DNA of 64,000 nt. Source: Shinella yambaruensis (GTDB taxonomy: Bacteria > Pseudomonadota > Alphaproteobacteria > Rhizobiales > Rhizobiaceae). The stretch lies in the NCBI RefSeq assembly GCF_022899355.1, contig NZ_JALJCK010000002.1, positions 620,001 through 684,000 on the forward strand. The letters are read 5' to 3'. The translations under genes and the position numbers were made by a program. Below the pieces are notes generated by a model. The model was not told where the DNA came from. It saw nothing but the letters and a program-made list of their open reading frames with translations, and searched no databases. Below, piece by piece: positions 1 through 64,000 of the stretch. Position 1 is the first letter of the stretch; each line of letters begins with the position of its first letter.

Positions 1-38
1 ACGGTGCCAGCCAGGATGGCTGCTTTGATAAAGCCCAT
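1..38 (-). CDS. 5' end of an unidentified divergent gene (partial)
   Basis: On the minus strand an ATG at 38-36, preceded by a purine-rich ribosome-binding site (GGGAGAGAG), opens a frame reading MGFIKAAILAGT that leaves the window. The hydrophobic start could be the first part of a signal or membrane segment, but twelve residues cannot be identified. It diverges from the GntR-type regulator gene, so it may be one of that regulator's targets. Confidence 0.4.
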   Translation of the reverse strand, partial: MGFIKAAILAGT

Positions 39-112
39 GTCTCTCTCCCAAGTTAACTGCGCCTGCAGTGTGGTTTGGTGTAGTGTCTTTCATCATATCC
101 GTCAATTGTCTT

Positions 113-142
113 TGTATGATGAATGAAATATCAGTGTATGAT
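113..142. promoter_or_regulatory. Paired TGTATGAT elements, possible operator
   Basis: The octamer TGTATGAT occurs at 113-120 and again at 135-142. The 22 bp spacing puts both copies on the same DNA face. They lie in the AT-rich stretch between the divergent gene at the window edge and the GntR-type regulator. A FadR-class regulator or RNA polymerase could use them. The sequence shows only the repeat; its function is inferred. Confidence 0.3.
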
Positions 143-223
143 AGTAGCGTCGGGACGATGCGAAGCGGGCCGTCGCCATCGGGCGCGAAACGGGCTATGC
201 ATCGCGGACGGAATGGGTGGAGA

Positions 224-994
224 ATGATCGTGCAGGGACAGGACGGGCGCGCGGGCGTGGTCGATGGCGAGGGCGGCGTACGGCGCCCCCGGGTACAGAA
301 GAACGTCACGCGGGCGATCGCCTCGGATATCTGCGCCGACGTCTTCCCCATCGGCGGTTTCCTGCCGACGGAAAACGAGCTGTGCCTGCGCTACGGCGTC
401 AGCCGCACCGTCATCCGCGAATCGCTGAAGATTCTCGAATCCAAGGGTCTGGTGCGCGGGCGCTCCCGGGTGGGCACGCTTGTCTGCCCCAAGGAGGAGT
501 GGAACATCCTCGACCAGCAGGTGCTGGAATGGATCGGCCCGCGCATCTTCGAGTTCGATCTTCTCACCTGCGTGCTCGATGCGCGCCGCGCCATCGAGCC
601 CTTTGCCGCCGAATTCGCCGCCGAGCGCGCGACCGTGCAGGACGTGGCGGAAATCGAGCGGGCCTGGGAGCGCATGCGCGACGCGGAGAGCGATCTCGAT
701 GCCTTCTCGCAGGCGGACTTCGCCTTCCATGCCGCCCTGCTGAAGGCCAGCCACAACCAGGTCTTCATGCAGCTCGCCAGCATCATCCAGGCAGCGCTCG
801 AATTCTCGCTGCATGCCTCCGCCGAAGCCGCGGATGCCCGGGACGAGGCGCTGGAAATCCACAAGCGCCTCGTGGACGCGCTGCGCATGCGCGACAAGGC
901 GGCGGCGCGCGAATGTTCGCACCGCATGCTCGATCTTGCCGCGCGCGATCTTGCCATCGCCGTCAAGAACCACCCGGCGCCGGCCGGCGCCTGA
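224..994 (+). CDS. GntR/FadR-family transcriptional regulator (DgoR-like)
   Basis: Predicted DNA-binding regulator of 256 residues. It has an N-terminal winged helix ([20 protein letters not shown], then [20 protein letters not shown]) and a C-terminal all-helical FCD effector domain typical of FadR-subfamily GntR proteins. The frame stays open upstream to about position 68; I chose the ATG at 224 because the winged helix starts shortly after it and the added residues look non-coding. The galactonate dehydratase gene begins 35 bp downstream, so this is probably the local repressor responding to a sugar acid. That assignment rests on neighbourhood and family. Confidence 0.85.
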
Positions 995-1029
995 CCTCAT
1001 CCCCTTTCCTGTTCCCAGACGAGTGTCCC

Positions 1030-2178
1030 ATGAAGATCACGAAGCTCACGACCTATATTGTTCCGCCGCGCTGGCTGTTCCTGAAGGTTGAGACGGACGA
1101 GGGCATCGTCGGCTGGGGCGAGCCGGTGGTGGAGGGCCGCGCGCTGACGGTGGAGGCGGCCGTGCACGAGCTTGCGGACTATCTCATCGGCAAGGATCCG
1201 CTTTTGATCGAGGATCATTGGCAGGTTATGTACCGCGCCGGCTTCTATCGCGGCGGCGCCGTGCACATGTCGGCGCTCGCCGGCATCGACCAGGCGCTCT
1301 GGGACATCAAGGGCAAGGCCTATGGCCAGCCCGTCCATGCCCTGCTCGGCGGCCAGGTGCGCGACAGGATCAAGGTCTATTCCTGGATCGGCGGTGACCG
1401 GCCCTCGGACGTCGCCAACAATGCCCGCGAAGTCGTTTCCCGCGGCTTCAAGGCGATCAAGCTCAACGGTTGCGAGGAGATGCAGATCGTCGACAGCTGG
1501 GACAAGGTGGAGAAGGCGGTGGAGACCGTCGCCGTCATCCGCGAGGCGATCGGCCCGCATGTCGGCATCGGCGTCGACTTCCACGGCCGCGTGCACCGGC
1601 CGATGGCCAAGGTCCTGGCGAAGGAATTGCAGCCCTACAACCTGATGTTCATCGAGGAGCCGGTGCTGTCGGAGAACCGCGAGGCGCTGAAGGAGATCGC
1701 CAACCATTGCGCGACGCCGATCGCGCTCGGCGAGCGGCTCTATTCGCGCTGGGACTTCAAGTCGGTGCTGTCGGACGGTTATGTCGACATTCTCCAGCCG
1801 GACCTTTCGCATGCGGGCGGCATCACGGAATGCCGCAAGATCGCGGCGATGGCGGAGGCCTATGACGTGGCGCTGGCGCCGCATTGCCCGCTGGGTCCGA
1901 TCGCGCTTGCGGCCTGCCTGCAGGTGGACGCGGTGTCGCACAATGCCTTCATCCAGGAGCAGAGCCTCGGCATCCACTACAACACGGGCAACGACATCCT
2001 CGACTACATCTCCAACAAGGCGGTGTTCCACTATGCCGACGGCTTCGTGTCGATCCCGCAGGGTCCGGGCCTTGGGGTGGAGGTGGACGAGCAATACGTC
2101 ATCGAGCGGGCGAAGGAGGGCCACCGCTGGCGCAACCCCGTCTGGCGCCATGAAGACGGCAGCGTGGCAGAGTGGTGA
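1030..2178 (+). CDS. dgoD: D-galactonate dehydratase (enolase superfamily)
   Basis: Predicted to dehydrate D-galactonate to 2-dehydro-3-deoxy-D-galactonate in the De Ley-Doudoroff branch of galactose catabolism, in the cytoplasm. The 382-residue protein keeps the dehydratase residues at the same numbers as E. coli DgoD: D183 and H185 (VDFHGR), E209 (FIEEP), E235 (LGERLYSR) and H285 (APHCPLGP). That numeric match makes the assignment stronger than for most mandelate-racemase relatives. It lies between the FadR-type regulator and an SDR with short gaps, suggesting one operon. No dgoK kinase or dgoA aldolase is in the window, so the later steps must be encoded elsewhere. Confidence 0.9.
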
Positions 2179-2189
2179 GGAGAGCGGCG

Positions 2190-2966
2190 ATGGGCGGACG
2201 CCTTGACGGAAAACGGATCGTCGTCACCGGCGCGGCGCAGGGCATCGGCCTTGCCATGGCCGAGTGCTTCCTTGCCGAAGGGGCGAGCCTCTTCCTCATC
2301 GACCGGGACGGCGGCCTGCTCGCCGCCGAAGCCGGGCGGCTTCGTGCCGGCGGCGGCCGGGTCGGCCATGCCGCGGCCGATATCACCGATGCCGACGCCA
2401 TCGCGCGGGCGGTGGCCGCAGCGGCGGCCGAGATCGGCCGGCCGAACGCGCTCGTCAACAATGCCGGCGTCAACGTCTTCTTCGAGCCGCTGACGCTTTC
2501 GGATGCCGACTGGCAGCGCTGCTTCGACATCAACCTCAAGGGCGCGTGGAACTGCAGCAAGGCCGTGCTGCCGGGCATGATCGAAGAGGGCGGCGGGGTG
2601 ATCCTCAACATCGCCTCGACCCATGCCTTCACCATCATCCCGCACACCTTTCCCTATCCCGTCGCCAAACATGCGCTGCTCGGCATGACCAAGGCGCTCG
2701 GCCTCGAATATGCGGGGCAGGGCGTGCGCGTGAACGCGCTGGCGCCCGGCTATGTGCGCACGCAGAAGGCCGTGGAATACTGGAACAGCTTTCCCGATCC
2801 GGTCGCCGCCGAGGCGGAGACGATGGCGCTGCATCCCGGCGGGCGCATCGCCTCGCCGGAGGAGATCGCCAAGGCCGCGCTCTTCATGATCTCGGACGAA
2901 TGCCCCTTCATGAACGCCACCTGCCTGACGGTGGATGGCGGGATGAGCGTGCTGCATCACCCCTGA
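2190..2966 (+). CDS. SDR-family oxidoreductase
   Basis: Classical short-chain dehydrogenase of 258 residues. It has the nucleotide-binding GAAQGIG motif near the N-terminus, NNAG at the end of the fourth strand, a catalytic Ser in NIASTHAF, and the YPVAK catalytic pair. The start at 2190 is preceded by GAGGAGAG, 11 bp after the dgoD stop, so it is probably cotranslated with dgoD. The context suggests oxidation of a hexose or sugar acid before dehydration, for example galactose dehydrogenase activity, but the substrate cannot be read from the sequence. Confidence 0.85.
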   Translation: MGGRLDGKRIVVTGAAQGIGLAMAECFLAEGASLFLIDRDGGLLAAEAGRLRAGGGRVGHAAADITDADAIARAVAAAAAEIGRPNALVNNAGVNVFFEPLTLSDADWQRCFDINLKGAWNCSKAVLPGMIEEGGGVILNIASTHAFTIIPHTFPYPVAKHALLGMTKALGLEYAGQGVRVNALAPGYVRTQKAVEYWNSFPDPVAAEAETMALHPGGRIASPEEIAKAALFMISDECPFMNATCLTVDGGMSVLHHP

Positions 2967-2989
2967 GCGGGCGGATTTTTCGGTAGCTG

Positions 2990-3018
2990 AAAAAAAGAGG
3001 CCCCGCACGAAGCGGGGC
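2990..3018 (-). terminator. Strong rho-independent terminator (minus strand)
   Basis: Read on the minus strand, a perfect 7-bp stem GCCCCGC/GCGGGGC with loop TTCGT (3018-3000) is followed by CTC and seven T residues (2996-2990). It ends minus-strand transcripts coming from the ROK gene or from a small RNA between them. It lies 24 bp after the SDR stop codon and may also slow plus-strand transcription. Confidence 0.8.
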
Positions 3019-3150
3019 AGCGAGCGCCACGGTTGGCTCCCAATGACGCGGGGAAGCTCGCGGGTTGCGCGAGTGATATCCCAGTAGGGTTTTGCCGGAG
3101 CGCAGGGAAGGTCTGATTCGGCGATTCCGGTACGCTCGTGCAAATAAACT
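2990..3150 (-). ncRNA. Candidate small RNA or structured 3' UTR
   Basis: The roughly 190 bp between the ROK stop codon and the terminator at 2990-3018 carry no convincing gene but are highly structured. A perfect 6-bp hairpin (CTCGCG/CGCGAG, 3057-3073), a GAGCC/GGCGCTC hairpin around 3022-3040 and the strong terminator follow one another on the minus strand. A weaker 6-bp hairpin followed by ATTTT (3190-3208) directly after the ROK stop could end the ROK message, leaving the rest as a separate transcript. No clear promoter was seen, so the 5' end at about 3150 is a guess. No known RNA family was recognised. Confidence 0.3.
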
Positions 3151-3209
3151 GCAGATGCAGCCGTTTTGGCCGCGGCGCGGCCGGAAAATGCCTGCGAAAC
3201 AGGCAGGCT

Positions 3210-4421
3210 TCAGGACGCCGTTTTCAGGATCGCGGAAAAGCGCGGGTCGAAGGCGCGGCGGATCGGCTCGGCCGCCGCGCCCAGCGCGACGGCCCAGGGA
3301 CCGATCATGCCGAGCTGCAGGCGCGGCAGCGTGCGGCCGGGCCGGTCGGCATTGGAGGGGATGAGCGGGAACATCGCGTCGAACAGCCGCTTGGCCAGCG
3401 GCTCCGGCGCGCTGCCGGAGAGGATGACGGTCTGCGGGTCGAAGATGGTCTCGACCATGTGCACGGCCTGGCGCATGTCTGCCGCCGCATCCGCCAGCCA
3501 GGCGAGGATGCGCGGATCGTCCGCAAGCGTTCGCCGCTCGACCTCGGCATAGGCTTCCGTGGTCGCCGAATCGAGGCCGAGATGCTGGAACAGCGAGGCG
3601 AGCGACGACCGGTGCTCCAGCGGCGACGGGGTGCCGCCGCGCGAGAACAGCACCATGCCGATCTCCCCGGCATTGCGGTTGCTGCCGGTATAAAGCTCCC
3701 CGCCGAGGATGAGGCCGGCGCCGATGCCGTAGCCGAAATAGATGCAGACGGCGTGGTCGAGGCCGTCGGCCGAGCCGTTCATGCGCTCCGCCGCCGCGCA
3801 GGCGGTCGCGTCGTTCTGCAGGCTGGTGGCCAGCCCCGTGCCGGCGGCCAGCGTTTCGACGAGCGGAAAGGCCTGCCACTCGGCCATCATCCAGGTCTCG
3901 TCGTCGGAGGGCGCGAGGCCGAAAGGCCCGGGCATCGCAAGGCCCAGCCCGGCCAGCCGGTGCGCCGATTCGGGAATGCGCCGCGTGAGGTCGGCGCGCA
4001 TGGCCTCGATGAGGCGAAGGATCAGTTTGCAGCCCTCCACCGGCCCGCCCGGCGGAAGGTTGGCCACCGCGCGGGCGACCTCCTGTCCCATCAGATCGAC
4101 GGCGACGAGACGCGTCAGGTGCCGGTCGATCTGCACGCCGAGCGCGAAGGCGCCCTCCGGCACGAGCCGGTAGGGGGTCGAGGGCTGGCCCCGCCCGCCG
4201 CGCACCACCTCCTCCGAGGCGACGAGACCGTCCACCTCGAGGTTTTCGACAAGGTTGGAAATGGTCTGCTTGGTCAGCCGCGTGGCGCGGGCGAGATCGG
4301 CGCGCGACAGCGGTCCGTTCAGCCGGATGGCCTCGATGATGACGCGCCGGTTATGGGCGCTGGTGCCTTCCTGGTTGGTCCCGCTCTTGGCGCGGATCGT
4401 CCGCAGTTCGTTCATCGACAT
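3210..4421 (-). CDS. ROK-family transcriptional repressor
   Basis: Sugar-responsive repressor of 403 residues with an N-terminal winged helix (PLSRADLARATRLTKQTIS) and a C-terminal ROK domain (GLGLAMPGPFG; GYGIGAGLILGG; NAGEIG). The usual zinc site of ROK proteins, a His right after GEIG and a CxCGxxGC cluster, is absent; the corresponding segment is GEIGMVLFSRGGTPSPLEHR. It is transcribed away from the six-gene sugar operon, and a perfect palindrome lies between the two starts. It most likely represses that operon and itself until a phosphorylated or free sugar derivative binds. Confidence 0.9.
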   Translation of the reverse strand: MSMNELRTIRAKSGTNQEGTSAHNRRVIIEAIRLNGPLSRADLARATRLTKQTISNLVENLEVDGLVASEEVVRGGRGQPSTPYRLVPEGAFALGVQIDRHLTRLVAVDLMGQEVARAVANLPPGGPVEGCKLILRLIEAMRADLTRRIPESAHRLAGLGLAMPGPFGLAPSDDETWMMAEWQAFPLVETLAAGTGLATSLQNDATACAAAERMNGSADGLDHAVCIYFGYGIGAGLILGGELYTGSNRNAGEIGMVLFSRGGTPSPLEHRSSLASLFQHLGLDSATTEAYAEVERRTLADDPRILAWLADAAADMRQAVHMVETIFDPQTVILSGSAPEPLAKRLFDAMFPLIPSNADRPGRTLPRLQLGMIGPWAVALGAAAEPIRRAFDPRFSAILKTAS

Positions 4422-4427
4422 CCCCTC

Positions 4428-4478
4428 TTGACACCATTTGAATAATACAGAACATTTAAGTCAAGAAGTTTGACTTAA
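4428..4478. promoter_or_regulatory. Divergent promoter with palindromic ROK operator
   Basis: A perfect inverted repeat TTAAGTCAA (4456-4464) / TTGACTTAA (4470-4478) with a 5-bp spacer lies between the ROK gene and the transport operon. A TTGACA -35 element at 4428-4433 places the plus-strand -10 region at about 4451-4458, so the palindrome overlaps promoter sequence. TTGACT within the palindrome could be a minus-strand -35. The layout suits a repressor blocking both promoters. Confidence 0.65.
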
Positions 4479-4604
4479 TAAGGAGCCGGAGAGCTCCGGG
4501 GAACGGCGGCGGGTCTCCCGCCATGATCCGGCGATGAACCCGCAACGACCGGGGGTGCCTGCAGGGCGCTTTCGGATGCATGAACCAAACAGGAGGACGC
4601 AATC

Positions 4605-5843
4605 ATGTTGAAATCGATGAAGAAGACCTTGCTCGGCGCGGCGCTGGTTGCCGGCGTTTCCGCCCCGCATGCCTTCGCGGAGACGACGCTCAACGCGCTC
4701 TTCATGGCGCAGGCCGCCTATAGCGAGGCGGACGTGCGCGCCATGACGGACGCCTTCACCAAGGCGAACCCGGACATCAAGGTGAACCTGGAATTCGTTC
4801 CCTACGAGGGCCTGCACGACAAGACCGTGCTCGCCCAGGGCTCCGGCAGCGGCTATGACGTCGTGCTCTTCGACGTGATCTGGCCCGCCGAATATGCGAC
4901 GAACAACGTGCTGGTCGACGTTTCCTCCCGCATCACCGACGAGATGAAGAAGGGCGTGCTGCCGGGCGCTTGGACGACCGTCGACTATGACGGCAAGTCC
5001 TACGGCATGCCGTGGATCCTCGACACCAAATACCTGTTCTACAACAAGGAAATCCTCGAGAAGGCCGGCATTCAGGCTCCGCCGAAGACCTGGGCCGAAC
5101 TGAACGAGCAGGCCAGGATCATCAAGGACAAGGGCCTGCTCGCCACCCCGATCGCCTGGAGCTGGTCGCAGGCCGAGGCGGCGATCTGCGACTACACCAC
5201 GCTCGTCAGCGCCTATGGCGGCGAATTCCTGAAGGACGGCAAGCCGGCCTTTGCCGAGGGCGGCGGTCTCGATGCGCTGACATACATGGTCGACAGCTAC
5301 AAGTCCGGCCTCACCAATCCGAACTCCAAGGAGTTCCTCGAAGAGGACGTGCGCAACGTCTTCCAGAACGGCGAGGCGGCCTTCGCGCTCAACTGGACCT
5401 ACATGTACAACATGGCCAATGGCGGGGAAGACAGCAAGGTCGCCGGCAAGGTCGGCGTCGTGCCCGCGCCGGGCGTTGAGGGCAAGAGCGAGGTCTCGGC
5501 TGTCAACGGCTCGATGGGCCTCGGCATCACCACGACCAGCAAGAGCCCGGACGAGGCCTGGAAGTACATCGTGCACATGACCTCGCAGGAGACGCAGAAC
5601 GCCTATGCCAAGCTCAGCCTGCCGATCTGGGCGTCGTCCTACGAGGATGCCGCCGTCACCGCCGGCCAGGAAGAGCTGATCGCCGCCGCCAAGCTCGGCC
5701 TTGCCGCCATGTATCCGCGGCCGACCACGCCGAAATACCAGGAGCTCTCCACCGCTCTCCAGCAGGCCATTCAGGAAGCCCTGCTCGACCAGGCATCGCC
5801 GGAAGACGCGCTGAAGTCGGCGGCGGACAACAGCGGCCTTTGA
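4605..5843 (+). CDS. ABC transporter, sugar-type substrate-binding protein (family 1)
   Basis: Periplasmic binding protein of 412 residues. It has a signal peptide (KKTLLGAALVAGVSAPHAFA) and a family-1 solute-binding fold (GSGSGYDVVLFDVIW; YGMPWILDTKYLFYNKE; NGEAAFALNWTYMYN). AGGAGG ends about 10 bp before the ATG. It is the first gene of an operon with two MalFG-type permeases, an SIS protein, a PfkB kinase and a MalK-type ATPase. The ligand is probably a sugar or sugar-amine conjugate; fructosamines are suggested by the downstream enzymes, not by this protein. Confidence 0.88.
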   Translation: MLKSMKKTLLGAALVAGVSAPHAFAETTLNALFMAQAAYSEADVRAMTDAFTKANPDIKVNLEFVPYEGLHDKTVLAQGSGSGYDVVLFDVIWPAEYATNNVLVDVSSRITDEMKKGVLPGAWTTVDYDGKSYGMPWILDTKYLFYNKEILEKAGIQAPPKTWAELNEQARIIKDKGLLATPIAWSWSQAEAAICDYTTLVSAYGGEFLKDGKPAFAEGGGLDALTYMVDSYKSGLTNPNSKEFLEEDVRNVFQNGEAAFALNWTYMYNMANGGEDSKVAGKVGVVPAPGVEGKSEVSAVNGSMGLGITTTSKSPDEAWKYIVHMTSQETQNAYAKLSLPIWASSYEDAAVTAGQEELIAAAKLGLAAMYPRPTTPKYQELSTALQQAIQEALLDQASPEDALKSAADNSGL

Positions 5844-5912
5844 GGTTCGGCCTTGCGGGCGGCGCCAGCCGCCCGCACACTCGCCCTTCCTGAAATCGAC
5901 GAAGAGGACGCT

Positions 5913-6797
5913 ATGTCCAGCACCTGGATGACGACCCGGGCATGGCTTCTCATGCTGCCGCTGCTGGCGGTCATGCTCGCCGTGATCGGCTGGCCGATGG
6001 TCGATACCGTGCGGCTTTCCTTTACGGACGCCAAGCTGATCGGTTCCGGCGGCGCTTTCGTCGGCTTCGACAACTACCTGAAAATGCTGTCGAACAGCAA
6101 TTTCCAGCGGGCGCTCTACGCCACGACCTGGTTTGCCGTCGTCTCCGTGACGGCGGAGATGGTGATCGGCATTCTGGCCGCTCTGCTGCTGAACCAGCGG
6201 TTCTATGGCCGCACCGTGCTGCGCGCGCTGCTGATTCTGCCCTGGGCGCTGCCGACGGTGGTCAACGCGACGCTCTGGCGGCTCATCTACAATCCGGAAT
6301 ACGGCGTGCTGAACGCGGCGCTGACGCAGGTCGGCCTCATCGACGGCTACCGCTCCTGGCTCGGCGAGCCCGGCACCGCCATGACGGCGCTGATCGTCGC
6401 CGACTGTTGGAAGAATTTTCCGCTCGTCGCCCTCATCGCGCTCGCCGCCCTCCAGGCCGTGCCGCGCGACATCACCTCCGCCTCGCTCGTTGACGGTGCC
6501 GGCCCCTTCGCGCGCTTCCGTTTCGTCATCTTGCCCTATCTTGCCGGCCCGCTGATGGTGGCGCTGGTGCTTCGCACCATCGAGGCCTTCAAGGTGTTCG
6601 ACATTATCTGGGTGATGACGCGCGGCGGCCCGGCCAATTCGACGCGCACCCTGTCGATCCTCGTCTACCAGGAGGCCTTCTCCTTCCAGCGCGCCGGCTC
6701 CGGCGCCTCGCTCGCCCTCGTCGTCACCCTCATCGTGACGGTGCTGGCGGTCGGCTATGGCATGCTCGTGCGGCGCACGGCGGGGAGCGCCGCCTGA
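5913..6797 (+). CDS. ABC sugar transporter permease (MalF type)
   Basis: Inner-membrane permease of 294 residues with about six membrane helices, the first at TRAWLLMLPLLAVMLAVIGW. The EAA-loop region that contacts the ATPase includes DGAGPFARFRFVILPYL. The ATG at 5913 has GAGGAC upstream; the open frame extends to 5853 but has no better start. The stop overlaps the next gene's ATG by one base, showing translational coupling. Confidence 0.88.
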   Translation: MSSTWMTTRAWLLMLPLLAVMLAVIGWPMVDTVRLSFTDAKLIGSGGAFVGFDNYLKMLSNSNFQRALYATTWFAVVSVTAEMVIGILAALLLNQRFYGRTVLRALLILPWALPTVVNATLWRLIYNPEYGVLNAALTQVGLIDGYRSWLGEPGTAMTALIVADCWKNFPLVALIALAALQAVPRDITSASLVDGAGPFARFRFVILPYLAGPLMVALVLRTIEAFKVFDIIWVMTRGGPANSTRTLSILVYQEAFSFQRAGSGASLALVVTLIVTVLAVGYGMLVRRTAGSAA

Positions 6798-7642
6798 TGG
6801 AACGCCGCAGCCTCCTCGCCTCGATCCTCATCCATGCCGCCGCGCTGCTGCTCGCCGCCGTCATCGTCGCGCCGATCTTCTGGCTCTTCGTGATGAGCAT
6901 CTCGCCGGCCGCCGATCTCGTGGCGCGCCCGCTGCGCTGGTGGCCGGGCACGATGGACTTCTCGCGTTACGCCACGCTGCTGTCGACCATCCCGAACAGC
7001 GCGGGCGCCAATTTCGTCGCCTCGCTTGTCAACAGCATCCTCGTGGCGGGCATGGCGACGGTCGCCGCCGTCGTGCTTGCCGTGCCGGCCGGCTGGGCGG
7101 TCTCGCGCACGCCCTCGGTCGGCTGGTCGCTCTCGCTGGTCATCGCCACCTACATGCTGCCGCCCGTCGCGCTTGCCGTGCCGCTCTACATGGCGCTCGC
7201 CGCCTTCGGGCTGCTCAATTCGGTCTTCGGCCTGGCGCTCGTCTACCTCACCATCCTCGCGCCCTTCACCACCTGGCTGATGAAGTCCGGCTTCGACGGC
7301 ATTCCGCGCGAGATCGAGCAGGCGGCGATGATGGACGGGGCGAGCCTTCTTGCGACGCTGCGCATCATCACCCTGCCGCTCGCCATGCCGATCGTCGCCA
7401 CCGCGGCGCTCTTCGCCTTCCTGCTCGGCTGGGACGAGTTCTTCTATGCGCTGCTCTTCACCTCGGACCAGCGCGCCCGCACGCTGACGGTCGCAATCGC
7501 CGACCTCGCGGGCGGCCGGGTTTCCGACTACGGGCTGATCGCGACGGCCGGCGTCCTGGCCGCGCTGCCGCCGGTCCTGGTCGGCCTCATCATGCAACGG
7601 GCCCTGATCTCGGGCCTTACCAGCGGCGGTGTGAAAGGATGA
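6797..7642 (+). CDS. ABC sugar transporter permease (MalG type)
   Basis: Second inner-membrane subunit, 281 residues with about six membrane helices. The conserved EAA-type loop is at IEQAAMMDGASLLATLRIIT, followed by LPLAMPIVATAALFAFL. It overlaps the preceding permease by one base and the SIS gene by four (ATGA), so the three are translated together. Confidence 0.88.
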   Translation: MERRSLLASILIHAAALLLAAVIVAPIFWLFVMSISPAADLVARPLRWWPGTMDFSRYATLLSTIPNSAGANFVASLVNSILVAGMATVAAVVLAVPAGWAVSRTPSVGWSLSLVIATYMLPPVALAVPLYMALAAFGLLNSVFGLALVYLTILAPFTTWLMKSGFDGIPREIEQAAMMDGASLLATLRIITLPLAMPIVATAALFAFLLGWDEFFYALLFTSDQRARTLTVAIADLAGGRVSDYGLIATAGVLAALPPVLVGLIMQRALISGLTSGGVKG

Positions 7643-8661
7643 CGATGAACACGACTGCATCCCGGCCGGAAGGCCTCAAGGCGATCGATCGGGAAATGGC
7701 GCGCCAGCATGCCGATGCGCTCGCCTCCTTCCGCAACAACGGTGCGATGGCCGAAAGGGCCGCCGCCAGCCTGAAACGCACCGGCCGGCTGCTGCTTCTC
7801 GGCATGGGCGGCTCGCAGGCCGTCGGCCGCGCCGTCGAGCCGCTCTACCGCCGCCTCGGCATCGACGCGATCGCCCTGCCGCTTTCCGAGCAGCTCGGCG
7901 CGCCGCTCGCCATCGACGGGCGCACGGTCTTCGTCACCTCGCAGTCCGGGGAAAGCGCCGAGGTGCTGCGCTGGTTCGAGGAGACCGGCGGCAATGACGA
8001 AACCTTCGGCTTCACGCTCGAAGGCGGCTCCTTCCTCGCCCGCACCGCGCCCTGCCTCGTCGGCCATGGCGGCACGGAGCAGGCCTTCGCCGCGACACGC
8101 AGCCTGACGGTGAGCTTCTCGCTGCATCTGGCGATCCTCGCCGCCCTCGGCGAAGACGTCGCGCAGGCGGTCCATGCCCTGGAGAACCCGCAGGAGCCAG
8201 CCATCGACGCGGCGCTGGCCGAACTGTCCGGCGTGCGCTCCGTCGTGACGTCCGGGCGGCGGCTGCAGGGGCTCGCCGAGGCCATCGCGCTCGGCTTCAC
8301 GGAACTGTCGCGCCTGCCGTGCTTCTCGCTGGAAGGCGGCCAGTTGCGCCACGGGCCGATGGAAATGCTCTCGCCCGATGTGGGCATTGTTCTCTTCCGC
8401 AGCGACGACGCGACGACGGACCTCGTGACGGCGATGGCGACTTCCGTGGTCGAGGCGGGGGCGAAGCTCGTCATGTTCGACGCGTCCGGCCGCCCGCCGG
8501 TCGAGGGCGCGGCGACGATCGCCTTCCCGCCGCTGACCGGGCTTGCCGCCGTCTTCGCCATGCTGCCGACGGCGCAGCGGCTGATGATCGCCTTCGCCGC
8601 TGCGCGCGTTGCCGATGCCGGCACACCGGTGCGCTCGACGAAGATTACCCGGAGTGAATGA
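7639..8661 (+). CDS. SIS-domain sugar-phosphate isomerase or deglycase (FrlB/AgaS-like)
   Basis: Cytoplasmic protein of 340 residues with two sugar-isomerase (SIS) folds and no glutaminase domain. Visible motifs are LGMGGSQAVG and TSQSGESAE (phosphosugar loop) in the first fold and LEGGQLRHGPMEML in the second, the latter similar to the C-terminal active-site loop of GlmS and FrlB. Length equals that of typical FrlB fructoselysine-6-phosphate deglycases. Next to a PfkB kinase, a two-step scheme is likely: the kinase phosphorylates an imported fructosamine and this enzyme splits it to a hexose phosphate and an amine. An AgaS-type amino-sugar isomerase/deaminase is the main alternative. Confidence 0.7.
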   Translation: MTMNTTASRPEGLKAIDREMARQHADALASFRNNGAMAERAAASLKRTGRLLLLGMGGSQAVGRAVEPLYRRLGIDAIALPLSEQLGAPLAIDGRTVFVTSQSGESAEVLRWFEETGGNDETFGFTLEGGSFLARTAPCLVGHGGTEQAFAATRSLTVSFSLHLAILAALGEDVAQAVHALENPQEPAIDAALAELSGVRSVVTSGRRLQGLAEAIALGFTELSRLPCFSLEGGQLRHGPMEMLSPDVGIVLFRSDDATTDLVTAMATSVVEAGAKLVMFDASGRPPVEGAATIAFPPLTGLAAVFAMLPTAQRLMIAFAAARVADAGTPVRSTKITRSE

Positions 8662-9581
8662 GTGAAGCCGCTTGCCGTCGTCGGAAACGTCAATGTCGAC
8701 CTGATCATGGGGCCGGCCGCGCCCTGGCCGCAGCCGGGCACGGAAAGCATCGTCGATCATGACGAGCTGCGCGTCGGCGGCTCGGCGGGCAATGCCGCGC
8801 TCGCCTGGATGGCGCTCGGCACGCCCTTCGAGATCTCCGCCAGCATTGGCCGCGACCAGTTCGGCGTGTGGCTTGCGAACGGGTTCGGCGCGCATGCGAA
8901 GAACTGGCCGGTGCATGACGACAGCACGACGCTCTCCGTCGGCATCACCCATCCGGACGGCGAGCGCACCTTCTTCACGACGCGCGGGCACCTGCCGCTG
9001 TTCAGCCTGGAGGATGTCTTCGCGGTGCTCGACGGGCCGCGGCTTGCCGGCGGCATCGTGCTCCTGTGCGGCTCCTTCCTGACGGAGAAGCTGGTGGAGG
9101 ATTACGACCGGTTCTTCGACTGGGCGGATCGCCACGCCATCGCCGTCGCCCTCGATACCGGCTGGCCGCTGGAGGGCTGGACGGAGACGAACAGACGGGC
9201 GGCGAAAGGCTGGCTGTCGCGCTGCCGGATCGCGCTGTTCAACGAGGTGGAGACCACCAGCCTTGCCGGCGTTGCCGATCCCGCCGAGGCCGGGCGCATC
9301 CTGCGGCAGGGCATGCCGGACGGGGGCATCGTCGTCGTCAAGTGCGGCCCGAAGGGGGCGATCGCCGTGGATGCCGACGACCGGGTTGTCCGCGCTGCGG
9401 CGCCTTCCGTGCGGGTCGTCGATACGATCGGCGCGGGCGACGTCTTCAACGCCGCCTTCCTCGCCGCGCATGCGGCCGGGGAGGCGCTGCAGGCGAGCCT
9501 TGCCGCCGGCACGGCGGTGGCCTCGCGCGCCATTTCCACCCATCCCCGAAGCTACGCACCGACCGCGCAGGACGTTCCGGC

Positions 9582-9585
<4 letters not shown>
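8662..9585 (+). CDS. PfkB-family carbohydrate kinase
   Basis: Ribokinase-like sugar kinase of 307 residues starting at GTG right after the SIS stop. It carries the N-terminal substrate loop (GNVNVDLIMG; GGSAGNAALAWMALG) and the C-terminal anion-hole signature DTIGAGDVFNAAFL, whose GAGD Asp is the catalytic base. In frl and fra operons a kinase of this family phosphorylates the fructosamine before the SIS deglycase acts. The four-base overlap with the ATPase gene keeps it in the operon. Confidence 0.85.
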
Positions 9586-10646
<1,061 letters not shown>

Positions 10647-10649
10647 CCG

Positions 10650-11555
10650 TTATTTCGCCGCGCTAAAGGCCTCTGCGATGGCGGAATAGACGCGGATCAT
10701 CGCCTGCGCGCCGCCGGCGGCGATGTAGAAGTCGCCGGACGGCAGGTAGACGACCTGGTCCTTCTTCCACGCCGCCGTCTCGGCGACCAGCTCGTTGTCG
10801 AGCGTGATCCTGGCATTCTGCTCGTTGGAGCCGATCGCGGCGGCGCGATCGAGCACGATCAGCCAGTCCGGGTTCGCCTCGCGGATGAACTCGAACGACA
10901 CCGCCTCGCCATGCGTCGCCGCCTCCACCTCGGTGATCGCCGGCGGGAGGTCGAGCGAGCGGTGCAGCCAGCCGAAGCGCGAGCCGGGGCCGTAGGCGGT
11001 GACCTTCGGCCCGTTGGTCATGACGATCAGCGCCTTGCCCTTGCCGGCAACCGCGGCGCGGGCCGTTTCGATGGCGCTGTCCAGGTCCTTGCGGGCGGCC
11101 TCGGCTTCGGCCTCCTTGCCGAACAGGTGGCCGTAGGTGGCGATGCGCGCACGCGCCTGGTCGACGAGGTCGTCGCCGTCCATCGTCATGTCGATGGCCG
11201 GGGCCACCTTGGCCGCGGCCTCCACCTTGGTGGAGGAACGGCCGCCGAGGATGATGAGATCGGGGGCAAGCGCGCTCAGCGCCTCGAGGTCCGGCTCGAA
11301 GATGTCGCCGACCGCGCTCGCGCCGTCCTTCAGGTGCGACAGCTCCCTCAGGTAGAGATTGGACGGCAGGCCCGCCGGCTTCACGCCGAGCTTGTCCAGC
11401 GTGTCGATGGCCGCGATGTCGAAGACGGCGACGGTGGTGACGGGCGTTGCCACGGTCTTGCGGCCGGCGGCCGTGTCGATTTCCACATCGGCGGCGCCGG
11501 CAACGCCGGCGGCAAGCAGGACGGCCGCGAGGGCAAGGGATTTCAGGCGTTTCAT
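10650..11555 (-). CDS. Iron-siderophore ABC transporter binding protein (copy 1)
   Basis: Periplasmic FepB/FatB/CeuE-type protein of 301 residues with signal peptide (KRLKSLALAAVLLAAGVAGA). The start at 11555 was preferred over an upstream GTG because the signal peptide follows directly. It lies 44 bp downstream of the TonB-dependent receptor and is probably cotranscribed with fecI-fecR-receptor. The last 130 residues look about 80% identical to the binding protein at 21168-22070, for example the shared GKGKALIVMTNGPKV and YGPGSRFGW. No permease genes adjoin this copy; it may use the permease set at 22067-24733. Confidence 0.87.
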   Translation of the reverse strand: MKRLKSLALAAVLLAAGVAGAADVEIDTAAGRKTVATPVTTVAVFDIAAIDTLDKLGVKPAGLPSNLYLRELSHLKDGASAVGDIFEPDLEALSALAPDLIILGGRSSTKVEAAAKVAPAIDMTMDGDDLVDQARARIATYGHLFGKEAEAEAARKDLDSAIETARAAVAGKGKALIVMTNGPKVTAYGPGSRFGWLHRSLDLPPAITEVEAATHGEAVSFEFIREANPDWLIVLDRAAAIGSNEQNARITLDNELVAETAAWKKDQVVYLPSGDFYIAAGGAQAMIRVYSAIAEAFSAAK

Positions 11556-11599
11556 GTCTGTCTCCGATAAGGCCCCGGCGGTCGGCCGGGGCCATGTCA

Positions 11600-13909
11600 T
11601 CAGAACGTGGCGCGCAGGCTGACGAGGAACGCGCGTCCCGGCTGGTAGAGCGGCTTCACCTCGCCGAATTCCTGGCCATAGGTCGCGCGGTCGGCATAGG
11701 TCTCGTTGAAGATGTTCTTCACCTCGGCGCGCAGCGTCAGGTTCTGGTGGCTCGGCGGCTTGTATTCGACGAAGCTGTTGACGACCTGGTAGGCCTTGAA
11801 GGCCGGGCTGCCGTCCGGAACCTTGTCGTATTTCGGCGCGATCTCGATATCGCCGCCGACGGTGAGGCCCCAGTCGGCGAAGGTGTGGGCGGCGGAGACC
11901 GTGATGATCTCGCCGACCGGCGTCGTGAGGTAGGTGCCGGTATCGGAATCGGCCGGCTTGCCGTCGATCAGCGTGTCGATATTGGCATATTTCACGCGGA
12001 TGTAGCCGTCCGTCCAGTCATAGCCGGCACCGATGGAGAAACCCTCGGATTCGACCTGCCGTGCCGCATAGGCATAGGCGTATCGGGCGGCGCGCGCATT
12101 CTCCATTTCCGTGCGGAAGATGGAGCCTTCGATGCTGAAGCCCTGATATTTCGCGAGAAGGCCGACCGTATAGTTGTCGGATGTGGTCGGCTCCGGCTCC
12201 GGGAGATAGGTCCAGGCCGGGTTCATGATGAAGTTTTCCGCCAGCGGAATGCCGGCCCAGACATGGGAATAGCCGGCTTTTGCCGTCAGGAAGTCCGCAA
12301 TGAGGTCGTATTCACCGGAAATATTGCCGCTGAGGCCGGAATTGTCGAATTCCTGGCCGCCCGTGCCGGTGAACCACTGGTGATCCGCCCGCCCGCCGAA
12401 GGAGAGGCGCGCACGTTCGAAGGGCTCCAGCCGTGCCTGGACATAGGCGCCGAGATTGCTCGCCTTTTCCGTCGCCGGCTCGAAAATGTCCTCGAGCTCC
12501 GCCCTGTCGCGATAGAAGTCGACGCCCGCCGTGACGGTGCCGAGATCGAAATGGAAGCGGTTCTCGAACTTGCCGTTGAACGTGTCCGTCGCGCCGGCCA
12601 CCGGATAGGTTTCCGGATTGGTTCCCGGCCTCAGGAAAACCGTCGTGCCGACCTTCGTCCGGCCATAGGCGAGCACCAGCTTGGGATCCCACCAGCCCTC
12701 GGGCGTCGTGTCCGTATAGGTGAAGACCGTGTTGGTGCGGTTGAGCTCGTAGTCGCGCACCAGCGGTTCCCAGGGCTTCGCCCCGGTTGTCGTGCCCATA
12801 TTGGCGCGGAACGGGCGCGGCGCCTCGTCCTTGATCGCCTCATGGCTGAGCTCGACGCGGTCGCCGCTTTCGAATTCATAGGCGATTTTGCCGATGCCGC
12901 TCTGGAAATGGGTGCGCGTGCCGAGCACCTCGTCGCCATTGCCGGCGGAAAACTCCTGGCCGCGGCCGATGTTGAAATAGCCGAGATATTCGAAACCGTC
13001 CTGCTTGCCGAAGGTCGAAAGGCCTGTGGTGAAGATGTTGCCGTTGGTGTTGAAGCCGGAGTGGACGAAGCCGCCGTAACCGTTGCCCTGGAGGAAATCG
13101 CCGACATCCTTGGTCTCGTAGACGATGGAGCCCGCAAGCGCGCCCGGGCCGGCATCGGCCGGTGCCACGCCCTCGTCGACGCTGACGGCCTTCAGCAGCG
13201 TCGGGTCGATCAGCGTCGTTGCATTGTGGTGGAAGACCTTGTTGTTCTGGCGGCTGCCGTCGATGGAGATCGCAAGGTTGGTTTCCTCTATGCCGTTGAC
13301 ATAGACCTTCTGCGACATGGGCAGCGAGGAGCCGACCTTGACGCTCGGCTCCTCGCGGAAGACGTCCTGGATGGTGGCGGGGTTCTTGCGTTCGAGGTCC
13401 CTGGCGGAAATGTTCAGCTCGCTGACGTCGCCCTCGCCGACCTTTTCGCCCTCCACCGTGATCCGGTCGAGCGTCGTCGATCCGTCTTCCACGGAACCGG
13501 TGACGAGCGGGGAGAGATGCGCGGCGGTGACGATCGCCGTGCCGTCGGTGGTGACCGAATGGCGCGTGTCTGTGCCTTCGAGAAGGCGGGCAAGCGCCTC
13601 CTGCGGCGTAAACGCGCCCTTGACCGGCCGGGATGTCAGCCCGCGCGAGGTGGCGGCGGCAAGCGAGACCTGCAGGCCGGATTGCCGGCCGAAAGCGTTG
13701 AGCGCGCCCGCCAGCGGCTGGGCGGGAATATCGAATGCCATGGTGCCGACGCGGGCGGATTTCGCCTGGGCGGCCGCCGGCTGCAGGACCGCCTGCGGCA
13801 GGCTGAAGACGAGCGCGGCGGCGGTGGAGACCATCAGCCTGGCCATGAAGACGGTGCGCGTGCGCGCCCCGGCGCGCGACGTGGTCGATCGATCGATATG
13901 CAAACGCAT
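11600..13909 (-). CDS. TonB-dependent outer-membrane receptor with STN signalling domain
   Basis: Outer-membrane receptor of 769 residues. The N-terminus has a signal peptide, then an STN domain (about residues 55-110, starting FDIPAQPLAGALNAFGRQSG), a TonB box-like stretch, a plug with YVNGIEETNLAISIDG, and a barrel ending in aromatic F (VSLRATF). An STN domain is the part that contacts FecR across the periplasm, and fecR and fecI lie directly upstream in the same orientation, so the receptor is both transporter and sensor. A ferric siderophore or haem is the probable ligand; which one cannot be said. Confidence 0.88.
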   Translation of the reverse strand: MRLHIDRSTTSRAGARTRTVFMARLMVSTAAALVFSLPQAVLQPAAAQAKSARVGTMAFDIPAQPLAGALNAFGRQSGLQVSLAAATSRGLTSRPVKGAFTPQEALARLLEGTDTRHSVTTDGTAIVTAAHLSPLVTGSVEDGSTTLDRITVEGEKVGEGDVSELNISARDLERKNPATIQDVFREEPSVKVGSSLPMSQKVYVNGIEETNLAISIDGSRQNNKVFHHNATTLIDPTLLKAVSVDEGVAPADAGPGALAGSIVYETKDVGDFLQGNGYGGFVHSGFNTNGNIFTTGLSTFGKQDGFEYLGYFNIGRGQEFSAGNGDEVLGTRTHFQSGIGKIAYEFESGDRVELSHEAIKDEAPRPFRANMGTTTGAKPWEPLVRDYELNRTNTVFTYTDTTPEGWWDPKLVLAYGRTKVGTTVFLRPGTNPETYPVAGATDTFNGKFENRFHFDLGTVTAGVDFYRDRAELEDIFEPATEKASNLGAYVQARLEPFERARLSFGGRADHQWFTGTGGQEFDNSGLSGNISGEYDLIADFLTAKAGYSHVWAGIPLAENFIMNPAWTYLPEPEPTTSDNYTVGLLAKYQGFSIEGSIFRTEMENARAARYAYAYAARQVESEGFSIGAGYDWTDGYIRVKYANIDTLIDGKPADSDTGTYLTTPVGEIITVSAAHTFADWGLTVGGDIEIAPKYDKVPDGSPAFKAYQVVNSFVEYKPPSHQNLTLRAEVKNIFNETYADRATYGQEFGEVKPLYQPGRAFLVSLRATF

Positions 13910-13967
13910 TTTACCCCCGGTATATCCTCGGGATGCGCCGCCCCTGAAGCGCGCATTCCCGGTGCAG

Positions 13968-13993
13968 AGACGATCGCCTCGGGAATCTTTTTC
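13968..13993 (-). promoter_or_regulatory. Possible ECF-sigma promoter of the STN receptor
   Basis: On the minus strand GAAAAA (13993-13988) and CGTCT (13972-13968) are separated by 15 bp, 58 bp upstream of the receptor start. CGTC-containing -10 elements with an A-rich -35 are common for ECF sigma factors, and a FecI-type sigma gene lies just upstream. One weak match is not proof. Confidence 0.25.
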
Positions 13994-14041
13994 ACGCTTC
14001 CGGCAAATTTCCTGAATTTTTCGGAAAACTTTCCGAAAGGC

Positions 14042-15049
14042 TCAGTAGCGCGAGACGATCCGGGTATAGGAGGAGATGGAACGCACCTTGCCGCCATGGG
14101 GTTTTACCAGCGCCTTCAGCGCCCGGTCGGGATCACGGAGGTCGTAGAGGCCGGTGACGCGCTGGCGGCCGAGCGTGCGGTCCGGCACGCTGATCCAGGC
14201 GGAATGGTAGCGTTGCAGGCGCGCGACGACGCTGTCGACGGTGACGTCGTTGACGAAGAGCAGGCCGCTCCGCCAGGCGCCGATCTCCTCCAGCGGAACC
14301 GTCGCGCGGGTGATCGCGCCGGTCGCGCCATCGACCGTCGCCATGTCGCCCGGCGCCATTTCGGCAACGGCATGCGTTTCGCCCTCGCCGGAAATGCCGA
14401 CCACGCCGCGGGCGAGCTGCACCGTCGTCGCGGCGTCGTCGAGCGCCACGTCGAAGGCCGTGCCGAGCACGACGACCCGGGCATTGCCGGCCTCCACGGT
14501 GAAGGGGCGCCTGCCGTCATGCGCCACGTCGAAGAAGGCCTGACCGGCAAGGAGGCGCACATGGCGACCCTCCGGCGTCAGCTCGACGTCGATGGCACTG
14601 TCGGCGGACAGGTTCACGGCGCTGCCGTCGGCGAGCGTCACCATCCGGCTTTCGCCGGTGCCGGTGCGGAAATCGGCCTGCAGCCAGATCATCAGGGCAG
14701 GGGCGGCGAGCACGAAGAGGAGCGCGGCGGCAAGGGCGAGGGCGATGCCCGCCGCAAGGGGCTTGCGGCTGCGGCGGGGCAGGGTCGCGACCGGGCGGGC
14801 CGGCCACAGGTCGGCATGGCGCGGCCGCACCTCGCCGAGGGCGTCCCATGCCTTCAGCGCGTCGCGCCAGGCGGCGCGGTTGATCTCCGCGCGCGCGAGC
14901 CAGTCCTCCACGTCCCGGGCGGCCTGCGGACAATCGGGATCGGCCTTCAGCCGCAGCAGCCAGTCCATGGCCTCTTCGATCGCGCGGCGCTTTTCGCTGT
15001 CGTCCTGAATCAAGTTCTTACCCGTGCCCCGGCTCCCCATGCCGCGCAT
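14042..15049 (-). CDS. fecR: FecR-family anti-sigma/sensor protein
   Basis: Inner-membrane regulator of 335 residues. An N-terminal cytoplasmic sigma-binding segment (WLARAEINRAAWRDALKAWD) is followed by a single membrane helix at about residues 97-121 after basic RRSRK. The periplasmic FecR domain includes GESRMVTLADGSAVNLSADS and VTVDSVVARLQRYH. It is expected to pass the receptor's ligand signal to the FecI sigma factor, whose gene ends 57 bp upstream. Confidence 0.88.
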   Translation of the reverse strand: MRGMGSRGTGKNLIQDDSEKRRAIEEAMDWLLRLKADPDCPQAARDVEDWLARAEINRAAWRDALKAWDALGEVRPRHADLWPARPVATLPRRSRKPLAAGIALALAAALLFVLAAPALMIWLQADFRTGTGESRMVTLADGSAVNLSADSAIDVELTPEGRHVRLLAGQAFFDVAHDGRRPFTVEAGNARVVVLGTAFDVALDDAATTVQLARGVVGISGEGETHAVAEMAPGDMATVDGATGAITRATVPLEEIGAWRSGLLFVNDVTVDSVVARLQRYHSAWISVPDRTLGRQRVTGLYDLRDPDRALKALVKPHGGKVRSISSYTRIVSRY

Positions 15050-15106
15050 GGCGTTCTAGCCGAATATCAGATTGCTGCGTAGGGACGATTTGCGCGCGGA
15101 TTTTTT

Positions 15107-15619
15107 TCACGGGGCGCCATTGCCGAGCCGAAGCGCGATCTCCACCAGCGCGGCGCGGACATGGCGGTGGGCGGTGGCGACGGAGATGCCGAGATGGGCG
15201 GCGACTTCCTCCAGCGTATAGCCCCCGAAACGGTGCATCTCGAGCGCCACGCGCACGTCCAGCGGAAACCGGTCGAGCACCTCGGCGATCGCCCGCACCT
15301 CGTCGGAGACGAGCACGGTCTCCTCCGGTGTCTCGACAGCGCGGGGCATGGACCAGAACGGCGGCTCGCTGTCCTGTTCCCTCATCTCGATCCTGCGCCG
15401 CTTGATGAGGTCGAGGCAGAGATTGCGCACGATGCGGTAGAGATAGGCGAGCGTCTGGCCGGCGGAGGCGCCATAGGTGTTGGCCGGCGAAAAGCGCAGG
15501 AAGGCATCCTGCACGATATCCTCCGCCGCCTCGCGCGAACCGAGGATCCGCGTCGCATAACGGACGAGGGCAGGGCGGTGGGCGGCGTAGAGCAGCGAGG
15601 TGGCATCTCCCTCCTTCAC
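15107..15619 (-). CDS. fecI: FecI-type ECF sigma factor
   Basis: RNA polymerase sigma-70 factor of 170 residues with region 2 (ILGSREAAEDIVQDAFLRF; YLYRIVRNLCLDLIKRRR) and region 4 (LDRFPLDVRVALEMHRFGG; YTLEEVAAHLGISVATAHRH). The start is GTG. It opens the minus-strand fecI-fecR-receptor-binding-protein cluster. A TGA-N9-TCA box lies about 185 bp upstream, suggesting iron repression by RirA with ligand activation through FecR. Confidence 0.88.
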   Translation of the reverse strand: MKEGDATSLLYAAHRPALVRYATRILGSREAAEDIVQDAFLRFSPANTYGASAGQTLAYLYRIVRNLCLDLIKRRRIEMREQDSEPPFWSMPRAVETPEETVLVSDEVRAIAEVLDRFPLDVRVALEMHRFGGYTLEEVAAHLGISVATAHRHVRAALVEIALRLGNGAP

Positions 15620-15801
15620 GGTGCGGCCTCTTCGATGCGGCTCCAGCGGGAGGCGGTGGGCGGAACGCCGCCCCGGCGCGTCACGCTGCGCGCCAGAACC
15701 TCTCCCGTCCGCCTTCCGGCATCGCCGCGCGTCGCCGCCATTGCCAACCCTTCAGAATCGCCGCGCCCCGGGCGGCGGCCGTGTGTCCATGAGACATAGC
15801 T

Positions 15802-15826
15802 TAACTTGATTTATCAGGTCAAGTTT
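15802..15826. promoter_or_regulatory. Iron-responsive operator (RirA-type box)
   Basis: A 7-bp inverted repeat AACTTGA (15803-15809) / TCAAGTT (15819-15825) contains TGA-N9-TCA, the rhizobial iron-responsive operator recognised by RirA. It lies between fecI and the 3' end of the AraC gene. The flanking bases (ATAG before, TATCGCCGGC after) resemble those around the second box at 16848-16864. Confidence 0.7.
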
Positions 15827-15848
15827 ATCGCCGGCAAGCGGCCGCCCG

Positions 15849-16742
15849 TCACGCCCGCCGGTGCTTGGGCGTCACGCCATAGGCCTTCTTGAAGGCCGTG
15901 GTGAAGCTCGATGGGTTGCGGTAGCCGGCAAGGTAGGCGGCCTGCGAGATCGGAATGCCGTCCCGCTCCAGCGCGGCGCGTGCCGTTTCCAGCCGCTCCT
16001 GGCGGATGAAGTCCGACACGGTCGTGCCGAAATGCTCCTTGAAATGGCGCTGGATGGAGGAGGTGCTGATGCCGACATCCCGCGCGATGCGGTCGAGCGT
16101 CAGGTCCTCGCAGACATGGGCGAGGATATAGTCGCGCACCTTCTCGCCCTGCCGGCGACTGAGCGCCGTCGGCTGGTGCGGTTCTGTCGCATCGGCCTCG
16201 ACGAGAACCGAGCAGGCCTGACACATGATGTCGAAGGCGTGCGAATTGCGGTAGAGCGTCAGGAGTTCGCCCGCCATCGTGCCCGGTGGCTTGAGGATGT
16301 GCTCGGCGATCTGGATGAGGTGGCGGTTCGGGGCGAAGCTGAACTCGGCGAGATGCCGGGCGAAGAAGGCGCGCAGCTTCGGCATGCTCGTCGGTTGCGA
16401 ACGTATCAGCCGGTCGACCCACGGCAGCGGCGCGGAGATCATCACCTTGCGCAGCGGCGTCGTGCTTTCGTTGACGAACTGCAGCTTGCAGTCCCGCCCG
16501 ACATTCAGCATGAAGACGGTCGGCTCCGGGTTTGCCGCATCGCCCGCATCGATGCGGAAATGTTCCCCGTCCATCACGAAATGCTGCCGGCCCTGCAGGA
16601 GGACCATGATCAGGAATTTCGGCCAGACGTCGTAGAGATTGTCGTCCGGCGTGCAGCTTGCCGGGCCATCCATGGCGCCGACGAACAGGTGCTGGGGAAC
16701 TTCCGGTTTGATCCTGATGTTCAAGACGCCGCCCTCTTGCAT
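15849..16742 (-). CDS. AraC-family regulator of siderophore uptake (PchR-like)
   Basis: Regulator of 297 residues with a ligand-sensing N-terminal half and two C-terminal helix-turn-helix motifs (LTLDRIARDVGISTSSIQRH; ISQAAYLAGYRNPSSFTTAF). AAAGGCG precedes the ATG. It diverges from a TonB receptor gene, and the intergenic region holds a tandem 21-bp repeat and an iron box. AraC proteins in this setting usually activate receptor genes when the ferric siderophore is inside the cell. The role comes from context. Confidence 0.85.
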   Translation of the reverse strand: MQEGGVLNIRIKPEVPQHLFVGAMDGPASCTPDDNLYDVWPKFLIMVLLQGRQHFVMDGEHFRIDAGDAANPEPTVFMLNVGRDCKLQFVNESTTPLRKVMISAPLPWVDRLIRSQPTSMPKLRAFFARHLAEFSFAPNRHLIQIAEHILKPPGTMAGELLTLYRNSHAFDIMCQACSVLVEADATEPHQPTALSRRQGEKVRDYILAHVCEDLTLDRIARDVGISTSSIQRHFKEHFGTTVSDFIRQERLETARAALERDGIPISQAAYLAGYRNPSSFTTAFKKAYGVTPKHRRA

Positions 16743-16779
16743 CGCCTTTTTCCGCGCGAACTGACCCCGGCTGCCGCTT

Positions 16780-16821
16780 CCGCAAAGTTTTCTGCGGTCT
16801 CCGCGAAAGTCTTTGCGGTCG
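16780..16821. promoter_or_regulatory. Tandem 21-bp direct repeat, likely AraC operator
   Basis: Two adjoining 21-bp units (16780-16800 and 16801-16821) agree at 15 positions. Each begins CCGC, has an A-rich then T-rich centre and ends TGCGGTC. A 21-bp period is two DNA turns, the geometry used by AraC-type dimers. The repeat sits between the AraC gene and the divergent receptor gene, upstream of the iron box. Confidence 0.55.
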
Positions 16822-16847
16822 ACAGCCGATCCAAGCTACTGGCATAG

Positions 16848-16864
16848 TTGACTTCGTTAATCAA
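16848..16864. promoter_or_regulatory. Iron-responsive operator (RirA-type box)
   Basis: TTGACTTCGTTAATCAA is a TGA-N9-TCA box with 4-bp arms (TTGA/TCAA), matching the rhizobial iron-responsive operator. It lies 35 bp before the receptor start at 16899 and about 105 bp from the AraC start, so it could repress both divergent promoters in iron-replete cells. Confidence 0.7.
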
Positions 16865-16898
16865 GTTTAATCGCCGGCCGTCGCGCCGGCCTTGTCGT

Positions 16899-19127
16899 AT
16901 GTGGGTTCAGGAAATGTGGGGCACTCTTTCGCCGTCGATCGGACAACGTCGTATCATGCTGCTTGCCGCGGCCAGCGTCCTGGCGCTGAACGCGGCCGTC
17001 GCGCAGGAACAAGGGACCGGCCAGGCGACAGGCCAGGGCAACACGGTGCTGGAGGCGGTGGTCATCGAGGGCGGCGCCGGCGAGCGGGGCGACGGGCCGG
17101 TTGACGGCTACGTCGCGAAGAAGAGCCTTGCCGGCACCAAGACGGATACGCCCGTTTCCCGGACGCCGCAGACCGTCAGCGTCGTCTCCAGGGAACAGAT
17201 CGAGGACCAGAGCGCCCAGTCCGTCGCCGAGGCGCTGCGCTATACGCCTGGCGTCCTTACCGAGTACCGCGGCGCCTCCAACCTGCGCGACGAGCTTTTC
17301 GTGCGCGGCTTCTACTACGTGCCGAAATATCTCGACGGCCTGTTCCTCGGCGGCGACCTCTCCTATGCGAAGATCGATCCCTATCTCTTGGAGCGCGTGG
17401 AGCTGATCTCGGGCCCCGCCTCGGTCCTTTATGGCCAGGCCAATCCCGGCGGCATCGTCAACATGGTCAGCAAGAAGCCGACCGATACGCCGCTGCGCGC
17501 GGTGGAGCTTTCGGTCGGCACGGACAAGTACCTCTCCGCCGGCTTCGACATCTCCGACACGTTCGACGACGTCTTCAGCTACCGCATCGCGGCGAAGGGC
17601 CTCCGGCGCGACCTGCAGGAGGACCATGCGAAGAACCGCTCCTTCGCCGTCGCGCCGTCCTTCACCTGGTCGCCGGACGAGGGCACCTCGCTGACCATCC
17701 TCGGCGGCTACCAGAACGAACCGGATGCAGGCTACCGCAACTTCCTCGATGCGGCCGGCACCGTCACGCCGATCCCGGGCTTCGGCTTCGTGCCGCGTGA
17801 CTTCTTCGTGTCCGATCCGGATTTCGAGCGTTCGGAACGCAAGCAGGCCTGGATCGGCTACGAGTTCAAGCATGAATTCAACGACAATCTCACCTTCCGC
17901 CAGAATGCCCGCTACCACCATGTCGATTGGCTGCACCATACGCTGGTCTATGGCAGCGCCAGCCCCGATCCGGTGACCGGGAACAACACGATCGTCAGCC
18001 GCTCGGCGAGCGGCGGCACGGACACCTGGAACCAGTTCACCATCGACAACCAGATCGAGGCGACATTCTCGACGGGCGCGGCCGAGCACACGCTGCTCGG
18101 CGGCGTGGACTACCAGTACCGCACGCGTGATTACAAATGGGGCCGCGCCGCCGGGCCGAGCATCGACCTTGCCGACCCGCGCTACGGCGACTTCGACTTC
18201 TCGTCGCTGGTACTCGCAACCACCGACCTTCAGGACCTGACGGCCCGTCAGGTGGGTGTCTACCTGCAGGACCAGGTGGAGATCGGCGCCTTGAACCTTC
18301 TCGCCGGTATCCGCTACGACCGGGCCAAGACCGAGATCGACGACCGGCTGGGCACCAACGACCAGTCCTATGACGACGGCGCCTTCACCTGGCGCGCCGG
18401 GGCGCTCTATGCCTTCGACAACGGCCTCTCGCCCTATGTCAGCTATGCGACCTCCTTCGAGCCGGCGCTCTACCTGCCGCCGGCCGGCAGCTCGGCCTTC
18501 TCGCCCACGACGGCCGGGCAGTTCGAGGTCGGCGTCAAATATGCCCCGGAAGGCTCTGGCCTGCTGCTGACGGCCGCCTATTACGACCTGAGGCAGAAGG
18601 ACGTGGTGGCCGGCGCCTGGGACCCGGATCTCGGCCAGGTGGTTTATTCGCAGGTCGGCAAGATCCACAACCGCGGCATCGAGCTTTCCGCCCGGGCGGA
18701 GGTGACGAACAACCTCTCGCTGATCGCCGGCTACAGCTATATCGACTCGATCGTCAAGGAATCCGTCAATACGGGCGAAGTCGGCAAGATGCCGGCCCGC
18801 ATTCCGCAGCATCAGGCCTCGCTCTGGGCGACCTACACGGCCGATGAGGGCGCGCTGGAGGGGCTGACCGTCGGCGGGGGCCTGCGTTATATCGGCACGA
18901 GCTGGGGCGATGGCGGCAATTCGTTCAAGGTCGGCGCCGTCACGCTGTTCGACGCCATGGCCTCCTACGATTTCGGCGCGAAGAGCCCGGAGCTGAAGGG
19001 CCTGTCCCTGCAGCTCAACGTCAAGAATATCGGCGACGAGCGCTACGTCGCCTCCTGCGCCAGCGCCTATGCCTGCTTCTATGGCGAAGGCCGCAGCATC
19101 GTCGCGACGCTGAAGAAGGAATGGTGA
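16899..19127 (+). CDS. TonB-dependent siderophore receptor (FhuA/ferrichrome type)
   Basis: Outer-membrane receptor of about 742 residues without an STN domain. After a signal peptide (RRIMLLAAASVLALNAAVAQ) come the TonB-contact and plug region (SRTPQTVSVVSREQIEDQSA; RGFYYVPKYLDGLF; ELISGPASVLYGQANPGGIV) and a barrel ending in KKEW. The plug motif is typical of hydroxamate/catecholate siderophore receptors. The start is uncertain: ATGs at 16899 and 16914 both lack a strong ribosome-binding site. It heads a seven-gene iron operon, and its TGA overlaps the esterase ATG. Confidence 0.88.
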   Translation: MWVQEMWGTLSPSIGQRRIMLLAAASVLALNAAVAQEQGTGQATGQGNTVLEAVVIEGGAGERGDGPVDGYVAKKSLAGTKTDTPVSRTPQTVSVVSREQIEDQSAQSVAEALRYTPGVLTEYRGASNLRDELFVRGFYYVPKYLDGLFLGGDLSYAKIDPYLLERVELISGPASVLYGQANPGGIVNMVSKKPTDTPLRAVELSVGTDKYLSAGFDISDTFDDVFSYRIAAKGLRRDLQEDHAKNRSFAVAPSFTWSPDEGTSLTILGGYQNEPDAGYRNFLDAAGTVTPIPGFGFVPRDFFVSDPDFERSERKQAWIGYEFKHEFNDNLTFRQNARYHHVDWLHHTLVYGSASPDPVTGNNTIVSRSASGGTDTWNQFTIDNQIEATFSTGAAEHTLLGGVDYQYRTRDYKWGRAAGPSIDLADPRYGDFDFSSLVLATTDLQDLTARQVGVYLQDQVEIGALNLLAGIRYDRAKTEIDDRLGTNDQSYDDGAFTWRAGALYAFDNGLSPYVSYATSFEPALYLPPAGSSAFSPTTAGQFEVGVKYAPEGSGLLLTAAYYDLRQKDVVAGAWDPDLGQVVYSQVGKIHNRGIELSARAEVTNNLSLIAGYSYIDSIVKESVNTGEVGKMPARIPQHQASLWATYTADEGALEGLTVGGGLRYIGTSWGDGGNSFKVGAVTLFDAMASYDFGAKSPELKGLSLQLNVKNIGDERYVASCASAYACFYGEGRSIVATLKKEW

Positions 19128-20734
19128 TGCGCAGGATGATCGGATCGGGCGTCATGGCCTTGATCCTCTCGATGACGCCGGCGCCTGCGGCGGAGGCGAC
19201 GCAAGCCGTGCCGCTCGCCGCCGGCACGGCGGTGGCGGGGAAGGCTGCGACGGCCGGGGCAAGGGAGGCCTTCGATCCCCGGACGGCCGTCGGCGACTAT
19301 TTCAAGGGGGCGCTTCGCGTCGAGGCCGGCACCTTCGATCTCGATCTCGTGGACAGCGAGGGCCGGCACCTGCGCCGGCTCGCCGAAGGGGCGGGGGGCG
19401 TCGCGGAGTTCCAGTTCGTTGCCGAAGGCTCCGGCGAGCGGCTGGTCGTCACGGCCGCACGCGAGGGCGCCTATGTGCTCGGCATCGAGCGCAAGGTCGG
19501 CCTTGCCGAGCAGCGGCCGGCGCCGACCGCCTATCTGAGCCCCGCCATCGCCGGGATCGCCGCCGCAGTCGCGGCGGGCGGAACGACGGAGGCCTTCTGG
19601 GCGATGGTCGCGGACCGCGGCACGCCGCTCGTCGAAGACGGGCCGGAGGGGCACAGGATCGTCACCTTCCTGGGGCGCGGCGCGAAGCGCAACATCCGCC
19701 TGTTCGGCGCGCCGAGCGGCGACCACGAGGAATTGCAGCGTCTCGGCGATTCGGACATCTGGTTCAGGAGCTTTCAGGTGCCGGAAGGCACGCGGCTGTC
19801 CTATCAGCTGGCCTTCGACGTGCCCGACGTGCCCGGCACCGCGCGCGACCGGCGCGTCGCCATCCTTTCGACGGCCAGGGCCGATCCGCTCAACCGGCAC
19901 CGCTGGCCGATGGAGGCGGTGGACGCCTACAATCAGGAGTCCGTGCTAGAACTGGCCGGTGCGCCGCCGCAGCCGTTTCTGGCGGAGAAAGGCAATCCCC
20001 AGGGCCGGTTGAGCCGGCTGTCGGTCGAAAGCCGCCTGCTCGGCAACCGCCGCGACATCACGCTCTACTACCCGCCCGGTTTCGACCCGGCGCGCAAGGA
20101 CACGGTCCTGCTCTTCGTCTTCGACGCCGACCAGTATCTCGACCGCGTGCCGGTGCCGCGCATCCTCGATAACATGATCGCCGCCGGCGCGGTGCCACCG
20201 GTGGTGGCCGTCTTCGTCGCCAATCCCGACCGGGCGGCGCGGGCGCGCGAACTTCCGGCCAATCCGGCCTTCGCGGATTTCATGGCCACGGAGCTTTATC
20301 CGCTTGTCGCAAGGGAAACGGGGCTGGCGATCCCGGCCACGCGCACGGTGCTGGCCGGCTCCAGCTATGGCGGCCTCGCCTCGGCCACCGTCGCCATGCG
20401 GCATCCGGAGGTCTTCGGCAACGTGCTCTCCATGTCCGGCTCCTTCTGGTGGAGCCCGCCGGGCACGCCGGAGGACCGGCAGGAGCATGTGGCGGGGCTG
20501 ATTGCCGCAGGCCCGGCGCTGCCGCTGCGCTTCTTCCTCTCGGCCGGCCTCTTCGAAACGGGCGCGCAGGGCACGGCCGGCATCCTCGAAACCAGCCGGC
20601 ATTTGCGGGACGTGCTGCAGGCCAAGGGCATTCCCGTCACCTATCGCGACTATGCCGGCGGCCACGACTATCTCGTCTGGCAGGGCGTCGTCTCGGACGG
20701 GCTGATCGCGCTGTTCGGTGGGGATCGGCCCTGA
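19127..20734 (+). CDS. Periplasmic siderophore esterase (enterochelin esterase-like)
   Basis: Alpha/beta-hydrolase of 535 residues with an N-terminal signal peptide. The C-terminal half is Fes/IroE-like: nucleophile S413 in GSSYG, and H513 in GGHDYLVW. The N-terminal half resembles the Fes lid region and has the DIWFRSFQVPEGTRLSYQLA segment. It is predicted to hydrolyse a tri- or multi-ester siderophore and release iron. The signal peptide implies action in the periplasm, unlike cytoplasmic Fes. The start overlaps the receptor stop (TGATG). It supports a catecholate-type ligand for this operon. Confidence 0.78.
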   Translation: MRRMIGSGVMALILSMTPAPAAEATQAVPLAAGTAVAGKAATAGAREAFDPRTAVGDYFKGALRVEAGTFDLDLVDSEGRHLRRLAEGAGGVAEFQFVAEGSGERLVVTAAREGAYVLGIERKVGLAEQRPAPTAYLSPAIAGIAAAVAAGGTTEAFWAMVADRGTPLVEDGPEGHRIVTFLGRGAKRNIRLFGAPSGDHEELQRLGDSDIWFRSFQVPEGTRLSYQLAFDVPDVPGTARDRRVAILSTARADPLNRHRWPMEAVDAYNQESVLELAGAPPQPFLAEKGNPQGRLSRLSVESRLLGNRRDITLYYPPGFDPARKDTVLLFVFDADQYLDRVPVPRILDNMIAAGAVPPVVAVFVANPDRAARARELPANPAFADFMATELYPLVARETGLAIPATRTVLAGSSYGGLASATVAMRHPEVFGNVLSMSGSFWWSPPGTPEDRQEHVAGLIAAGPALPLRFFLSAGLFETGAQGTAGILETSRHLRDVLQAKGIPVTYRDYAGGHDYLVWQGVVSDGLIALFGGDRP

Positions 20735-20754
20735 CGGCCGGCTTCCCTTGTCGG

Positions 20755-20783
20755 GAAAACATGAGTAAGGACGTTATGTTTTC
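20755..20783. repeat. Perfect 8-bp inverted repeat with embedded mini-ORF
   Basis: GAAAACAT (20755-20762) and ATGTTTTC (20776-20783) flank a 13-bp spacer in the 100-bp gap between the esterase and the DUF2218 gene. An ATG at 20761 opens a 20-codon frame ending at 20823, 11 bp before the DUF2218 start. The palindrome could be an internal operator or an RNA hairpin. Nothing shows the mini-ORF is translated. Confidence 0.35.
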
Positions 20784-20834
20784 GGCGCTGCCGGCAGGCA
20801 AGCCGGCCGCCGGACAAGGATGAAAGGGAAGGCC

Positions 20835-21134
20835 ATGCTCGAATCCGTCGCCTATCTGGAGACCGCCCACGGCCGGAAATACCTGGCGCAGCTGTGCAAG
20901 CATTTCGCGCACAAGATCGAGGTCGCCGCTTCGGAAAACCACGGCGAATGTCACTTCGCCTGCGGCCTCGGCATTCTCGATGCCGATGACTATGGCCTGC
21001 GCATGACCGCCCGGGCCGAAAACGGCGAGGACCTCGCCCAGACCCAGTCGGTGATCGAATCGCATCTCGCGCGCTTCGCCTTCCGTGAGGAGCTTCAGCC
21101 GCTCGACTGGCAGTGGCAGAACAAGGCCGGCTGA
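20835..21134 (+). CDS. DUF2218-family protein in siderophore operon
   Basis: Small cytoplasmic protein of 99 residues matching the DUF2218 pattern as I know it (RKYLAQLCKHFAHKIEV near the N-terminus; HLARFAFREELQPLDWQ at the end). The ATG at 20835 was chosen because AAGGGAAGG precedes it; an ATG at 20820 is also in frame. The family is often found beside siderophore uptake genes but has no established activity. The conserved Cys, His and Trp residues would suit a role in handling iron or a reduced siderophore, which is speculation. Confidence 0.7.
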   Translation: MLESVAYLETAHGRKYLAQLCKHFAHKIEVAASENHGECHFACGLGILDADDYGLRMTARAENGEDLAQTQSVIESHLARFAFREELQPLDWQWQNKAG

Positions 21135-21167
21135 GCGTTCGCATCCATCCAGAATGACAGGTAGACC

Positions 21168-22070
21168 ATGAAACAGTTCCGCCCGCTCGCGGCCTTCGCC
21201 GCCCTTGCCCTTTCCATCCTGCCCGCCGGCGCCATGGACGTGCCGACGGCGCGGGGAACGGTCGCGGTCGACGGCGTGCCGAAAACCATCGCCGTCTACG
21301 ACATGGCCGCGCTCGACACGCTCGACCGCCTCGGCATCCGCCCGGCGGGCGTGCCGGACAAGCTCTACGTTCCCGCGCTGGAGCCGATCAAGGCGGGCGC
21401 GACGGCGGTCGGCACGCTCTTCGAGCCCGACCTCGAGGCGCTGAGCGCGCTCGGCCCCGATCTCGTCATCGTCGGCAGCCGGTCCGCCGCCAAGGCGGAC
21501 GTCACCGCCAAGGTGGCGCCGACCATCGACATGACGATCGATGGCGACGATCTCTTCGGCCAGGCCAAGCTGCGTCTTGAGACCTATGGCGAGCTGTTCG
21601 GCAAGGCGGCGGAGGCAAAGGCGATTGCCGGCGAGCTGGACGCGAAGCTTGCGGCCGCGAGGGCCGCCGTTGCCGGCAAGGGCAAGGCGCTGATCGTCAT
21701 GACCAACGGGCCGAAGGTCTCCACCTATGGCCCCGGCTCGCGCTTCGGCTGGGTGCATGCGGCGCTCGACCTGCCGCCGGCGATCGCCGAGATCGAGACG
21801 GCGACGCATGGCGAGGCGGTGTCCTTCGAATTCATCCGCGAGGCGAACCCGGACTGGCTTCTGGTGCTCGACCGCGCCGCTGCCGTCGGCTCCAACGAGC
21901 AGGCCGCCAGGGTGACGCTCGACAACGAGCTCGTGGCGGAAACGACGGCGTGGAAGAAGGGCCAGGTCGTCTACCTGCCGGCGCCGGATTTCTACATCGC
22001 CGCCGGCGGCGTGCAGTCGCTCGAACGCGTGCTGGCGACGATCACGGAGGCCTTCGCCGCCGCGAAATGA
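21168..22070 (+). CDS. Iron-siderophore ABC transporter binding protein (copy 2)
   Basis: Periplasmic FatB/CeuE-type protein of 300 residues with signal peptide (KQFRPLAAFAALALSILPAG). It is a close paralogue of the protein at 10650-11555; only the first half and the extreme C-terminus differ much. Its stop overlaps the next gene's ATG (ATGA), so it belongs with the permeases at 22067-23978. Confidence 0.88.
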   Translation: MKQFRPLAAFAALALSILPAGAMDVPTARGTVAVDGVPKTIAVYDMAALDTLDRLGIRPAGVPDKLYVPALEPIKAGATAVGTLFEPDLEALSALGPDLVIVGSRSAAKADVTAKVAPTIDMTIDGDDLFGQAKLRLETYGELFGKAAEAKAIAGELDAKLAAARAAVAGKGKALIVMTNGPKVSTYGPGSRFGWVHAALDLPPAIAEIETATHGEAVSFEFIREANPDWLLVLDRAAAVGSNEQAARVTLDNELVAETTAWKKGQVVYLPAPDFYIAAGGVQSLERVLATITEAFAAAK

Positions 22071-23044
22071 GCGCCCGCGCCCTGCAACCCTCCTTGCGGA
22101 CCGGAACGATCGCGGGCCTCGGGCTCGCGGTCCTTTTTGTGCTGAGCCTTGCCGTCGGCGTCAGCCCGATGCCGCTCGGCCGGGTGCTGAGCGATCCCGA
22201 AGCGCTGCAGCTGCTCCTCGTCAGCCGCCTGCCGCGCACGCTTGCCGCGATCCTCAGCGGCGCCGGGCTGGCGATCGCCGGCCTCATCATGCAGACGCTG
22301 GCCCGCAACCGCTTCGTCGAGCCCGCGACCGCCGGCACGGCGCAGAGCGCCGAACTCGGCATCCTCCTCGTCACGCTGCTCTTTCCCGCCGCCGCCCTGC
22401 CGGTGAAGACGCTCGTCGCCGGCGGCGCGGCTCTGCTCGGCACCTCGATCTTCCTGGCGACCGCCCATCGCCTGCCGCCCGCCCAGCCGTTCCTCGTGCC
22501 GCTCTTCGGCATCGTCTATGGCGGGGTCATCGGCGCGGCCGCGACCTATGCGGCCTGGCAGGCGGATCTCCTGCAGTTCCTCGCCGTCTGGACCAACGGC
22601 GACTTCTCCGGCGTGCTGCGCGGGCGCTACGAACTCTTGTGGATCGCCGCCGTGATGGTCGCCATCGCCTGGTTCGTTGCCGACCGGCTGACCATCATGG
22701 CGCTCGGGCGCGAGGCGAGCATCGGGCTCGGCATCGACTATGCCCGCATGGTGCAGATCGGCCTCGTCCTCGTCTCCGTCATCACGGCGCTGGCCGTCGC
22801 CGTCGTCGGCATGATCCCCTTCGTCGGCCTTGCCGTGCCCAACATCGTCTCGCGCCTGATGGGCGACAATGTGCGCGGCACGCTGGGCTGGGTCGCCGCC
22901 GGCGGGGCGGGGCTGGTGCTCGCCTGCGACATCGCCGGGCGCCTCATCCGCTATCCTTACGAGATCCCCGTCGGCACGGTGATGGGCGTGGTCGGCGGGG
23001 CGATCTTCCTCTGGCTGCTCTTCCGGCGTGGCGCCCATGCCTGA
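22067..23044 (+). CDS. FecCD-family siderophore permease 1
   Basis: Inner-membrane permease of 325 residues, BtuC/FecCD type, with about nine hydrophobic helices. Family motifs include RLPRTLAAILSGAGLAIAGL near the N-terminus and GMIPFVGLAVPNIVSRLMG near the cytoplasmic coupling region. It overlaps the binding protein by 4 bp and the second permease by 8 bp. Confidence 0.9.
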   Translation: MSARALQPSLRTGTIAGLGLAVLFVLSLAVGVSPMPLGRVLSDPEALQLLLVSRLPRTLAAILSGAGLAIAGLIMQTLARNRFVEPATAGTAQSAELGILLVTLLFPAAALPVKTLVAGGAALLGTSIFLATAHRLPPAQPFLVPLFGIVYGGVIGAAATYAAWQADLLQFLAVWTNGDFSGVLRGRYELLWIAAVMVAIAWFVADRLTIMALGREASIGLGIDYARMVQIGLVLVSVITALAVAVVGMIPFVGLAVPNIVSRLMGDNVRGTLGWVAAGGAGLVLACDIAGRLIRYPYEIPVGTVMGVVGGAIFLWLLFRRGAHA

Positions 23045-23978
23045 CCGTCGTCTTCTCGGCCTTGCCGCCGCGGCCCTTGCCGCTGCCGTCGCGTTCCTGG
23101 CGATCGGCCTCAAGGGCAACATCGCCTTCGTGCTGGAACTGCGCCTCGTGAAGCTTGCGGCGCTGGTGCAGGTGGGCGTGGCGATCGCCATTTCCACTGT
23201 GATCTTCCAGACCGTCACCGGCAACCGCATCCTGACGCCGTCGATCATGGGGCTCGATGCGCTCTATCTCTTCGGCCAGATGCTGATGGTCTTCCTGCTC
23301 GGCGGGGTCGGCTATGTCACGCTCGATCCGCAGATGAAGTTCGGCCTGGAGGTGCTGGTGCTGATGGCGCTCGCCTCGGCGCTGCTGCTGCCCATGCTGA
23401 AGAGCCGCCTCGACATGGGCCTGATGCTGCTGGCCGGCGTGGTCTTCGGCGTCCTGTTCCGCAGCCTGCATTCGCTGCTCGCCCGCCTCATCGACCCCAA
23501 CGAGTTCTCCGTCGTGCAATCGGCGAGCTTCGCCAATTTCAATGCTGTGCGCACCGACCTCCTGGTCTTCGCCGCCATCGTCACGGTCATCGCCGCCGTG
23601 ATCGCCTGGCGGGCGCGCCACGTGCTCGACATCATCTCGCTCGGGCCGGATACGGCAACGGGCCTCGGCGTCGGCTGGGCGGGCACGGTGACGGGCCTGC
23701 TGCTGCTCGTCTCAGCGCTGGTGGCCGTCTCCACGGCGCTCGTCGGGCCGGTCGCCTTCTTCGGGCTTCTGGTGGCGGCGCTGGCCGAGCGCATCGTCGA
23801 TACCCGCCGCCACGGCGTGCTGCTGCCGGCGGCCGCCCTTGCCGGCATCGTCGTGCTCGTCGGCGGGCAGACGCTGTTCCAGCATGCGCTCGGCAACGCG
23901 ACGGCGCTCGGCGTCGTCATCGAATTCGTCGGCGGGCTCGTCTTCCTCCTGCTGCTGGTCCTCGGGAGCCGCAAATGA
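23037..23978 (+). CDS. FecCD-family siderophore permease 2
   Basis: Second inner-membrane subunit, 313 residues, forming a heterodimer with the upstream permease. It has many hydrophobic helices and the family's ILTPSIMGLDALY and GPVAFFGLLVAALAER segments. The ATG at 23037 overlaps the previous gene; the stop overlaps the ATPase start by 4 bp. Confidence 0.9.
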   Translation: MPDRRLLGLAAAALAAAVAFLAIGLKGNIAFVLELRLVKLAALVQVGVAIAISTVIFQTVTGNRILTPSIMGLDALYLFGQMLMVFLLGGVGYVTLDPQMKFGLEVLVLMALASALLLPMLKSRLDMGLMLLAGVVFGVLFRSLHSLLARLIDPNEFSVVQSASFANFNAVRTDLLVFAAIVTVIAAVIAWRARHVLDIISLGPDTATGLGVGWAGTVTGLLLLVSALVAVSTALVGPVAFFGLLVAALAERIVDTRRHGVLLPAAALAGIVVLVGGQTLFQHALGNATALGVVIEFVGGLVFLLLLVLGSRK

Positions 23979-24733
23979 TCCGGATAGAAAACGTCTCCTT
24001 CAAGCACCGGACGACGCCGATCCTCACGGATGTCAGCCTGACGATCCCGAAGGGTGGCGTCGTGGCGCTGATCGGGCCGAACGGCGCGGGAAAGTCCTCG
24101 CTTCTTTCGCTCGTCGCGCGGCTGCAGCCGCTCCAGACGGGCGCCATCGATATCGACGGGCTGCCGGTGGATAGTACGCCTGGCCGGGAACTCGCCCGCG
24201 TCATCGCCATCCTGCGGCAGGACACGACGGTGGCAAGCCGCCTCAAGGTGCGCGAGCTCGTCGGCTTCGGCCGGTTTCCCCATGGCCGCGGCCGCCTCAC
24301 CGCGGCCGACCACGCCATTATCGATGCGGCCATCGCCCGGTTCGATCTCGCCGACCTTGCCGATCGCTTCATCGAGACGCTCTCCGGCGGCCAGCGCCAG
24401 CGCGCGCTTGTCGCCATGGCCTTTGCGCAGGGCACGGATTACCTCTTGCTCGACGAGCCGCTGAACAATCTCGACATGTATTACGCCCGCGAACTGATGC
24501 GCTCGCTGCGCAGCATCGCCGACGGCAAGGGCAAGACGGTCGTCATCGTGCTGCACGACATCAACCAGGCAAGCGCTCACGCCGACCGCATCGTCGCAAT
24601 GAAGGGCGGTCGTATCGTCGCGGACGGAACGCCGACGGAGATCCTGACGCCGGAAACGCTGGAGGCCGTCTTCGGCTTTAACATGCGGGTGGAGACGATC
24701 GAGGGCAAGCCCTTCGTGCTGCATCAGCTTTAG
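23975..24733 (+). CDS. Siderophore ABC transporter ATP-binding protein
   Basis: ATPase of 252 residues, FepC/FatE type. It has Walker A GPNGAGKSS, ABC signature LSGGQRQRALVAMA, Walker B YLLLDEPLNNLD and H-loop VLHDINQASAHAD. The DEPLNNLDM form is common in CeuD/FatE/YclP-type proteins, which handle catecholate, citrate and mixed siderophores. It ends the seven-gene iron operon that begins at 16899. Confidence 0.9.
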   Translation: MIRIENVSFKHRTTPILTDVSLTIPKGGVVALIGPNGAGKSSLLSLVARLQPLQTGAIDIDGLPVDSTPGRELARVIAILRQDTTVASRLKVRELVGFGRFPHGRGRLTAADHAIIDAAIARFDLADLADRFIETLSGGQRQRALVAMAFAQGTDYLLLDEPLNNLDMYYARELMRSLRSIADGKGKTVVIVLHDINQASAHADRIVAMKGGRIVADGTPTEILTPETLEAVFGFNMRVETIEGKPFVLHQL

Positions 24734-24797
24734 GGCCGATTGACGAACGGGGGCGGATGCGCATCAGTCCACCCATCGCATGCCGAGGGGGAGCAGC

Positions 24798-26078
24798 ATG
24801 GCCTATCCGGATACCTATTACCGCCGCACCATGACGGATCCGGCGGCGCGCCCCGCGCTCGCCGGCACCGTCGACTGCGACGCGGTGATCATCGGCGGCG
24901 GCCTTGCCGGCCTCTCGACGGCCCTTCAGCTTGCGCGGGCTGGCCGGAGCGTGGTGGTGCTGGAAACGGAGAGCATCGGCTTCGGCGCCTCCGGGCGCAA
25001 TGGCGGCTTCGTCAGCGCCGGTTATGCGACGGGAGAGGGCAATATCGCCCGCATGGCCGGCCCGGCGTCGGCGCACGAGTTGCATCTCCTGTCGATGGAG
25101 GGCGTCGAATTCGTCCGCGACAACATCCGGACCCTTGGCCTGCAGGATGCAAAACTCCGACCGGGCCTGATGAGCGTGCTGCGCTACGATGACGGCGCGC
25201 GCCTCAAGGCCGACGTGGAGGACGCGCGCCGGCGCTATGGCGAAGACGCCAGCTACATGGACCGCGATGCGGTGCGCGCGGTGCTGAAATCGGATCGTTA
25301 CCATCAGGCGGTGCGCCATGGGGATGCCTTCCACATGCACCCCTTGAATTATCTGCGCGGCATCGCCCGGGAAATCGAGCGCCTCGGCGGGCGCATCTTC
25401 GAGCAGTCCGCGACAACGGGGACGGATCTGGAGGGCGCGGAGAAGCGGGTGAAGACGGCAGGCGGCACGGTGACGGCGCGGGACGTCGTCTTCGCCACCG
25501 GCGGGTACACCGGGGCGCTGAATGCGCGGCTCCGACGCGCCTTCCTGCCGATCGCCACCTATGTGATGATCAGCGAGGAGGCGCCTGACCTTCTCGCCAC
25601 AGCGATTGCCACCGGCGACGCCATCGGCGACAACCGCCGGGCGGGCGACTATTACCGCCTCGTCGATGATGGCCGGAGGCTGCTCTGGGGCGGGCGCATC
25701 ACCACCCGCGCCGCCTCGGCCGAGGGGCTGGTGCGCGAACTGCGCGCCGAGATGGTCGGCACCTACCCGCAGCTTGCCGGCCTCGGGACGGAGCTCGCCT
25801 GGTCGGGCCTGATGTCCTATGCCCGCCACCTGATGCCCCAGATCGGACGCATGGCCTCCGGCGTCTGGCACTGCACCGCCTTCGGCGGCCACGGCCTCAA
25901 CACGACGGCGATCGGCGGCAAGGTTGTCGCCGAGGGCATCCTGGGGGAAAGCGAGCGCTACAGGCTCTTTGCGCCCTTCGGCCTGGCCTGGGCCGGCGGC
26001 CTCGCGGGGCTGGCTGTGGCGCAATTGACCTATTGGAAGCTGCAGGCACAGGACCGGTGGCGCGAGCGTGCCGCCTGA
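24798..26078 (+). CDS. FAD-dependent amine/amino-acid oxidoreductase (DAO family)
   Basis: Flavoprotein of 426 residues with an N-terminal dinucleotide-binding motif (DAVIIGGGLAGLSTALQLAR), the GFGASGRNGGF segment typical of PuuB-like oxidases, and the C-terminal FAD-contact region (TAFGGHGLNTTAIGGKVVAE). It should oxidise a secondary or primary amine or an amino acid to an imine in the cytoplasm. GGGGGAG precedes the ATG at 24798. Two SDRs, a D-threonine-aldolase-like enzyme and a RidA imine deaminase follow, which fits an imine-producing pathway. A membrane-associated D-amino-acid dehydrogenase is an alternative. Confidence 0.82.
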   Translation: MAYPDTYYRRTMTDPAARPALAGTVDCDAVIIGGGLAGLSTALQLARAGRSVVVLETESIGFGASGRNGGFVSAGYATGEGNIARMAGPASAHELHLLSMEGVEFVRDNIRTLGLQDAKLRPGLMSVLRYDDGARLKADVEDARRRYGEDASYMDRDAVRAVLKSDRYHQAVRHGDAFHMHPLNYLRGIAREIERLGGRIFEQSATTGTDLEGAEKRVKTAGGTVTARDVVFATGGYTGALNARLRRAFLPIATYVMISEEAPDLLATAIATGDAIGDNRRAGDYYRLVDDGRRLLWGGRITTRAASAEGLVRELRAEMVGTYPQLAGLGTELAWSGLMSYARHLMPQIGRMASGVWHCTAFGGHGLNTTAIGGKVVAEGILGESERYRLFAPFGLAWAGGLAGLAVAQLTYWKLQAQDRWRERAA

Positions 26079-26186
26079 GACGGCCGGCCGCCACTGAGCG
26101 GTGGGTTGCCCGAACTGCGGTGTTGACTATCGCCGTCGCTCCCCTTCCTTTTCATGAAAGGACATCGCATCGAGGCAGGGGAAACC

Positions 26187-26960
26187 ATGACCGACCAGAC
26201 CCGAGTAGCGCTCATTGCCGGCGGGGCCGGCGGCATGGGGACGGCGATCGCCGCGCGGCTTTCCGCCGATGGTTATGCCGTCGTCCTTGCCGACCTTGAA
26301 TCCGAGCGCCTGACGACGGCGGTGGAGGCGGTACGAGCCGGGGGCGGTGCGGTGCTTGCGGTGCCGCTCGACATGCGCAAGGTCGCCTCCTGCGCTTCCG
26401 CCGTTGAGACGGCGCTCGCCTGGCATGGACGCCTCGACGCCGTCGTCAATGCCGCCGGCGTCTGGCGCGAGGGCGCAGCCGGGACGATGACGGAAGAGGA
26501 CTGGGACATCGTCCTCGACGTCAACCTCAAGGGGGCGTTCTTCCTCATCCAGGCGGCGATCCCGCATCTCGGGGCCGGTGCCTCCATCGTCAACATCGCC
26601 TCGGATGCCGGTCTCGTCGGCAACAACGGCGCTTCGATCTACTGCGCCTCGAAGGGCGGGCTGGTGCTGCTGACCAAGGCGCTGGCGCTGGAACTCGCGC
26701 CGCGCCGGATCCGCGTCAATGCCGTCTGCCCCGGCGACGTCGCGACGCCGATGATCGAGTTCCAGGCGGACCGCTATGGCGGCGGCGACCCGGACGGCTA
26801 CAAGGCGAAGCTCCTGTCCAACTACCCCCAGCAGGCGGCGGCGCGCTTCATCCGGCCGGAGGAGATCGCCCGCATGGTCGCCTATCTCTGCGAGCCGGAC
26901 GCCGCGCCCATCACCGGGGCGGCGCTCTCCATCGATTTCGGCGTGACGGCCGGGTACTGA
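26187..26960 (+). CDS. SDR-family oxidoreductase
   Basis: Short-chain dehydrogenase of 257 residues with AGGAGGMG as the nucleotide-binding loop, NAAG, the catalytic Ser in NIASDAG and the YCASK pair. GGGGAAA precedes the ATG at 26187. It is 10 bp from a second SDR. The pair may oxidise a hydroxy compound made or used by the neighbouring oxidase and aldolase, but the substrate is unknown. Confidence 0.83.
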   Translation: MTDQTRVALIAGGAGGMGTAIAARLSADGYAVVLADLESERLTTAVEAVRAGGGAVLAVPLDMRKVASCASAVETALAWHGRLDAVVNAAGVWREGAAGTMTEEDWDIVLDVNLKGAFFLIQAAIPHLGAGASIVNIASDAGLVGNNGASIYCASKGGLVLLTKALALELAPRRIRVNAVCPGDVATPMIEFQADRYGGGDPDGYKAKLLSNYPQQAAARFIRPEEIARMVAYLCEPDAAPITGAALSIDFGVTAGY

Positions 26961-26970
26961 GGAGGGGCGG

Positions 26971-27720
26971 ATGCAGCGCAGGACGGCGATCATCACCGGG
27001 GCAGGGGCGGAGGACGGCATCGGCTTCGCCTGTGCGCGGAGCTTGGCGGAGGAGGGCTATGCCGTCCACCTCGTGGCGACCAGCGCGCGGATTTTGACCC
27101 GCGCCGAGGAATTGCGGCGCGACGGGTTTTCCGCGACCGGCCATGTCTGCGACCTCACCGTCAGGGCCGAGGTCGAAACGCTGCGGCGGGCGACGGGACC
27201 GGCCGCGGTGCTCGTCAACAATGCCGGCATGGGCAGCCTCGCACAGCCGGCGCTGCAGCGGGATTTCGCCATGCTGGAGGAGGCGGACTGGGACCGCGGC
27301 ATCTCCGTCACCCTCAAGACGACGTTCCTTTCGACCCGCCTCTACCTGCCGGACATGCTGGCGGACGGTTACGGCCGCATCGTCAACGTGGCATCGGTGA
27401 CGGGACCCTATGTCGCCAATCCCGGCGAGACGGCCTATTCCGCCGCCAAGGCCGGCATGGTGGGCCTGACGCATGCGCTCGCCCTCGAGGCCGGCCCGCA
27501 CGGCGTCACGATCAATGCCGTGGCGCCCGGCTGGATCGACACGGGCGCCTCCACGGAGGAGGAGCGCCGCGCCGCCATGGCGACGCCCTGCGGCCGCGCG
27601 GGCCGGCCGGACGAGGTGGCCGCCGCCGTCGCCTTCCTCGCCTCTCCGAAGGCGAGCTATATCAACGGCGCCGTGCTGGTGGTCGATGGCGGCAACATCC
27701 TCCAGGAGCGCAAGGCCTGA
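26971..27720 (+). CDS. SDR-family oxidoreductase
   Basis: Short-chain dehydrogenase of 249 residues: nucleotide-binding ITGAGAEDGIGFA (two residues longer than the usual loop), NNAG, catalytic Ser in NVASVTG and YSAAK. GGAGGGGCGG precedes the ATG, 10 bp after the previous SDR. The extended glycine loop (GAEDGIG) resembles the FabG-like branch that includes 3-oxoacyl-ACP and gluconate reductases. The exact substrate cannot be inferred. Confidence 0.83.
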   Translation: MQRRTAIITGAGAEDGIGFACARSLAEEGYAVHLVATSARILTRAEELRRDGFSATGHVCDLTVRAEVETLRRATGPAAVLVNNAGMGSLAQPALQRDFAMLEEADWDRGISVTLKTTFLSTRLYLPDMLADGYGRIVNVASVTGPYVANPGETAYSAAKAGMVGLTHALALEAGPHGVTINAVAPGWIDTGASTEEERRAAMATPCGRAGRPDEVAAAVAFLASPKASYINGAVLVVDGGNILQERKA

Positions 27721-27828
27721 ATCCCGCCCAAGACGGGGGCGAGGATTTCTGTTTCGTCCCGAAGCCATTCATACCATAGTGACCGCAACCCAACGGGCGC
27801 CGCGGACGCCAAGACCGGAAGGCTTTCC

Positions 27829-28917
27829 ATGACCTATCCCTGGCCCGACGCCGGCACGCCGCTCGAAGATGTCCCCACCCCCATGCCCGTCATCGACGAG
27901 GACCGGCTGGCGGCGAACATCGCCCGCGCGCAGGCCTATTTCGACGGGCACGGTATGGCTTTCCGCCCGCATATCAAGACCCACAAGATCATCGCGGTCG
28001 CCGAGGCGCAGCGGGCGGCCGGCGCCGTCGGGCTCAACTGCCAGAAGATCAGCGAGGCCGAGGTTTTCGCCGATGCCGGCTTTGAGGACATCCTGATCAC
28101 CTACAACATTCTCGGCGCGGCGAAGCTCAGGCGCCTGCGCGCGCTGCACGAACGGGTGCCGCGCCTTGCAGTGGTCGCCGACAGCGCCACGACCGTGGAC
28201 GGCCTTGCCGGCGCTTTCGATGCCGCCCGTCCGCTGACCGTGCTCGTGGAATGCGATACGGGCGGGCGCCGGTGCGGCGTGCAGACGCCGGAGGCGGCGA
28301 CGGACCTCGCGGCCCGGATCGCCGCGGCGCCCGCCCTCCGCTTCGGCGGCATCCTCACCTATCCGGCGACCGGCGGGGCGAGCGCGGTGGAGGCTTTCAT
28401 CGCCGGAACCATGACCTTGCTTGCGGCCCGCGGCCTCGATTGCCCGGTGCGCTCCAGCGGCGGTTCGCCAGACCTTTGGAAGGCCCATCTCGTGCCCTCC
28501 GCCACGGAACACCGTGCGGGAACCTATGTCTACAACGACCGCAGCATGGTGCGCGCCGGCCATTGCAAGCGGCAGGACCTTGCCATGCACATCCTTGCGA
28601 CCGTCGTCTCGCGCCCGGCGGAGGACCGCGCGGTGCTGGATGCCGGTTCCAAGGCGCTCACCTCCGACCTGCTCGGCTTTGCCGACTACGGCGAGATCGA
28701 AGGCCACGAGGGCGCCCGCATCGTCTCCCTCTCGGAGGAGCATGCGGTCGTCGATCTCAAGGATTGCCGGGGCGCGTTTCCCGCCATCGGCAGCGTGGTG
28801 CACATCGTGCCGAACCACACCTGCGTCGTCAGCAACCTGTTCGACCGCATGGTCTTCCATCGCGGCGGCATCGTCACCAGGGTTGAAGAGGTCGCCGCGC
28901 GCGGCACGGTCTGGTGA
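27829..28917 (+). CDS. D-threonine aldolase / 3-hydroxy-D-aspartate aldolase-like enzyme
   Basis: PLP enzyme of 362 residues with an alanine-racemase-type barrel and a C-terminal D-serine-dehydratase-like domain. The PLP lysine is in FRPHIKTHKI (about residue 49) and the C-terminal metal site is probably HTC in VPNHTCVVSN. Family members cleave D-3-hydroxy amino acids to glycine plus an aldehyde and need a divalent metal. The context (amino-acid oxidase, RidA) suggests use of D-amino acids or beta-hydroxy amino acids. D-serine deaminase activity is possible. Confidence 0.8.
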   Translation: MTYPWPDAGTPLEDVPTPMPVIDEDRLAANIARAQAYFDGHGMAFRPHIKTHKIIAVAEAQRAAGAVGLNCQKISEAEVFADAGFEDILITYNILGAAKLRRLRALHERVPRLAVVADSATTVDGLAGAFDAARPLTVLVECDTGGRRCGVQTPEAATDLAARIAAAPALRFGGILTYPATGGASAVEAFIAGTMTLLAARGLDCPVRSSGGSPDLWKAHLVPSATEHRAGTYVYNDRSMVRAGHCKRQDLAMHILATVVSRPAEDRAVLDAGSKALTSDLLGFADYGEIEGHEGARIVSLSEEHAVVDLKDCRGAFPAIGSVVHIVPNHTCVVSNLFDRMVFHRGGIVTRVEEVAARGTVW

Positions 28918-28991
28918 GCCCGGATTTCGGTTGACGGCACGCGGCAAAGCCGCTCGTGCTGACCGGCAAACGCATTCAAGGAGAATCGGCC

Positions 28992-29384
28992 ATGGCTGAA
29001 AACGATGCCCCCTTCTTCATCGAGGACACCGACGAGACGGAGATCTCGTCGGACACCGCCGGCCTCGGCAACCTCCTCGTCACCACGCATATCCCGCTGC
29101 GCGCCGACGGATCGCTGGAGACCGGCGATATCAAGACGCAGAGCGTGGCGACGCTGGAAAGCCTGAAGGCCTCGCTGGAAAAGGCCGGCAGCAGCCTTGC
29201 CGACGTGATCCATTTGACGATCTACCTCACCGACATCACCGAGCGCCCGGCCTTCAACGAGGTCTACTGCGCCTATTTCAAGAAGCCCTATCCGGTGCGC
29301 TGCGCCGTGGGCGTCGCCGCGCTCGCCGATCCCGGCATGCGTGTCGAGGTGACGGCGATGGCGGCGCGGCGCGGGCGCGCCTGA
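28992..29384 (+). CDS. RidA-family imine/enamine deaminase
   Basis: Small protein of 130 residues with the RidA fold: LGNLLVTTHIPLRADGS, VIHLTIYLTDITERPAFNEV and the C-terminal PVRCAVGVAALADPGMRVEV. The family residue Arg in PVR is present. AAGGAG precedes the ATG by about 9 bp. RidA proteins hydrolyse reactive imines from PLP- or flavin-dependent reactions, matching the oxidase and aldolase upstream. A second RidA, only distantly similar, lies at 41824-42162. Confidence 0.85.
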   Translation: MAENDAPFFIEDTDETEISSDTAGLGNLLVTTHIPLRADGSLETGDIKTQSVATLESLKASLEKAGSSLADVIHLTIYLTDITERPAFNEVYCAYFKKPYPVRCAVGVAALADPGMRVEVTAMAARRGRA

Positions 29385-29479
29385 GGTCGTGCCGGATGCG
29401 TCGGCCTTGGGTCCTGGCGCGTTCGGTCCCCCCCTTTCCCCCGGCGGCAAACGCTCCCGCAGGCGTCGGGTAGTCGAAA

Positions 29480-29505
29480 TTCATATTTTCTATAAAAATA
29501 GTGAA
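29480..29505. promoter_or_regulatory. AT-rich palindrome upstream of the organosulfur operon
   Basis: Within the 200-bp gap after ridA, TATTTT (29484-29489) and AAAATA (29495-29500) flank CTATA, with outer TTCA (29480-29483) and TGAA (29502-29505). It is the most AT-rich spot of the area, about 80 bp before the flavin reductase start, and probably marks the operon promoter or an activator site (CysB/LysR type would fit a sulfur operon). The rest of the gap shows nothing gene-like. Confidence 0.45.
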
Positions 29506-29586
29506 ATAAGAAATGGCGTGCCTGCTGCCCCAGGCTTCCGCTTGTTATCCCTATCACCATCAGGGGTCTCAAGCGGAGCGGGAACG

Positions 29587-30126
29587 ATGAACGCCCATGT
29601 CGAAAACACACGTTTCAACATTCGCAGCACCACGGCGATCGAGCAGCCGGCCGACGCCGACGCGTTGAAGGCGGCGCTGCGCACGCTCGGCGGCGGTGTC
29701 AGCATCATCACGGCCGGCGAGGGCGAGGCCCGCACCGGCGCGACCGTCACCTCGGCGACGGCGCTTTCCGTCGAGCCGGCACGCATGCTGGTTTCCCTCA
29801 ACCGCTCTTCCTCCACCTGGCCCGTCGTCGAGCGCTACGGCCATCTCGGCATCAACATCGTCGGCAGCACTCACGAGGTCCTTGCCAACCAGTTCGCCGG
29901 CCGCGGCGGCCTGCGCGGCGCCGATCGCTATCGCGGGGCGGACTGGACCACCGCCGTCAGCGGCGCGCCGCTGCTGGTCGATGCCGTCGCGGCGATCGAC
30001 TGCGTCGTCGAGGAAGCCATCGAACGGCACAGCCACGTCATCGTCATCGGCAAGGTTCTGGCGATCCGCCTCGGCGCCGGCCATTCGCTGCTCTACCAGG
30101 ACGGCCGCTACCATGCCCTGTCCTGA
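29587..30126 (+). CDS. Flavin reductase (FMN-binding, HpaC/DszD-like)
   Basis: Protein of 179 residues with the flavin-reductase domain: ALRTLGGGVSIITAGEGEA, TVTSATALSVEPARMLVSLN, STWPVVERYGHLGINIV and GAPLLVDAVAAIDCVVEE. It should supply reduced FMN to the flavin-dependent monooxygenase encoded next, as in two-component desulfurisation systems. An in-frame extension upstream is possible, but the ATG at 29587 gives a normal-length protein. Confidence 0.85.
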   Translation: MNAHVENTRFNIRSTTAIEQPADADALKAALRTLGGGVSIITAGEGEARTGATVTSATALSVEPARMLVSLNRSSSTWPVVERYGHLGINIVGSTHEVLANQFAGRGGLRGADRYRGADWTTAVSGAPLLVDAVAAIDCVVEEAIERHSHVIVIGKVLAIRLGAGHSLLYQDGRYHALS

Positions 30127-30248
30127 AACCTGCTGAGCGGCGCCGCCGCACCGGCATCCCCATCCATGCACTGCCATCCCCCGCCGCGGGCGGGATCGAG
30201 ACCCCGTGGCCGACGCGGCCCTTTCCAGACGACACGAAAGGAAACACG

Positions 30249-31601
30249 ATGACACGCAAGATCAGGCTTGGCGCCTTCCTTCCCGGCGGCGGCCAGCACG
30301 TCGCTTCCTGGCGCCACCCGGACCAGCCGGCGGACGGCGCCACCAGCTTCGAATTCCACAAGCAGCTTGCCCAGACCGCCGAGCGCGGCCTGTTCGACGC
30401 CTACTTCCTGGCGGATAACCTCGCCATCGGTTTCGGTGGTGCGCGGGAAGGGGGCAATGCCCGCGTTGCCGGCTTCGAGCCGGTGACGCTGTTTTCGGCG
30501 CTCGCGCCCTTCACGAAGAACCTCGGCTTCATCGCCACCGCCTCGACGACCTACGAGGAACCCTACAACACGGCGCGCAAGTTCGCCTCGCTCGATCTCA
30601 TTTCCGGCGGCCGCGCCGGCTGGAACGTCGTCACCACGACGGGCGATCCGACCGCGCAGAACTTCAACCGCGAGACCCAGCTGCCCCACGCCGCGCGCTA
30701 CCGCCGTGCCGCCGAGCATGTCGAGGTGGTCAAGAAGCTCTGGGACAGTTTCGAGGACGACGCCTTCCTGCGCGACAAGGAGCGCGGCGTCTTCTACGAT
30801 CCGGAAAAGCTGCACGAGAGCGACCACCGCGGCGAGCATTTCCAGGTGCGCGGACCGCTCAACGTCTCCCGTTCGCCGCAGGGCCATCCCGTCATCGTGC
30901 AGGCCGGCCAGTCGGATGACGGCCGCGGGCTTGCCGCCGCCACCGCGGAAGTGATCTTCACCGCCCACCAGCACATCGGGACGGCGCAGGAATTCTACCG
31001 CGACATCAAGGCGCGCGCCCGCGGCCTCGGCCGCAATCCGGACCATATCCTCGTCATGCCCGGCGTTTCTCCCTTCGTCGGCCGGACGCTGGAGGAGGCG
31101 CGGGAGAAATACGACCGCCTGACCGCGCTGATCGTCGAAGAGGACGGCGTCGGTCTCCTCAACGGGCTCACCGGAGGCACGCTGGACCTCAGGGGCTACG
31201 ACCTCGACGGCCCGCTGCCGCCCGCCCCGCCGACCGAGGGCATGAAGAGCCGCCAGGCGCTGATCCGCCAGATCGCCGACGAGAACAATTTCACCATCCG
31301 CCAGCTCTACCAGTGGATCGCCTCCGCCCGCGGCCACTACACCATCGTCGGCACGCCCGAGACGATCGTCGACACCCTGCAGGAATGGTTCGAGAACGAG
31401 GCCGCCGACGGCTTTAACATCCTGCCGCCGTGGCTTCCCACCGCGCTCGACGATTTCGTTGATCTGGTCATCCCCGAGCTCCAGCGCCGCGGCCTGTTCC
31501 GCACCGAATACGAGGGCACGACGCTGCGCGAAAACCTCGGCCTGCCTTTCCCCGTCAACCGCTGGGCCGGCGCGCGCGCCGCCGTCCAGGCCGCCGAATA
31601 G
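30249..31601 (+). CDS. FMN-dependent monooxygenase of the NtaA/SnaA/DszA family
   Basis: Luciferase-like (LLM) monooxygenase of 450 residues. Family features are KIRLGAFLPGGGQHVASWRH at the N-terminus, SLDLISGGRAGWNVVTT, and NPDHILVMPGVSPFVGRT. Relatives use reduced FMN and oxygen to cleave C-N or C-S bonds (nitrilotriacetate, sulfones, dibenzothiophene sulfone). A flavin reductase precedes it and an SsuABC-type transporter follows, so oxidation of an imported sulfonate or sulfone for sulfur is most likely. An amine or aromatic substrate remains possible. Confidence 0.85.
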   Translation: MTRKIRLGAFLPGGGQHVASWRHPDQPADGATSFEFHKQLAQTAERGLFDAYFLADNLAIGFGGAREGGNARVAGFEPVTLFSALAPFTKNLGFIATASTTYEEPYNTARKFASLDLISGGRAGWNVVTTTGDPTAQNFNRETQLPHAARYRRAAEHVEVVKKLWDSFEDDAFLRDKERGVFYDPEKLHESDHRGEHFQVRGPLNVSRSPQGHPVIVQAGQSDDGRGLAAATAEVIFTAHQHIGTAQEFYRDIKARARGLGRNPDHILVMPGVSPFVGRTLEEAREKYDRLTALIVEEDGVGLLNGLTGGTLDLRGYDLDGPLPPAPPTEGMKSRQALIRQIADENNFTIRQLYQWIASARGHYTIVGTPETIVDTLQEWFENEAADGFNILPPWLPTALDDFVDLVIPELQRRGLFRTEYEGTTLRENLGLPFPVNRWAGARAAVQAAE

Positions 31602-31610
31602 GAGACGACC

Positions 31611-32462
31611 ATGTCCTATGAGAACGTCAACTCCACCCTCGGCGCGGATTTTCGCCTGGCCAGCCGCCCACCGGCGGCGCCAAGGGTAACAGCACGGCTG
31701 AATGCGCTTTTGCCGTCGTTCCTCGCCCGCTACGGCCTGGTGCTGGCCTTCCTGGCGCTCTGGCAGATTTCGAGCACGCAGGGCTGGGTCAATCCCGCCG
31801 TCTTCCCGCCGCTCCACATCATCGTCGCGGCCCTCTGGGACAGCCTTGCCAGCGGCGCGCTCATCGACGACATCGCCATCAGTCTCCAGCGCTCCGGCAT
31901 CGCCTTTGCTGCCGCCGTCGCGATCGGCATCCCGCTCGGCCTCGTCATGGGACAGGCGAAGATCGTCGAGCAGGCGCTCGATCCGCTGCTGCAGTTCTTC
32001 CGCCAGACCTCGGCGCTCGCGCTCTATCCCGTCTTCATCCTGCTGCTCGGGCTCGGCGAGACCTCGAAGGTCTTCGTCATCTTCTGGGCGACGCTCTTCC
32101 CGATCCTGCTCGCCACGATCGGCGGCGTGAAGGAGGTCGACGGCAAGCTTGTCGAGATGGCGCGGACCTATGGCGCAGGGCGCCTGACGATCTTCCGCCG
32201 CGTCATCCTGCCGGCCTCGGTTCCCGCGATCTTCGTGGGCCTGCGCCTCTCGGCCACCACGGCGCTGCTGCTGCTCATCGCCGCCGAGATGATCGGCGCC
32301 AACAAGGGCATCGGCTTCCAGGTGATGAACGCCCAGTACAATTTCCAGATCCCGCTGATGTTCGCCGCCATCCTGCTTCTCGCCCTGCTCGGTCTCATCG
32401 CCAATGCGGTGCTGGTCCTCCTCCAGAAGAAACTCTGCCGCTGGTCGCAGCCGAACGCCTGA
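31611..32462 (+). CDS. ABC transporter permease (SsuC/TauC type)
   Basis: Inner-membrane permease of 283 residues with about six helices. The conserved loop is VDGKLVEMARTYGAGRLTIF followed by RRVILPASVPAIFVGLR, as in sulfonate, taurine and nitrate transporters. It starts 9 bp after the monooxygenase stop. Together with the next two genes it forms a full importer. Confidence 0.87.
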   Translation: MSYENVNSTLGADFRLASRPPAAPRVTARLNALLPSFLARYGLVLAFLALWQISSTQGWVNPAVFPPLHIIVAALWDSLASGALIDDIAISLQRSGIAFAAAVAIGIPLGLVMGQAKIVEQALDPLLQFFRQTSALALYPVFILLLGLGETSKVFVIFWATLFPILLATIGGVKEVDGKLVEMARTYGAGRLTIFRRVILPASVPAIFVGLRLSATTALLLLIAAEMIGANKGIGFQVMNAQYNFQIPLMFAAILLLALLGLIANAVLVLLQKKLCRWSQPNA

Positions 32463-32494
32463 ATTCCTCATCCTCTTTGTCAAAGGACACCGTC

Positions 32495-33469
32495 ATGACC
32501 TTCCATTCGAAGAAGCTTCTCCTCTCCGCCGCCTTCGTGCTCGGCCTTGCCGGCACGGCTTCCGCGGAAGACGTCAACCTGCGTTACCTCGCCAGCCAGG
32601 GCGGCCTGACCGCCCATGAGCTTGCCGCCGAACTCGGCTATTTCGAGGGAACCGGCATCACCATCGAGAATGTCGGCTATGCCGCCGGCGGCCCGGCCTC
32701 GCTGATCGCGCTCGCCTCCGGCGACGTGGAGCTCGGCAGCGCGGCCACCTCCGCCGTGCTGAACTCGATCATCAGCGGCAACGACTTCGTCGCCGCCTAT
32801 CCCTCGAACGGCATCAATGCCGAGGTCCAGTCGATCTTCTACGTGCTGGAGGACAGCCCGATCAGGGAGATCAAGGACATTGCCGGCAAGAGCATCGCCG
32901 TCAACACGCTCGGCGCCCATCTCGACTACACGATCCGCGAGGCGCTGCATTCGGTCGGCCTGCCGACGGATGCGGCCAACCAGGTCGTCGTGCCCGGCCC
33001 GCAGCTCGAGCAGGTGCTGCGCTCCGGCCAGGTCGACATCTCGGCCTTCGGCTACTGGCAGACGACCTTCGAGGGCGCGGCCAGCAAGAACGGCGGCCTG
33101 CGCGCGATCTTCGGCGACACGGACGTGCTCGGCGAGATCGCCGGCGGCTTCGTGGTGCTGCGCCGCGATTTCGTCAAGGCGCATCCCGAGGCGGCGAAGA
33201 CCTTCGTGGAACAGTCCGCCCGCGCGCTCGACTATGCCCGCGAACATCCCGAGGAAACCCGCAAGATCCTCGCAAAGGCCTTGCAGGAACGCGGCGAGAA
33301 CCCTGACATCGCACAGTATTTCCGCGGTTACGGCGTTCGTGCCGGCGGCCTTCCGGTCGAGCGGGACGTACAGTTCTGGATCGACGTGCTGGTGCGCGAG
33401 GGCAAGCTGAAGCAAGGCCAGCTCGCGGCCAAGGACGTGCTCTATTCGCCCGACGCGGCGACGAACTGA
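32495..33469 (+). CDS. ABC transporter substrate-binding protein (SsuA/NMT1-like)
   Basis: Periplasmic protein of 324 residues with signal peptide (KKLLLSAAFVLGLAGTASA) and an SsuA/TauA-type core (VNLRYLASQGGLTAHELAAE; GDVELGSAATSAVLNSIISG; IRKDIAGKSI-like segment). The ATG at 32495 follows AAAGGA; an in-frame start at 32477 would put six residues before the signal peptide. Aliphatic sulfonates or related sulfur compounds are the likely ligands, based on operon content. Confidence 0.85.
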   Translation: MTFHSKKLLLSAAFVLGLAGTASAEDVNLRYLASQGGLTAHELAAELGYFEGTGITIENVGYAAGGPASLIALASGDVELGSAATSAVLNSIISGNDFVAAYPSNGINAEVQSIFYVLEDSPIREIKDIAGKSIAVNTLGAHLDYTIREALHSVGLPTDAANQVVVPGPQLEQVLRSGQVDISAFGYWQTTFEGAASKNGGLRAIFGDTDVLGEIAGGFVVLRRDFVKAHPEAAKTFVEQSARALDYAREHPEETRKILAKALQERGENPDIAQYFRGYGVRAGGLPVERDVQFWIDVLVREGKLKQGQLAAKDVLYSPDAATN

Positions 33470-33477
33470 GGCCCGCC

Positions 33478-34248
33478 ATGAGCCTTGCCCCCGCAGCGAT
33501 CCGTGGAGAGGTGACGATCCGTCACCTCTCGAAATCCTACACGCTCGATGGCCGGCCGCTGCCGGTTCTCGACAACATCAACCTGAAGATCCGCTCGGGC
33601 GAGAGCCTCGCCATCGTCGGCGCCAGCGGCTCCGGCAAGACGACGCTGCTGCGCATCCTCGCCGGGCTGGAGGATGCCGACGGCGGCGAGGTGCTGATCG
33701 ACGGCAAGGCCGTCTCGGGCGTCGGCGCGGAACGGGCGGTCATCTTCCAGGAGCCGCGCCTGCTGCCCTGGCTGACGGTGCTCGAAAACGTCGCCTTCGG
33801 CCTCGATACGCGCGGTGTTTCCCGCGAGGAGGCGAAAGCCCGCGCGCGGCGCTATGTCCAGCTCGTCGGCCTGCAATCCTTCGAGAACGCCTATCCGCGC
33901 CAGCTTTCCGGCGGCATGGCGCAGCGCGTCGGCATTGCCCGGGCGCTTGCCGTCCAGCCGGAGATCCTGCTGCTCGACGAACCGCTCGGCGCGCTCGACG
34001 CCATGACGAAGATCGGCATGCAGCAGGAGCTGACGCGCATCTGGCGCGACGAGGACGTGACGACCATCCTCGTGACGCACGACCTGGAGGAGGCGATCTA
34101 CCTTGCCGACCGCATCCTCATCCTGCCGCGCGAGAAGAATGCCGCGCCGCGGCTGATCGAGATCGACCTGCCACGCCCGCGCGACCGCAGCGCGCCGGAA
34201 TTCGTGCGCCATCGCGAGGAACTGCTGACCCTCTTCGGCCTGCACTGA
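33478..34248 (+). CDS. ABC transporter ATP-binding protein (SsuB/TauB type)
   Basis: ATPase of 256 residues with Walker A GASGSGKTT, a Q-loop in FQEPRLLPWLTV, signature LSGGMAQRVGIARALA, Walker B ILLLDEPLGALDAMTK and H-loop VTHDLEEAIYLAD. The PRLLPWLTV form is characteristic of nitrate/sulfonate/taurine ATPases. It closes the organosulfur operon; a terminator follows 27 bp later. Confidence 0.9.
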   Translation: MSLAPAAIRGEVTIRHLSKSYTLDGRPLPVLDNINLKIRSGESLAIVGASGSGKTTLLRILAGLEDADGGEVLIDGKAVSGVGAERAVIFQEPRLLPWLTVLENVAFGLDTRGVSREEAKARARRYVQLVGLQSFENAYPRQLSGGMAQRVGIARALAVQPEILLLDEPLGALDAMTKIGMQQELTRIWRDEDVTTILVTHDLEEAIYLADRILILPREKNAAPRLIEIDLPRPRDRSAPEFVRHREELLTLFGLH

Positions 34249-34275
34249 CCGCGACCGCGTACGATTGCCTTTGAC

Positions 34276-34329
34276 CCCGCCTGCTCCGGCCGATAGACGA
34301 ACGTCATCCGGCCGGGCAGGCGGGCTTTT
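34276..34329 (+). terminator. Rho-independent terminator of the organosulfur operon
   Basis: A long stem pairs CCCGCCTGC with GCAGGCGGG and continues as CCGGCCG with CGGCCGG, with a single T bulge and a loop of about 15 bases. It is followed by CTTTT. It stands between the ATPase gene and rarA. Confidence 0.7.
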
Positions 34330-34377
34330 GCGTCAGGCCGCCGGGTTGGACAGGACCGTTTAAGACCGGAGGACGCC

Positions 34378-35694
34378 ATGACCGATCTTTTCGACGCCGC
34401 ACCGCGCACCGGCGCCATGCCGCTCGCCGCGGAGCTGCGCCCGGCGAGCCTGGACGACGTGATCGGCCAGGAGAAGATCATCGGCGAGGGCACCATGCTG
34501 CGCCGGCGCATCGCGGCCGGAAGGCTCGGCAGCATCGTGCTCTACGGCCCGCCCGGCCTTGGCAAGACGTCGATCGCGCGCGCCATCGGCAACATGCTCG
34601 GCAAGAACTTCCGCCCGCTGCATGCCGCGCACAACAACGTGGCCGACATCCGCAAGATCGCCGACGAGGCGCGCATGCGGCCGACCCTGCTCTTCGCGGA
34701 CGAGGTGCATCGCTTCAGCGCGACGCAGCAGGACCATCTCCTTGCGCTCTGCGAGGAGGGCGTCGCCGACTTCATCGGCGCGACGACCGGCAATCCCTAC
34801 CATACGCTGACGCCCGCGCTCATCTCCCGCTCCACCATATTGAAGCTAGAGCCGCTGATGCTGGAGGAGATGGAGGAAGTGGTGCGGCGGGGGCTTCGCC
34901 ACCTTGCGGCGCGCGGCATCGCGGTGGAGCTGGAACCCGACCAACTGCGCCGCATCGCCGGCCGCTCCGGCGGCGATGCGCGTCGCGCGCTGACGGTGCT
35001 TGAAAGCCTTGCCGTCGGGCACGCGCCGGGAAAACCCGTCGTCATCACCGAGGCGATGGTCGAGGAGGCCTATGCCGCCGCGCCCGTCAACCACGACCGG
35101 TCGGGCGATGCGCATTACGATGTGGTCTCGGCCTTCGTGAAATCGATGCGCGGCTCCGATCCCGATGCGACGCTCTACTGGCTTGCCCGGCTGATCCATG
35201 GCGGCGAGGACCCGCGCTACATCGCCCGCCGCATCATGATCCACGCGTCCGAGGATGTCGGCCTTGCCGACAACACGGCACTGCAGACGGCGGTGGCCGC
35301 GCTGCATGCGGTGGAGAAGATCGGCTATCCCGAGGCGCAGATCATCCTCGCCCATGCCGCCCTGCACGTCGCCCGGGCGCCGAAGTCGAACTCCGCCTGC
35401 CGCGGCATTTCGCTTGCTCTCGCCCATGTGGCGAAAGAGGCGCCCTCGGCGGTGCCGATGCATCTGCGCGACGCGCATTACAAGGGCGCGGCGGCGCTCG
35501 GCCATGTCGGCTATGCCTTCCCGCATGACGACGGACGGGGCTGGAGCGAGCAGGTCTACGCGCCGGACGTTCCGCGCGGCGCCTTCTACCAGAGCGACGC
35601 CCGCGAGGCGGGGACCTTCGAGCGGCGGGCCGACGAGCACTGGGACCAGATCACCGGCCGGCCGACGCCGCGCCGCTTCGGCGAGAAACGCTGA
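34378..35694 (+). CDS. rarA: Replication-associated recombination protein A (RarA/MgsA)
   Basis: AAA+ ATPase of 438 residues acting at stalled replication forks. Visible are LRPASLDDVIGQEKIIGEG, Walker A YGPPGLGKTS, Walker B LLFADEVHRFSATQQDHLL, sensor ATTGNPYHTLTPALISRS and the C-terminal MgsA/RarA domain (LARLIHGGEDPRYIARRIMI; APKSNSAC). Walker B reads DEVH where DEIH is usual, a mild change. It is a single-gene unit, divided from the organosulfur operon by a terminator and convergent with the CDP-alcohol transferase gene 3 bp away. Confidence 0.93.
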   Translation: MTDLFDAAPRTGAMPLAAELRPASLDDVIGQEKIIGEGTMLRRRIAAGRLGSIVLYGPPGLGKTSIARAIGNMLGKNFRPLHAAHNNVADIRKIADEARMRPTLLFADEVHRFSATQQDHLLALCEEGVADFIGATTGNPYHTLTPALISRSTILKLEPLMLEEMEEVVRRGLRHLAARGIAVELEPDQLRRIAGRSGGDARRALTVLESLAVGHAPGKPVVITEAMVEEAYAAAPVNHDRSGDAHYDVVSAFVKSMRGSDPDATLYWLARLIHGGEDPRYIARRIMIHASEDVGLADNTALQTAVAALHAVEKIGYPEAQIILAHAALHVARAPKSNSACRGISLALAHVAKEAPSAVPMHLRDAHYKGAAALGHVGYAFPHDDGRGWSEQVYAPDVPRGAFYQSDAREAGTFERRADEHWDQITGRPTPRRFGEKR

Positions 35695-35697
35695 AGG

Positions 35698-36294
35698 CTA
35701 ACGTCCGGTGAGGCCGACCCGGACCCGGTTGACCACCGTCCAGGCGAGCAGCACGCAGGCCATCGGCTGGATGTGCCACGTCCAGGCCGGCAACGTGCCG
35801 AAACCGGCGACGAGCGCGCCGAGCGCACCGAAGAGGAAGGCCCGGTCGCTCTTGCCCATCGGCCCCTCGTAGCTGCGGCCGTTGCCATGGGCGACGCCGA
35901 GCACGCCGGCGAACTCCGTCAGCGCCGAAAGGAAGACGATGGCCGTGAACCACGGCAGGGAAAACGGCGCCACCAGCGCGAAGGGCAGGTAGAGCGCGGC
36001 ATCGGAGACGACATCGGTGATCTCGTTGAGATAGCCGCCGAGCGGGCTCTTCTGGCCGTGTTCGCGGGCGAGCATGCCGTCGATGGCGTTGAGCCCCATG
36101 CGCAGCAGCATCCAGACGGGAACGAGCGCGAAAAGGGCGGACGCCGGATTGACGAGAAGGAGCGCGCCGATCCCCACCGAGACGAGCGCGGCGATCAGCG
36201 TCACCTGATTGGCCGTGACACCCATGGCCGCAAGCCGTCCCACCAGGGGACGAAGCAGGTTCTGGAAGGATGATTTCAGTTTATAGATCGACAT
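35698..36294 (-). CDS. CDP-alcohol phosphatidyltransferase (YnbA-like)
   Basis: Integral membrane protein of 198 residues with about six helices. The CDP-alcohol transferase motif is present but altered: N69-A-I-D72-G73-M-L-A76-R77, then G86, N90, D94 and D98. The usual first and third Asp positions are Asn (N69, N90), while DG, AR, G86 and D94 are kept. It should join CDP-diacylglycerol to an alcohol headgroup in the inner membrane. The start at 36294 fits the family N-terminus (SIYKLKSSFQNLLRPLVGRL). It diverges from five lipid genes, the same set as E. coli ynbABCD. Confidence 0.83.
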   Translation of the reverse strand: MSIYKLKSSFQNLLRPLVGRLAAMGVTANQVTLIAALVSVGIGALLLVNPASALFALVPVWMLLRMGLNAIDGMLAREHGQKSPLGGYLNEITDVVSDAALYLPFALVAPFSLPWFTAIVFLSALTEFAGVLGVAHGNGRSYEGPMGKSDRAFLFGALGALVAGFGTLPAWTWHIQPMACVLLAWTVVNRVRVGLTGR

Positions 36295-36310
36295 GTCAGC
36301 TCGAATCCGC

Positions 36311-36343
36311 TCGATTGCGTGCAATAAAAGAGGATGCAATCGA
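36311..36343. promoter_or_regulatory. Perfect 8-bp palindrome between the divergent lipid genes
   Basis: TCGATTGC (36311-36318) and GCAATCGA (36336-36343) flank a 17-bp spacer in the 119-bp region between the minus-strand ynbA-like gene and the plus-strand operon. A half copy (GTGCAATA) lies in the spacer. The position suits a shared operator for both transcripts. Confidence 0.5.
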
Positions 36344-36413
36344 CATGAAATCAACTGCAAACATGCGTCCTCATCCGTATAGGTGCTGAGGTTTCCGCAG
36401 GAGAGATGACAGC

Positions 36414-38150
36414 ATGATCGAATCCGCCTTTGCGAGCCATGACGGCGTGGAGCTTTTCTACCGTGCCTGGCCCGCCCGTTCCGGCGCGGCGAAGGGCGCG
36501 GTCGTTCTGCTGCACCGCGGCCATGAGCACAGCGGCCGGGTGGCGCATATTGCCGAGGAGCTCGGGCTCGACGACTTCGCCTTCTACGCCTGGGATGCAC
36601 GCGGCCATGGCCGGTCGCCCGGCGAGCGCGGCCATTCGCCGTCCTTCGCCCATTCGGTACGCGATCTCGACTGCTTCGTCCGCCATATAAGCGAGACCGG
36701 CGGCTTTTCCATGGACCAGGTCGCCGTCGTCGCCCAGAGCGTCGGCGCCGTGCTGGCCTCCACCTGGGTGCATGACTATGCGCCGGATATCCGCGCGCTG
36801 GTGCTGGCTTCCCCGGCCTTCGACGTGAAGCTCTACGTGCCCTTCGCCAAGGAGGGCATCGCGCTCTGGCAGAAGCTCAAGGGCACGTTCTTCGTCAATT
36901 CCTACGTCAAGGCCCGCTTCCTGACGCATGATCCGCAGCGCATCGCCTCCTTCGAGGCCGATCCGCTGATCACCCGCCCCATCGCCTCCAACATCCTCCT
37001 GGAACTCTACGAGGCGGCAGACCGGGTGGTCGCCGATGCGCGCGCCATCACGGTGCCGACGCAGCTTCTCGTCTCCGGCAGCGATTTCGTCGTGCGCCAT
37101 GCGCCGCAGCACCGCTTCTTCGAAAATCTCGGCAGCACGATCAAGGAGCGCCATGTGCTGCCCGGCTTCTACCACGACACGCTCGGCGAGCGGGACCGGG
37201 CGAAGGCGCTCGAAAAGGTGCGGACCTTCCTCCTCCAGCGTTTCGCCGAACCGCCCGTTGTGGCCGACCTGCGGCGTGCCCATCTTTCCGGCTACACCCG
37301 CGACGAGGCCGACCGGCTGGCGACGCCGCTGTCGCTGTTCTCCCCGCGCGGGCTCTACTGGGCACTGACGCGCGCCTCGATCCGCCTCGGCGGCCTCTTC
37401 TCCAGGGGCATCGAGACGGGTTTGCGCACCGGCTTCGATTCCGGCTCCACGCTCGACTATGTCTATGAGGACGAGGCCCGCGGCCTCGGCCCCGGCGGGC
37501 GGCTGATCGACCGGCAGTTCCTCGACGCGATAGGCTGGCGCGGCATCCGCCAGCGCAAGGTCCATCTGGAGGCGCTGATCGGCACGGCGCTGGCGCGCCT
37601 GAAGGCCGAGGGGCGGCCGCTGCGCGTGCTCGACATCGCCGCCGGCCACGGGCGCTACGTGCTCGATGCGGTCGCGGCGTCCGAGGTAAAGCCGGAGAGC
37701 ATCCGCCTGCAGGACTATTCGCCGATCAACGTGGAGAAGGGCACGGCGCTGATCACCGAGCGCGGCCTCTCGGACGTGGCGGAGTTCCACCGGGCGGACG
37801 CCTTCGACACGGAAGGGCTTGCCGCGATCGCCCCGCGGCCGACGCTTGCGATCGTTTCCGGCCTCTACGAGCTCTTCCCGGACAATGCCCTGATCGAGGC
37901 CTCGCTGGCCGGCCTCGCGCGGGCGACGGAGCCGGGCGCGCTGCTCCTCTATACCGGCCAGCCCTGGCATCCGCAGCTTGAGATGATCGCCCGCGCGCTG
38001 ACCTCGCATCGCGGCGGCGAGGCCTGGATCATGCGCCGACGCACCCAGCAGGAGATGGACCAGCTCGTGGCGGCCGCCGGCTTCCGTAAGGTCGAGCAGC
38101 GCATCGACAAATGGGGCATCTTCACCGTCTCGCTGGCCGAGCGCATCTGA
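36414..38150 (+). CDS. Alpha/beta-hydrolase - SAM-dependent methyltransferase fusion (YnbC-like)
   Basis: Two-domain cytoplasmic protein of 578 residues. Residues 1-290 form an alpha/beta-hydrolase related to monoacylglycerol lipases (LLHRGHEHSGR; nucleophile Ser in VVAQSVGAVL; Asp in SGSDFVV; His in LPGFYHDTLGE). Residues 330-575 are a class I methyltransferase with motif I VLDIAAGHGRYVLDAV at about 405-420. It opens the plus-strand operon, 119 bp from the divergent transferase gene. It may deacylate a phospholipid and methylate a lipid or headgroup; neither reaction is known. Confidence 0.82.
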   Translation: MIESAFASHDGVELFYRAWPARSGAAKGAVVLLHRGHEHSGRVAHIAEELGLDDFAFYAWDARGHGRSPGERGHSPSFAHSVRDLDCFVRHISETGGFSMDQVAVVAQSVGAVLASTWVHDYAPDIRALVLASPAFDVKLYVPFAKEGIALWQKLKGTFFVNSYVKARFLTHDPQRIASFEADPLITRPIASNILLELYEAADRVVADARAITVPTQLLVSGSDFVVRHAPQHRFFENLGSTIKERHVLPGFYHDTLGERDRAKALEKVRTFLLQRFAEPPVVADLRRAHLSGYTRDEADRLATPLSLFSPRGLYWALTRASIRLGGLFSRGIETGLRTGFDSGSTLDYVYEDEARGLGPGGRLIDRQFLDAIGWRGIRQRKVHLEALIGTALARLKAEGRPLRVLDIAAGHGRYVLDAVAASEVKPESIRLQDYSPINVEKGTALITERGLSDVAEFHRADAFDTEGLAAIAPRPTLAIVSGLYELFPDNALIEASLAGLARATEPGALLLYTGQPWHPQLEMIARALTSHRGGEAWIMRRRTQQEMDQLVAAAGFRKVEQRIDKWGIFTVSLAERI

Positions 38151-38157
38151 GGCGGCC

Positions 38158-39492
38158 ATGGGGGAGGGCGTCGCATCTGTCCTTGCCGTCGATCGCCGCG
38201 CGGTTTTTCGCGCGGCAGCGCTCTGGCTCGCCGTCCTGGCGCCGTTCTTCTACCTGACCTACGGCTTTTCCAACTGGCTGGCTGCGCAGCGGGCGGACGT
38301 GCCGAATCTCGCGTTCGGCTGGGAGCGGCACATCCCCTTCCTCGCCTGGACGATCCTGCCCTACTGGTCGATCAACGCCTTCTATGCGCTCTCGCTCTTC
38401 GTCAACGAGACGCCGGCGGAGGTCGGCCGGCTGGCGCGGCGCTACCTCACGGCACAGGTCGTCGCCGTCCTCTGCTTCATCGCCTTTCCGCTGCAGGCGA
38501 TCTTCGTGCGGCCGGAGACGCAGGGGCTGCCGGGCTTCCTGTTCGACGTGCTCGGCGGCTTCGACAAGCCGTTCAACCAGGCCCCTTCGCTGCATGTCGC
38601 CCTGCTGGTGATCATCTGGGATCACTGGCGCATGCGGCTGCGGGGAAAGACGCTGGCGGTCTGGCATGCCTGGAGCTTTCTGATCGGCGTCTCCGTCCTC
38701 ACCACCTGGCAGCATCACAGCATCGATATCCCGACCGGCGCGCTGCTCGGCCTCTCCGCCCTCTGGCTGTTCCCGGCCGGCCGGCCGTCGCCGCTGGCAG
38801 GGTTTCGCCTGACGGTCGATCCGAAGGCGCGGCGGCTCGCCGTCTGTTATGGCGCCGGCGCGCTGGTCTTCCTGTTCCTTGCGGTGTGGACGACGTTCGG
38901 CTCCGGGGCGGGGTTGCTGCTGCTCTGGCCGGCGCTTGCCCTCGCCATCGTCGCGCTCGCCTATGCCGGTGCCGGGCCGGATGTGTTCCAGAAGGAGGGC
39001 GATGGCCGCATCAGTCTCGCAAGCCGCTGGCTGCTGATGCCCTACAGGCTCGGTGTGCGGGTGAATGCCTGGTGGTGGACGCGGCGCCTGCCGGCCGCCG
39101 TCGAGATCGCTGACGGCGTCTTCCTCGGCCGGGTGCCGACGCGGCGTGCCCTTTCGACCTATGCCGCCGTCATCGACATGACGGCGGAGCTGCCGGGCCT
39201 TGCCGTTCCCGGCCTTTCCTGGCGCGCCTTCCCGGCGCTCGATCTGCTGCCCCTCTCCGCCGCCCGCATCCGCGAGGCGGCGCTCGCCGCCGAGGAAGCG
39301 GGGCGGCATGGGCCGGTCCTCGTCTGCTGCGCGCTCGGCTTCCAGCGCAGCGCGCTCGTCGCCGCCTGCGTCCTGATGCGGACGGGGCTTGCGGCCAGCG
39401 CCGTCGCGGCCGTCGCCCAGATCAAGGCGAAGGGGCGGCCGGTGCATCTTGCGCTGGAAACCTATGCCGCGATCGAGGAGGCGGCGCGATGA
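38158..39492 (+). CDS. PAP2 phosphatase - dual-specificity phosphatase fusion (YnbD-like)
   Basis: Membrane protein of 444 residues. The N-terminal two thirds are a PAP2-type lipid phosphatase with several helices (motifs NQAPSLHVALL and HHSIDIPTGA). The C-terminal 150 residues are a dual-specificity phosphatase with catalytic loop CCALGFQRSA (C-x5-R). Both domains could remove phosphate from a phosphatidyl-alcohol phosphate, as PgpB or PTPMT1 do for phosphatidylglycerophosphate. It starts 7 bp after the hydrolase-methyltransferase gene and overlaps the next by 4 bp. Confidence 0.83.
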   Translation: MGEGVASVLAVDRRAVFRAAALWLAVLAPFFYLTYGFSNWLAAQRADVPNLAFGWERHIPFLAWTILPYWSINAFYALSLFVNETPAEVGRLARRYLTAQVVAVLCFIAFPLQAIFVRPETQGLPGFLFDVLGGFDKPFNQAPSLHVALLVIIWDHWRMRLRGKTLAVWHAWSFLIGVSVLTTWQHHSIDIPTGALLGLSALWLFPAGRPSPLAGFRLTVDPKARRLAVCYGAGALVFLFLAVWTTFGSGAGLLLLWPALALAIVALAYAGAGPDVFQKEGDGRISLASRWLLMPYRLGVRVNAWWWTRRLPAAVEIADGVFLGRVPTRRALSTYAAVIDMTAELPGLAVPGLSWRAFPALDLLPLSAARIREAALAAEEAGRHGPVLVCCALGFQRSALVAACVLMRTGLAASAVAAVAQIKAKGRPVHLALETYAAIEEAAR

Positions 39493-39926
39493 CGGACTGG
39501 CGGGCGATCGTCGCGGATGCCATCCGGCGCCTCCGGCGCAACGGCCTTGCCGGCGGCGCGGCGGCGCTGCTGATCCTCGCCGCCGCGCCGCCGACGGCCG
39601 GCGCCCATGGTTTCACCGGGCCGCTCGCCTGGGGGCTGCTGCTTGCCTCCTGCCTCGTGCCGCTGGCATTTTCGGTGCATCTCCTGTTCGATGCCGCGCT
39701 GTTCCGGCTCGCCGCCTCCCATGACGGGGAAGCGGCGGGGCTTGCGGCCATCGACGACGTTCTGGCGCGCATGGGGCTTCGTGCCCGGGGCGGCGTTTCG
39801 GCAACGCTGCCGGAGCGCCTCCGGGGATGCCGGCGGCTCCTCTGGCTGCAGCGGATCGCATTGGCGGTCGCCGTCGCGCTCTACCTCATCCTGCTCCTCG
39901 ACGGGATGGAGGGAGGCGGGGCATGA
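39489..39926 (+). CDS. Small membrane protein of the lipid cluster, unknown function
   Basis: Protein of 145 residues with three hydrophobic segments (AGGAAALLILAAAPPTAG; GPLAWGLLLASCLVPLAFSV; IALAVAVALYLILLLDG) and a basic amphipathic middle. It overlaps the phosphatase fusion and the acyltransferase by 4 bp on each side, so it is translated with both. I do not recognise the family. It may be an accessory subunit of the lipid-modifying enzymes. Confidence 0.65.
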   Translation: MTDWRAIVADAIRRLRRNGLAGGAAALLILAAAPPTAGAHGFTGPLAWGLLLASCLVPLAFSVHLLFDAALFRLAASHDGEAAGLAAIDDVLARMGLRARGGVSATLPERLRGCRRLLWLQRIALAVAVALYLILLLDGMEGGGA

Positions 39927-40576
39927 GCGCGAACGGCGCATCCCTGTTGCAGACGGTATCCGGCGCGGTGCTCGCCGGCCTTTCGCGCGCCGTCACCGGC
40001 GTGCGGCCGATCTGGGCCGGCTCGGCGCCCTACGGCCGGCAACGCATCTATTTCGCCAACCATGCGAGCCATGGCGATTTCATCCTGGTCTCCACCTGCC
40101 TGCCCTTTGCCGAACGCCGCCGCACGGCCGCCGTCGCCGGGGCGGACTATTGGAATGCCGGCCCGATCCGCCGCTTCATTTCCGGCAGGATGCTGCGCAC
40201 GGTGCTCGTCGAGCGCAACTGGGTGGAGCGCACCGCCGATCCGATGCAGGTGATGCTCGCCGCGCTCGATGCGGGCCAGTCCCTGATCTTCTTTCCCGAG
40301 GGCACGCGCAACATGACGGAGGAGCCGCTCCTGCGCTTCCGCTCCGGCCTCTACAATCTCGCGGCGCTTCGCCCGGATGTCGAGCTGGTGCCCTGCTGGA
40401 TCGAGAACATGTCGCGCGTCCTGCCGAAGGGTGCGCTCCTGCCGGTCCCGCTGCTCTGCCGCGTCGTCTTCGGCGCCCCGCTGGTGCTTCAGGCCGGGGA
40501 GGAGCGGAAGGCTTTCCTCGAGCGCGCCCGCGCGGCGCTTCTTGCCCTTGCGCCCCGAAAGGATGGAACCCGCTGA
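39923..40576 (+). CDS. Lysophospholipid acyltransferase family protein (PlsC-like)
   Basis: Glycerolipid acyltransferase of 217 residues with the H-x4-D motif in FANHASHGDF, the FFPEGTRN motif III and a likely membrane-associated N-terminus. It should acylate a lysophospholipid or lysophosphatidate. It overlaps both neighbours by one to four bases. E. coli ynbABCD lacks this gene, so the cluster here can make its own phosphatidate for the CdsA-like enzyme encoded next. Confidence 0.85.
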   Translation: MSANGASLLQTVSGAVLAGLSRAVTGVRPIWAGSAPYGRQRIYFANHASHGDFILVSTCLPFAERRRTAAVAGADYWNAGPIRRFISGRMLRTVLVERNWVERTADPMQVMLAALDAGQSLIFFPEGTRNMTEEPLLRFRSGLYNLAALRPDVELVPCWIENMSRVLPKGALLPVPLLCRVVFGAPLVLQAGEERKAFLERARAALLALAPRKDGTR

Positions 40577-41505
40577 TGAGCGACGACACGCGTCTTTTCC
40601 TTGGCCTCGTCTCGGTGCTCGTCATCGCGAGCCTCGTTGCCGGCGTGCTTTCCTGGCGCAGCGAGAAACCGCTGCCGGCGACGCTCGAAAACCTCAATGC
40701 CCGCATCAAGGCCTGGTGGATCATGGTGGCAGGCATCAGTGTCGCCTTCCTGTTCGGCACGGGCGGCGTGATCCTGCTTTTCGCTTTCGTCTCCTTCGCG
40801 GCGCTGCGCGAATACGTCACCCTCACCAACACGCGCCACGCCGACCGCTGGACGCTGCTCGGCATGTTCCTGATCATCGTGCCGGTGCAATACTACCTGA
40901 TCTGGATCGACTGGTACGGGCTCTATTCGATCTTCATCCCCGTCTACTGCTTCCTCGCCATGCCGGCGCTGACGGCCATGCGCGGCGACACGTCCCGCTT
41001 CCTCGAACGGGTCAGCGAGCAGCAATGGGGCATCATGCTGTCGGTCTATTGCATCAGCCATGTGCCGGCGCTGGTCACGCTGCCCATTCCCGGCAACGAG
41101 GGGCGGGGCCTGCTGCTCATCGCCTTCCTCATCGCCACCGTGCAGGGCAGCGACGTGCTGCAGTACATTTTCGGAAAGCTCTTCGGCAGGCACAAGGTCG
41201 CGCCGAGCATTTCGCCGTCGAAGACCTGGGAAGGGCTGGTCGGCGGCATTGCCAGCGCTTCGCTGCTCGGTGCTGGGCTCTACTGGCTGACGCCGTTCTC
41301 GCCGTTCGAAGCCGGCGGGCTCGCGGCGCTCGCCTGCATCATGGGCTTCTTCGGCGGCCTCGTCGCCTCCGCCATCAAGCGCGACCGCGGGGTGAAGGAC
41401 TGGGGCCACATGATCGAGGGCCATGGCGGCATGCTCGACCGCGCCGACAGCCTCGTCTTCGCCGCCCCCGTCTTCTTTCACATCGTGCGCTACGCCTGGA
41501 CGTAA
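40576..41505 (+). CDS. Phosphatidate cytidylyltransferase (CdsA/YnbB-like)
   Basis: Integral membrane enzyme of 309 residues that makes CDP-diacylglycerol from phosphatidate and CTP. It has eight or so helices and the full CDS signature: SPSKTWEGLVGG, SAIKRDRGVKDWGHM, EGHGGMLDRADSLVF. It is probably a second CdsA beside the housekeeping copy. With the acyltransferase before it and the CDP-alcohol transferase opposite, it supplies the activated lipid. It is the last gene of the operon. Confidence 0.9.
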   Translation: MSDDTRLFLGLVSVLVIASLVAGVLSWRSEKPLPATLENLNARIKAWWIMVAGISVAFLFGTGGVILLFAFVSFAALREYVTLTNTRHADRWTLLGMFLIIVPVQYYLIWIDWYGLYSIFIPVYCFLAMPALTAMRGDTSRFLERVSEQQWGIMLSVYCISHVPALVTLPIPGNEGRGLLLIAFLIATVQGSDVLQYIFGKLFGRHKVAPSISPSKTWEGLVGGIASASLLGAGLYWLTPFSPFEAGGLAALACIMGFFGGLVASAIKRDRGVKDWGHMIEGHGGMLDRADSLVFAAPVFFHIVRYAWT

Positions 41506-41823
41506 CCAGCGGCGTCTGCCCATCGGCGGGAGCCTGCCGAGACGGGCCGAGGCGCCGATGCCGCGGGAAAACGCCGCGCTCGGCCGGTACGCGCAGCCTT
41601 CATGCGCCGGCGGCCACCGACATGTCCGGCGGCATCGGTGGCAGCACGGCGCGCCAGCCCCGGCCGGCAGTGGAAATGGCGGCGCTCGGCGGCAAGTTGC
41701 GCTCGCTCGGCGTTTCGGGCATTGATGCCGCGCTGCCATCGCCGATCGGCGCGGAACGCGCCGGTTTCATCCTCTCGGCTTTCGGCAAAACCAATCTGTG
41801 ATCAACACCATGGGAGATTTTTC
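41506..41823 (+). other. Intergenic region with possible gene remnant
   Basis: A 318-bp gap. An ATG at 41622 opens a 59-codon frame to 41801 (MAALGGKLRSLGVSG; DAALPSPIGAERAGFIL). Its smooth, protein-like composition resembles a C-terminal fragment of a larger enzyme, but no family is recognised and no ribosome-binding site is obvious. No terminator was found for the lipid operon. Confidence 0.25.
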
Positions 41824-42162
41824 ATGATCCAGCGTATCAAGCCCGGCAAGCGCTTCTGCCAAGCCGTCGTCGTCAACGGCGTCGTCACCACGGCCGGCGT
41901 CACTGGCAGCGGTGCCGACACGACCGCCCAGACCCGCGACATCCTGGCCACGATCGAGGGCCTTCTGGCCGAGGCCGGTACTTCCAAGGCCAAGCTGATC
42001 AGCGCCAACATCTGGCTGCGCGACATCGCCCATTTCGCCCAGATGAACGACGTCTGGGACCAGTGGGTCGACGCGGATAACCTGCCGGTCCGCGCAACGG
42101 TCGAGGCCCGCCTCGCCGCGCCGGAACTGCTGGTCGAAATCCAGGTCACCGCGCTCGTCTGA
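41824..42162 (+). CDS. RidA-family protein
   Basis: Protein of 112 residues: RIKPGKRFCQAVVVNGVVTT, DILATIEGLLAEAGTSKAKL, ANIWLRDIAHFAQMNDVWD and PVRATVEARLAAPELLVEIQ, with the family Arg in PVR. GGGAG lies 10 bp before the ATG. It appears to be a single-gene unit and differs from the RidA at 28992-29384. It likely removes reactive imines, but no partner enzyme is adjacent. Confidence 0.85.
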   Translation: MIQRIKPGKRFCQAVVVNGVVTTAGVTGSGADTTAQTRDILATIEGLLAEAGTSKAKLISANIWLRDIAHFAQMNDVWDQWVDADNLPVRATVEARLAAPELLVEIQVTALV

Positions 42163-42566
42163 ACCGCGCGGTGACCCGTTCGCGGGTGAAGACGCGGGGC
42201 CGCGCGCATGCGGCCCTTGCAATTTCGATGATGCTCTTCAACCTGGGGTCTGGCAACGGGCTGGCCCGAAGGCGCGGCTGGGCACCATCGCCCCGGCGGT
42301 GGACAACCCACGCTACGCCCTACCGGCGCCAGGCCCGCCACCGACCTCAACCGCCCGCTGCTCTCCAGCAGGCGTCCCGGTCCACGGGTGCGAACCCCAA
42401 GCGTGCCACGAAAGCCCGCCACGTTCGCACGACCCCTTTGGCGTTGAAATTTCACGCTCTTCCGCTCCATGCTCCACGCACGCCCGGACAATCCCGCCCC
42501 GGTATCAGCCTTCCCGCACATCCAGGACTTCCAGCTCAGACAAATCCGTGGTTTACAAAAGGCCAG
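42163..42566. other. Non-coding stretch before the CRISPR array
   Basis: 404 bp without a convincing gene on either strand. The first half is GC-rich and has no recognisable motif. The final 60 bp before the first repeat are slightly more AT-rich (GTTTACAAAA at 42551-42560) and would be the leader if the array is transcribed on the plus strand. Confidence 0.35.
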
Positions 42567-42861
42567 GTCACCTCCCTGCGGAGGTGTGGATTGAAACGCG
42601 AAGGGTCAAGGTCGCTGTGCCGAAGCGCAGCGGTCACCTCCGTGCGGAGGTGTGGATTGAAACGACGAAGGCCACGCGATAGCGAACGCCGCCGGGGGCA
42701 CCTCCCTGCGGAGGTGTGGATTGAAACTGGGTGACGTCGAGATAGGCCTCGTCGAGCGACGGATCGCCTCCTTGCGGAGGGGCAGGGATTGAAACGTCTC
42801 GAGGAAGCGGGATTTGGCGTAGAGGTTCCTGCCGTCTCCATGTTGGAGTGCTGCCCGAAAC
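42567..42861 (+). CRISPR. Short, decaying type I (I-C-like) CRISPR array without cas genes
   Basis: Three 31-nt repeats at 42567-42597, 42633-42663 and 42697-42727 are near identical. Each has a CACCTCC/GGAGGTG stem around a four-base loop and ends TGGATTGAAAC, as in type I-C repeats. A fourth at 42763-42795 is divergent, with two extra bases before ATTGAAAC. A fifth at 42834-42861 is heavily decayed (GTCTCC...GGAG...CCCGAAAC). Spacers are 35, 33, 35 and about 38 nt. Decay increases towards the 3' end, so the leader is probably upstream of 42567. No cas gene is in the window. Confidence 0.8.
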
Positions 42862-42943
42862 GGCGGAGCCGGAAATGTGCGCCGATGAAGGCGGCTGCCC
42901 TTTAGGCCGGAGCGGGCGGATGCGCGCTCCGGCGTGTCGGCCG

Positions 42944-44260
42944 TCAGGCCGGCTTCAGCACGTCGGCTAGCGCGTCCACCAGCATGTCGGCGTTCTCGCG
43001 GGAGAAGACGAGGGGCGGGCGGATTTTCAGGATGTTGGCGTTGGGACCGGAGGCGCTGATCAGGACGCGGCGGGCGCGCAGGCCGTTGACGATGCGGGTC
43101 GTCAGGGCGGCGTCGGGCTGTTTCGTCGCGGGGTCGGCGACGATCTCGACGCCGATGAAGAGGCCGGAGCCGCGGATGTCGCCGAGGGCCGGGTGGAGGC
43201 GGGCAAGGCCTTTCAGGCCGTCCATCAGGTACTGGCCGACCTCCAGGGCGTTCTGCTGCAGGCCTTCCGTCCGGATCGTGTCGAGCACGGCCTTGCCGGC
43301 GGCGGCGGCGACCGGATTGCCGCCGAAGGTGTTGAAGTAGCGGGCGCGGGGGCCGAACTCGGCGACCACGTCCGGGCGCAGCACGATGCCGGCCATCGGG
43401 TAGCCGTTGCCCATCGGCTTGCCGATCGTCACCATGTCGGGGGAGACGCCGTGGCGCTCGAAGCCCCACATGGCCTCGCCGGTACGGCCGAAGCCGGGCT
43501 GCACCTCGTCGGCGACGAAGAGGCCGCCCGCGCTATGGATCGCATCCACCGCCGGCTTCAGAAAGCCTTTCGGACCGGCGAAGATGCCGTCGCTGGAAAA
43601 GATCGTGTCGGTGATCAGCATGGCCGGCTTGATGCCGTGGCGCTTCAGGTCGGCAATGGCGGCGCTGACGTCGCGGCCGAATTTCTCCATCATCTCTTCC
43701 GGCGAATGGCGGTAGCTGTCCGGCGCCGGCACGGTGCGCACATGGGCCCCGAGCGTCACGGCCTCGCCGAGCGAGGGGGAGAATTCTGCGACCGCGCTCG
43801 TCAGGCCGTGATAGGCGAGTTCCGTCGCGATGATGCCGGTGCCGCCGGTGACGAAGCGGGCGATGCGCACGGCAAGGTCGTTGGCCTCGCTGCCGGTGCA
43901 GGTGAACATGGCCTGGCTGAGGTCGCCGGGGAAGGTGGCGGTCAGTGCCTCGGCATAGTCGACGATGCCTTCGTGCAGGTAGCGCGTATGGGTGTTGAGT
44001 ACGGCGGTCTGGCGGGTGATCGCCTCCACGACGCGCGGATGGCAATGGCCGACCGAGGCGACGTTGTTGTAGGCGTCGAGGTATCTTTCGCCCGCAGCGT
44101 CATAGAGGAAGACGCCTTCGCCGCGCACGAGGTGCAGCGGCTTTTCGTAGAACAGGCGATAGGCGGGGCCGAGCACCTTTTCCCGGCGGGCGATCAGCGC
44201 CCGTTCGGCCTCGCTGAGCCGTTCGAAATCCTCGCGCGAAAATGCATTCACCATCGACAT
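42944..44260 (-). CDS. Class III aminotransferase-fold phospho-lyase or aminotransferase
   Basis: PLP enzyme of 438 residues of the class III (AGXT2-like) fold: NNVASVGHCHPRVVEAI, TCTGSEANDLAVRIAR, FVADEVQPGFGRTGEAMWGF and the PLP lysine in VTIGKPMGNGYPMAG. The start at 44260 lies 2 bp after the stop of a kinase-like gene, so the two are cotranscribed. Human AGPHD1 (hydroxylysine kinase) and AGXT2L2 (5-phosphohydroxylysine phospho-lyase) are the same pair, and AGXT2L1 acts on phosphoethanolamine. A phospho-lyase is therefore more likely than a true transaminase. Confidence 0.72.
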   Translation of the reverse strand: MSMVNAFSREDFERLSEAERALIARREKVLGPAYRLFYEKPLHLVRGEGVFLYDAAGERYLDAYNNVASVGHCHPRVVEAITRQTAVLNTHTRYLHEGIVDYAEALTATFPGDLSQAMFTCTGSEANDLAVRIARFVTGGTGIIATELAYHGLTSAVAEFSPSLGEAVTLGAHVRTVPAPDSYRHSPEEMMEKFGRDVSAAIADLKRHGIKPAMLITDTIFSSDGIFAGPKGFLKPAVDAIHSAGGLFVADEVQPGFGRTGEAMWGFERHGVSPDMVTIGKPMGNGYPMAGIVLRPDVVAEFGPRARYFNTFGGNPVAAAAGKAVLDTIRTEGLQQNALEVGQYLMDGLKGLARLHPALGDIRGSGLFIGVEIVADPATKQPDAALTTRIVNGLRARRVLISASGPNANILKIRPPLVFSRENADMLVDALADVLKPA

Positions 44261-44262
44261 GA

Positions 44263-45312
44263 TCAGGCCTCGGAAAGGTTGGGCACGAGCCTCTTCAGCC
44301 CGGCGGGGGTGAGATCGCCTATGTTCTGCAGGCCGCGCCAGGCGGTGGCGTGGTTGCGCATGATGTAGTCCCGGTTTTCCGGGAAGCGGGCGGAGCGCCA
44401 TTCGGCGATGATGACCGACATGGCCAGCCGGCAGCGCGTCAGGAGCGGCAGCAGCTCGATCTCGCCGGGCTCCAGCGCGCGCGCCGACAGGAAGCCGGCG
44501 AGGAAGGCGCCGGTGCGCGCCGCCCAGTTGTCCGTCGCGAGATGGTAGGAGAGGGCGACGGCGAGGTCGTTGACCAGCGGCGCATGCACCATGTCGCCGA
44601 AATCGATGATGCCCACCACCCGCGTCGGCTCCGCCGGATCGAGCAGGATGTTGTGCGGGTTGAAGTCGTTGTGGATGATCTGCCGCCGCGTGAGGCCGGT
44701 GATGGCGGGAAGGGCGCGCTCGAATTCGGCGAGCACGGTTTCCACCTGCGCCCGCCGCTCGGGCGCGACATGGTCGACGACCGCGCAAAGGTCGAGCGTG
44801 TGGGAAATGTCCCACATCAGCTTTCCGGCCGGCGGGCGGCCGTCGTAGTTCGCAAGGCCAAGGCCGAGTTCGGCGAGCGCGCGGCCGACATTGCGGCTCT
44901 GCGCCTCGGAGACGGGCGTGCGGTACTGCAATTCGCCGTCGAGGAAGGTGAGGAGGCGCATGATGCGCGGGCCGTCGGCGGTGGCAAGCGCATGGCTCGG
45001 CTCGCCCGCTTTCGTCGGAACGAGCCGCGGCACGGGCACGGCCGGGGCGGCGGCGGCAAGGTGCAGCAGCGCGCCGTCCTGGAATTCCAGCGCCGCGGGG
45101 TCCTCCGCCGGGTTGGCGATCTTCAGGACGAAATCGGTGCCGTCCGACCTTGTGAAGAGGAACGTCTCGTCCCGTTCGCTGGAAAGCCGCTTCACTGCGC
45201 CGGAGAGGCCATAGACCGCGGCGACGGCGGCCTCGGCATCGGGGAGCGCCGTCGCGCTCCAGGTCGCCGACATCGAATCCGTCTTCTTGGTTGCCGGCGC
45301 TGGCTGCGTCAT
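44263..45312 (-). CDS. Phosphotransferase of the APH/hydroxylysine-kinase family
   Basis: Kinase-like protein of 349 residues with the aminoglycoside-phosphotransferase fold: FVLKIANPAED (ATP Lys), catalytic loop IIHNDFNPHNILLD and metal-binding IIDFGDM. It phosphorylates small alcohols such as homoserine, choline or hydroxylysine in this family. The ATG at 45312 is preceded by GGGAGC. The phospho-lyase-like enzyme follows 2 bp later, suggesting that an amino alcohol is phosphorylated and then eliminated to an aldehyde, ammonia and phosphate. Confidence 0.75.
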   Translation of the reverse strand: MTQPAPATKKTDSMSATWSATALPDAEAAVAAVYGLSGAVKRLSSERDETFLFTRSDGTDFVLKIANPAEDPAALEFQDGALLHLAAAAPAVPVPRLVPTKAGEPSHALATADGPRIMRLLTFLDGELQYRTPVSEAQSRNVGRALAELGLGLANYDGRPPAGKLMWDISHTLDLCAVVDHVAPERRAQVETVLAEFERALPAITGLTRRQIIHNDFNPHNILLDPAEPTRVVGIIDFGDMVHAPLVNDLAVALSYHLATDNWAARTGAFLAGFLSARALEPGEIELLPLLTRCRLAMSVIIAEWRSARFPENRDYIMRNHATAWRGLQNIGDLTPAGLKRLVPNLSEA

Positions 45313-45373
45313 GCTTGCTCCCTGGAGCATTTCCGCCTCTCTTCGAATCGCGAAAACGCTCTGCTTGTTCTAC

Positions 45374-45417
45374 GCAATTCCAGACGCAAAACCGCTTCGC
45401 ACTTTTGCTGGAATTGC
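45374..45417. repeat. Dispersed intergenic palindromic repeat, copy 1
   Basis: A 44-bp element with perfect 10-bp inverted ends (GCAATTCCAG / CTGGAATTGC). Its complement shares 33 of 34 bases with 54185-54218. Elements of this kind are numerous in rhizobial genomes. It lies in the 280-bp gap between the kinase and GntR genes, which otherwise holds only operator-like repeats. Confidence 0.75.
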
Positions 45418-45528
45418 TCCGGGTGCGGTTTCCCGCTGGTTTCGCCGCTCCTTCCGCGTCGCCTGCCGATGGCGGCACCGGTGACATTGCCTCCATACGG
45501 CGTTTGGCGGATGATGCACGCGGCAGGT

Positions 45529-45566
45529 GATACTTGAAACACGTCAAAAAAGATGCATCAAGTATC
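45529..45566. promoter_or_regulatory. Operator region of the GntR regulator and divergent kinase genes
   Basis: GATACTTGA (45529-45537) and TCAAGTATC (45558-45566) form a perfect 9-bp inverted repeat with a 20-bp spacer. GATGCATCAAG (45552-45562) overlaps the second arm, and a near copy, GATGTATCAAG, lies upstream of the SDR at 46319-46329. The site is just before the GntR start and opposite the kinase gene, so it probably controls both. Confidence 0.6.
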
Positions 45567-45594
45567 TTGTTACTCGATTTTGCGGATCAGTGCC

Positions 45595-46275
45595 ATGGCT
45601 GAATTCACGACACTGGAACACGAAAACCTCAACAGCGTCGTCTATGGCGCGCTGTGCGACGCGCTGATGCAGGGCCGGTTCCAGCCCGGCGACCGGCTGA
45701 AGATCCGGGACCTCGCAGAACAGTTCGGCACCAGCGTCACGCCGATCCGCGACGCCATCCTGCGGCTGGCCAATGACGAGGCGATCACCTTCCGCTCGCC
45801 GCGCGACATCCGCATTCCGGGCCTCAACGAAAGCCGCTACCGGGAAATCCGGGCGATCCGCATCCGGCTGGAGGGGCTGGCGGCGGAAACCGCCGCGCAG
45901 GTGGCGACCAGCGCGGACATCCAGGCGCTGGAGCAGATCCTGCGGGAAAACGAGCAGGCAATCGCGGCCGGGGACCGGTTGAAGGGCACGCAACTCAACC
46001 AGGCCTTTCACTTCCTGCTGCCGCAGATCGCCGGGCTTCCGGTGCTGACCACCATCCTGCGGCGGCTCTGGCTGCAGATGGGGCCGCACATTTCGGACGC
46101 CTACATCGCCGGCGGCCGGGCGATGATCGATCATCACTATCCGGTCGTGGAAGCGCTGAAGCGCCACGATCCGGCGGCGGCCTCGATGGCGATCGTCGAC
46201 GATATCCTGCTCGGCGGCAAGCCGATCCTGGAGCGCATCGAAGGGGTCGGGGAGCGGGAGGCGCGCCGGGCATAG
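45595..46275 (+). CDS. GntR/FCD-family transcriptional regulator
   Basis: Regulator of 226 residues with an N-terminal winged helix (RFQPGDRLKIRDLAEQFGTS; VTPIRDAILRLANDEAI) and a C-terminal FCD ligand domain. The ATG at 45595 was chosen for family length; an in-frame ATG at 45553 overlaps the operator. It lies between the kinase/phospho-lyase pair and the SDR plus polyamine-type transporter, and related sites precede both, so it probably links them into one regulon. Confidence 0.83.
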   Translation: MAEFTTLEHENLNSVVYGALCDALMQGRFQPGDRLKIRDLAEQFGTSVTPIRDAILRLANDEAITFRSPRDIRIPGLNESRYREIRAIRIRLEGLAAETAAQVATSADIQALEQILRENEQAIAAGDRLKGTQLNQAFHFLLPQIAGLPVLTTILRRLWLQMGPHISDAYIAGGRAMIDHHYPVVEALKRHDPAAASMAIVDDILLGGKPILERIEGVGEREARRA

Positions 46276-46318
46276 CCTTTCGCGCGGGAGGGCTTGCAAT
46301 TCGGAATTGGCCTATTAC

Positions 46319-46329
46319 GATGTATCAAG
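46319..46329. promoter_or_regulatory. Second GntR-type operator candidate
   Basis: GATGTATCAAG matches GATGCATCAAG at 45552-45562 in 10 of 11 bases. It lies 18 bp upstream of the SDR start, so a repressor bound here would block entry to the gene. Confidence 0.5.
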
Positions 46330-46347
46330 CATCAATGGAGATCGCTT

Positions 46348-47088
46348 ATGACCGAAGAACGCCGCTACATGCTGCTGACGGGAGCGAGCCGCGGCATCGG
46401 CCATGCGACGGTCAAGCTTTTCCAGTCGAAGGGCTGGCGTATCCTGACCGTCTCCCGCCAGCCCTTTTCCGAGGAATGCGCTTGGCCGTCCGCCCGTGAA
46501 AGCCATATCCAGGCGGACCTTGCCGACCTTTCGCAGATCGACCGGCTGGCCGCCACAGTGCGCGAGCGGCTGCCGAACGGCCGGCTGCACGCGCTCGTCA
46601 ACAATGCCGGCATTTCGCCGAAGGGGCCGGGCAGGAGCCGCCTCGGCGTGCTCGATACGGATGCAGACGTCTGGACGCAGGTGCTCAATGTCAACCTCGT
46701 CTCGACGGCGCTGATCGCCCGCGCGCTGATGCCGGAGCTGGAAGCGGCGAAGGGCTCGATCGTCAACGTCACGTCGATCGCGGGTTCCCGCGTGCATCCC
46801 TTCGCGGGCGTCGCCTATGCGGCCTCCAAGGCGGCGCTGGCTTCGCTGACGCGCGAGATGGCGCATGAATTCGGCCGCCGCGGCGTGCGGGCCAATGCGA
46901 TTGCGCCAGGGGAGATCGAGACCTCGATCCTCTCGCCGGGAACCGACGAGCTGGTGGCGGCGGAAGTGCCGATGCGGCGGCTCGGCGAGCCGCGGGAAGT
47001 CGCGGAAACCATCTATTTCCTCTGCACCGAGCCGTCCTCCTACATCAACGGCGCGGAAATCCACATCAACGGAGGGCAGCACGTCTGA
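46348..47088 (+). CDS. SDR-family oxidoreductase
   Basis: Short-chain dehydrogenase of 246 residues: LLTGASRGIGHATVKLFQ, NNAG, catalytic Ser in NVTSIAG, YAASK and a C-terminal INGAEIHINGG. The ATG at 46348 is preceded by GGAGAT. An aldehyde or alcohol from the kinase/phospho-lyase pathway is a reasonable substrate, given the shared operator, but this is inference. Confidence 0.83.
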   Translation: MTEERRYMLLTGASRGIGHATVKLFQSKGWRILTVSRQPFSEECAWPSARESHIQADLADLSQIDRLAATVRERLPNGRLHALVNNAGISPKGPGRSRLGVLDTDADVWTQVLNVNLVSTALIARALMPELEAAKGSIVNVTSIAGSRVHPFAGVAYAASKAALASLTREMAHEFGRRGVRANAIAPGEIETSILSPGTDELVAAEVPMRRLGEPREVAETIYFLCTEPSSYINGAEIHINGGQHV

Positions 47089-47298
47089 CGACTGTCAAGC
47101 GGGGAAAATATCCCGTTGACCGGGAAGACCCGGAATGCATCAATCGGCCGTAACGCCCAGGGGAAAGGGCGCGACGACCGGAGAGGCTGCAAGCGCCGCC
47201 GACAGGCCAAAGGCCGGGGCGGGCCGGCAGTCCGACAAAGGATCGTCATCAGGGCCGGGCCATCCGGTTCCTTCACAAACGAAGAAAAGGGGAGTGCA

Positions 47299-48351
47299 AT
47301 GAAGACTGTCTTTCAATCCGGAATGCTCACGGCCGCGGCCATCGTGCTGTCGGCAGGCCTTGCCGCGCCGTCGCTCGCGCGCGACCTCACCATCGTCTCC
47401 TGGGGCGGCAACTACCAGGACGCGCAGCGTGACATCTACTTCAAGCCCTTCGCCGAAAAGTCCGGCAAGCCGGTGCTCGACGAAGCCTGGGATGGCGGCA
47501 TCGGCGTCATCCAGTCGAAGGTCAAGGCCGGCGCGCCGAACTGGGATGCCGTGCAGGTGGAGGCGGAGGAACTGGCGCTCGGCTGTGCCGACGGCCTCTA
47601 CGAGAAGATCGACTGGGACAAGATGGGCGGCAAGGACAGGTTCCTCGACAGCGCGGTCAATGACTGTGGCGTCGGCGCGATCGTCTGGTCCACGGCAATC
47701 GCCTATGACGGCGACAAGCTGGCGGAAGGCCCGACCTCCTGGGCGGACTTCTGGAACGTCGAAAAATTCCCCGGCAAGCGCTCGCTGCGCAAGGGGCCGA
47801 AATACACGCTCGAATTCGCGCTGCTCGCCGATGGCGTCTCCAAGGACGAGCTCTATGACGTGCTCGGCACGGAGGAGGGCGTCGAACGCGCCTTCAAGAA
47901 GCTCGACGAATTGAAGGCGAACATCGTCTGGTGGGAATCGGGCGCCCAGCCGCTGCAGTTCCTCGCCTCCGGCGAAGTGGCGATGACGTCGGCCTATAAC
48001 GGCCGCATCACCGGCATCAACCGCACGGAAGGCAAGAACTTCAAGGTCGTCTTCCCGGGCAGCATCTACGCCGTCGACAGCTGGGTCGTGCTGAAGGATG
48101 CGGAGAACAAGGACGCCGCGCAGGACTTCATCGCCTTTGCCAGCGAGCCCGACAACCAGGCGAAGCTGCCGGAATTCGTGGCCTACGGCCTGCCGGTCAA
48201 GGAAGCGGCGGCCAAGGTTCCGGCCGAGTTCGCCAAGGACCTGCCGACCGATCCGGCCAACATGACGGACTCGATCGCCCTCGATGTCGATTTCTGGATC
48301 GACAATGCGGAGACGCTGACCCAGCGCTTCAACGCCTGGCTGGCGCAGTAA
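47299..48351 (+). CDS. ABC transporter substrate-binding protein (PotD/polyamine type)
   Basis: Periplasmic protein of 350 residues with a signal peptide (about residues 1-27) and a PotD-like core (LTIVSWGGNYQDAQRDIYFK; WDAVQVEAEELALGCADGLY). AAAAGGGGAG precedes the ATG. It is separated from the ATPase by a 218-bp gap filled with a palindromic repeat. The ligand may be a polyamine or an amino compound such as hydroxylysine; the neighbouring enzymes favour an amine. Confidence 0.85.
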   Translation: MKTVFQSGMLTAAAIVLSAGLAAPSLARDLTIVSWGGNYQDAQRDIYFKPFAEKSGKPVLDEAWDGGIGVIQSKVKAGAPNWDAVQVEAEELALGCADGLYEKIDWDKMGGKDRFLDSAVNDCGVGAIVWSTAIAYDGDKLAEGPTSWADFWNVEKFPGKRSLRKGPKYTLEFALLADGVSKDELYDVLGTEEGVERAFKKLDELKANIVWWESGAQPLQFLASGEVAMTSAYNGRITGINRTEGKNFKVVFPGSIYAVDSWVVLKDAENKDAAQDFIAFASEPDNQAKLPEFVAYGLPVKEAAAKVPAEFAKDLPTDPANMTDSIALDVDFWIDNAETLTQRFNAWLAQ

Positions 48352-48376
48352 GGCTGCTGCTTGCGGGGCGGAAATG

Positions 48377-48537
48377 CCCCTCATCCCGCTGCCGCGACCT
48401 TCTCCCCGCAGGCGGGGAGAAGGCAATTGCGGCAAGGCTCGGGCCTAAACAGGCGCGCAGGCATATGTTGAGGAAAACGGCGCAACATCCCCCTCTCCCC
48501 GCTTGCGGGGAGAGGGTGGCGGCAGGCGGATGAGGGG
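48377..48537. repeat. Composite intergenic palindromic repeat, copy 1
   Basis: A 161-bp mosaic bounded by CCCCTCATCC (48377-48386) and GGATGAGGGG (48528-48537), containing TTCTCCCCGC/GCGGGGAGAA and CCTCTCCCCGC/GCGGGGAGAGG hairpins. The same modules recur at 53054-53189. It fills the gap between the binding protein and ATPase of one transporter and could give mRNA hairpins that raise the level of the binding-protein transcript. Confidence 0.75.
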
Positions 48538-48569
48538 TGCTTGCCCGCCAGCGACCGTTCCGATGGAGA

Positions 48570-49643
48570 ATGACCTTGGCCGAATTCATCCGTTTCGACC
48601 GCATCACCAAATTCTACGGCCCGCTCTGCGTGGTCGAAAATCTCGATCTCGGCATCGACAAGGGCGAGTTCGTCAGCCTGCTCGGCCCGTCCGGTTCCGG
48701 CAAGACGACGCTCCTGATGATGCTCGCCGGTTTCGAGCAGCCGACATCGGGCAACATCCTGCTCGACGGCACCGCGATCAACGACGTGCCGACCCACAGG
48801 CGGGACATGGGCGTCGTCTTCCAGAGCTACGCGCTCTTCCCGCACATGTCGGTCGGCGAGAACGTCGCCTTTCCGCTGCAGATGCGCGGCATGGGCAGGG
48901 CGGAGATCGAGGGGCGCGTCAAGCGGGCGCTGGACATGGTGCAGCTTTCGGCCTTCGCCGACCGGCGCCCCTCGCAGCTTTCCGGCGGCCAGCAGCAGCG
49001 CGTGGCGCTGTCGCGCGCACTGGTCTTCGAGCCGCGCGTCGTGCTGATGGACGAGCCGCTCGGTGCGCTCGACAAGCAATTGCGCGAGCAGATGCAGCTC
49101 GATATCCGCGACCTGCACCGCCGCCTCGGCCTGACGATCGTCTTCGTCACGCACGACCAGTCGGAGGCGCTGACCATGTCGGACCGCGTCGCCGTCTTCA
49201 ACAAGGGCAGGATCGAGCAGATCGGCACGCCCCGGCAGGTCTATGACGAGCCGGCGACGCGCTTCGTCGCCGAATTCATCGGCGAGACCAACCTGGTCGA
49301 GGGCGTCGTCGAGGCGGTCGAGGGGGAGGAGGCGACCGTGCGCCTGCCGTCCGGGGCGCAGATCGTCTCGGCGGTTTCCGGCAGCGTCTCCTCCGGCCAG
49401 CCCGTCTTCCTTTCCATCCGGCCGGAGCGGGTCGATCTCAGCGAGACGCGGGGCGATGCGCGCAACTGCCTGGAGACGGAGGTCACCGACAGCGTCTATC
49501 AGGGCGATCACCTGCGCGTGCAATTGCAGAACGCCGCCCATCCGCTGATCGCCAAGCTCGGCCGCCGGTCGCGTGAATTCCCGCCGGGCACGCGGGTCTA
49601 TGCGGGCTTTTCGGCCGGTGACTGCCGGGTCATCGCGCCATGA
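48570..49643 (+). CDS. ABC transporter ATP-binding protein (PotA type)
   Basis: ATPase of 357 residues with Walker A GPSGSGKTT, Q-loop VFQSYALFPHMSV, signature LSGGQQQRVALSRAL, Walker B VVLMDEPLGALDKQLR, H-loop VTHDQSEALTMSD and a C-terminal TOBE-type domain. The ATG at 48570 was chosen over 48537, which lies within the repeat. Its last four bases overlap the first permease gene. Confidence 0.9.
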   Translation: MTLAEFIRFDRITKFYGPLCVVENLDLGIDKGEFVSLLGPSGSGKTTLLMMLAGFEQPTSGNILLDGTAINDVPTHRRDMGVVFQSYALFPHMSVGENVAFPLQMRGMGRAEIEGRVKRALDMVQLSAFADRRPSQLSGGQQQRVALSRALVFEPRVVLMDEPLGALDKQLREQMQLDIRDLHRRLGLTIVFVTHDQSEALTMSDRVAVFNKGRIEQIGTPRQVYDEPATRFVAEFIGETNLVEGVVEAVEGEEATVRLPSGAQIVSAVSGSVSSGQPVFLSIRPERVDLSETRGDARNCLETEVTDSVYQGDHLRVQLQNAAHPLIAKLGRRSREFPPGTRVYAGFSAGDCRVIAP

Positions 49644-50818
49644 GCGCGGGCTCCTCCCGGACCGGCCGGTCGCTCCTCCTGCTGGCGCCGCTGCTTCTCT
49701 TCCTCGTCGGCTTCTTCGTCTGGCCGCTGATCAGCATGATGTCGCAGGCCGTGTCGGATCCGGCCGTGCTGCGCCTCCTGCCGCGCAGCGCCGAGGTGCT
49801 GGCCGACTGGGATCGCGCCTCGCCGCCGACCATGCCCATGCAGGCGGCGCTGATGGAAGACCTCAAGGCCGTCGACGACGACCAGGCGCTCGGCGACATG
49901 GTGCGCCGCCTCAACAGCGCCCGCTCCGGCTTCCGCACGCTGATGGCGAAGACGACGAGCGCGCTGGACGACACGGTCAGTCCGCCCGCCGACCTCGTCT
50001 CCATCGACCAGCGCTGGGAACGGCCGGAATTCTGGCTGGCGATCGCCGATGCGCTCTCGCCCTATACCGACCGCAACCTGCTCGCCGCCGTCGATCTCGG
50101 CCGCAATGCCGCGGGCAGCATCGAGCACCTGCCGGCCGACCAGTCCGTCAACCGGGTGATCCTCGTGCGGACCTTCTGGATCGCCGCGCTCGTCACCTTC
50201 GCCTGCGCCTGCATCGGCTTTCCCTATGCGATCATCGCCGCCTCGCTGACCGGCTGGAAGCGCGACCTGATGCTCGGCGCCGTCCTGCTGCCGCTCTGGA
50301 CCTCGCTCCTGGTGCGCACCGCCGCCTGGTTCATCCTCCTGCAGGAACAGGGGCTCATCAACGATCTCCTGCGCTGGCTGCGTATCATCGACGCGCCGCT
50401 GCCGCTGATCTTCAACCGCACCGGCGTCATCATCGCCATGACCCATGTGCTGCTGCCCTTCATGGTGCTGCCGATCTATTCCGTGCTGATCACCATTCCC
50501 AAGAACCTGATGCCGGCCGCCGCCTCGCTCGGCGCGCCGCCCTGGCGGGCGTTCCTGCGCGTGCTTCTGCCGCTCAGCCTGCGCGGCGTCGCCTCCGGCA
50601 GCCTGCTCGTCTTCATCTCGGCGATCGGCTACTACATCACGCCGGCGCTGATCGGCGGGCCGGGCGACCAGATGATCTCGTCCATCATCGCCTTCTACGC
50701 CACGGGCTCGGCTAACTGGGGCATGGCCGGCGCACTCGGCGTCGTGCTGCTCGTCGCGACGCTGTTGCTCTACAGCGTCTATGCGCGGCTCTCCGCCGAT
50801 GAACCGGGGAGGCGATAG
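49640..50818 (+). CDS. ABC transporter permease (PotB type) with long periplasmic insert
   Basis: Inner-membrane permease of 392 residues. After the first helix (LLLLAPLLLFLVGFFVWPL) there are about 130 mostly polar residues before the second helix near residue 175. This is longer than in E. coli PotB (275 residues in total) but common in rhizobial spermidine/opine-type permeases. The conserved loop is MPAAASLGAPPWRAFLRVLL. Confidence 0.87.
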   Translation: MSAGSSRTGRSLLLLAPLLLFLVGFFVWPLISMMSQAVSDPAVLRLLPRSAEVLADWDRASPPTMPMQAALMEDLKAVDDDQALGDMVRRLNSARSGFRTLMAKTTSALDDTVSPPADLVSIDQRWERPEFWLAIADALSPYTDRNLLAAVDLGRNAAGSIEHLPADQSVNRVILVRTFWIAALVTFACACIGFPYAIIAASLTGWKRDLMLGAVLLPLWTSLLVRTAAWFILLQEQGLINDLLRWLRIIDAPLPLIFNRTGVIIAMTHVLLPFMVLPIYSVLITIPKNLMPAAASLGAPPWRAFLRVLLPLSLRGVASGSLLVFISAIGYYITPALIGGPGDQMISSIIAFYATGSANWGMAGALGVVLLVATLLLYSVYARLSADEPGRR

Positions 50819-50821
50819 GCC

Positions 50822-51604
50822 ATGCCGATGAAGCTCGCCAAGACCGCCTTCGCCGCGCTGACGATCCTCTTCCTCGTCGCGCCGCTCATCGCCATCCTGC
50901 CGCTCGCCTTCACCTCGAGCGTCATCCTCACCTATCCGGTCCCCTCCTGGTCGCTGCGCTGGTTCGAGGAGCTGTTCACCGCCGATGCCTGGCGGCGGGC
51001 GATCGTCAACAGCCTGATCATCGGCACCGGCACGACGCTGCTCGCCACGGTGCTCGGCACGGCCGCCTCGCTGGGTCTGCGCAACCGGCTCCTCTTCTTC
51101 CGCGGCTCCATGCGCACGCTCTTCCTGCTGCCGATGGTGGTGCCGGCGGTCGTGCTCGGCGTTGGCATGCAGGTGCTGCTCGCCGGCTTCGGCCTGACGA
51201 ACAGCTACGCCGGGGTGATCATCGCCCATACGGTCGTCGCCGTGCCCTTCGTGGTGGTCAGCGTCACCGGCGCGCTCGCCGGCATCGACGAGCGGGTGGA
51301 GCTTGCGGCCCAAAGCCTGGGCGCATCGCCCGCCACGGTCTTCCGGCGCGTGACGCTGCCGCTCGCCATGCCGGGCGTACTCTCGGGTGCGGTGCTCGCC
51401 TTCGCCACCTCGCTCGACGAGGTTGTGCTGACGCTCTTCGTCGCCGGTCCCAACCAGCGCACGCTGGCCCGGCAGATGTTCTCCAGCATCCGCGAGAACA
51501 TCAGCCCCGCCATCGCCGCCGCCGCCTTCCTCTTCATCGCCGCGACCGTCGTGATCGGCCTCGTCGTGGTGCTGTCGCGCTCCATGCTGGCGAAGCGGCG
51601 CTAG
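50822..51604 (+). CDS. ABC transporter permease (PotC type)
   Basis: Inner-membrane permease of 260 residues with six helices and the loop LAAQSLGASPATVFRRVTLP. It starts 3 bp after the PotB-like gene. Its stop overlaps the stop of the convergent MocR-type regulator in CTAG, so the two transcripts end in each other. Confidence 0.88.
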   Translation: MPMKLAKTAFAALTILFLVAPLIAILPLAFTSSVILTYPVPSWSLRWFEELFTADAWRRAIVNSLIIGTGTTLLATVLGTAASLGLRNRLLFFRGSMRTLFLLPMVVPAVVLGVGMQVLLAGFGLTNSYAGVIIAHTVVAVPFVVVSVTGALAGIDERVELAAQSLGASPATVFRRVTLPLAMPGVLSGAVLAFATSLDEVVLTLFVAGPNQRTLARQMFSSIRENISPAIAAAAFLFIAATVVIGLVVVLSRSMLAKRR

Positions 51605-52995
51605 GCCGTTCGTTTCAACGCATCGGCGAGGACCTGGTAGACGCGCGGTTCCAGCATGTGCGCCACGTTGAAGCGCATGAAGCCGGCGGCGCTCTGCGAC
51701 ACGCTGAAGACGTTGCCGGGGGCGAGCACGAGGCCTTCGGCGAGGGCGGCCTGCGCGACCTCGCCGGAATCGAGCCCCTCCGGCAGCCGGCACCAGAGGT
51801 TGAAGCCGCCGCGCGGCTGGAGCCAGGACGTGATGCCGAGTCGCGAAAGCCGCTCCGCCACCTCGCGCCGGGCGCGCACCAGCTTGCGGCGCAGCTCTTC
51901 CATGTGCTTGCGGTAGCCGCCGCCGGCGAGCATATGGGCGATGATCTCGCTGGAGATCGGGCTCGGCCCGCCGAAATTGGTGGCGATCTGCAGGTCGACC
52001 AGCCCCTCGATCCAATCCGGCCGCGCCGCGATATAGCCGCAGCGCGCGGAGGCGGAGAGCGTCTTGGAGAAGCTGCCGATGCGGATGACGCGGTCGAGCC
52101 CGTCGAGCGCGGCAAGCCGGGTGGAGGGCTCCGGCTCGAAATCGGCAAAGATGTCGTCCTCGACGATGATCGTCTCGCTGCCGGCGGCCGCGTTGAGCAG
52201 GCGGTGCGCCACCTGCGGCGACAGGGTCGCGCCCGTCGGGTTGTGGATGGCCGAATTGGTCACGTAGAGCCGCGGCCGTTTCGCCGCGAGCACGGCCTCG
52301 AAGGCCGCGATGTCGGGGCCTGACGGCGTATAGGGCACGCCGACGACCGTCACCTGATGCGCCTTCAGCAGCGCCTGGAAATTGAAGTAGCAGGGATCGT
52401 CCACCAGCACCGTGTCGCCGGGGCGCAGCAGGAAGCGGCCGATCAGGTCGAGCGCCTGCGTGCCCGTGCTCGTCAGCATCAGGTGCTCCGGCCCGGCCGA
52501 AATGCCTTCCTCCGCGAGCCGGCCGATGAGCAGCCGCCGCAGGAACGAGGAGCCGCGCGTGCTGCCGTAATAGGACAGGAGGTCGCCGTCGCTCTTCGCC
52601 AGGCTGCGCATCGCGCGGCGCAGCGCCGCGTCCGGCATCCAGTCCGCCGGCAGCCAGCCGCAGCCGGGTTTCAGCACCGCGGCATCGGCGTCGAGCGACT
52701 GGCGCGACACCCAGAACGGATCGACCGCCCGCGCCTTCGGCGTCTCCGCCGCGGCAAGCTTCAGCGGGGGCAGGGCGGTTTGCGAGACATAGAAGCCGGA
52801 GCCCCGTTGCGCCCGGATCAGCCCCTCCGCCGCAAGCCGGTCATAGGCCTCCACGACGGTGGAGGGCGAAACGCCCATCTTGGCGGCGAACCGGCGGATC
52901 GAGGGCAGCCGGTCGCCCGGCGCGAGCGCGCGGCTGGCGATGCGGTCGTTGATCGTCGCCATGACCTCGGAAATCCGGCTCGTGCTTTCGGTCAT
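51601..52995 (-). CDS. MocR-family transcriptional regulator
   Basis: Regulator of 464 residues with an N-terminal GntR winged helix (GDRLPSIRRFAAKMGVSPST) and a C-terminal fold-type I aminotransferase domain (NPTGATLSP; PLP Lys in IGSFSKTLSASARCGYIA). Such proteins bind PLP and often an amine or amino acid. The start at 52995 follows GAGA; an alternative is 53010. It is convergent with the polyamine-type transporter and divergent from the EamA exporter, which is probably its target. Confidence 0.87.
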   Translation of the reverse strand: MTESTSRISEVMATINDRIASRALAPGDRLPSIRRFAAKMGVSPSTVVEAYDRLAAEGLIRAQRGSGFYVSQTALPPLKLAAAETPKARAVDPFWVSRQSLDADAAVLKPGCGWLPADWMPDAALRRAMRSLAKSDGDLLSYYGSTRGSSFLRRLLIGRLAEEGISAGPEHLMLTSTGTQALDLIGRFLLRPGDTVLVDDPCYFNFQALLKAHQVTVVGVPYTPSGPDIAAFEAVLAAKRPRLYVTNSAIHNPTGATLSPQVAHRLLNAAAGSETIIVEDDIFADFEPEPSTRLAALDGLDRVIRIGSFSKTLSASARCGYIAARPDWIEGLVDLQIATNFGGPSPISSEIIAHMLAGGGYRKHMEELRRKLVRARREVAERLSRLGITSWLQPRGGFNLWCRLPEGLDSGEVAQAALAEGLVLAPGNVFSVSQSAAGFMRFNVAHMLEPRVYQVLADALKRTA

Positions 52996-53053
52996 GTTCT
53001 CTTTCCGCATCCAGGATTCTTCTTTGCCGGCAGGCGGATGAGGCGCTTGTCCT

Positions 53054-53189
53054 CCCCTCATCCGCCTGCCGGCACCTTCTCCCCGCAAGCGGGGCGAAGG
53101 GATATGCCCGCGCCGGTTTCCCGACCGATCATCGTCGCGTGGGGCACGTCCCCTCTCCCCGCTTGCGGGGAGAGGGTTAGGGTGAGGGG
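53054..53189. repeat. Composite intergenic palindromic repeat, copy 2
   Basis: About 136 bp with CCCCTCATCC-like and GGTGAGGGG ends and TTCTCCCCGC and CCCTCTCCCCGC hairpin modules. It is related to 48377-48537 but has a different middle. It occupies most of the MocR/EamA gap upstream of the promoter. Confidence 0.75.
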
Positions 53190-53230
53190 CGGCCGCCTTG
53201 CCATAGGGATTGCCGCCTCTGTATTGCTAA

Positions 53231-53260
53231 TTGAACCAGTACAGTTCTTTTAGATTGTAT
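53231..53260 (+). promoter_or_regulatory. Candidate promoter of the EamA exporter gene
   Basis: TTGAAC (53231-53236) and TTGTAT (53255-53260) form sigma-70-like -35 and -10 elements with an 18-bp spacer, 48 bp before the EamA start. A MocR-type regulator diverges from here and could bind the AGTACAGTT region between them. Confidence 0.45.
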
Positions 53261-53307
53261 CGCTCCTTCCCTGTCTTCGCCAGCCCTGCCGCCGTAAAGA
53301 AGGATGA

Positions 53308-54183
53308 ATGCGAGGACCAATGAAAACATCCATGGAAGGCTGGGGCAGCGGGCTTGCCGGCGTCATCATCTTCAGCGGCTCGCTGCCGGCGACCCGCGTG
53401 GCGGTGGCGGATTTCTCGCCGCTGTTCCTGACATCGGCCCGCGCGGTCATCGCCGCGCTGCTGGGTGCGGCGCTGCTCCTTGCCCTGCGCCAGCCGAGGC
53501 CGTCGCGCGATACGCTCCTTTCGCTGGCAATCGTCGCGCTCGGCGTCGTCGTCGGTTTTCCTCTGCTGACGGCGCTGGCGCTGCAATACATCACCTCGGC
53601 GCATTCCATCGTCTTCGTCGGGCTTTTGCCGCTGGCGACCGCCATCTTCGGCGTGCTGCGCGGCGGGGAGCGGCCGAAGCCGCTGTTCTGGCTGTTCTCC
53701 GGCATCGGCAGCGCGACGGTGGTGGGCTTCGCGCTGAATTCGGGCGGCGAAGTCTCGCTCGTCGGCGATCTCCTGATGGTCGCGGCCATCGTCGCCTGCG
53801 GCCTTGGTTATGCGGAAGGCGCCAAGCTCTCGCGCACGCTCGGCGGCTGGCAGGTCATTTCCTGGGCGCTGATCCTCTCCCTGCCGCTGATGGCGATCAT
53901 CGCGCTCGTCTCGCTGCCCGAGACCTTCGCCGGCATCGACGGCAGCGCCTGGGCGGGGCTCGCCTATGTCTCGGTCTTCAGCATGCTGATCGGCTTCGTC
54001 TTCTGGTATCGGGGCCTGGCGCTCGGCGGCATCGCGGCGGTGGGCCAGCTGCAACTGCTCCAGCCCTTCTTCGGCCTGCTGCTCGCCGCCGTCCTGCTGC
54101 ATGAGCGCGTGAGCCCGCTGATGCTGGTCACGACGCTCGCCATCGTGCTTTGCGTGGCCGGCGCCCGCAAATTTGCCCGCTGA
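53308..54183 (+). CDS. EamA/DMT-family transporter
   Basis: Inner-membrane protein of 291 residues with about ten hydrophobic helices in two EamA repeats (FLTSARAVIAALLGAALLLA; YVSVFSMLIGFVFWYRGLAL). It probably exports an amino acid or related metabolite. AAGGA precedes the ATG at 53308; ATG 53320 is an alternative. It is divergent from the MocR regulator, a pairing frequently seen for such exporters. Confidence 0.85.
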   Translation: MRGPMKTSMEGWGSGLAGVIIFSGSLPATRVAVADFSPLFLTSARAVIAALLGAALLLALRQPRPSRDTLLSLAIVALGVVVGFPLLTALALQYITSAHSIVFVGLLPLATAIFGVLRGGERPKPLFWLFSGIGSATVVGFALNSGGEVSLVGDLLMVAAIVACGLGYAEGAKLSRTLGGWQVISWALILSLPLMAIIALVSLPETFAGIDGSAWAGLAYVSVFSMLIGFVFWYRGLALGGIAAVGQLQLLQPFFGLLLAAVLLHERVSPLMLVTTLAIVLCVAGARKFAR

Positions 54184-54184
54184 A

Positions 54185-54218
54185 GCAATTCCAGCAAAAG
54201 TGTGAAGCGGTTTTGCGT
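54185..54218. repeat. Dispersed intergenic repeat, copy 2
   Basis: Begins GCAATTCCAG and matches the complement of 45374-45417 at 33 of 34 positions. Right after it, GGCAATTCC at 54221-54229 replaces the clean inverted end, so this copy is partly degenerate. It starts 2 bp after the EamA stop. Confidence 0.75.
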
Positions 54219-54361
54219 AAGGCAATTCCGGCCAGGCCTGCGCAGGACCGGCAGCCGGCGGCGTTCGGGGAATGGAGACGGCGCGCGAAATCTGCTATGG
54301 CTCTTGCCAGCGGTTCGTGCCTTCGACGATAGTGTCCGGCGGAACGGCCTGGGAGAGCTGG

Positions 54362-55381
54362 ATGGCGGCAGATGTTCGCACGTCGAAAGAGATGAACGGT
54401 GCCCTGGCGCCGAAGGCGCTGCGGGTCGGCTTCATCCTGTCGAAAAGTTTCACGCTGTCGGCCTTCGCGCTGTTCGTCGATACGCTGCGGCTGGCCAGCG
54501 ACAGCGAGGACCGCTCGCGCCGCGTCCACTGCGATTGGGACGTGCTGAGCAGCACGCGCAACTTCATCACCTCGTCGAGCGGCATCCAGGTCGCCCCGAC
54601 CGCGCCCTTTGCCGATCCCGCCTGTTTCGACTACATCGCCGTCGTCGGCGGCCTCCTGTCGGTGGAGGAGCCCATCGACAGCTATGCCCAGGCCTATCTG
54701 CGCAAGGCCGCCCAGGCCGGCGTCGGGCTGATCGGCCTCTGTACGGGCAGCTTCATCCTGGCCGAGGCGGGCCTTCTGAAGGGACACACGGCCTGCGTCA
54801 GCTGGCTGCACCACCGCGATTTCCGCGGCCGTTTTCCCGATATCGAAGCGACGTCGGAACAGATCTTCCGTTTCGACGGCAAGGTTGCCACCTGTGCCGG
54901 CGGCAGCAGCGTCGCCGATCTCGCCGCGACGCTCGTGCGCCACCATGTCGGCGAGGCGGCCGAGCGCAACGCGCTGGAAATCCTGCAGATCCGCCACCGG
55001 CGCGATGCGACCGACGTGCAGCCGCGCAATCCGCTCGGCCTCGAGGCCCGCGACCGCCGCGTGCACCTCGCCATCATGATGATGGAACAGCACACCGAGG
55101 ACCTCCTGTCGATCGACAGCATCGCCACCATGACGGGTGTCTCCCGCCGCCAGCTCGAGCGGCTGTTCGAGGGCGACATGGGCGCCTCGCCGAGCGCGAT
55201 CTACATGAAGATCCGCATGGCCGCGGCGCTCACCATGGTGATGCGCACCAACAAGCCGCTGATCGAGATCGCGCTGGAGACCGGTTTCGAGAGCCTGTCG
55301 CACTTCACCCGCCGCTTCCGTGCCGCTTTCGGCGATACGCCCTCGCAGATCCGCCGCGACGGCCGCCGCCAGGCCGGCTGA
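54362..55381 (+). CDS. GlxA-type AraC-family regulator
   Basis: Regulator of 339 residues with an N-terminal DJ-1/PfpI-like sensor domain (KALRVGFILSKSFTLSAFAL; LIGLCTGSFILAEAGLL) and a C-terminal AraC domain (LSIDSIATMTGVSRRQLERL; PLIEIALETGFESLSHFTRR). GlxA regulators control catabolism of choline, carnitine, arginine or related amines. The start is uncertain (54362 or 54392). It lies alone downstream of the EamA gene. Confidence 0.85.
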   Translation: MAADVRTSKEMNGALAPKALRVGFILSKSFTLSAFALFVDTLRLASDSEDRSRRVHCDWDVLSSTRNFITSSSGIQVAPTAPFADPACFDYIAVVGGLLSVEEPIDSYAQAYLRKAAQAGVGLIGLCTGSFILAEAGLLKGHTACVSWLHHRDFRGRFPDIEATSEQIFRFDGKVATCAGGSSVADLAATLVRHHVGEAAERNALEILQIRHRRDATDVQPRNPLGLEARDRRVHLAIMMMEQHTEDLLSIDSIATMTGVSRRQLERLFEGDMGASPSAIYMKIRMAAALTMVMRTNKPLIEIALETGFESLSHFTRRFRAAFGDTPSQIRRDGRRQAG

Positions 55382-55457
55382 AGGGCAAATCGCCCGGCCG
55401 CCGGGAACCAACCCGTGCGAAAACCGTTCGGTCTCCATTGCTGACAAGGAGACCGCA

Positions 55458-55781
55458 ATGGCAAGCAACGACGTCCAATCCCAGATTTCCGCCCTGCGCG
55501 CAGAGATCGCCCAGCTCCAGAAGGACCTTGGCGAACGCGGCAGCGAGGCCTACGAGACCATCCGCGATCGCGCCGGCAATGCCGTGGAGGCTGCCCGACC
55601 GGCCGTCCGCTCGGCAACGAAATATGTACGCAACGAAGGCGCCGCCGTCGCGCAGGCCGCGCGCGAACACCCGGCCGCGCTCTCGACGGTCGTCCTGACC
55701 GCAGGCCTTGCCGGCGTCGTCATCGGTTACCTGCTCGGCTCGCTCGAAAGCGAACCGCCCCGCCGCCAGCGCTGGTTCTGA
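55458..55781 (+). CDS. DUF883/ElaB-family membrane-anchored protein
   Basis: Protein of 107 residues: an N-terminal coiled coil (QSQISALRAEIAQLQKDLGE), alanine-rich helices and one C-terminal membrane helix (LSTVVLTAGLAGVVIGYLLG). Relatives ElaB and YqjD bind ribosomes at the membrane in stationary phase. AAGGAG precedes the ATG. A terminator follows, shared with a convergent gene of the same family at 55892-56197. Confidence 0.83.
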   Translation: MASNDVQSQISALRAEIAQLQKDLGERGSEAYETIRDRAGNAVEAARPAVRSATKYVRNEGAAVAQAAREHPAALSTVVLTAGLAGVVIGYLLGSLESEPPRRQRWF

Positions 55782-55788
55782 ACAGACG

Positions 55789-55813
55789 AAAGCCCGGCAT
55801 CGCCGGGCTTTTT
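55789..55813. terminator. Terminator between convergent DUF883 genes
   Basis: AAAGCCCGGC / GCCGGGCTTT form a perfect 10-bp stem with loop ATC, followed by TT on the plus strand. The A-tract at the other side makes it work in both directions, ending both DUF883 transcripts. Confidence 0.8.
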
Positions 55814-55891
55814 CATGCTGTGAGGAAACGGATGCAAGACGCGGGTTTCCTTGGTTTCTACGTATCCCGGGCTTGGCCGGGGATACGCATG

Positions 55892-56197
55892 TCACCGGTG
55901 GCGAAGGCCGAACAGATAGCCGATGAAGGCGGCGCCGGCCAGCGCGGCGAGCGGGTTGGCCTGGATCGTCTGGCGCACCTCGTCACGCAGCGATTCCGCC
56001 TTGGCGACCGCCAGTTGGCCGGTGCCTTCGGCGATCAGCCCCGCGGATTCCTTCAGCCGGCTGATTTCCGTCTTCAGCGCCTCGATCTGTTCGTTCACCG
56101 TTGCTTCGGCCGCAGCAGCACGGGCGTCTTCCGAAATGTTGTCGCGCCCCTCAACGACGCCGAGCGTGCGTTTGCCGGTGCTCTTTTCGTCAGCCAT
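55892..56197 (-). CDS. DUF883-family membrane-anchored protein
   Basis: Protein of 101 residues with an N-terminal polar segment, coiled coil (VNEQIEALKTEISRLKESAG) and a C-terminal helix (NPLAALAGAAFIGYLFGL) ending in RHR. The ATG at 56197 has AGGAG 8 bp before it; ATG 56203 would be too close. It diverges from imuA but its promoter is not clear. Two family members side by side suggest a duplication with divergence. Confidence 0.82.
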   Translation of the reverse strand: MADEKSTGKRTLGVVEGRDNISEDARAAAAEATVNEQIEALKTEISRLKESAGLIAEGTGQLAVAKAESLRDEVRQTIQANPLAALAGAAFIGYLFGLRHR

Positions 56198-56323
56198 GGA
56201 CATGTCTCCTGGATTTGATGGAATGGCGAAAGGAGAACTTTCGCCGCGCCACTTGGTTCCCGACGATGATTCAAACTGTGATCTTTCCGGCATGACCGGG
56301 CGATTGACTCTTGCGGATTTTGA

Positions 56324-56338
56324 GAACAAATAGAGAAC
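56324..56338. promoter_or_regulatory. LexA (SOS) box of the imuA-imuB-dnaE2 operon
   Basis: GAAC-AAATAGA-GAAC is an exact alphaproteobacterial SOS box (GTTC-N7-GTTC on the other strand). It is 33 bp before the imuA ATG and overlaps the -10 area of a promoter with TTGACT at 56304-56309. LexA bound here would repress the mutasome until DNA damage. Confidence 0.88.
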
Positions 56339-56371
56339 ATATTGTCTTTCAGCCGGGAGCCCGCCAAGCCG

Positions 56372-57133
56372 ATGTCCGCCTCCGTCCATGCCGTTGTCGC
56401 CGATCTGCGCGACCGCATCCGGCAGTTCGACGGCCGCGCCCAGCGCGACCGGGCGGTGCTGCCCTTCGGCGTGCCGGAGATCGACGCGCGGCTGCCGGGC
56501 GGCGGGCTGGCGCTGGCCAGCCTGCACGAGATCTGCGGCGGCGGCAACGATGCCGTCGAGGCCAGCGCCGCTATGCTCTTTGCCGCCGGCATCGCCGCGC
56601 GCACGAAGGGGCAGGTGCTCTGGTGCCTCACGCGGTGCGATCTTTTCGCGCCGGCGCTGGCGCAGGCGGGGCTTGCGCCCGGCCGCGTCCTCTATGTGGA
56701 GGCGGGCGACGAGAAGAGCCTGCTGCTCTGTTTCGAGGAGGGGTTGCGCCATGGCGGGCTCGGCGCCGTCGTCGCCGAGGTGGCGCGCCTGTCGATGACC
56801 GCCTCGCGCCGCCTGCAGCTCGCCGCGGAGGCCGGCGGCACGCTCGGCCTTGCCCTGCGCCGCTTCCGCCACCGGAAGGAGGCGGATGCCCTTGCGCAGC
56901 CCTCCGCCGCGGTGACGCGCTGGCGGGTCCATGTGCGGCCCTCCGCACCCCTTCCCGTGCCCGGCATCGGCCGGGCGCAATGGCTGCTGGAACTGGCCCG
57001 CTGCCGGGCCGGCGAGGCGGCGGACTTTGACGTGGAGGCCACCGATGCCGAGGGTCGTATCGCTTTTTCTTCCCGGCTGGCCGATCGATCGCCTGCGGCG
57101 GGCGCTCGGCGCATCGGCGCCGCCGCCGGATAG
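56372..57133 (+). CDS. imuA: ImuA, mutasome accessory protein
   Basis: RecA-like SOS protein of 253 residues: LPFGVPEIDARLPGGGLALA, LHEICGGGNDAVEASAAMLF, and VLWCLTRCDLFAPALAQAGL. Walker A is degenerate, as usual for ImuA. The ATG at 56372 was chosen; a TTG at 56342 is in frame and just after the SOS box. Its end overlaps imuB by 89 bp. It works with ImuB and DnaE2 in damage-induced mutagenesis. Confidence 0.87.
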   Translation: MSASVHAVVADLRDRIRQFDGRAQRDRAVLPFGVPEIDARLPGGGLALASLHEICGGGNDAVEASAAMLFAAGIAARTKGQVLWCLTRCDLFAPALAQAGLAPGRVLYVEAGDEKSLLLCFEEGLRHGGLGAVVAEVARLSMTASRRLQLAAEAGGTLGLALRRFRHRKEADALAQPSAAVTRWRVHVRPSAPLPVPGIGRAQWLLELARCRAGEAADFDVEATDAEGRIAFSSRLADRSPAAGARRIGAAAG

Positions 57134-58568
57134 CCGGCTCGTGCTCGTCGGCCGCGACGGCGCGCGCCGCATCCTGACGGCGGTGAGCCGGCCGGCCGAG
57201 CAGGCGGGCCTGCGCGTCGGCATGCCGCTCACCAAGGCCCATGCGCTGCTGCCGGGCGTTACCACCATGCCGGCCGATCCCGCGGCCGATGCCGCCGCCC
57301 TGGGCCGCCTCGCGCTCTGGGCCCTGCAGCACTATGCGCCCATCGTCGCCCCGGACCCGCCCGATGGCCTCGTCATCGACACGACCGGCGCCGATCACCT
57401 GCACGGCGGCGAGGCGCGCATGCTGACCGGCCTCGTCAACCGTCTCTCCGCCTCCGGCATCTTTGCCCGTGCCGCCATCGCCGACAGCTGGGGTGCGGCC
57501 CATGCCGCCGCCCGCTTCCTCGCCGATCCCGTATGCGTCCTCCCGCCGGGCAAGGCCGGCGAGACCGTGTCGCCCCTGCCGGTCGCGGGATTGCGGATAC
57601 CGCCGGAAACCGTGGCGGGCCTTCATGTGCTCGGCTTCTCCACGATCGGGGATGTGCTGACCGTGCCGCGCGCGCCGCTCGTCCTGCGCTTCGGCCCGCT
57701 TCTCGGCCGCCGGCTCGACCAGCTTCAGGGCACGATTTCCGAACCCGTCGATCCGCTGCGCGATCCGGACCTCGTCACGGTCCGCAAGGTTTTCGGCGAG
57801 CCGATCGGCGCCCCCGAGACCATCGCGCGCTACACGGCCGGTCTCGTGCGCGATCTCTGCGCGGCGCTGGAAAAACGCGGCCTCGGCGCCCGCCGGCTCG
57901 ATCTCCTCTTCCATCGTGTCGACAATTCCCTGCAGGCGATCCGCATCGGCACGGCGCGGCCCGCGCGCGACGAAAGACAGCTCATCCGGCTCCTGACAGA
58001 CCGCATCGAGACGATCGATCCCGGCTTCGGCATCGAGATCATGGACCTGACCGCGACGCTGGCCGAACCGCTTGTCCTGCAACAGGCCGTCTCCTCACTG
58101 ATCGAGGCGGAGGAAGCGGACCTTGCCGGCCTCGTCGACGTGATCGTCAACCGCATCGGTGCCGCGCGCCTCTACCGCATCGCCCCGGTGGAAAGCGACG
58201 TGCCGGAACGCTCCTTCCGCCGCATTCCGCCGCTTTCGCCCGAGACGGGCACGACCTGGCCAAGCCGCTGGCCGCGTCCCGCCCGTCTCCTCGCCCGGCC
58301 GGAGCCGGTGGAGGTCATGGCGCTCCTGCCGGACCATCCGCCCGCCTCCTTCACCTGGCGCGGCGTGCGGCGGCTGGTCAAGCGGGCCGATGGGCCGGAG
58401 CGCATCTTCGGCGAATGGTGGAAGCGCGATGCCGAGCTGGCGGCCGTGCGGGATTATTTCCAGGTCGAGGACACAGGGGGGGAGCGCTTCTGGCTCTTCC
58501 GTTCCGGCAACGAAGAGCAGGTGGCAAGCGGCATCGGTCGCTGGTTCCTGCACGGGATTTTCGCATGA
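57045..58568 (+). CDS. imuB: ImuB, Y-family polymerase-like mutasome protein
   Basis: Protein of 507 residues related to DinB-type Y-family polymerases but lacking their catalytic acids: the N-terminal [18 protein letters not shown] has no metal-binding DxD, and the second site reads [11 protein letters not shown] in place of DE. It acts as a hub linking ImuA, DnaE2 and the sliding clamp. Start at 57045 inside imuA; the stop overlaps dnaE2 by 4 bp. Confidence 0.9.
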
Positions 58569-61500
58569 ATCCGCGCTACGCCGAGCTTCAGGTGACGTCC
58601 CACTTCTCGTTCCTGCGCGGGGCGAGCAGCTGTGCGGACCTGTTCGCGCAGGCGAGCGCCCTTGGCATCGAGGCGCTTGCCGTCGTCGATCGCAACAGCC
58701 TTGCCGGCGTCGTCCAGGCCTTCAAGGCGTCGCGGGAGCTTCCGGAGGATGCCCCGTCGGTGCGGCTGGTGGTCGGCTGCCGGCTCGACCTTGTCGATGG
58801 CATGTCGCTGCTCGTCTATCCGACCGATCGCGCCGCCTATGGCCGTCTCTGCCGCCTGCTCACCATCGGCAAGGAGAGGGCCGGCAAGGGCAAGTGCCAT
58901 CTCGACTGGTCCGATGTCGTCGACTGGAGCGAGGGTCTCCTCGCCGTGCTGGTGCCGGACGAGGCGGACGAGACCGCCGCCTTCCAGCTGCGCCGCCTGC
59001 ACACGCATTTCAAGGAGCGCTGCTATCTCGCCCTCACGCTCCGCCGCCGGCCGAACGACCAGCTGCGGCTGTTCGACCTCTCCAACCTCGCCGCCCGCCA
59101 TGGCGTGCCCACCGTCGTCACCAACGACGTGCTCTACCACGCGCCCGCCCGGCGCATGCTGCAGGACGTCGTCACCTGCATCCGCCACAACGTCGCCATC
59201 GACAATGCCGGCTTCCTGCGCGAACGCCACGCCGACCGCTACCTCAAGCCCCCGGAGGAAATGCACCGTCTCTTCGCGCGTTACCCGGAGGCGCTGCGGC
59301 GGACGCTGGAGATCGTCGAGCGCTGCCGGTTCTCGCTGGACGAATTGATGTATCAGTATCCGGACGAAACGTCCCATCCGGACACGAGCTCGCAGGAAAC
59401 CTTGGAGGCCTTCGTTCGCCAGGCCGTTATCGAGCGCTATCCGGCCGGTTTGCCGGAGACGTTGCGGGAAAGGCTCGACCATGAATTGGCGTTGATCGAA
59501 AAGAAGCAATACGCGCCCTATTTCCTGACGGTCAACGCGATCGTGCGCCATGCACGCTCCATCGGCATACTCTGTCAGGGGCGTGGTTCGGCTGCCAACA
59601 GCGCCGTCTGCTTCGTTCTCGGGATCACCGCGATCGATCCGGAGCGGAGCCATCTTCTCTTCGAGCGCTTCGTTTCCGAGGAGCGCGATGAGCCACCCGA
59701 TATCGATGTGGATTTCGAGCACGAGCGGCGGGAAGAGGTGATCGGCTGGATCTACGATACCTACGGATGGGATCGGTCCGCGCTCTGCGCGACGGTCATC
59801 CGCTATCGCTCCCGGGCGGCGATGCGTGATGTCGGCCGGGCGCTCGGCATGCCGGAGGATGTGCTGAAAGCGTTGTCCTCACAGGTCTGGGGCTGGTCCA
59901 ACGATGTGCCGCAGAGCCATGCGGTTTCGGCCGGGCTCAATGTGGACGACCGCCGTATCCGGCTGCTGTTCGATCTCGCGCGTCAGTTGATCAACGCCCC
60001 GCGCCACCTCTCGCAGCATCCGGGCGGTTTCGTGCTGACGCGTGACCGGCTGGACGATCTGGTCCCGATCGAACCGGCGGCGATGGACAAGCGGCAGGTG
60101 ATCGAATGGGACAAGGACGACATCGAATATCTGCACTTCATGAAGGTCGACGTACTGGCGCTCGGCATGCTGTCGTGCATGCGCCGTGCGCTGGATTTCC
60201 TTCGAGAGCACAAGGGGATCGACTACGACCTCACCACCATCCCTGCCAAGGACAAGGCGACGTTCGAGATGATCTCGAAGGCCGATACGATCGGTACGTT
60301 CCAGATCGAGAGCCGGGCGCAGATGTCCATGCTGCCACGCCTGAAACCGCAGACGTTCTACGATATCGTCATCCAGGTGGCAATCGTGCGGCCGGGGCCG
60401 ATCCAAGGCGACATGGTGCATCCTTATCTGAAGCGTCGGCAAAAACTAGAGGATGTCGATTATCCGAACCCGGCCTTTCGGAAGGTTCTCGAACGCACCC
60501 TTGGCGTGCCGCTGTTCCAGGAGCAGGCCATGCAGGTCGCCATCGACTGTGCTGGTTTCAAGCCAGGACGAGCCGACCAGTTGCGCCGGGCGATGGCGAC
60601 CTTCAAGCAGACCGGCGGTGTGGACAAGTTTCGCGACGAACTGATCGAAGGCATGGTCAAGAATCACTATGCCCGCGATTTCGCCGAACGTATCTGCCGC
60701 CAGCTCGAAGGGTTCGGCTCCTACGGTTTCCCGGAAAGCCACGCCTACAGTTTCGCGATCATCGCCTATGCCTCCGCCTGGATGAAATGCCATCACCCGG
60801 ACGTCTTCTGCGCCGCCCTGCTCAATTCCCAGCCGATGGGGTTCTACGCCCCGGCACAGATCGTGCGCGATGCGCGCGAGCACGGGGTGGAGGTGCGTCC
60901 GGTCTGCGTCAATGCCAGCCGCTGGGATTGCACGCTGGAGCCGACGGACGAGGAGGGGCGGCTTGCCGTGCGGCTCGGGCTGCGGATGGTCAAGGGCCTC
61001 GACAACAAGGAGATGGGCGATTTTCTTGCAGCAAGGGGCGAGGCGCCGTTTGCCTCGGTCGATGACCTCTGGCGTCGCACGGAACTCGCATCCGACACGC
61101 TGGTGCGGCTTGCCGAGGCGGATGCCTTCCGGCCGTCGCTCGGGCTTTCCCGGCGCGAGGCCTTGTGGACGATCCGCGGCTTGCGGGACGAGCCGCTGCC
61201 GCTGTTTTCCGCGGCGGCCGAGCGGGAGGCCGCGGCCCTGCCGGAATTGACGGAACCGGTGGTGGCATTGCGACCCATGGCGACGGGCGGCGAGGTGGTG
61301 GAGGACTATGGCCGCGTCGGCCTGACGCTCCGGGCCCATCCGGTGAGCTTCCTGCGCGAGAGCCTCGCCCGTCGCCGCCTGCTTTCCTGCGCCGAAGCGA
61401 CGCGGCTTCGCGATCGCCAGAAGGTCGAGACGGCCGGCATCGTGCTCGTCCGCCAGCAGCCGGGCTCGGCCAAGGGCGTCATCTTCGTGACGATCGAGGA

Positions 61501-61753
61501 CGAGACGGGCATCGCCAACCTCGTCGTCTGGCGCAAGGTCTTCCTCGCCTATCGCCCCATCGTGATGGGCGCGCCGATGATCGGCGTCAAAGGTTACATC
61601 CAGCGGGAGGGCGAGGTGGTGCATATCGTCGTGCAGCACCTTACCGATCTTTCGGCCGACTTCGCCACCATCGGCCGGCGTGGCGATGCCGTGCAGCCGC
61701 AAGCCCGCGAGGCGGTGCAGACCATCCGCGTCAAATCCCGCGACTTCCATTGA
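58565..61753 (+). CDS. dnaE2: Error-prone DNA polymerase DnaE2 (ImuC)
   Basis: C-family DNA polymerase of 1062 residues for SOS mutagenesis. PHP domain at the N-terminus ([20 protein letters not shown]), catalytic PDIDVDF at residues 378-384, then palm and fingers (GIEKK-type regions; [14 protein letters not shown]) and a C-terminal OB fold ([20 protein letters not shown]). It is shorter than the replicative DnaE and lacks the tau-binding tail. The middle third (about 59340-60900) looks less GC-biased at third codon positions than both ends. Confidence 0.93.
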
Positions 61754-61975
61754 GGTCCCAGAAGGCCGACCTGTGGGACGTCGATACGTTCCGGACGCGC
61801 CTGCCGCAGCTGCCGCCGAGGGCGACCGGCAGATGCGGTGGTCATCTCCCTCGAAGACGCGTTGAGGATGGCGACGGCAAATCCGAGCCGATGGGACCGG
61901 AGGCAAGTGTCGGCTTCCTCAGGCCCGGCATGCCACCGATATCGACCTGCTCGACGGTTTCGGGGACGATCCGGC
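61754..61975. other. Intergenic region after dnaE2
   Basis: 222 bp between convergent genes. I see no gene, no clear terminator and no repeat. Both neighbours end here. Confidence 0.4.
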
Positions 61976-63223
61976 TCAGTAATCCACGATCCGGTCGTCG
62001 GCCGGGTCGGCCCAGCGCGTGTTCGGCACGGTTGAGAACCAGCCGGGTCGGGCGGGGTCGCGGTCATAGGCGTAGCCGCCCAGCGACTTGTAGAGATCGG
62101 AATACTGGCCCAACTTGTCGCGGTCGAGCGTGATGCCGAGGCCGGGGGCGGTGGGCACGGGGATCTTGCCGTCGACATAGCGCATCGGGCCGCCGACGAT
62201 CACGTCATCGACGAGCTGGTGGTAGTGCGCATCGCCGGTGAAGACGAGGTTCGGCAGTACCGCGCCGAGATGCAGCATGGTGGCGAGCTGGATGCCGAGC
62301 TCGCCGGAGGAGTGCACGGCGATGCCGAGCTGGAAGGTCTCGCAGACGGCGGCCGCCTTGATGCAGGGCCGGATGCCGCCCCAGAAGGTCGTGTCGAGCA
62401 GGATGACGTCGCAGGCCGGCGCCAGGACATTGGTGGCAAGCTGCTCGAAATTGACGACGATCGTGTTGGTGGCGAGCGGCATATGCGTGTTCTCGCGCAC
62501 ACGGCGCATGCCGTTGAGGCCCCAGGTCGGGTCCTCGTAATAATCGTTGTTGAGGTCTTCGATGCCCTTGGCGAAACGGATCGCCTCCTCCACCGTGAAG
62601 GCGGCATTGGGGTCGTAGCGCACGCTGTCGGTGCCGACGGCCTTGGCCAGCGCCCGGTAGACCTCCAGCTCGTAATCCGGCGGAAAGACGCCGCTCTTCA
62701 GCTTGTGGGCGGTGAAGCCGTGCGTCTTCTTGAGGCTGAGTGCCTGGTCGATGAGCTGGTCGGCGGTGCGGATCTCGCCCGCGCCCGTCTCCTTGTTCGG
62801 CAGGCGGAAGAACAGGTAGCTGGCAAAGCCCACCGTATCGCGCATCCTGCCGCCGAGAAGATCGTAGACCGGCACGTCGAGGAACTTGCCCATGATGTCG
62901 AGGCAGGCGAATTCGATGGCCGCATGCATCTGCGTGCGGTTGTTGTAGAGGCTGGCGGTCGGGTTGCAGATCTTGAAGCGGAGCTGTTCCAGCTCGAACG
63001 GATCGTGGCCGACGAGATAGGGTTTCAGCGCCCGGAAGGCGGCCTCGGCGCTTTCGCCGCCGCCGCCCATCTCGCCGAGCCCGACGAGGCCGACATCGGT
63101 CTCGACCTCCACGATGGTGCGCACGAAGCGTCCCCAATGGGCGCCGTTGGAATGGCGCAGCGGCGCCTCAAGCGGCACCGTCACGGTGGTGGCGCGGATG
63201 TCGGTGATGACGGGCCGTTTCAT
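61976..63223 (-). CDS. Glucarate-dehydratase-like enolase superfamily enzyme
   Basis: Mandelate-racemase/glucarate-dehydratase type protein of 415 residues. Visible active-site pieces are the KxK lysine pair in [12 protein letters not shown], the metal ligands in RYDPNAAF and [13 protein letters not shown], and the His in [12 protein letters not shown]. It probably dehydrates glucarate, galactarate or a related hexarate, in the cytoplasm. It is 30 residues shorter than E. coli GudD. An SDR lies upstream in the same direction, so a sugar-acid catabolic operon is likely. Confidence 0.82.
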
Positions 63224-63243
63224 GGCAGGTCTCCGGTTCTCGT

Positions 63244-64000
63244 TCATTCGGGCAGGACGATGCCGAGCTTGGCCATCGTGCCGCCATCGATCTTGATGTC
63301 CGCGCCCGTGATGAAGCGGGCCTTGTCGCTGGCGAGGAAGGCGACGAGATCGGCGATCTCGGAGGGTTTTCCCACCCGGCCGACCGGATGGCCCTTGCCC
63401 CACAGCGCGATCGTCTCATCCTGGCTGTGCTCGCCCTTCCACAGGTCCGCCGCCCAGCGCAGCATCGGCGTGTCGACGGAGGCGGGGCAGACGGCGTTGA
63501 CCGTGATGTTCTCCGCCGCATGGTCGAGCGCCATCGCGCGCACCAGGGCGTTGATCGCGCCCTTGCTGGCCGTATAGGCCGCGACGCCCGCCTGCGAGGC
63601 ATAGGCCTGCACGGAGGAGATCGCGACGATCGCCCCGCCGCCGCGCTTGCGCATTTCGGGGATGGCGAAGCGAGAGGCGAGGTAGATGCCCTTCAGGTTG
63701 ATGTCGAAGACGTCGTCCCAGACATCTTCCGGCGTGTCGACGACCGTGCCGTAGCGCTGGATGCCGGCGCAGCAGGCGAGCACGTCGAGGCCGCCATGGC
63801 GCGCCACGGCCGTGGCGACGGCGCGCTCCATGTCGTCCGCCCGGCGCACGTCGCCGACGAAGCCGGAGGCGTTCGGCCCGATCGCCGCGACGGCCTCGTC
63901 CACCGATGTGGCATCGTTCGCGACGACGAGGACCCTGCCGCCGGCACCCGCGAACCGTTCCGCGCAGGCCCGGCCCATGCCGAGGCTGCCGCCGGTCACG
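63244..64000 (-). CDS. SDR-family oxidoreductase (partial, 5' end outside the window)
   Basis: At least 252 residues of a short-chain dehydrogenase that begins within the nucleotide-binding loop ([18 protein letters not shown]), so only about ten N-terminal residues are missing. It has CAG in place of NNAG (VLACCAGIQ), catalytic Ser in AISSVQAY and YTASK. It precedes the glucarate-dehydratase-like gene by 20 bp. A sugar or sugar-acid alcohol is the probable substrate. Confidence 0.83.

Follow-up and report, generated by a model that had tools for sequence, protein, structure and literature searches.

Analysis of the window, the whole 64,000-nucleotide stretch of Shinella yambaruensis DNA, revealed that the six genes at positions 35698-41505 form a real module. 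Judged from sequence, this module is probably a horizontally spread, modular phospholipid pathway with an AT-YnbB-YnbA core and optional modifications. An ORF check showed that all six reading frames were intact and uninterrupted (Table 1), so that the gene set was directly observed to be present as the earlier sequence-only reading had claimed. The spacing between ynbC and ynbD was 7 bp, ynbD/tmX and tmX/AT overlapped by 4 bp each, and AT/ynbB overlapped by 1 bp. A promoter and terminator scan, which is weak evidence, gave a single promoter-like consensus match within 35600-41900, on the minus strand at 36299-36270 by the ynbA start (0.3 expected). Elsewhere in the host genome, three further CDP-OH_P_transf genes and, on another contig, one further CTP_transf_1 gene were found, and the six-gene set is therefore an extra.

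Table 1. Features of the six-gene locus in the window.
Feature	Positions	Strand	Description
ynbA, 198 aa	35698-36294	-	CDP-alcohol phosphatidyltransferase-like membrane enzyme
Intergenic gap, 119 bp, between divergent ynbA and ynbC	36295-36413	.	From coordinates; promoters presumed here
ynbC, 578 aa	36414-38150	+	Monoacylglycerol-lipase-like hydrolase fused to class I SAM methyltransferase
ynbD, 444 aa	38158-39492	+	8-helix PAP2-type membrane domain and C-terminal dual-specificity phosphatase domain
tmX, 145 aa	39489-39926	+	Small membrane protein, no Pfam/NCBIfam family
AT, 217 aa	39923-40576	+	PlsC-type lysophospholipid acyltransferase
ynbB (CdsA gene), 309 aa	40576-41505	+	CdsA-like phosphatidate cytidylyltransferase

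Co-occurrence of the six genes across Pseudomonadota had been named beforehand as a condition of the proposal. In a survey of 397 Pseudomonadota genomes (31 with YnbC and 366 without), all six genes lay no more than 7 kb apart in 26 of the 31 YnbC-bearing genomes. The proposal withstood this check, and chance clustering was rejected on the co-occurrence. YnbA was present in all 31, as was YnbB, adjacent in 27 and elsewhere in the genome in 4. Full-length YnbD was found in 30/31 genomes with YnbC and in 0/366 without, an association with a Fisher p of ~3e-44 by genome and 2e-20 by genus, phylogeny being ignored in both. Neighbour clustering of 39 loci yielded one additional cluster, which was tmX (17 loci), and no further shared neighbour family besides the six in more than 7 of the 39. 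The modular structure was equally visible in the gene sets themselves. YnbA, YnbB and AT occurred together in 9 of the 11 surveyed genomes having YnbA without YnbC, and a Pseudanabaena (cyanobacterial) plasmid carried YnbA-YnbB-AT plus a lone methyltransferase with 37% identity to the methyltransferase half of YnbC. Because the YnbC-less genomes and this plasmid hold that set, the core consists of AT-YnbB-YnbA, to which the methylation, deacylation and dephosphorylation steps seem to have been added. The complete lipid route proposed earlier stood in its module and its match to ynbABCD, but the YnbC-less sets and the plasmid showed that the phosphatase and hydrolase are not obligatory parts of the system.

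In E. coli K-12, ynbA-B-C-D (b1408-b1411) are arranged in that order and are all co-directional. Full-length homology to YnbA through YnbD within one clustered locus placed the window genes in the same family, and the description "ynbABCD plus two more genes" was borne out, the two being tmX and AT. The word "expanded" was reversed, since six genes are the usual complement and the four of E. coli ynbABCD a reduced form. E. coli as an ancestral four-gene form was dropped given the nested YnbC-less sets, the survey, and a Citrobacter plasmid with the gene order A-B-AT-C-D-tmX. A literature search, with subscription journals and preprints outside its range, found no publication that treats the whole pathway; for E. 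coli YnbD, the available text of a 2020 paper states "no function yet ascribed" (PMC7413402).

YnbA exceeded the Pfam cut-off for CDP-OH_P_transf (PF01066; 34 bits against 22) and was 44% identical to E. coli YnbA. The signature of CDP-alcohol phosphotransferases, D1xxD2GxxAR...GxxxD3xxxD4, contains four aspartates that bind metal in PIP synthase, as described in the accessible part of PMC6506517. YnbA contained N69..D72 and N90..D94 at these positions, a non-canonical metal motif that the sequence-only reading had missed. It passed the PF01066 cut-off and failed the signature at D1 and D3, and is therefore a divergent relative and no canonical member of the superfamily; lacking two of the four metal-binding aspartates, its activity cannot be assumed. 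All four motif residues were invariant in 25/25 non-redundant YnbA sequences, as were Q81, K148, R151, R190 and other polar residues. Asn was found at both D1 and D3 in 119 of 121 YnbA loci (one had Ala/Asn and one lacked the pattern), against Asp/Asp in 31 of 32 comparison PF01066 loci (one without the pattern), the controls being top-scoring PF01066 matches rather than a random sample and both groups being pattern-filtered. The YnbA profile was nearest to phosphatidylinositol-phosphate synthases: PIP synthases topped the list of solved structures, with 6h53 matched across almost the full length of the protein (E 5.5e-12). In the alignment with 6h53, R190 fell on R195 of PIP synthase, which binds phosphate according to the available portion of PMC4634129, and the invariant R151 lay one residue off R155; R94, S132 and K135 of PIP synthase had no counterpart.

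The catalytic motifs of AT, YnbB, YnbC and YnbD were all conserved. AT matched Pfam Acyltransferase (62.4 bits, cut-off 23) and contained NHx4D from residue 46 and FPEGTR from residue 124, as in PlsC-type acyltransferases; its score for the NCBIfam 1-acylglycerol-3-phosphate acyltransferase model was 37.6 bits, under the cut-off of 102.95. YnbB, 41% identical to its E. coli counterpart, scored 230.1 bits for CTP_transf_1 (cut-off 24) and carried at its C-terminus KR..KD..GHGG.DR.D, which we take to be the CdsA-type signature. The acyltransferase, the CdsA-like enzyme and the CDP-alcohol transferase form a conserved unit. The "self-contained CDP-lipid supply" of the sequence-only reading fits published work, in which E. 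coli YnbB made CDP-DAG in vitro (PMC7018664) but, in the accessible text of PMC6362211, did not complement a cdsA knockout. YnbC was 56% identical to E. coli YnbC and matched Methyltransf_20 (493.5 bits, cut-off 21) and Hydrolase_4 (237.6 bits, cut-off 27). Its predicted structure (pLDDT 86.6) had M. tuberculosis monoglyceride lipase as the top fold match, and S109, D224 and H254, invariant in 17/17 sequences, are the predicted hydrolase triad, a role read from the fold family. Profile, sequence and fold searches gave the methyltransferase half no named function, and its matches to solved structures were weak (best E 5e-4 by profile and 0.0018 by single sequence).

YnbD was 37% identical to E. 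coli YnbD, and its motifs PSLH143-146, QHHxxD185-190 and C391x5R397 were invariant in 27/27 members; the residue before the catalytic Cys was Cys in more than 90% of members and His in E. coli. In the predicted structure (pLDDT 89.3), the C-terminal half had the dual-specificity phosphatase (DSP) fold as well as the CX5R loop, and PTPMT1 (3rgq) ranked 14 among the 50 matches listed by Foldseek (E 1.9e-4); the PAP2 half had no fold match among those 50. The window protein scored below the Pfam DSPc cut-off (19.4 against 33.5 bits) and matched no PAP2 model. At a permissive E of 0.5, the 27 family members matched DSPc (27), PAP2_3 (18, best 2.4e-8), PAP2 (PF01569; 17) and PAP2_C (3). By its motif and these family matches, the PAP2 half may act as a phosphotransferase instead of a phosphatase. 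K+R density was higher on the DSP side in 27/27 sequences, with loop borders set from the predicted structure after the window sequence had been inspected, and YnbD thus looks two-sided in the model, with a periplasmic PAP2 site and a cytosolic DSP. The tmX protein had two strongly hydrophobic segments and no match in Pfam or NCBIfam. Called by an iterated profile at 15 bits, it lay beside YnbD in 29/29 survey loci where YnbD adjoined YnbC. It was also found in 71 of the 78 named loci with YnbD; counts on the named loci are biased, since these 80 were the top-ranked among at least 560 and are all closely related to the window by sequence identity. In a few loci a second, weaker tmX-like ORF appeared, likely in the wrong frame.

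From these assignments we infer the following reactions in this organism. On the cytosolic side, AT would convert lyso-phosphatidate to phosphatidate, from which YnbB would make a dedicated CDP-diacylglycerol pool. YnbA would transfer the phosphatidyl group to an alcohol probably bearing its own phosphate, yielding phosphatidyl-X(-phosphate). The extra phosphate could be taken off by the cytosolic DSP half of YnbD, in the way that PTPMT1 acts on PGP; as organisms without YnbC manage with no such phosphatase, this acceptor phosphate may not be there at all. The methyltransferase half of YnbC would methylate the phosphatidyl-X lipid or its headgroup, while the hydrolase half might remove an acyl chain or clear by-products. 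The periplasm-facing PAP2 half would act on an outer-leaflet lipid as a phosphatase or, by motif, a headgroup transferase, with tmX as a putative small partner of YnbD. A methylated phospholipid, as suggested earlier, is a plausible product. Several observations weigh against this scheme: the two metal-binding aspartates missing from YnbA, its missed NCBIfam cut-offs and the three unmatched PIP synthase residues, the weak structural matches of the methyltransferase half, the PAP2 half without a listed fold match, the failure of E. coli YnbD as a PGP and C55-PP phosphatase (PMC7413402), and the absence of AT and tmX beside E. coli ynbABCD. Tentatively, YnbA may represent a distinct class of CDP-alcohol transferase with a rebuilt metal site (Asn at D1/D3), acting together with a dedicated acyltransferase and CDP-DAG synthase. 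It would make an undescribed phospholipid class, which Methyltransf_20 could methylate as an option and YnbD could process on either face of the membrane. The system would be plasmid-borne, would extend to Pseudomonadota, Cyanobacteriota and Fusobacteriota, and would be reduced in E. coli K-12.

The kinship of YnbA to PIP synthases raises the possibility of a phosphatidylinositol(-phosphate) pathway of the actinobacterial or Bacteroides kind. The NCBIfam models for archaetidylinositol phosphate synthase (E 6.4e-19) and PIPSynth (E 5.7e-13) point to it, but both scores missed their cut-offs (68.5 against 180 and 49 against 170 bits) and three PIP synthase residues were unmatched. Moreover, the myo-inositol-phosphate synthase PF07994 was found in 0/31 YnbC genomes and in 5/14 control genomes, which counts against plain phosphatidylinositol. 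Imported, phosphorylated inositol may still serve as a source; overall, we regard the phosphatidylinositol(-phosphate) pathway as very unlikely. The same profile preference argues against a duplicate of phosphatidylglycerol (PG)/cardiolipin synthesis, with YnbA as a spare PGP synthase and YnbD as a spare PGP phosphatase, since NCBIfam pgsA gave only 15.9 bits. CDP-DAG chemistry is compatible with such a duplicate, and the listed fold match PTPMT1 is a PGP phosphatase of cardiolipin synthesis (available text of PMC3542197). However, PG needs no methyltransferase, and the accessible part of PMC7413402 reports that E. coli YnbD neither complemented PGP-phosphatase-deficient cells nor acted as a C55-PP phosphatase, which leaves the duplicate improbable.

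The altered metal site bears on two further explanations. If YnbA were degenerate and non-catalytic, the lipase, acyltransferase and phosphatases would be the working parts of a lipid turnover or remodelling system, as the deacylating and reacylating enzymes sharing one operon might suggest. The invariance of D2, D4 and the other polar residues showed no decay, though, and YnbA was retained where YnbC and YnbD were missing; we doubt this explanation strongly. Alternatively, CDP-DAG and a sugar-1-phosphate could give a sugar-PP-DAG processed by the PAP2 half, as in an MPIase-like route. A phosphate nucleophile would presumably depend less on the canonical metal/base site, consistent with Asn at D1/D3, and in the available text of PMC6362211 CdsA makes GlcNAc-PP-DAG and MPIase rises in E. 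coli on YnbB overproduction. Against this route, the same text reports normal MPIase and growth in a ynbB knockout, ynbABCD had no match in 847 complete E. coli genomes out of 5426, and the catalytic base D4 was kept in 25/25 YnbA sequences. The methyltransferase and lipase would also go unexplained, and this route is unlikely.

If the dedicated phospholipid pathway is correct, the four E. coli genes are its reduced form, and it adds a phospholipid as well as a CDP-alcohol transferase with an active site of a new kind. One enterobacterial genome of the survey had the core genes downstream of ydbH-ynbE-ydbL, all in the same orientation. The accessible part of PMC8593681 lists YdbH, alongside YhdP and TamB, among the proteins required for lipid homeostasis of the outer membrane, and a link between lipid making and lipid moving is therefore testable.

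The locus was compared with known systems. The N-terminal half of YnbC shares the fold of monoacylglycerol lipase (Rv0183, human MGLL; Foldseek E 2e-17, 24% identity); unlike that enzyme, it is fused to a methyltransferase. YnbA belongs with PIP synthase (M. tuberculosis PgsA1, M. kansasii 6h53) by superfamily and an R195 equivalent, and differs by its two Asn, the missing R94/S132/K135 matches and the missed curated cut-off. With PTPMT1-type lipid phosphatases, YnbD shares the DSP fold and CX5R motif, whereas its DSP is fused to a PAP2 membrane domain, has Cys in over 90% of members where a His would precede the catalytic Cys, and is matched better by other DSP folds. PAP2_3 and PAP2_C membrane phosphotransferases, such as Aur1 and sphingomyelin synthase, resemble YnbD in the PSLH and HHxxD motifs and match 18/27 and 3/27 members at E up to 0.5, but PF01569 also matches 17/27 and the window YnbD matches neither. 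In E. coli K-12 ynbABCD, finally, four of the six genes have counterparts at 37-56% identity, and the N..D, N..D motif of YnbA is shared by both, although AT and tmX are absent beside it.

The YnbA, YnbB, YnbC, and YnbD proteins of the window shared 44%, 41%, 56%, and 37% pairwise identity with those of E. coli, respectively; therefore, the CdsA-like gene was ynbB, and the two additional genes encoded a PlsC-type acyltransferase (AT) and a small membrane protein (tmX). The six ORFs proposed in the sequence-only reading and their spacing were confirmed at this locus, and its outline was supported in part, with the lipid product remaining putative. YnbC matched Shinella granuli at 98% in the best segment, and the host genome was Shinella-like. 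Since three more CDP-OH_P_transf genes and one more CTP_transf_1 gene were found elsewhere in the genome, the six-gene set was surplus. Among 397 Pseudomonadota genomes, PF12147 (the YnbC methyltransferase) was patchy, occurring in 31 genomes and 14 of 232 genera. YnbA (profile A2, E up to 1e-20) was found in 42 genomes, including all 31 with PF12147, and full-length YnbD (E below 1e-140) in 30, every one within these 31; a single half of YnbD was matched in 19 other genomes. YnbA adjoined YnbC at 31/31 loci, YnbD and tmX were near it at 29/31 each, AT and YnbB at 27/31 each, and the complete set was at one locus in 26/31. All four genomes without YnbB near YnbC had it elsewhere, and in three of them (Rhizobium-like) it adjoined an AT; in one Rhizobium-like genome, a faint YnbA-like ORF (61.7 bits) was ahead of the distant YnbB/AT pair. 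A separate YnbD-tmX pair was found in genome G176. In the named loci, a sample biased to close kin of the window, six genes were together in 52/80 and YnbA was present in 79/80. The genes flanking the module varied between groups. The six genes are a real, conserved, and mobile module, predicted to be a phospholipid module.

YnbA, YnbB, and AT were side by side in 9 of the 11 YnbA-positive genomes without PF12147, with a strong YnbA in eight and a distant one (about 75 bits) at L156; of the other two, L151 had YnbA and YnbB as broken pieces, and L148 had only a divergent YnbA on its own. On a Pseudanabaena plasmid, YnbA-YnbB-AT preceded a 314-aa Methyltransf_20 protein without the hydrolase part. 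The order was A-B-AT-C-D-tmX on a Citrobacter plasmid, all six genes were present in a Burkholderia plasmid record, and Fusobacterium vincentii showed C-A-B, with AT and D not found within the 15.7 kb examined. On a Moraxella osloensis plasmid (L203:6260-8752), YnbA was joined to the hydrolase region of YnbC in a single ORF, with the remainder of YnbC behind an in-frame stop; it is a fusion, though interrupted. In the simplest reading, AT-YnbB-YnbA was the core, and the methyltransferase, the hydrolase, and the YnbD-tmX pair were additions. In an enterobacterial-type genome (L154:6149-12703), ydbH-ynbE-ydbL-ynbA-ynbB-AT were on one strand, with azoR, which also adjoins ynbABCD in E. coli K-12, beyond.

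In published work, E. coli YnbB synthesized CDP-DAG in vitro (PMC7018664), its overproduction increased MPIase, the ynbB knockout had no defect in growth or MPIase, and YnbB did not complement the cdsA knockout (PMC6362211). Because this CDP-DAG synthase cannot feed bulk lipids, yet always accompanies YnbA, a dedicated CDP-DAG supply for YnbA fits.

The strange point of the module is the metal motif of YnbA. The nearest solved structures were phosphatidylinositol-phosphate (PIP) synthases (6h53, E 5.5e-12), and the nearest curated families were archaetidylinositol-phosphate and phosphatidylinositol-phosphate synthase, both far under cut-off. In PIP synthase, Mg-1 is held by the motif aspartates D1, D2, and D3, Mg-2 is at D3 and D4, and D4 is the presumed base (PMC6506517, PMC4634129). 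In YnbA, D1 and D3 were replaced by N69 and N90, with D2 (D72) and D4 (D94) kept; all four residues were invariant in 25/25 non-redundant sequences. Asn/Asn was found at D1/D3 in 119/121 YnbA loci, as well as in the Fusobacterium and Pseudanabaena proteins, and Asp/Asp in 31/32 other CDP-alcohol transferase loci. The two exceptions among the YnbA loci were L089, near a contig end, which gave no pattern, and L148 (8743-10064), a lone divergent YnbA with Ala/Asn, whose neighbor was by eye a small-molecule cytidylyltransferase. R195 of PIP synthase aligned with invariant R190 of YnbA, and R155 was one residue off invariant R151; R94, S132, and K135 had no match in the alignment. Given this pattern and the absence of PF07994 from all 31 YnbC genomes, we infer that the acceptor probably bears a phosphate and is other than inositol phosphate.

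The hydrolase half of YnbC had a monoacylglycerol lipase fold with S109, D224, and H254 invariant in 17/17, and the methyltransferase half had an invariant DxAxGxG-type loop (D407, A409, G411, G413). Because the methyltransferase also adjoins the core without the hydrolase in Pseudanabaena, the simplest candidate for its substrate is the lipid made by the core or the headgroup of that lipid. Other Methyltransf_20-like proteins were beside fatty-acid-synthesis genes, with acyl-carrier, ketosynthase, dehydratase, and ketoreductase genes, on a Kosakonia cowanii plasmid (L204) and next to a patatin-like phospholipase in Moraxella; the substrate may therefore instead be an acyl group.

The YnbD motifs PSLH (143-146), QHHxxD (185-190), and CALGxxRS (391-398) were fully or almost fully conserved across 27 members. 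In the predicted model (pLDDT 89.3), the PAP2 residues were on one side and the DSP followed the last helix. The K+R density was 0.17 on the DSP side versus 0.05 on the opposite side, with the same bias in 27/27 sequences; with the model, this suggests that the DSP would be in the cytosol and the PAP2 site in the periplasm. The DSP half was involved in 50/50 of the fold matches listed, including PTPMT1. The PAP2_3 model, which covers Aur1-type transferases, matched 18/27 members. E. coli YnbD failed to complement mutants deficient in C55-PP phosphatase or in PGP phosphatase (PMC7413402). The window YnbD also matched NCBIfam PRK12361. Half-YnbD proteins were at L157, L158, L159, and L162, including PAP2-only ones of about 200 aa and, by reading, a DSP protein running into a lipid-kinase-like domain.

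Three direct repeats with spacings of 66 and 64 nt resemble a small CRISPR array; the sole Cas1 found in the genome was on a different contig. A RarA/MgsA-type ATPase and an ABC ATPase were upstream of ynbA. These ATPases, the aminotransferase, and the APH-type kinase had no evident tie to the lipid genes.

Other features of the window
Feature	Position	Detail
Candidate small CRISPR array	42560-42727	direct repeats of 38 nt in three copies, ending GTGGATTGAAAC
Class III aminotransferase and adjacent APH-type kinase	42944-45330 (-)	

The E. coli K-12 genes are ordered ynbA-ynbB-ynbC-ynbD, and, counting any match, ynbABCD was found in 4579 of 5426 complete E. coli genomes; the match covered at least 80% in 4242 of the genomes. 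Compared with the window module, AT and tmX were lost or lacking in E. coli.
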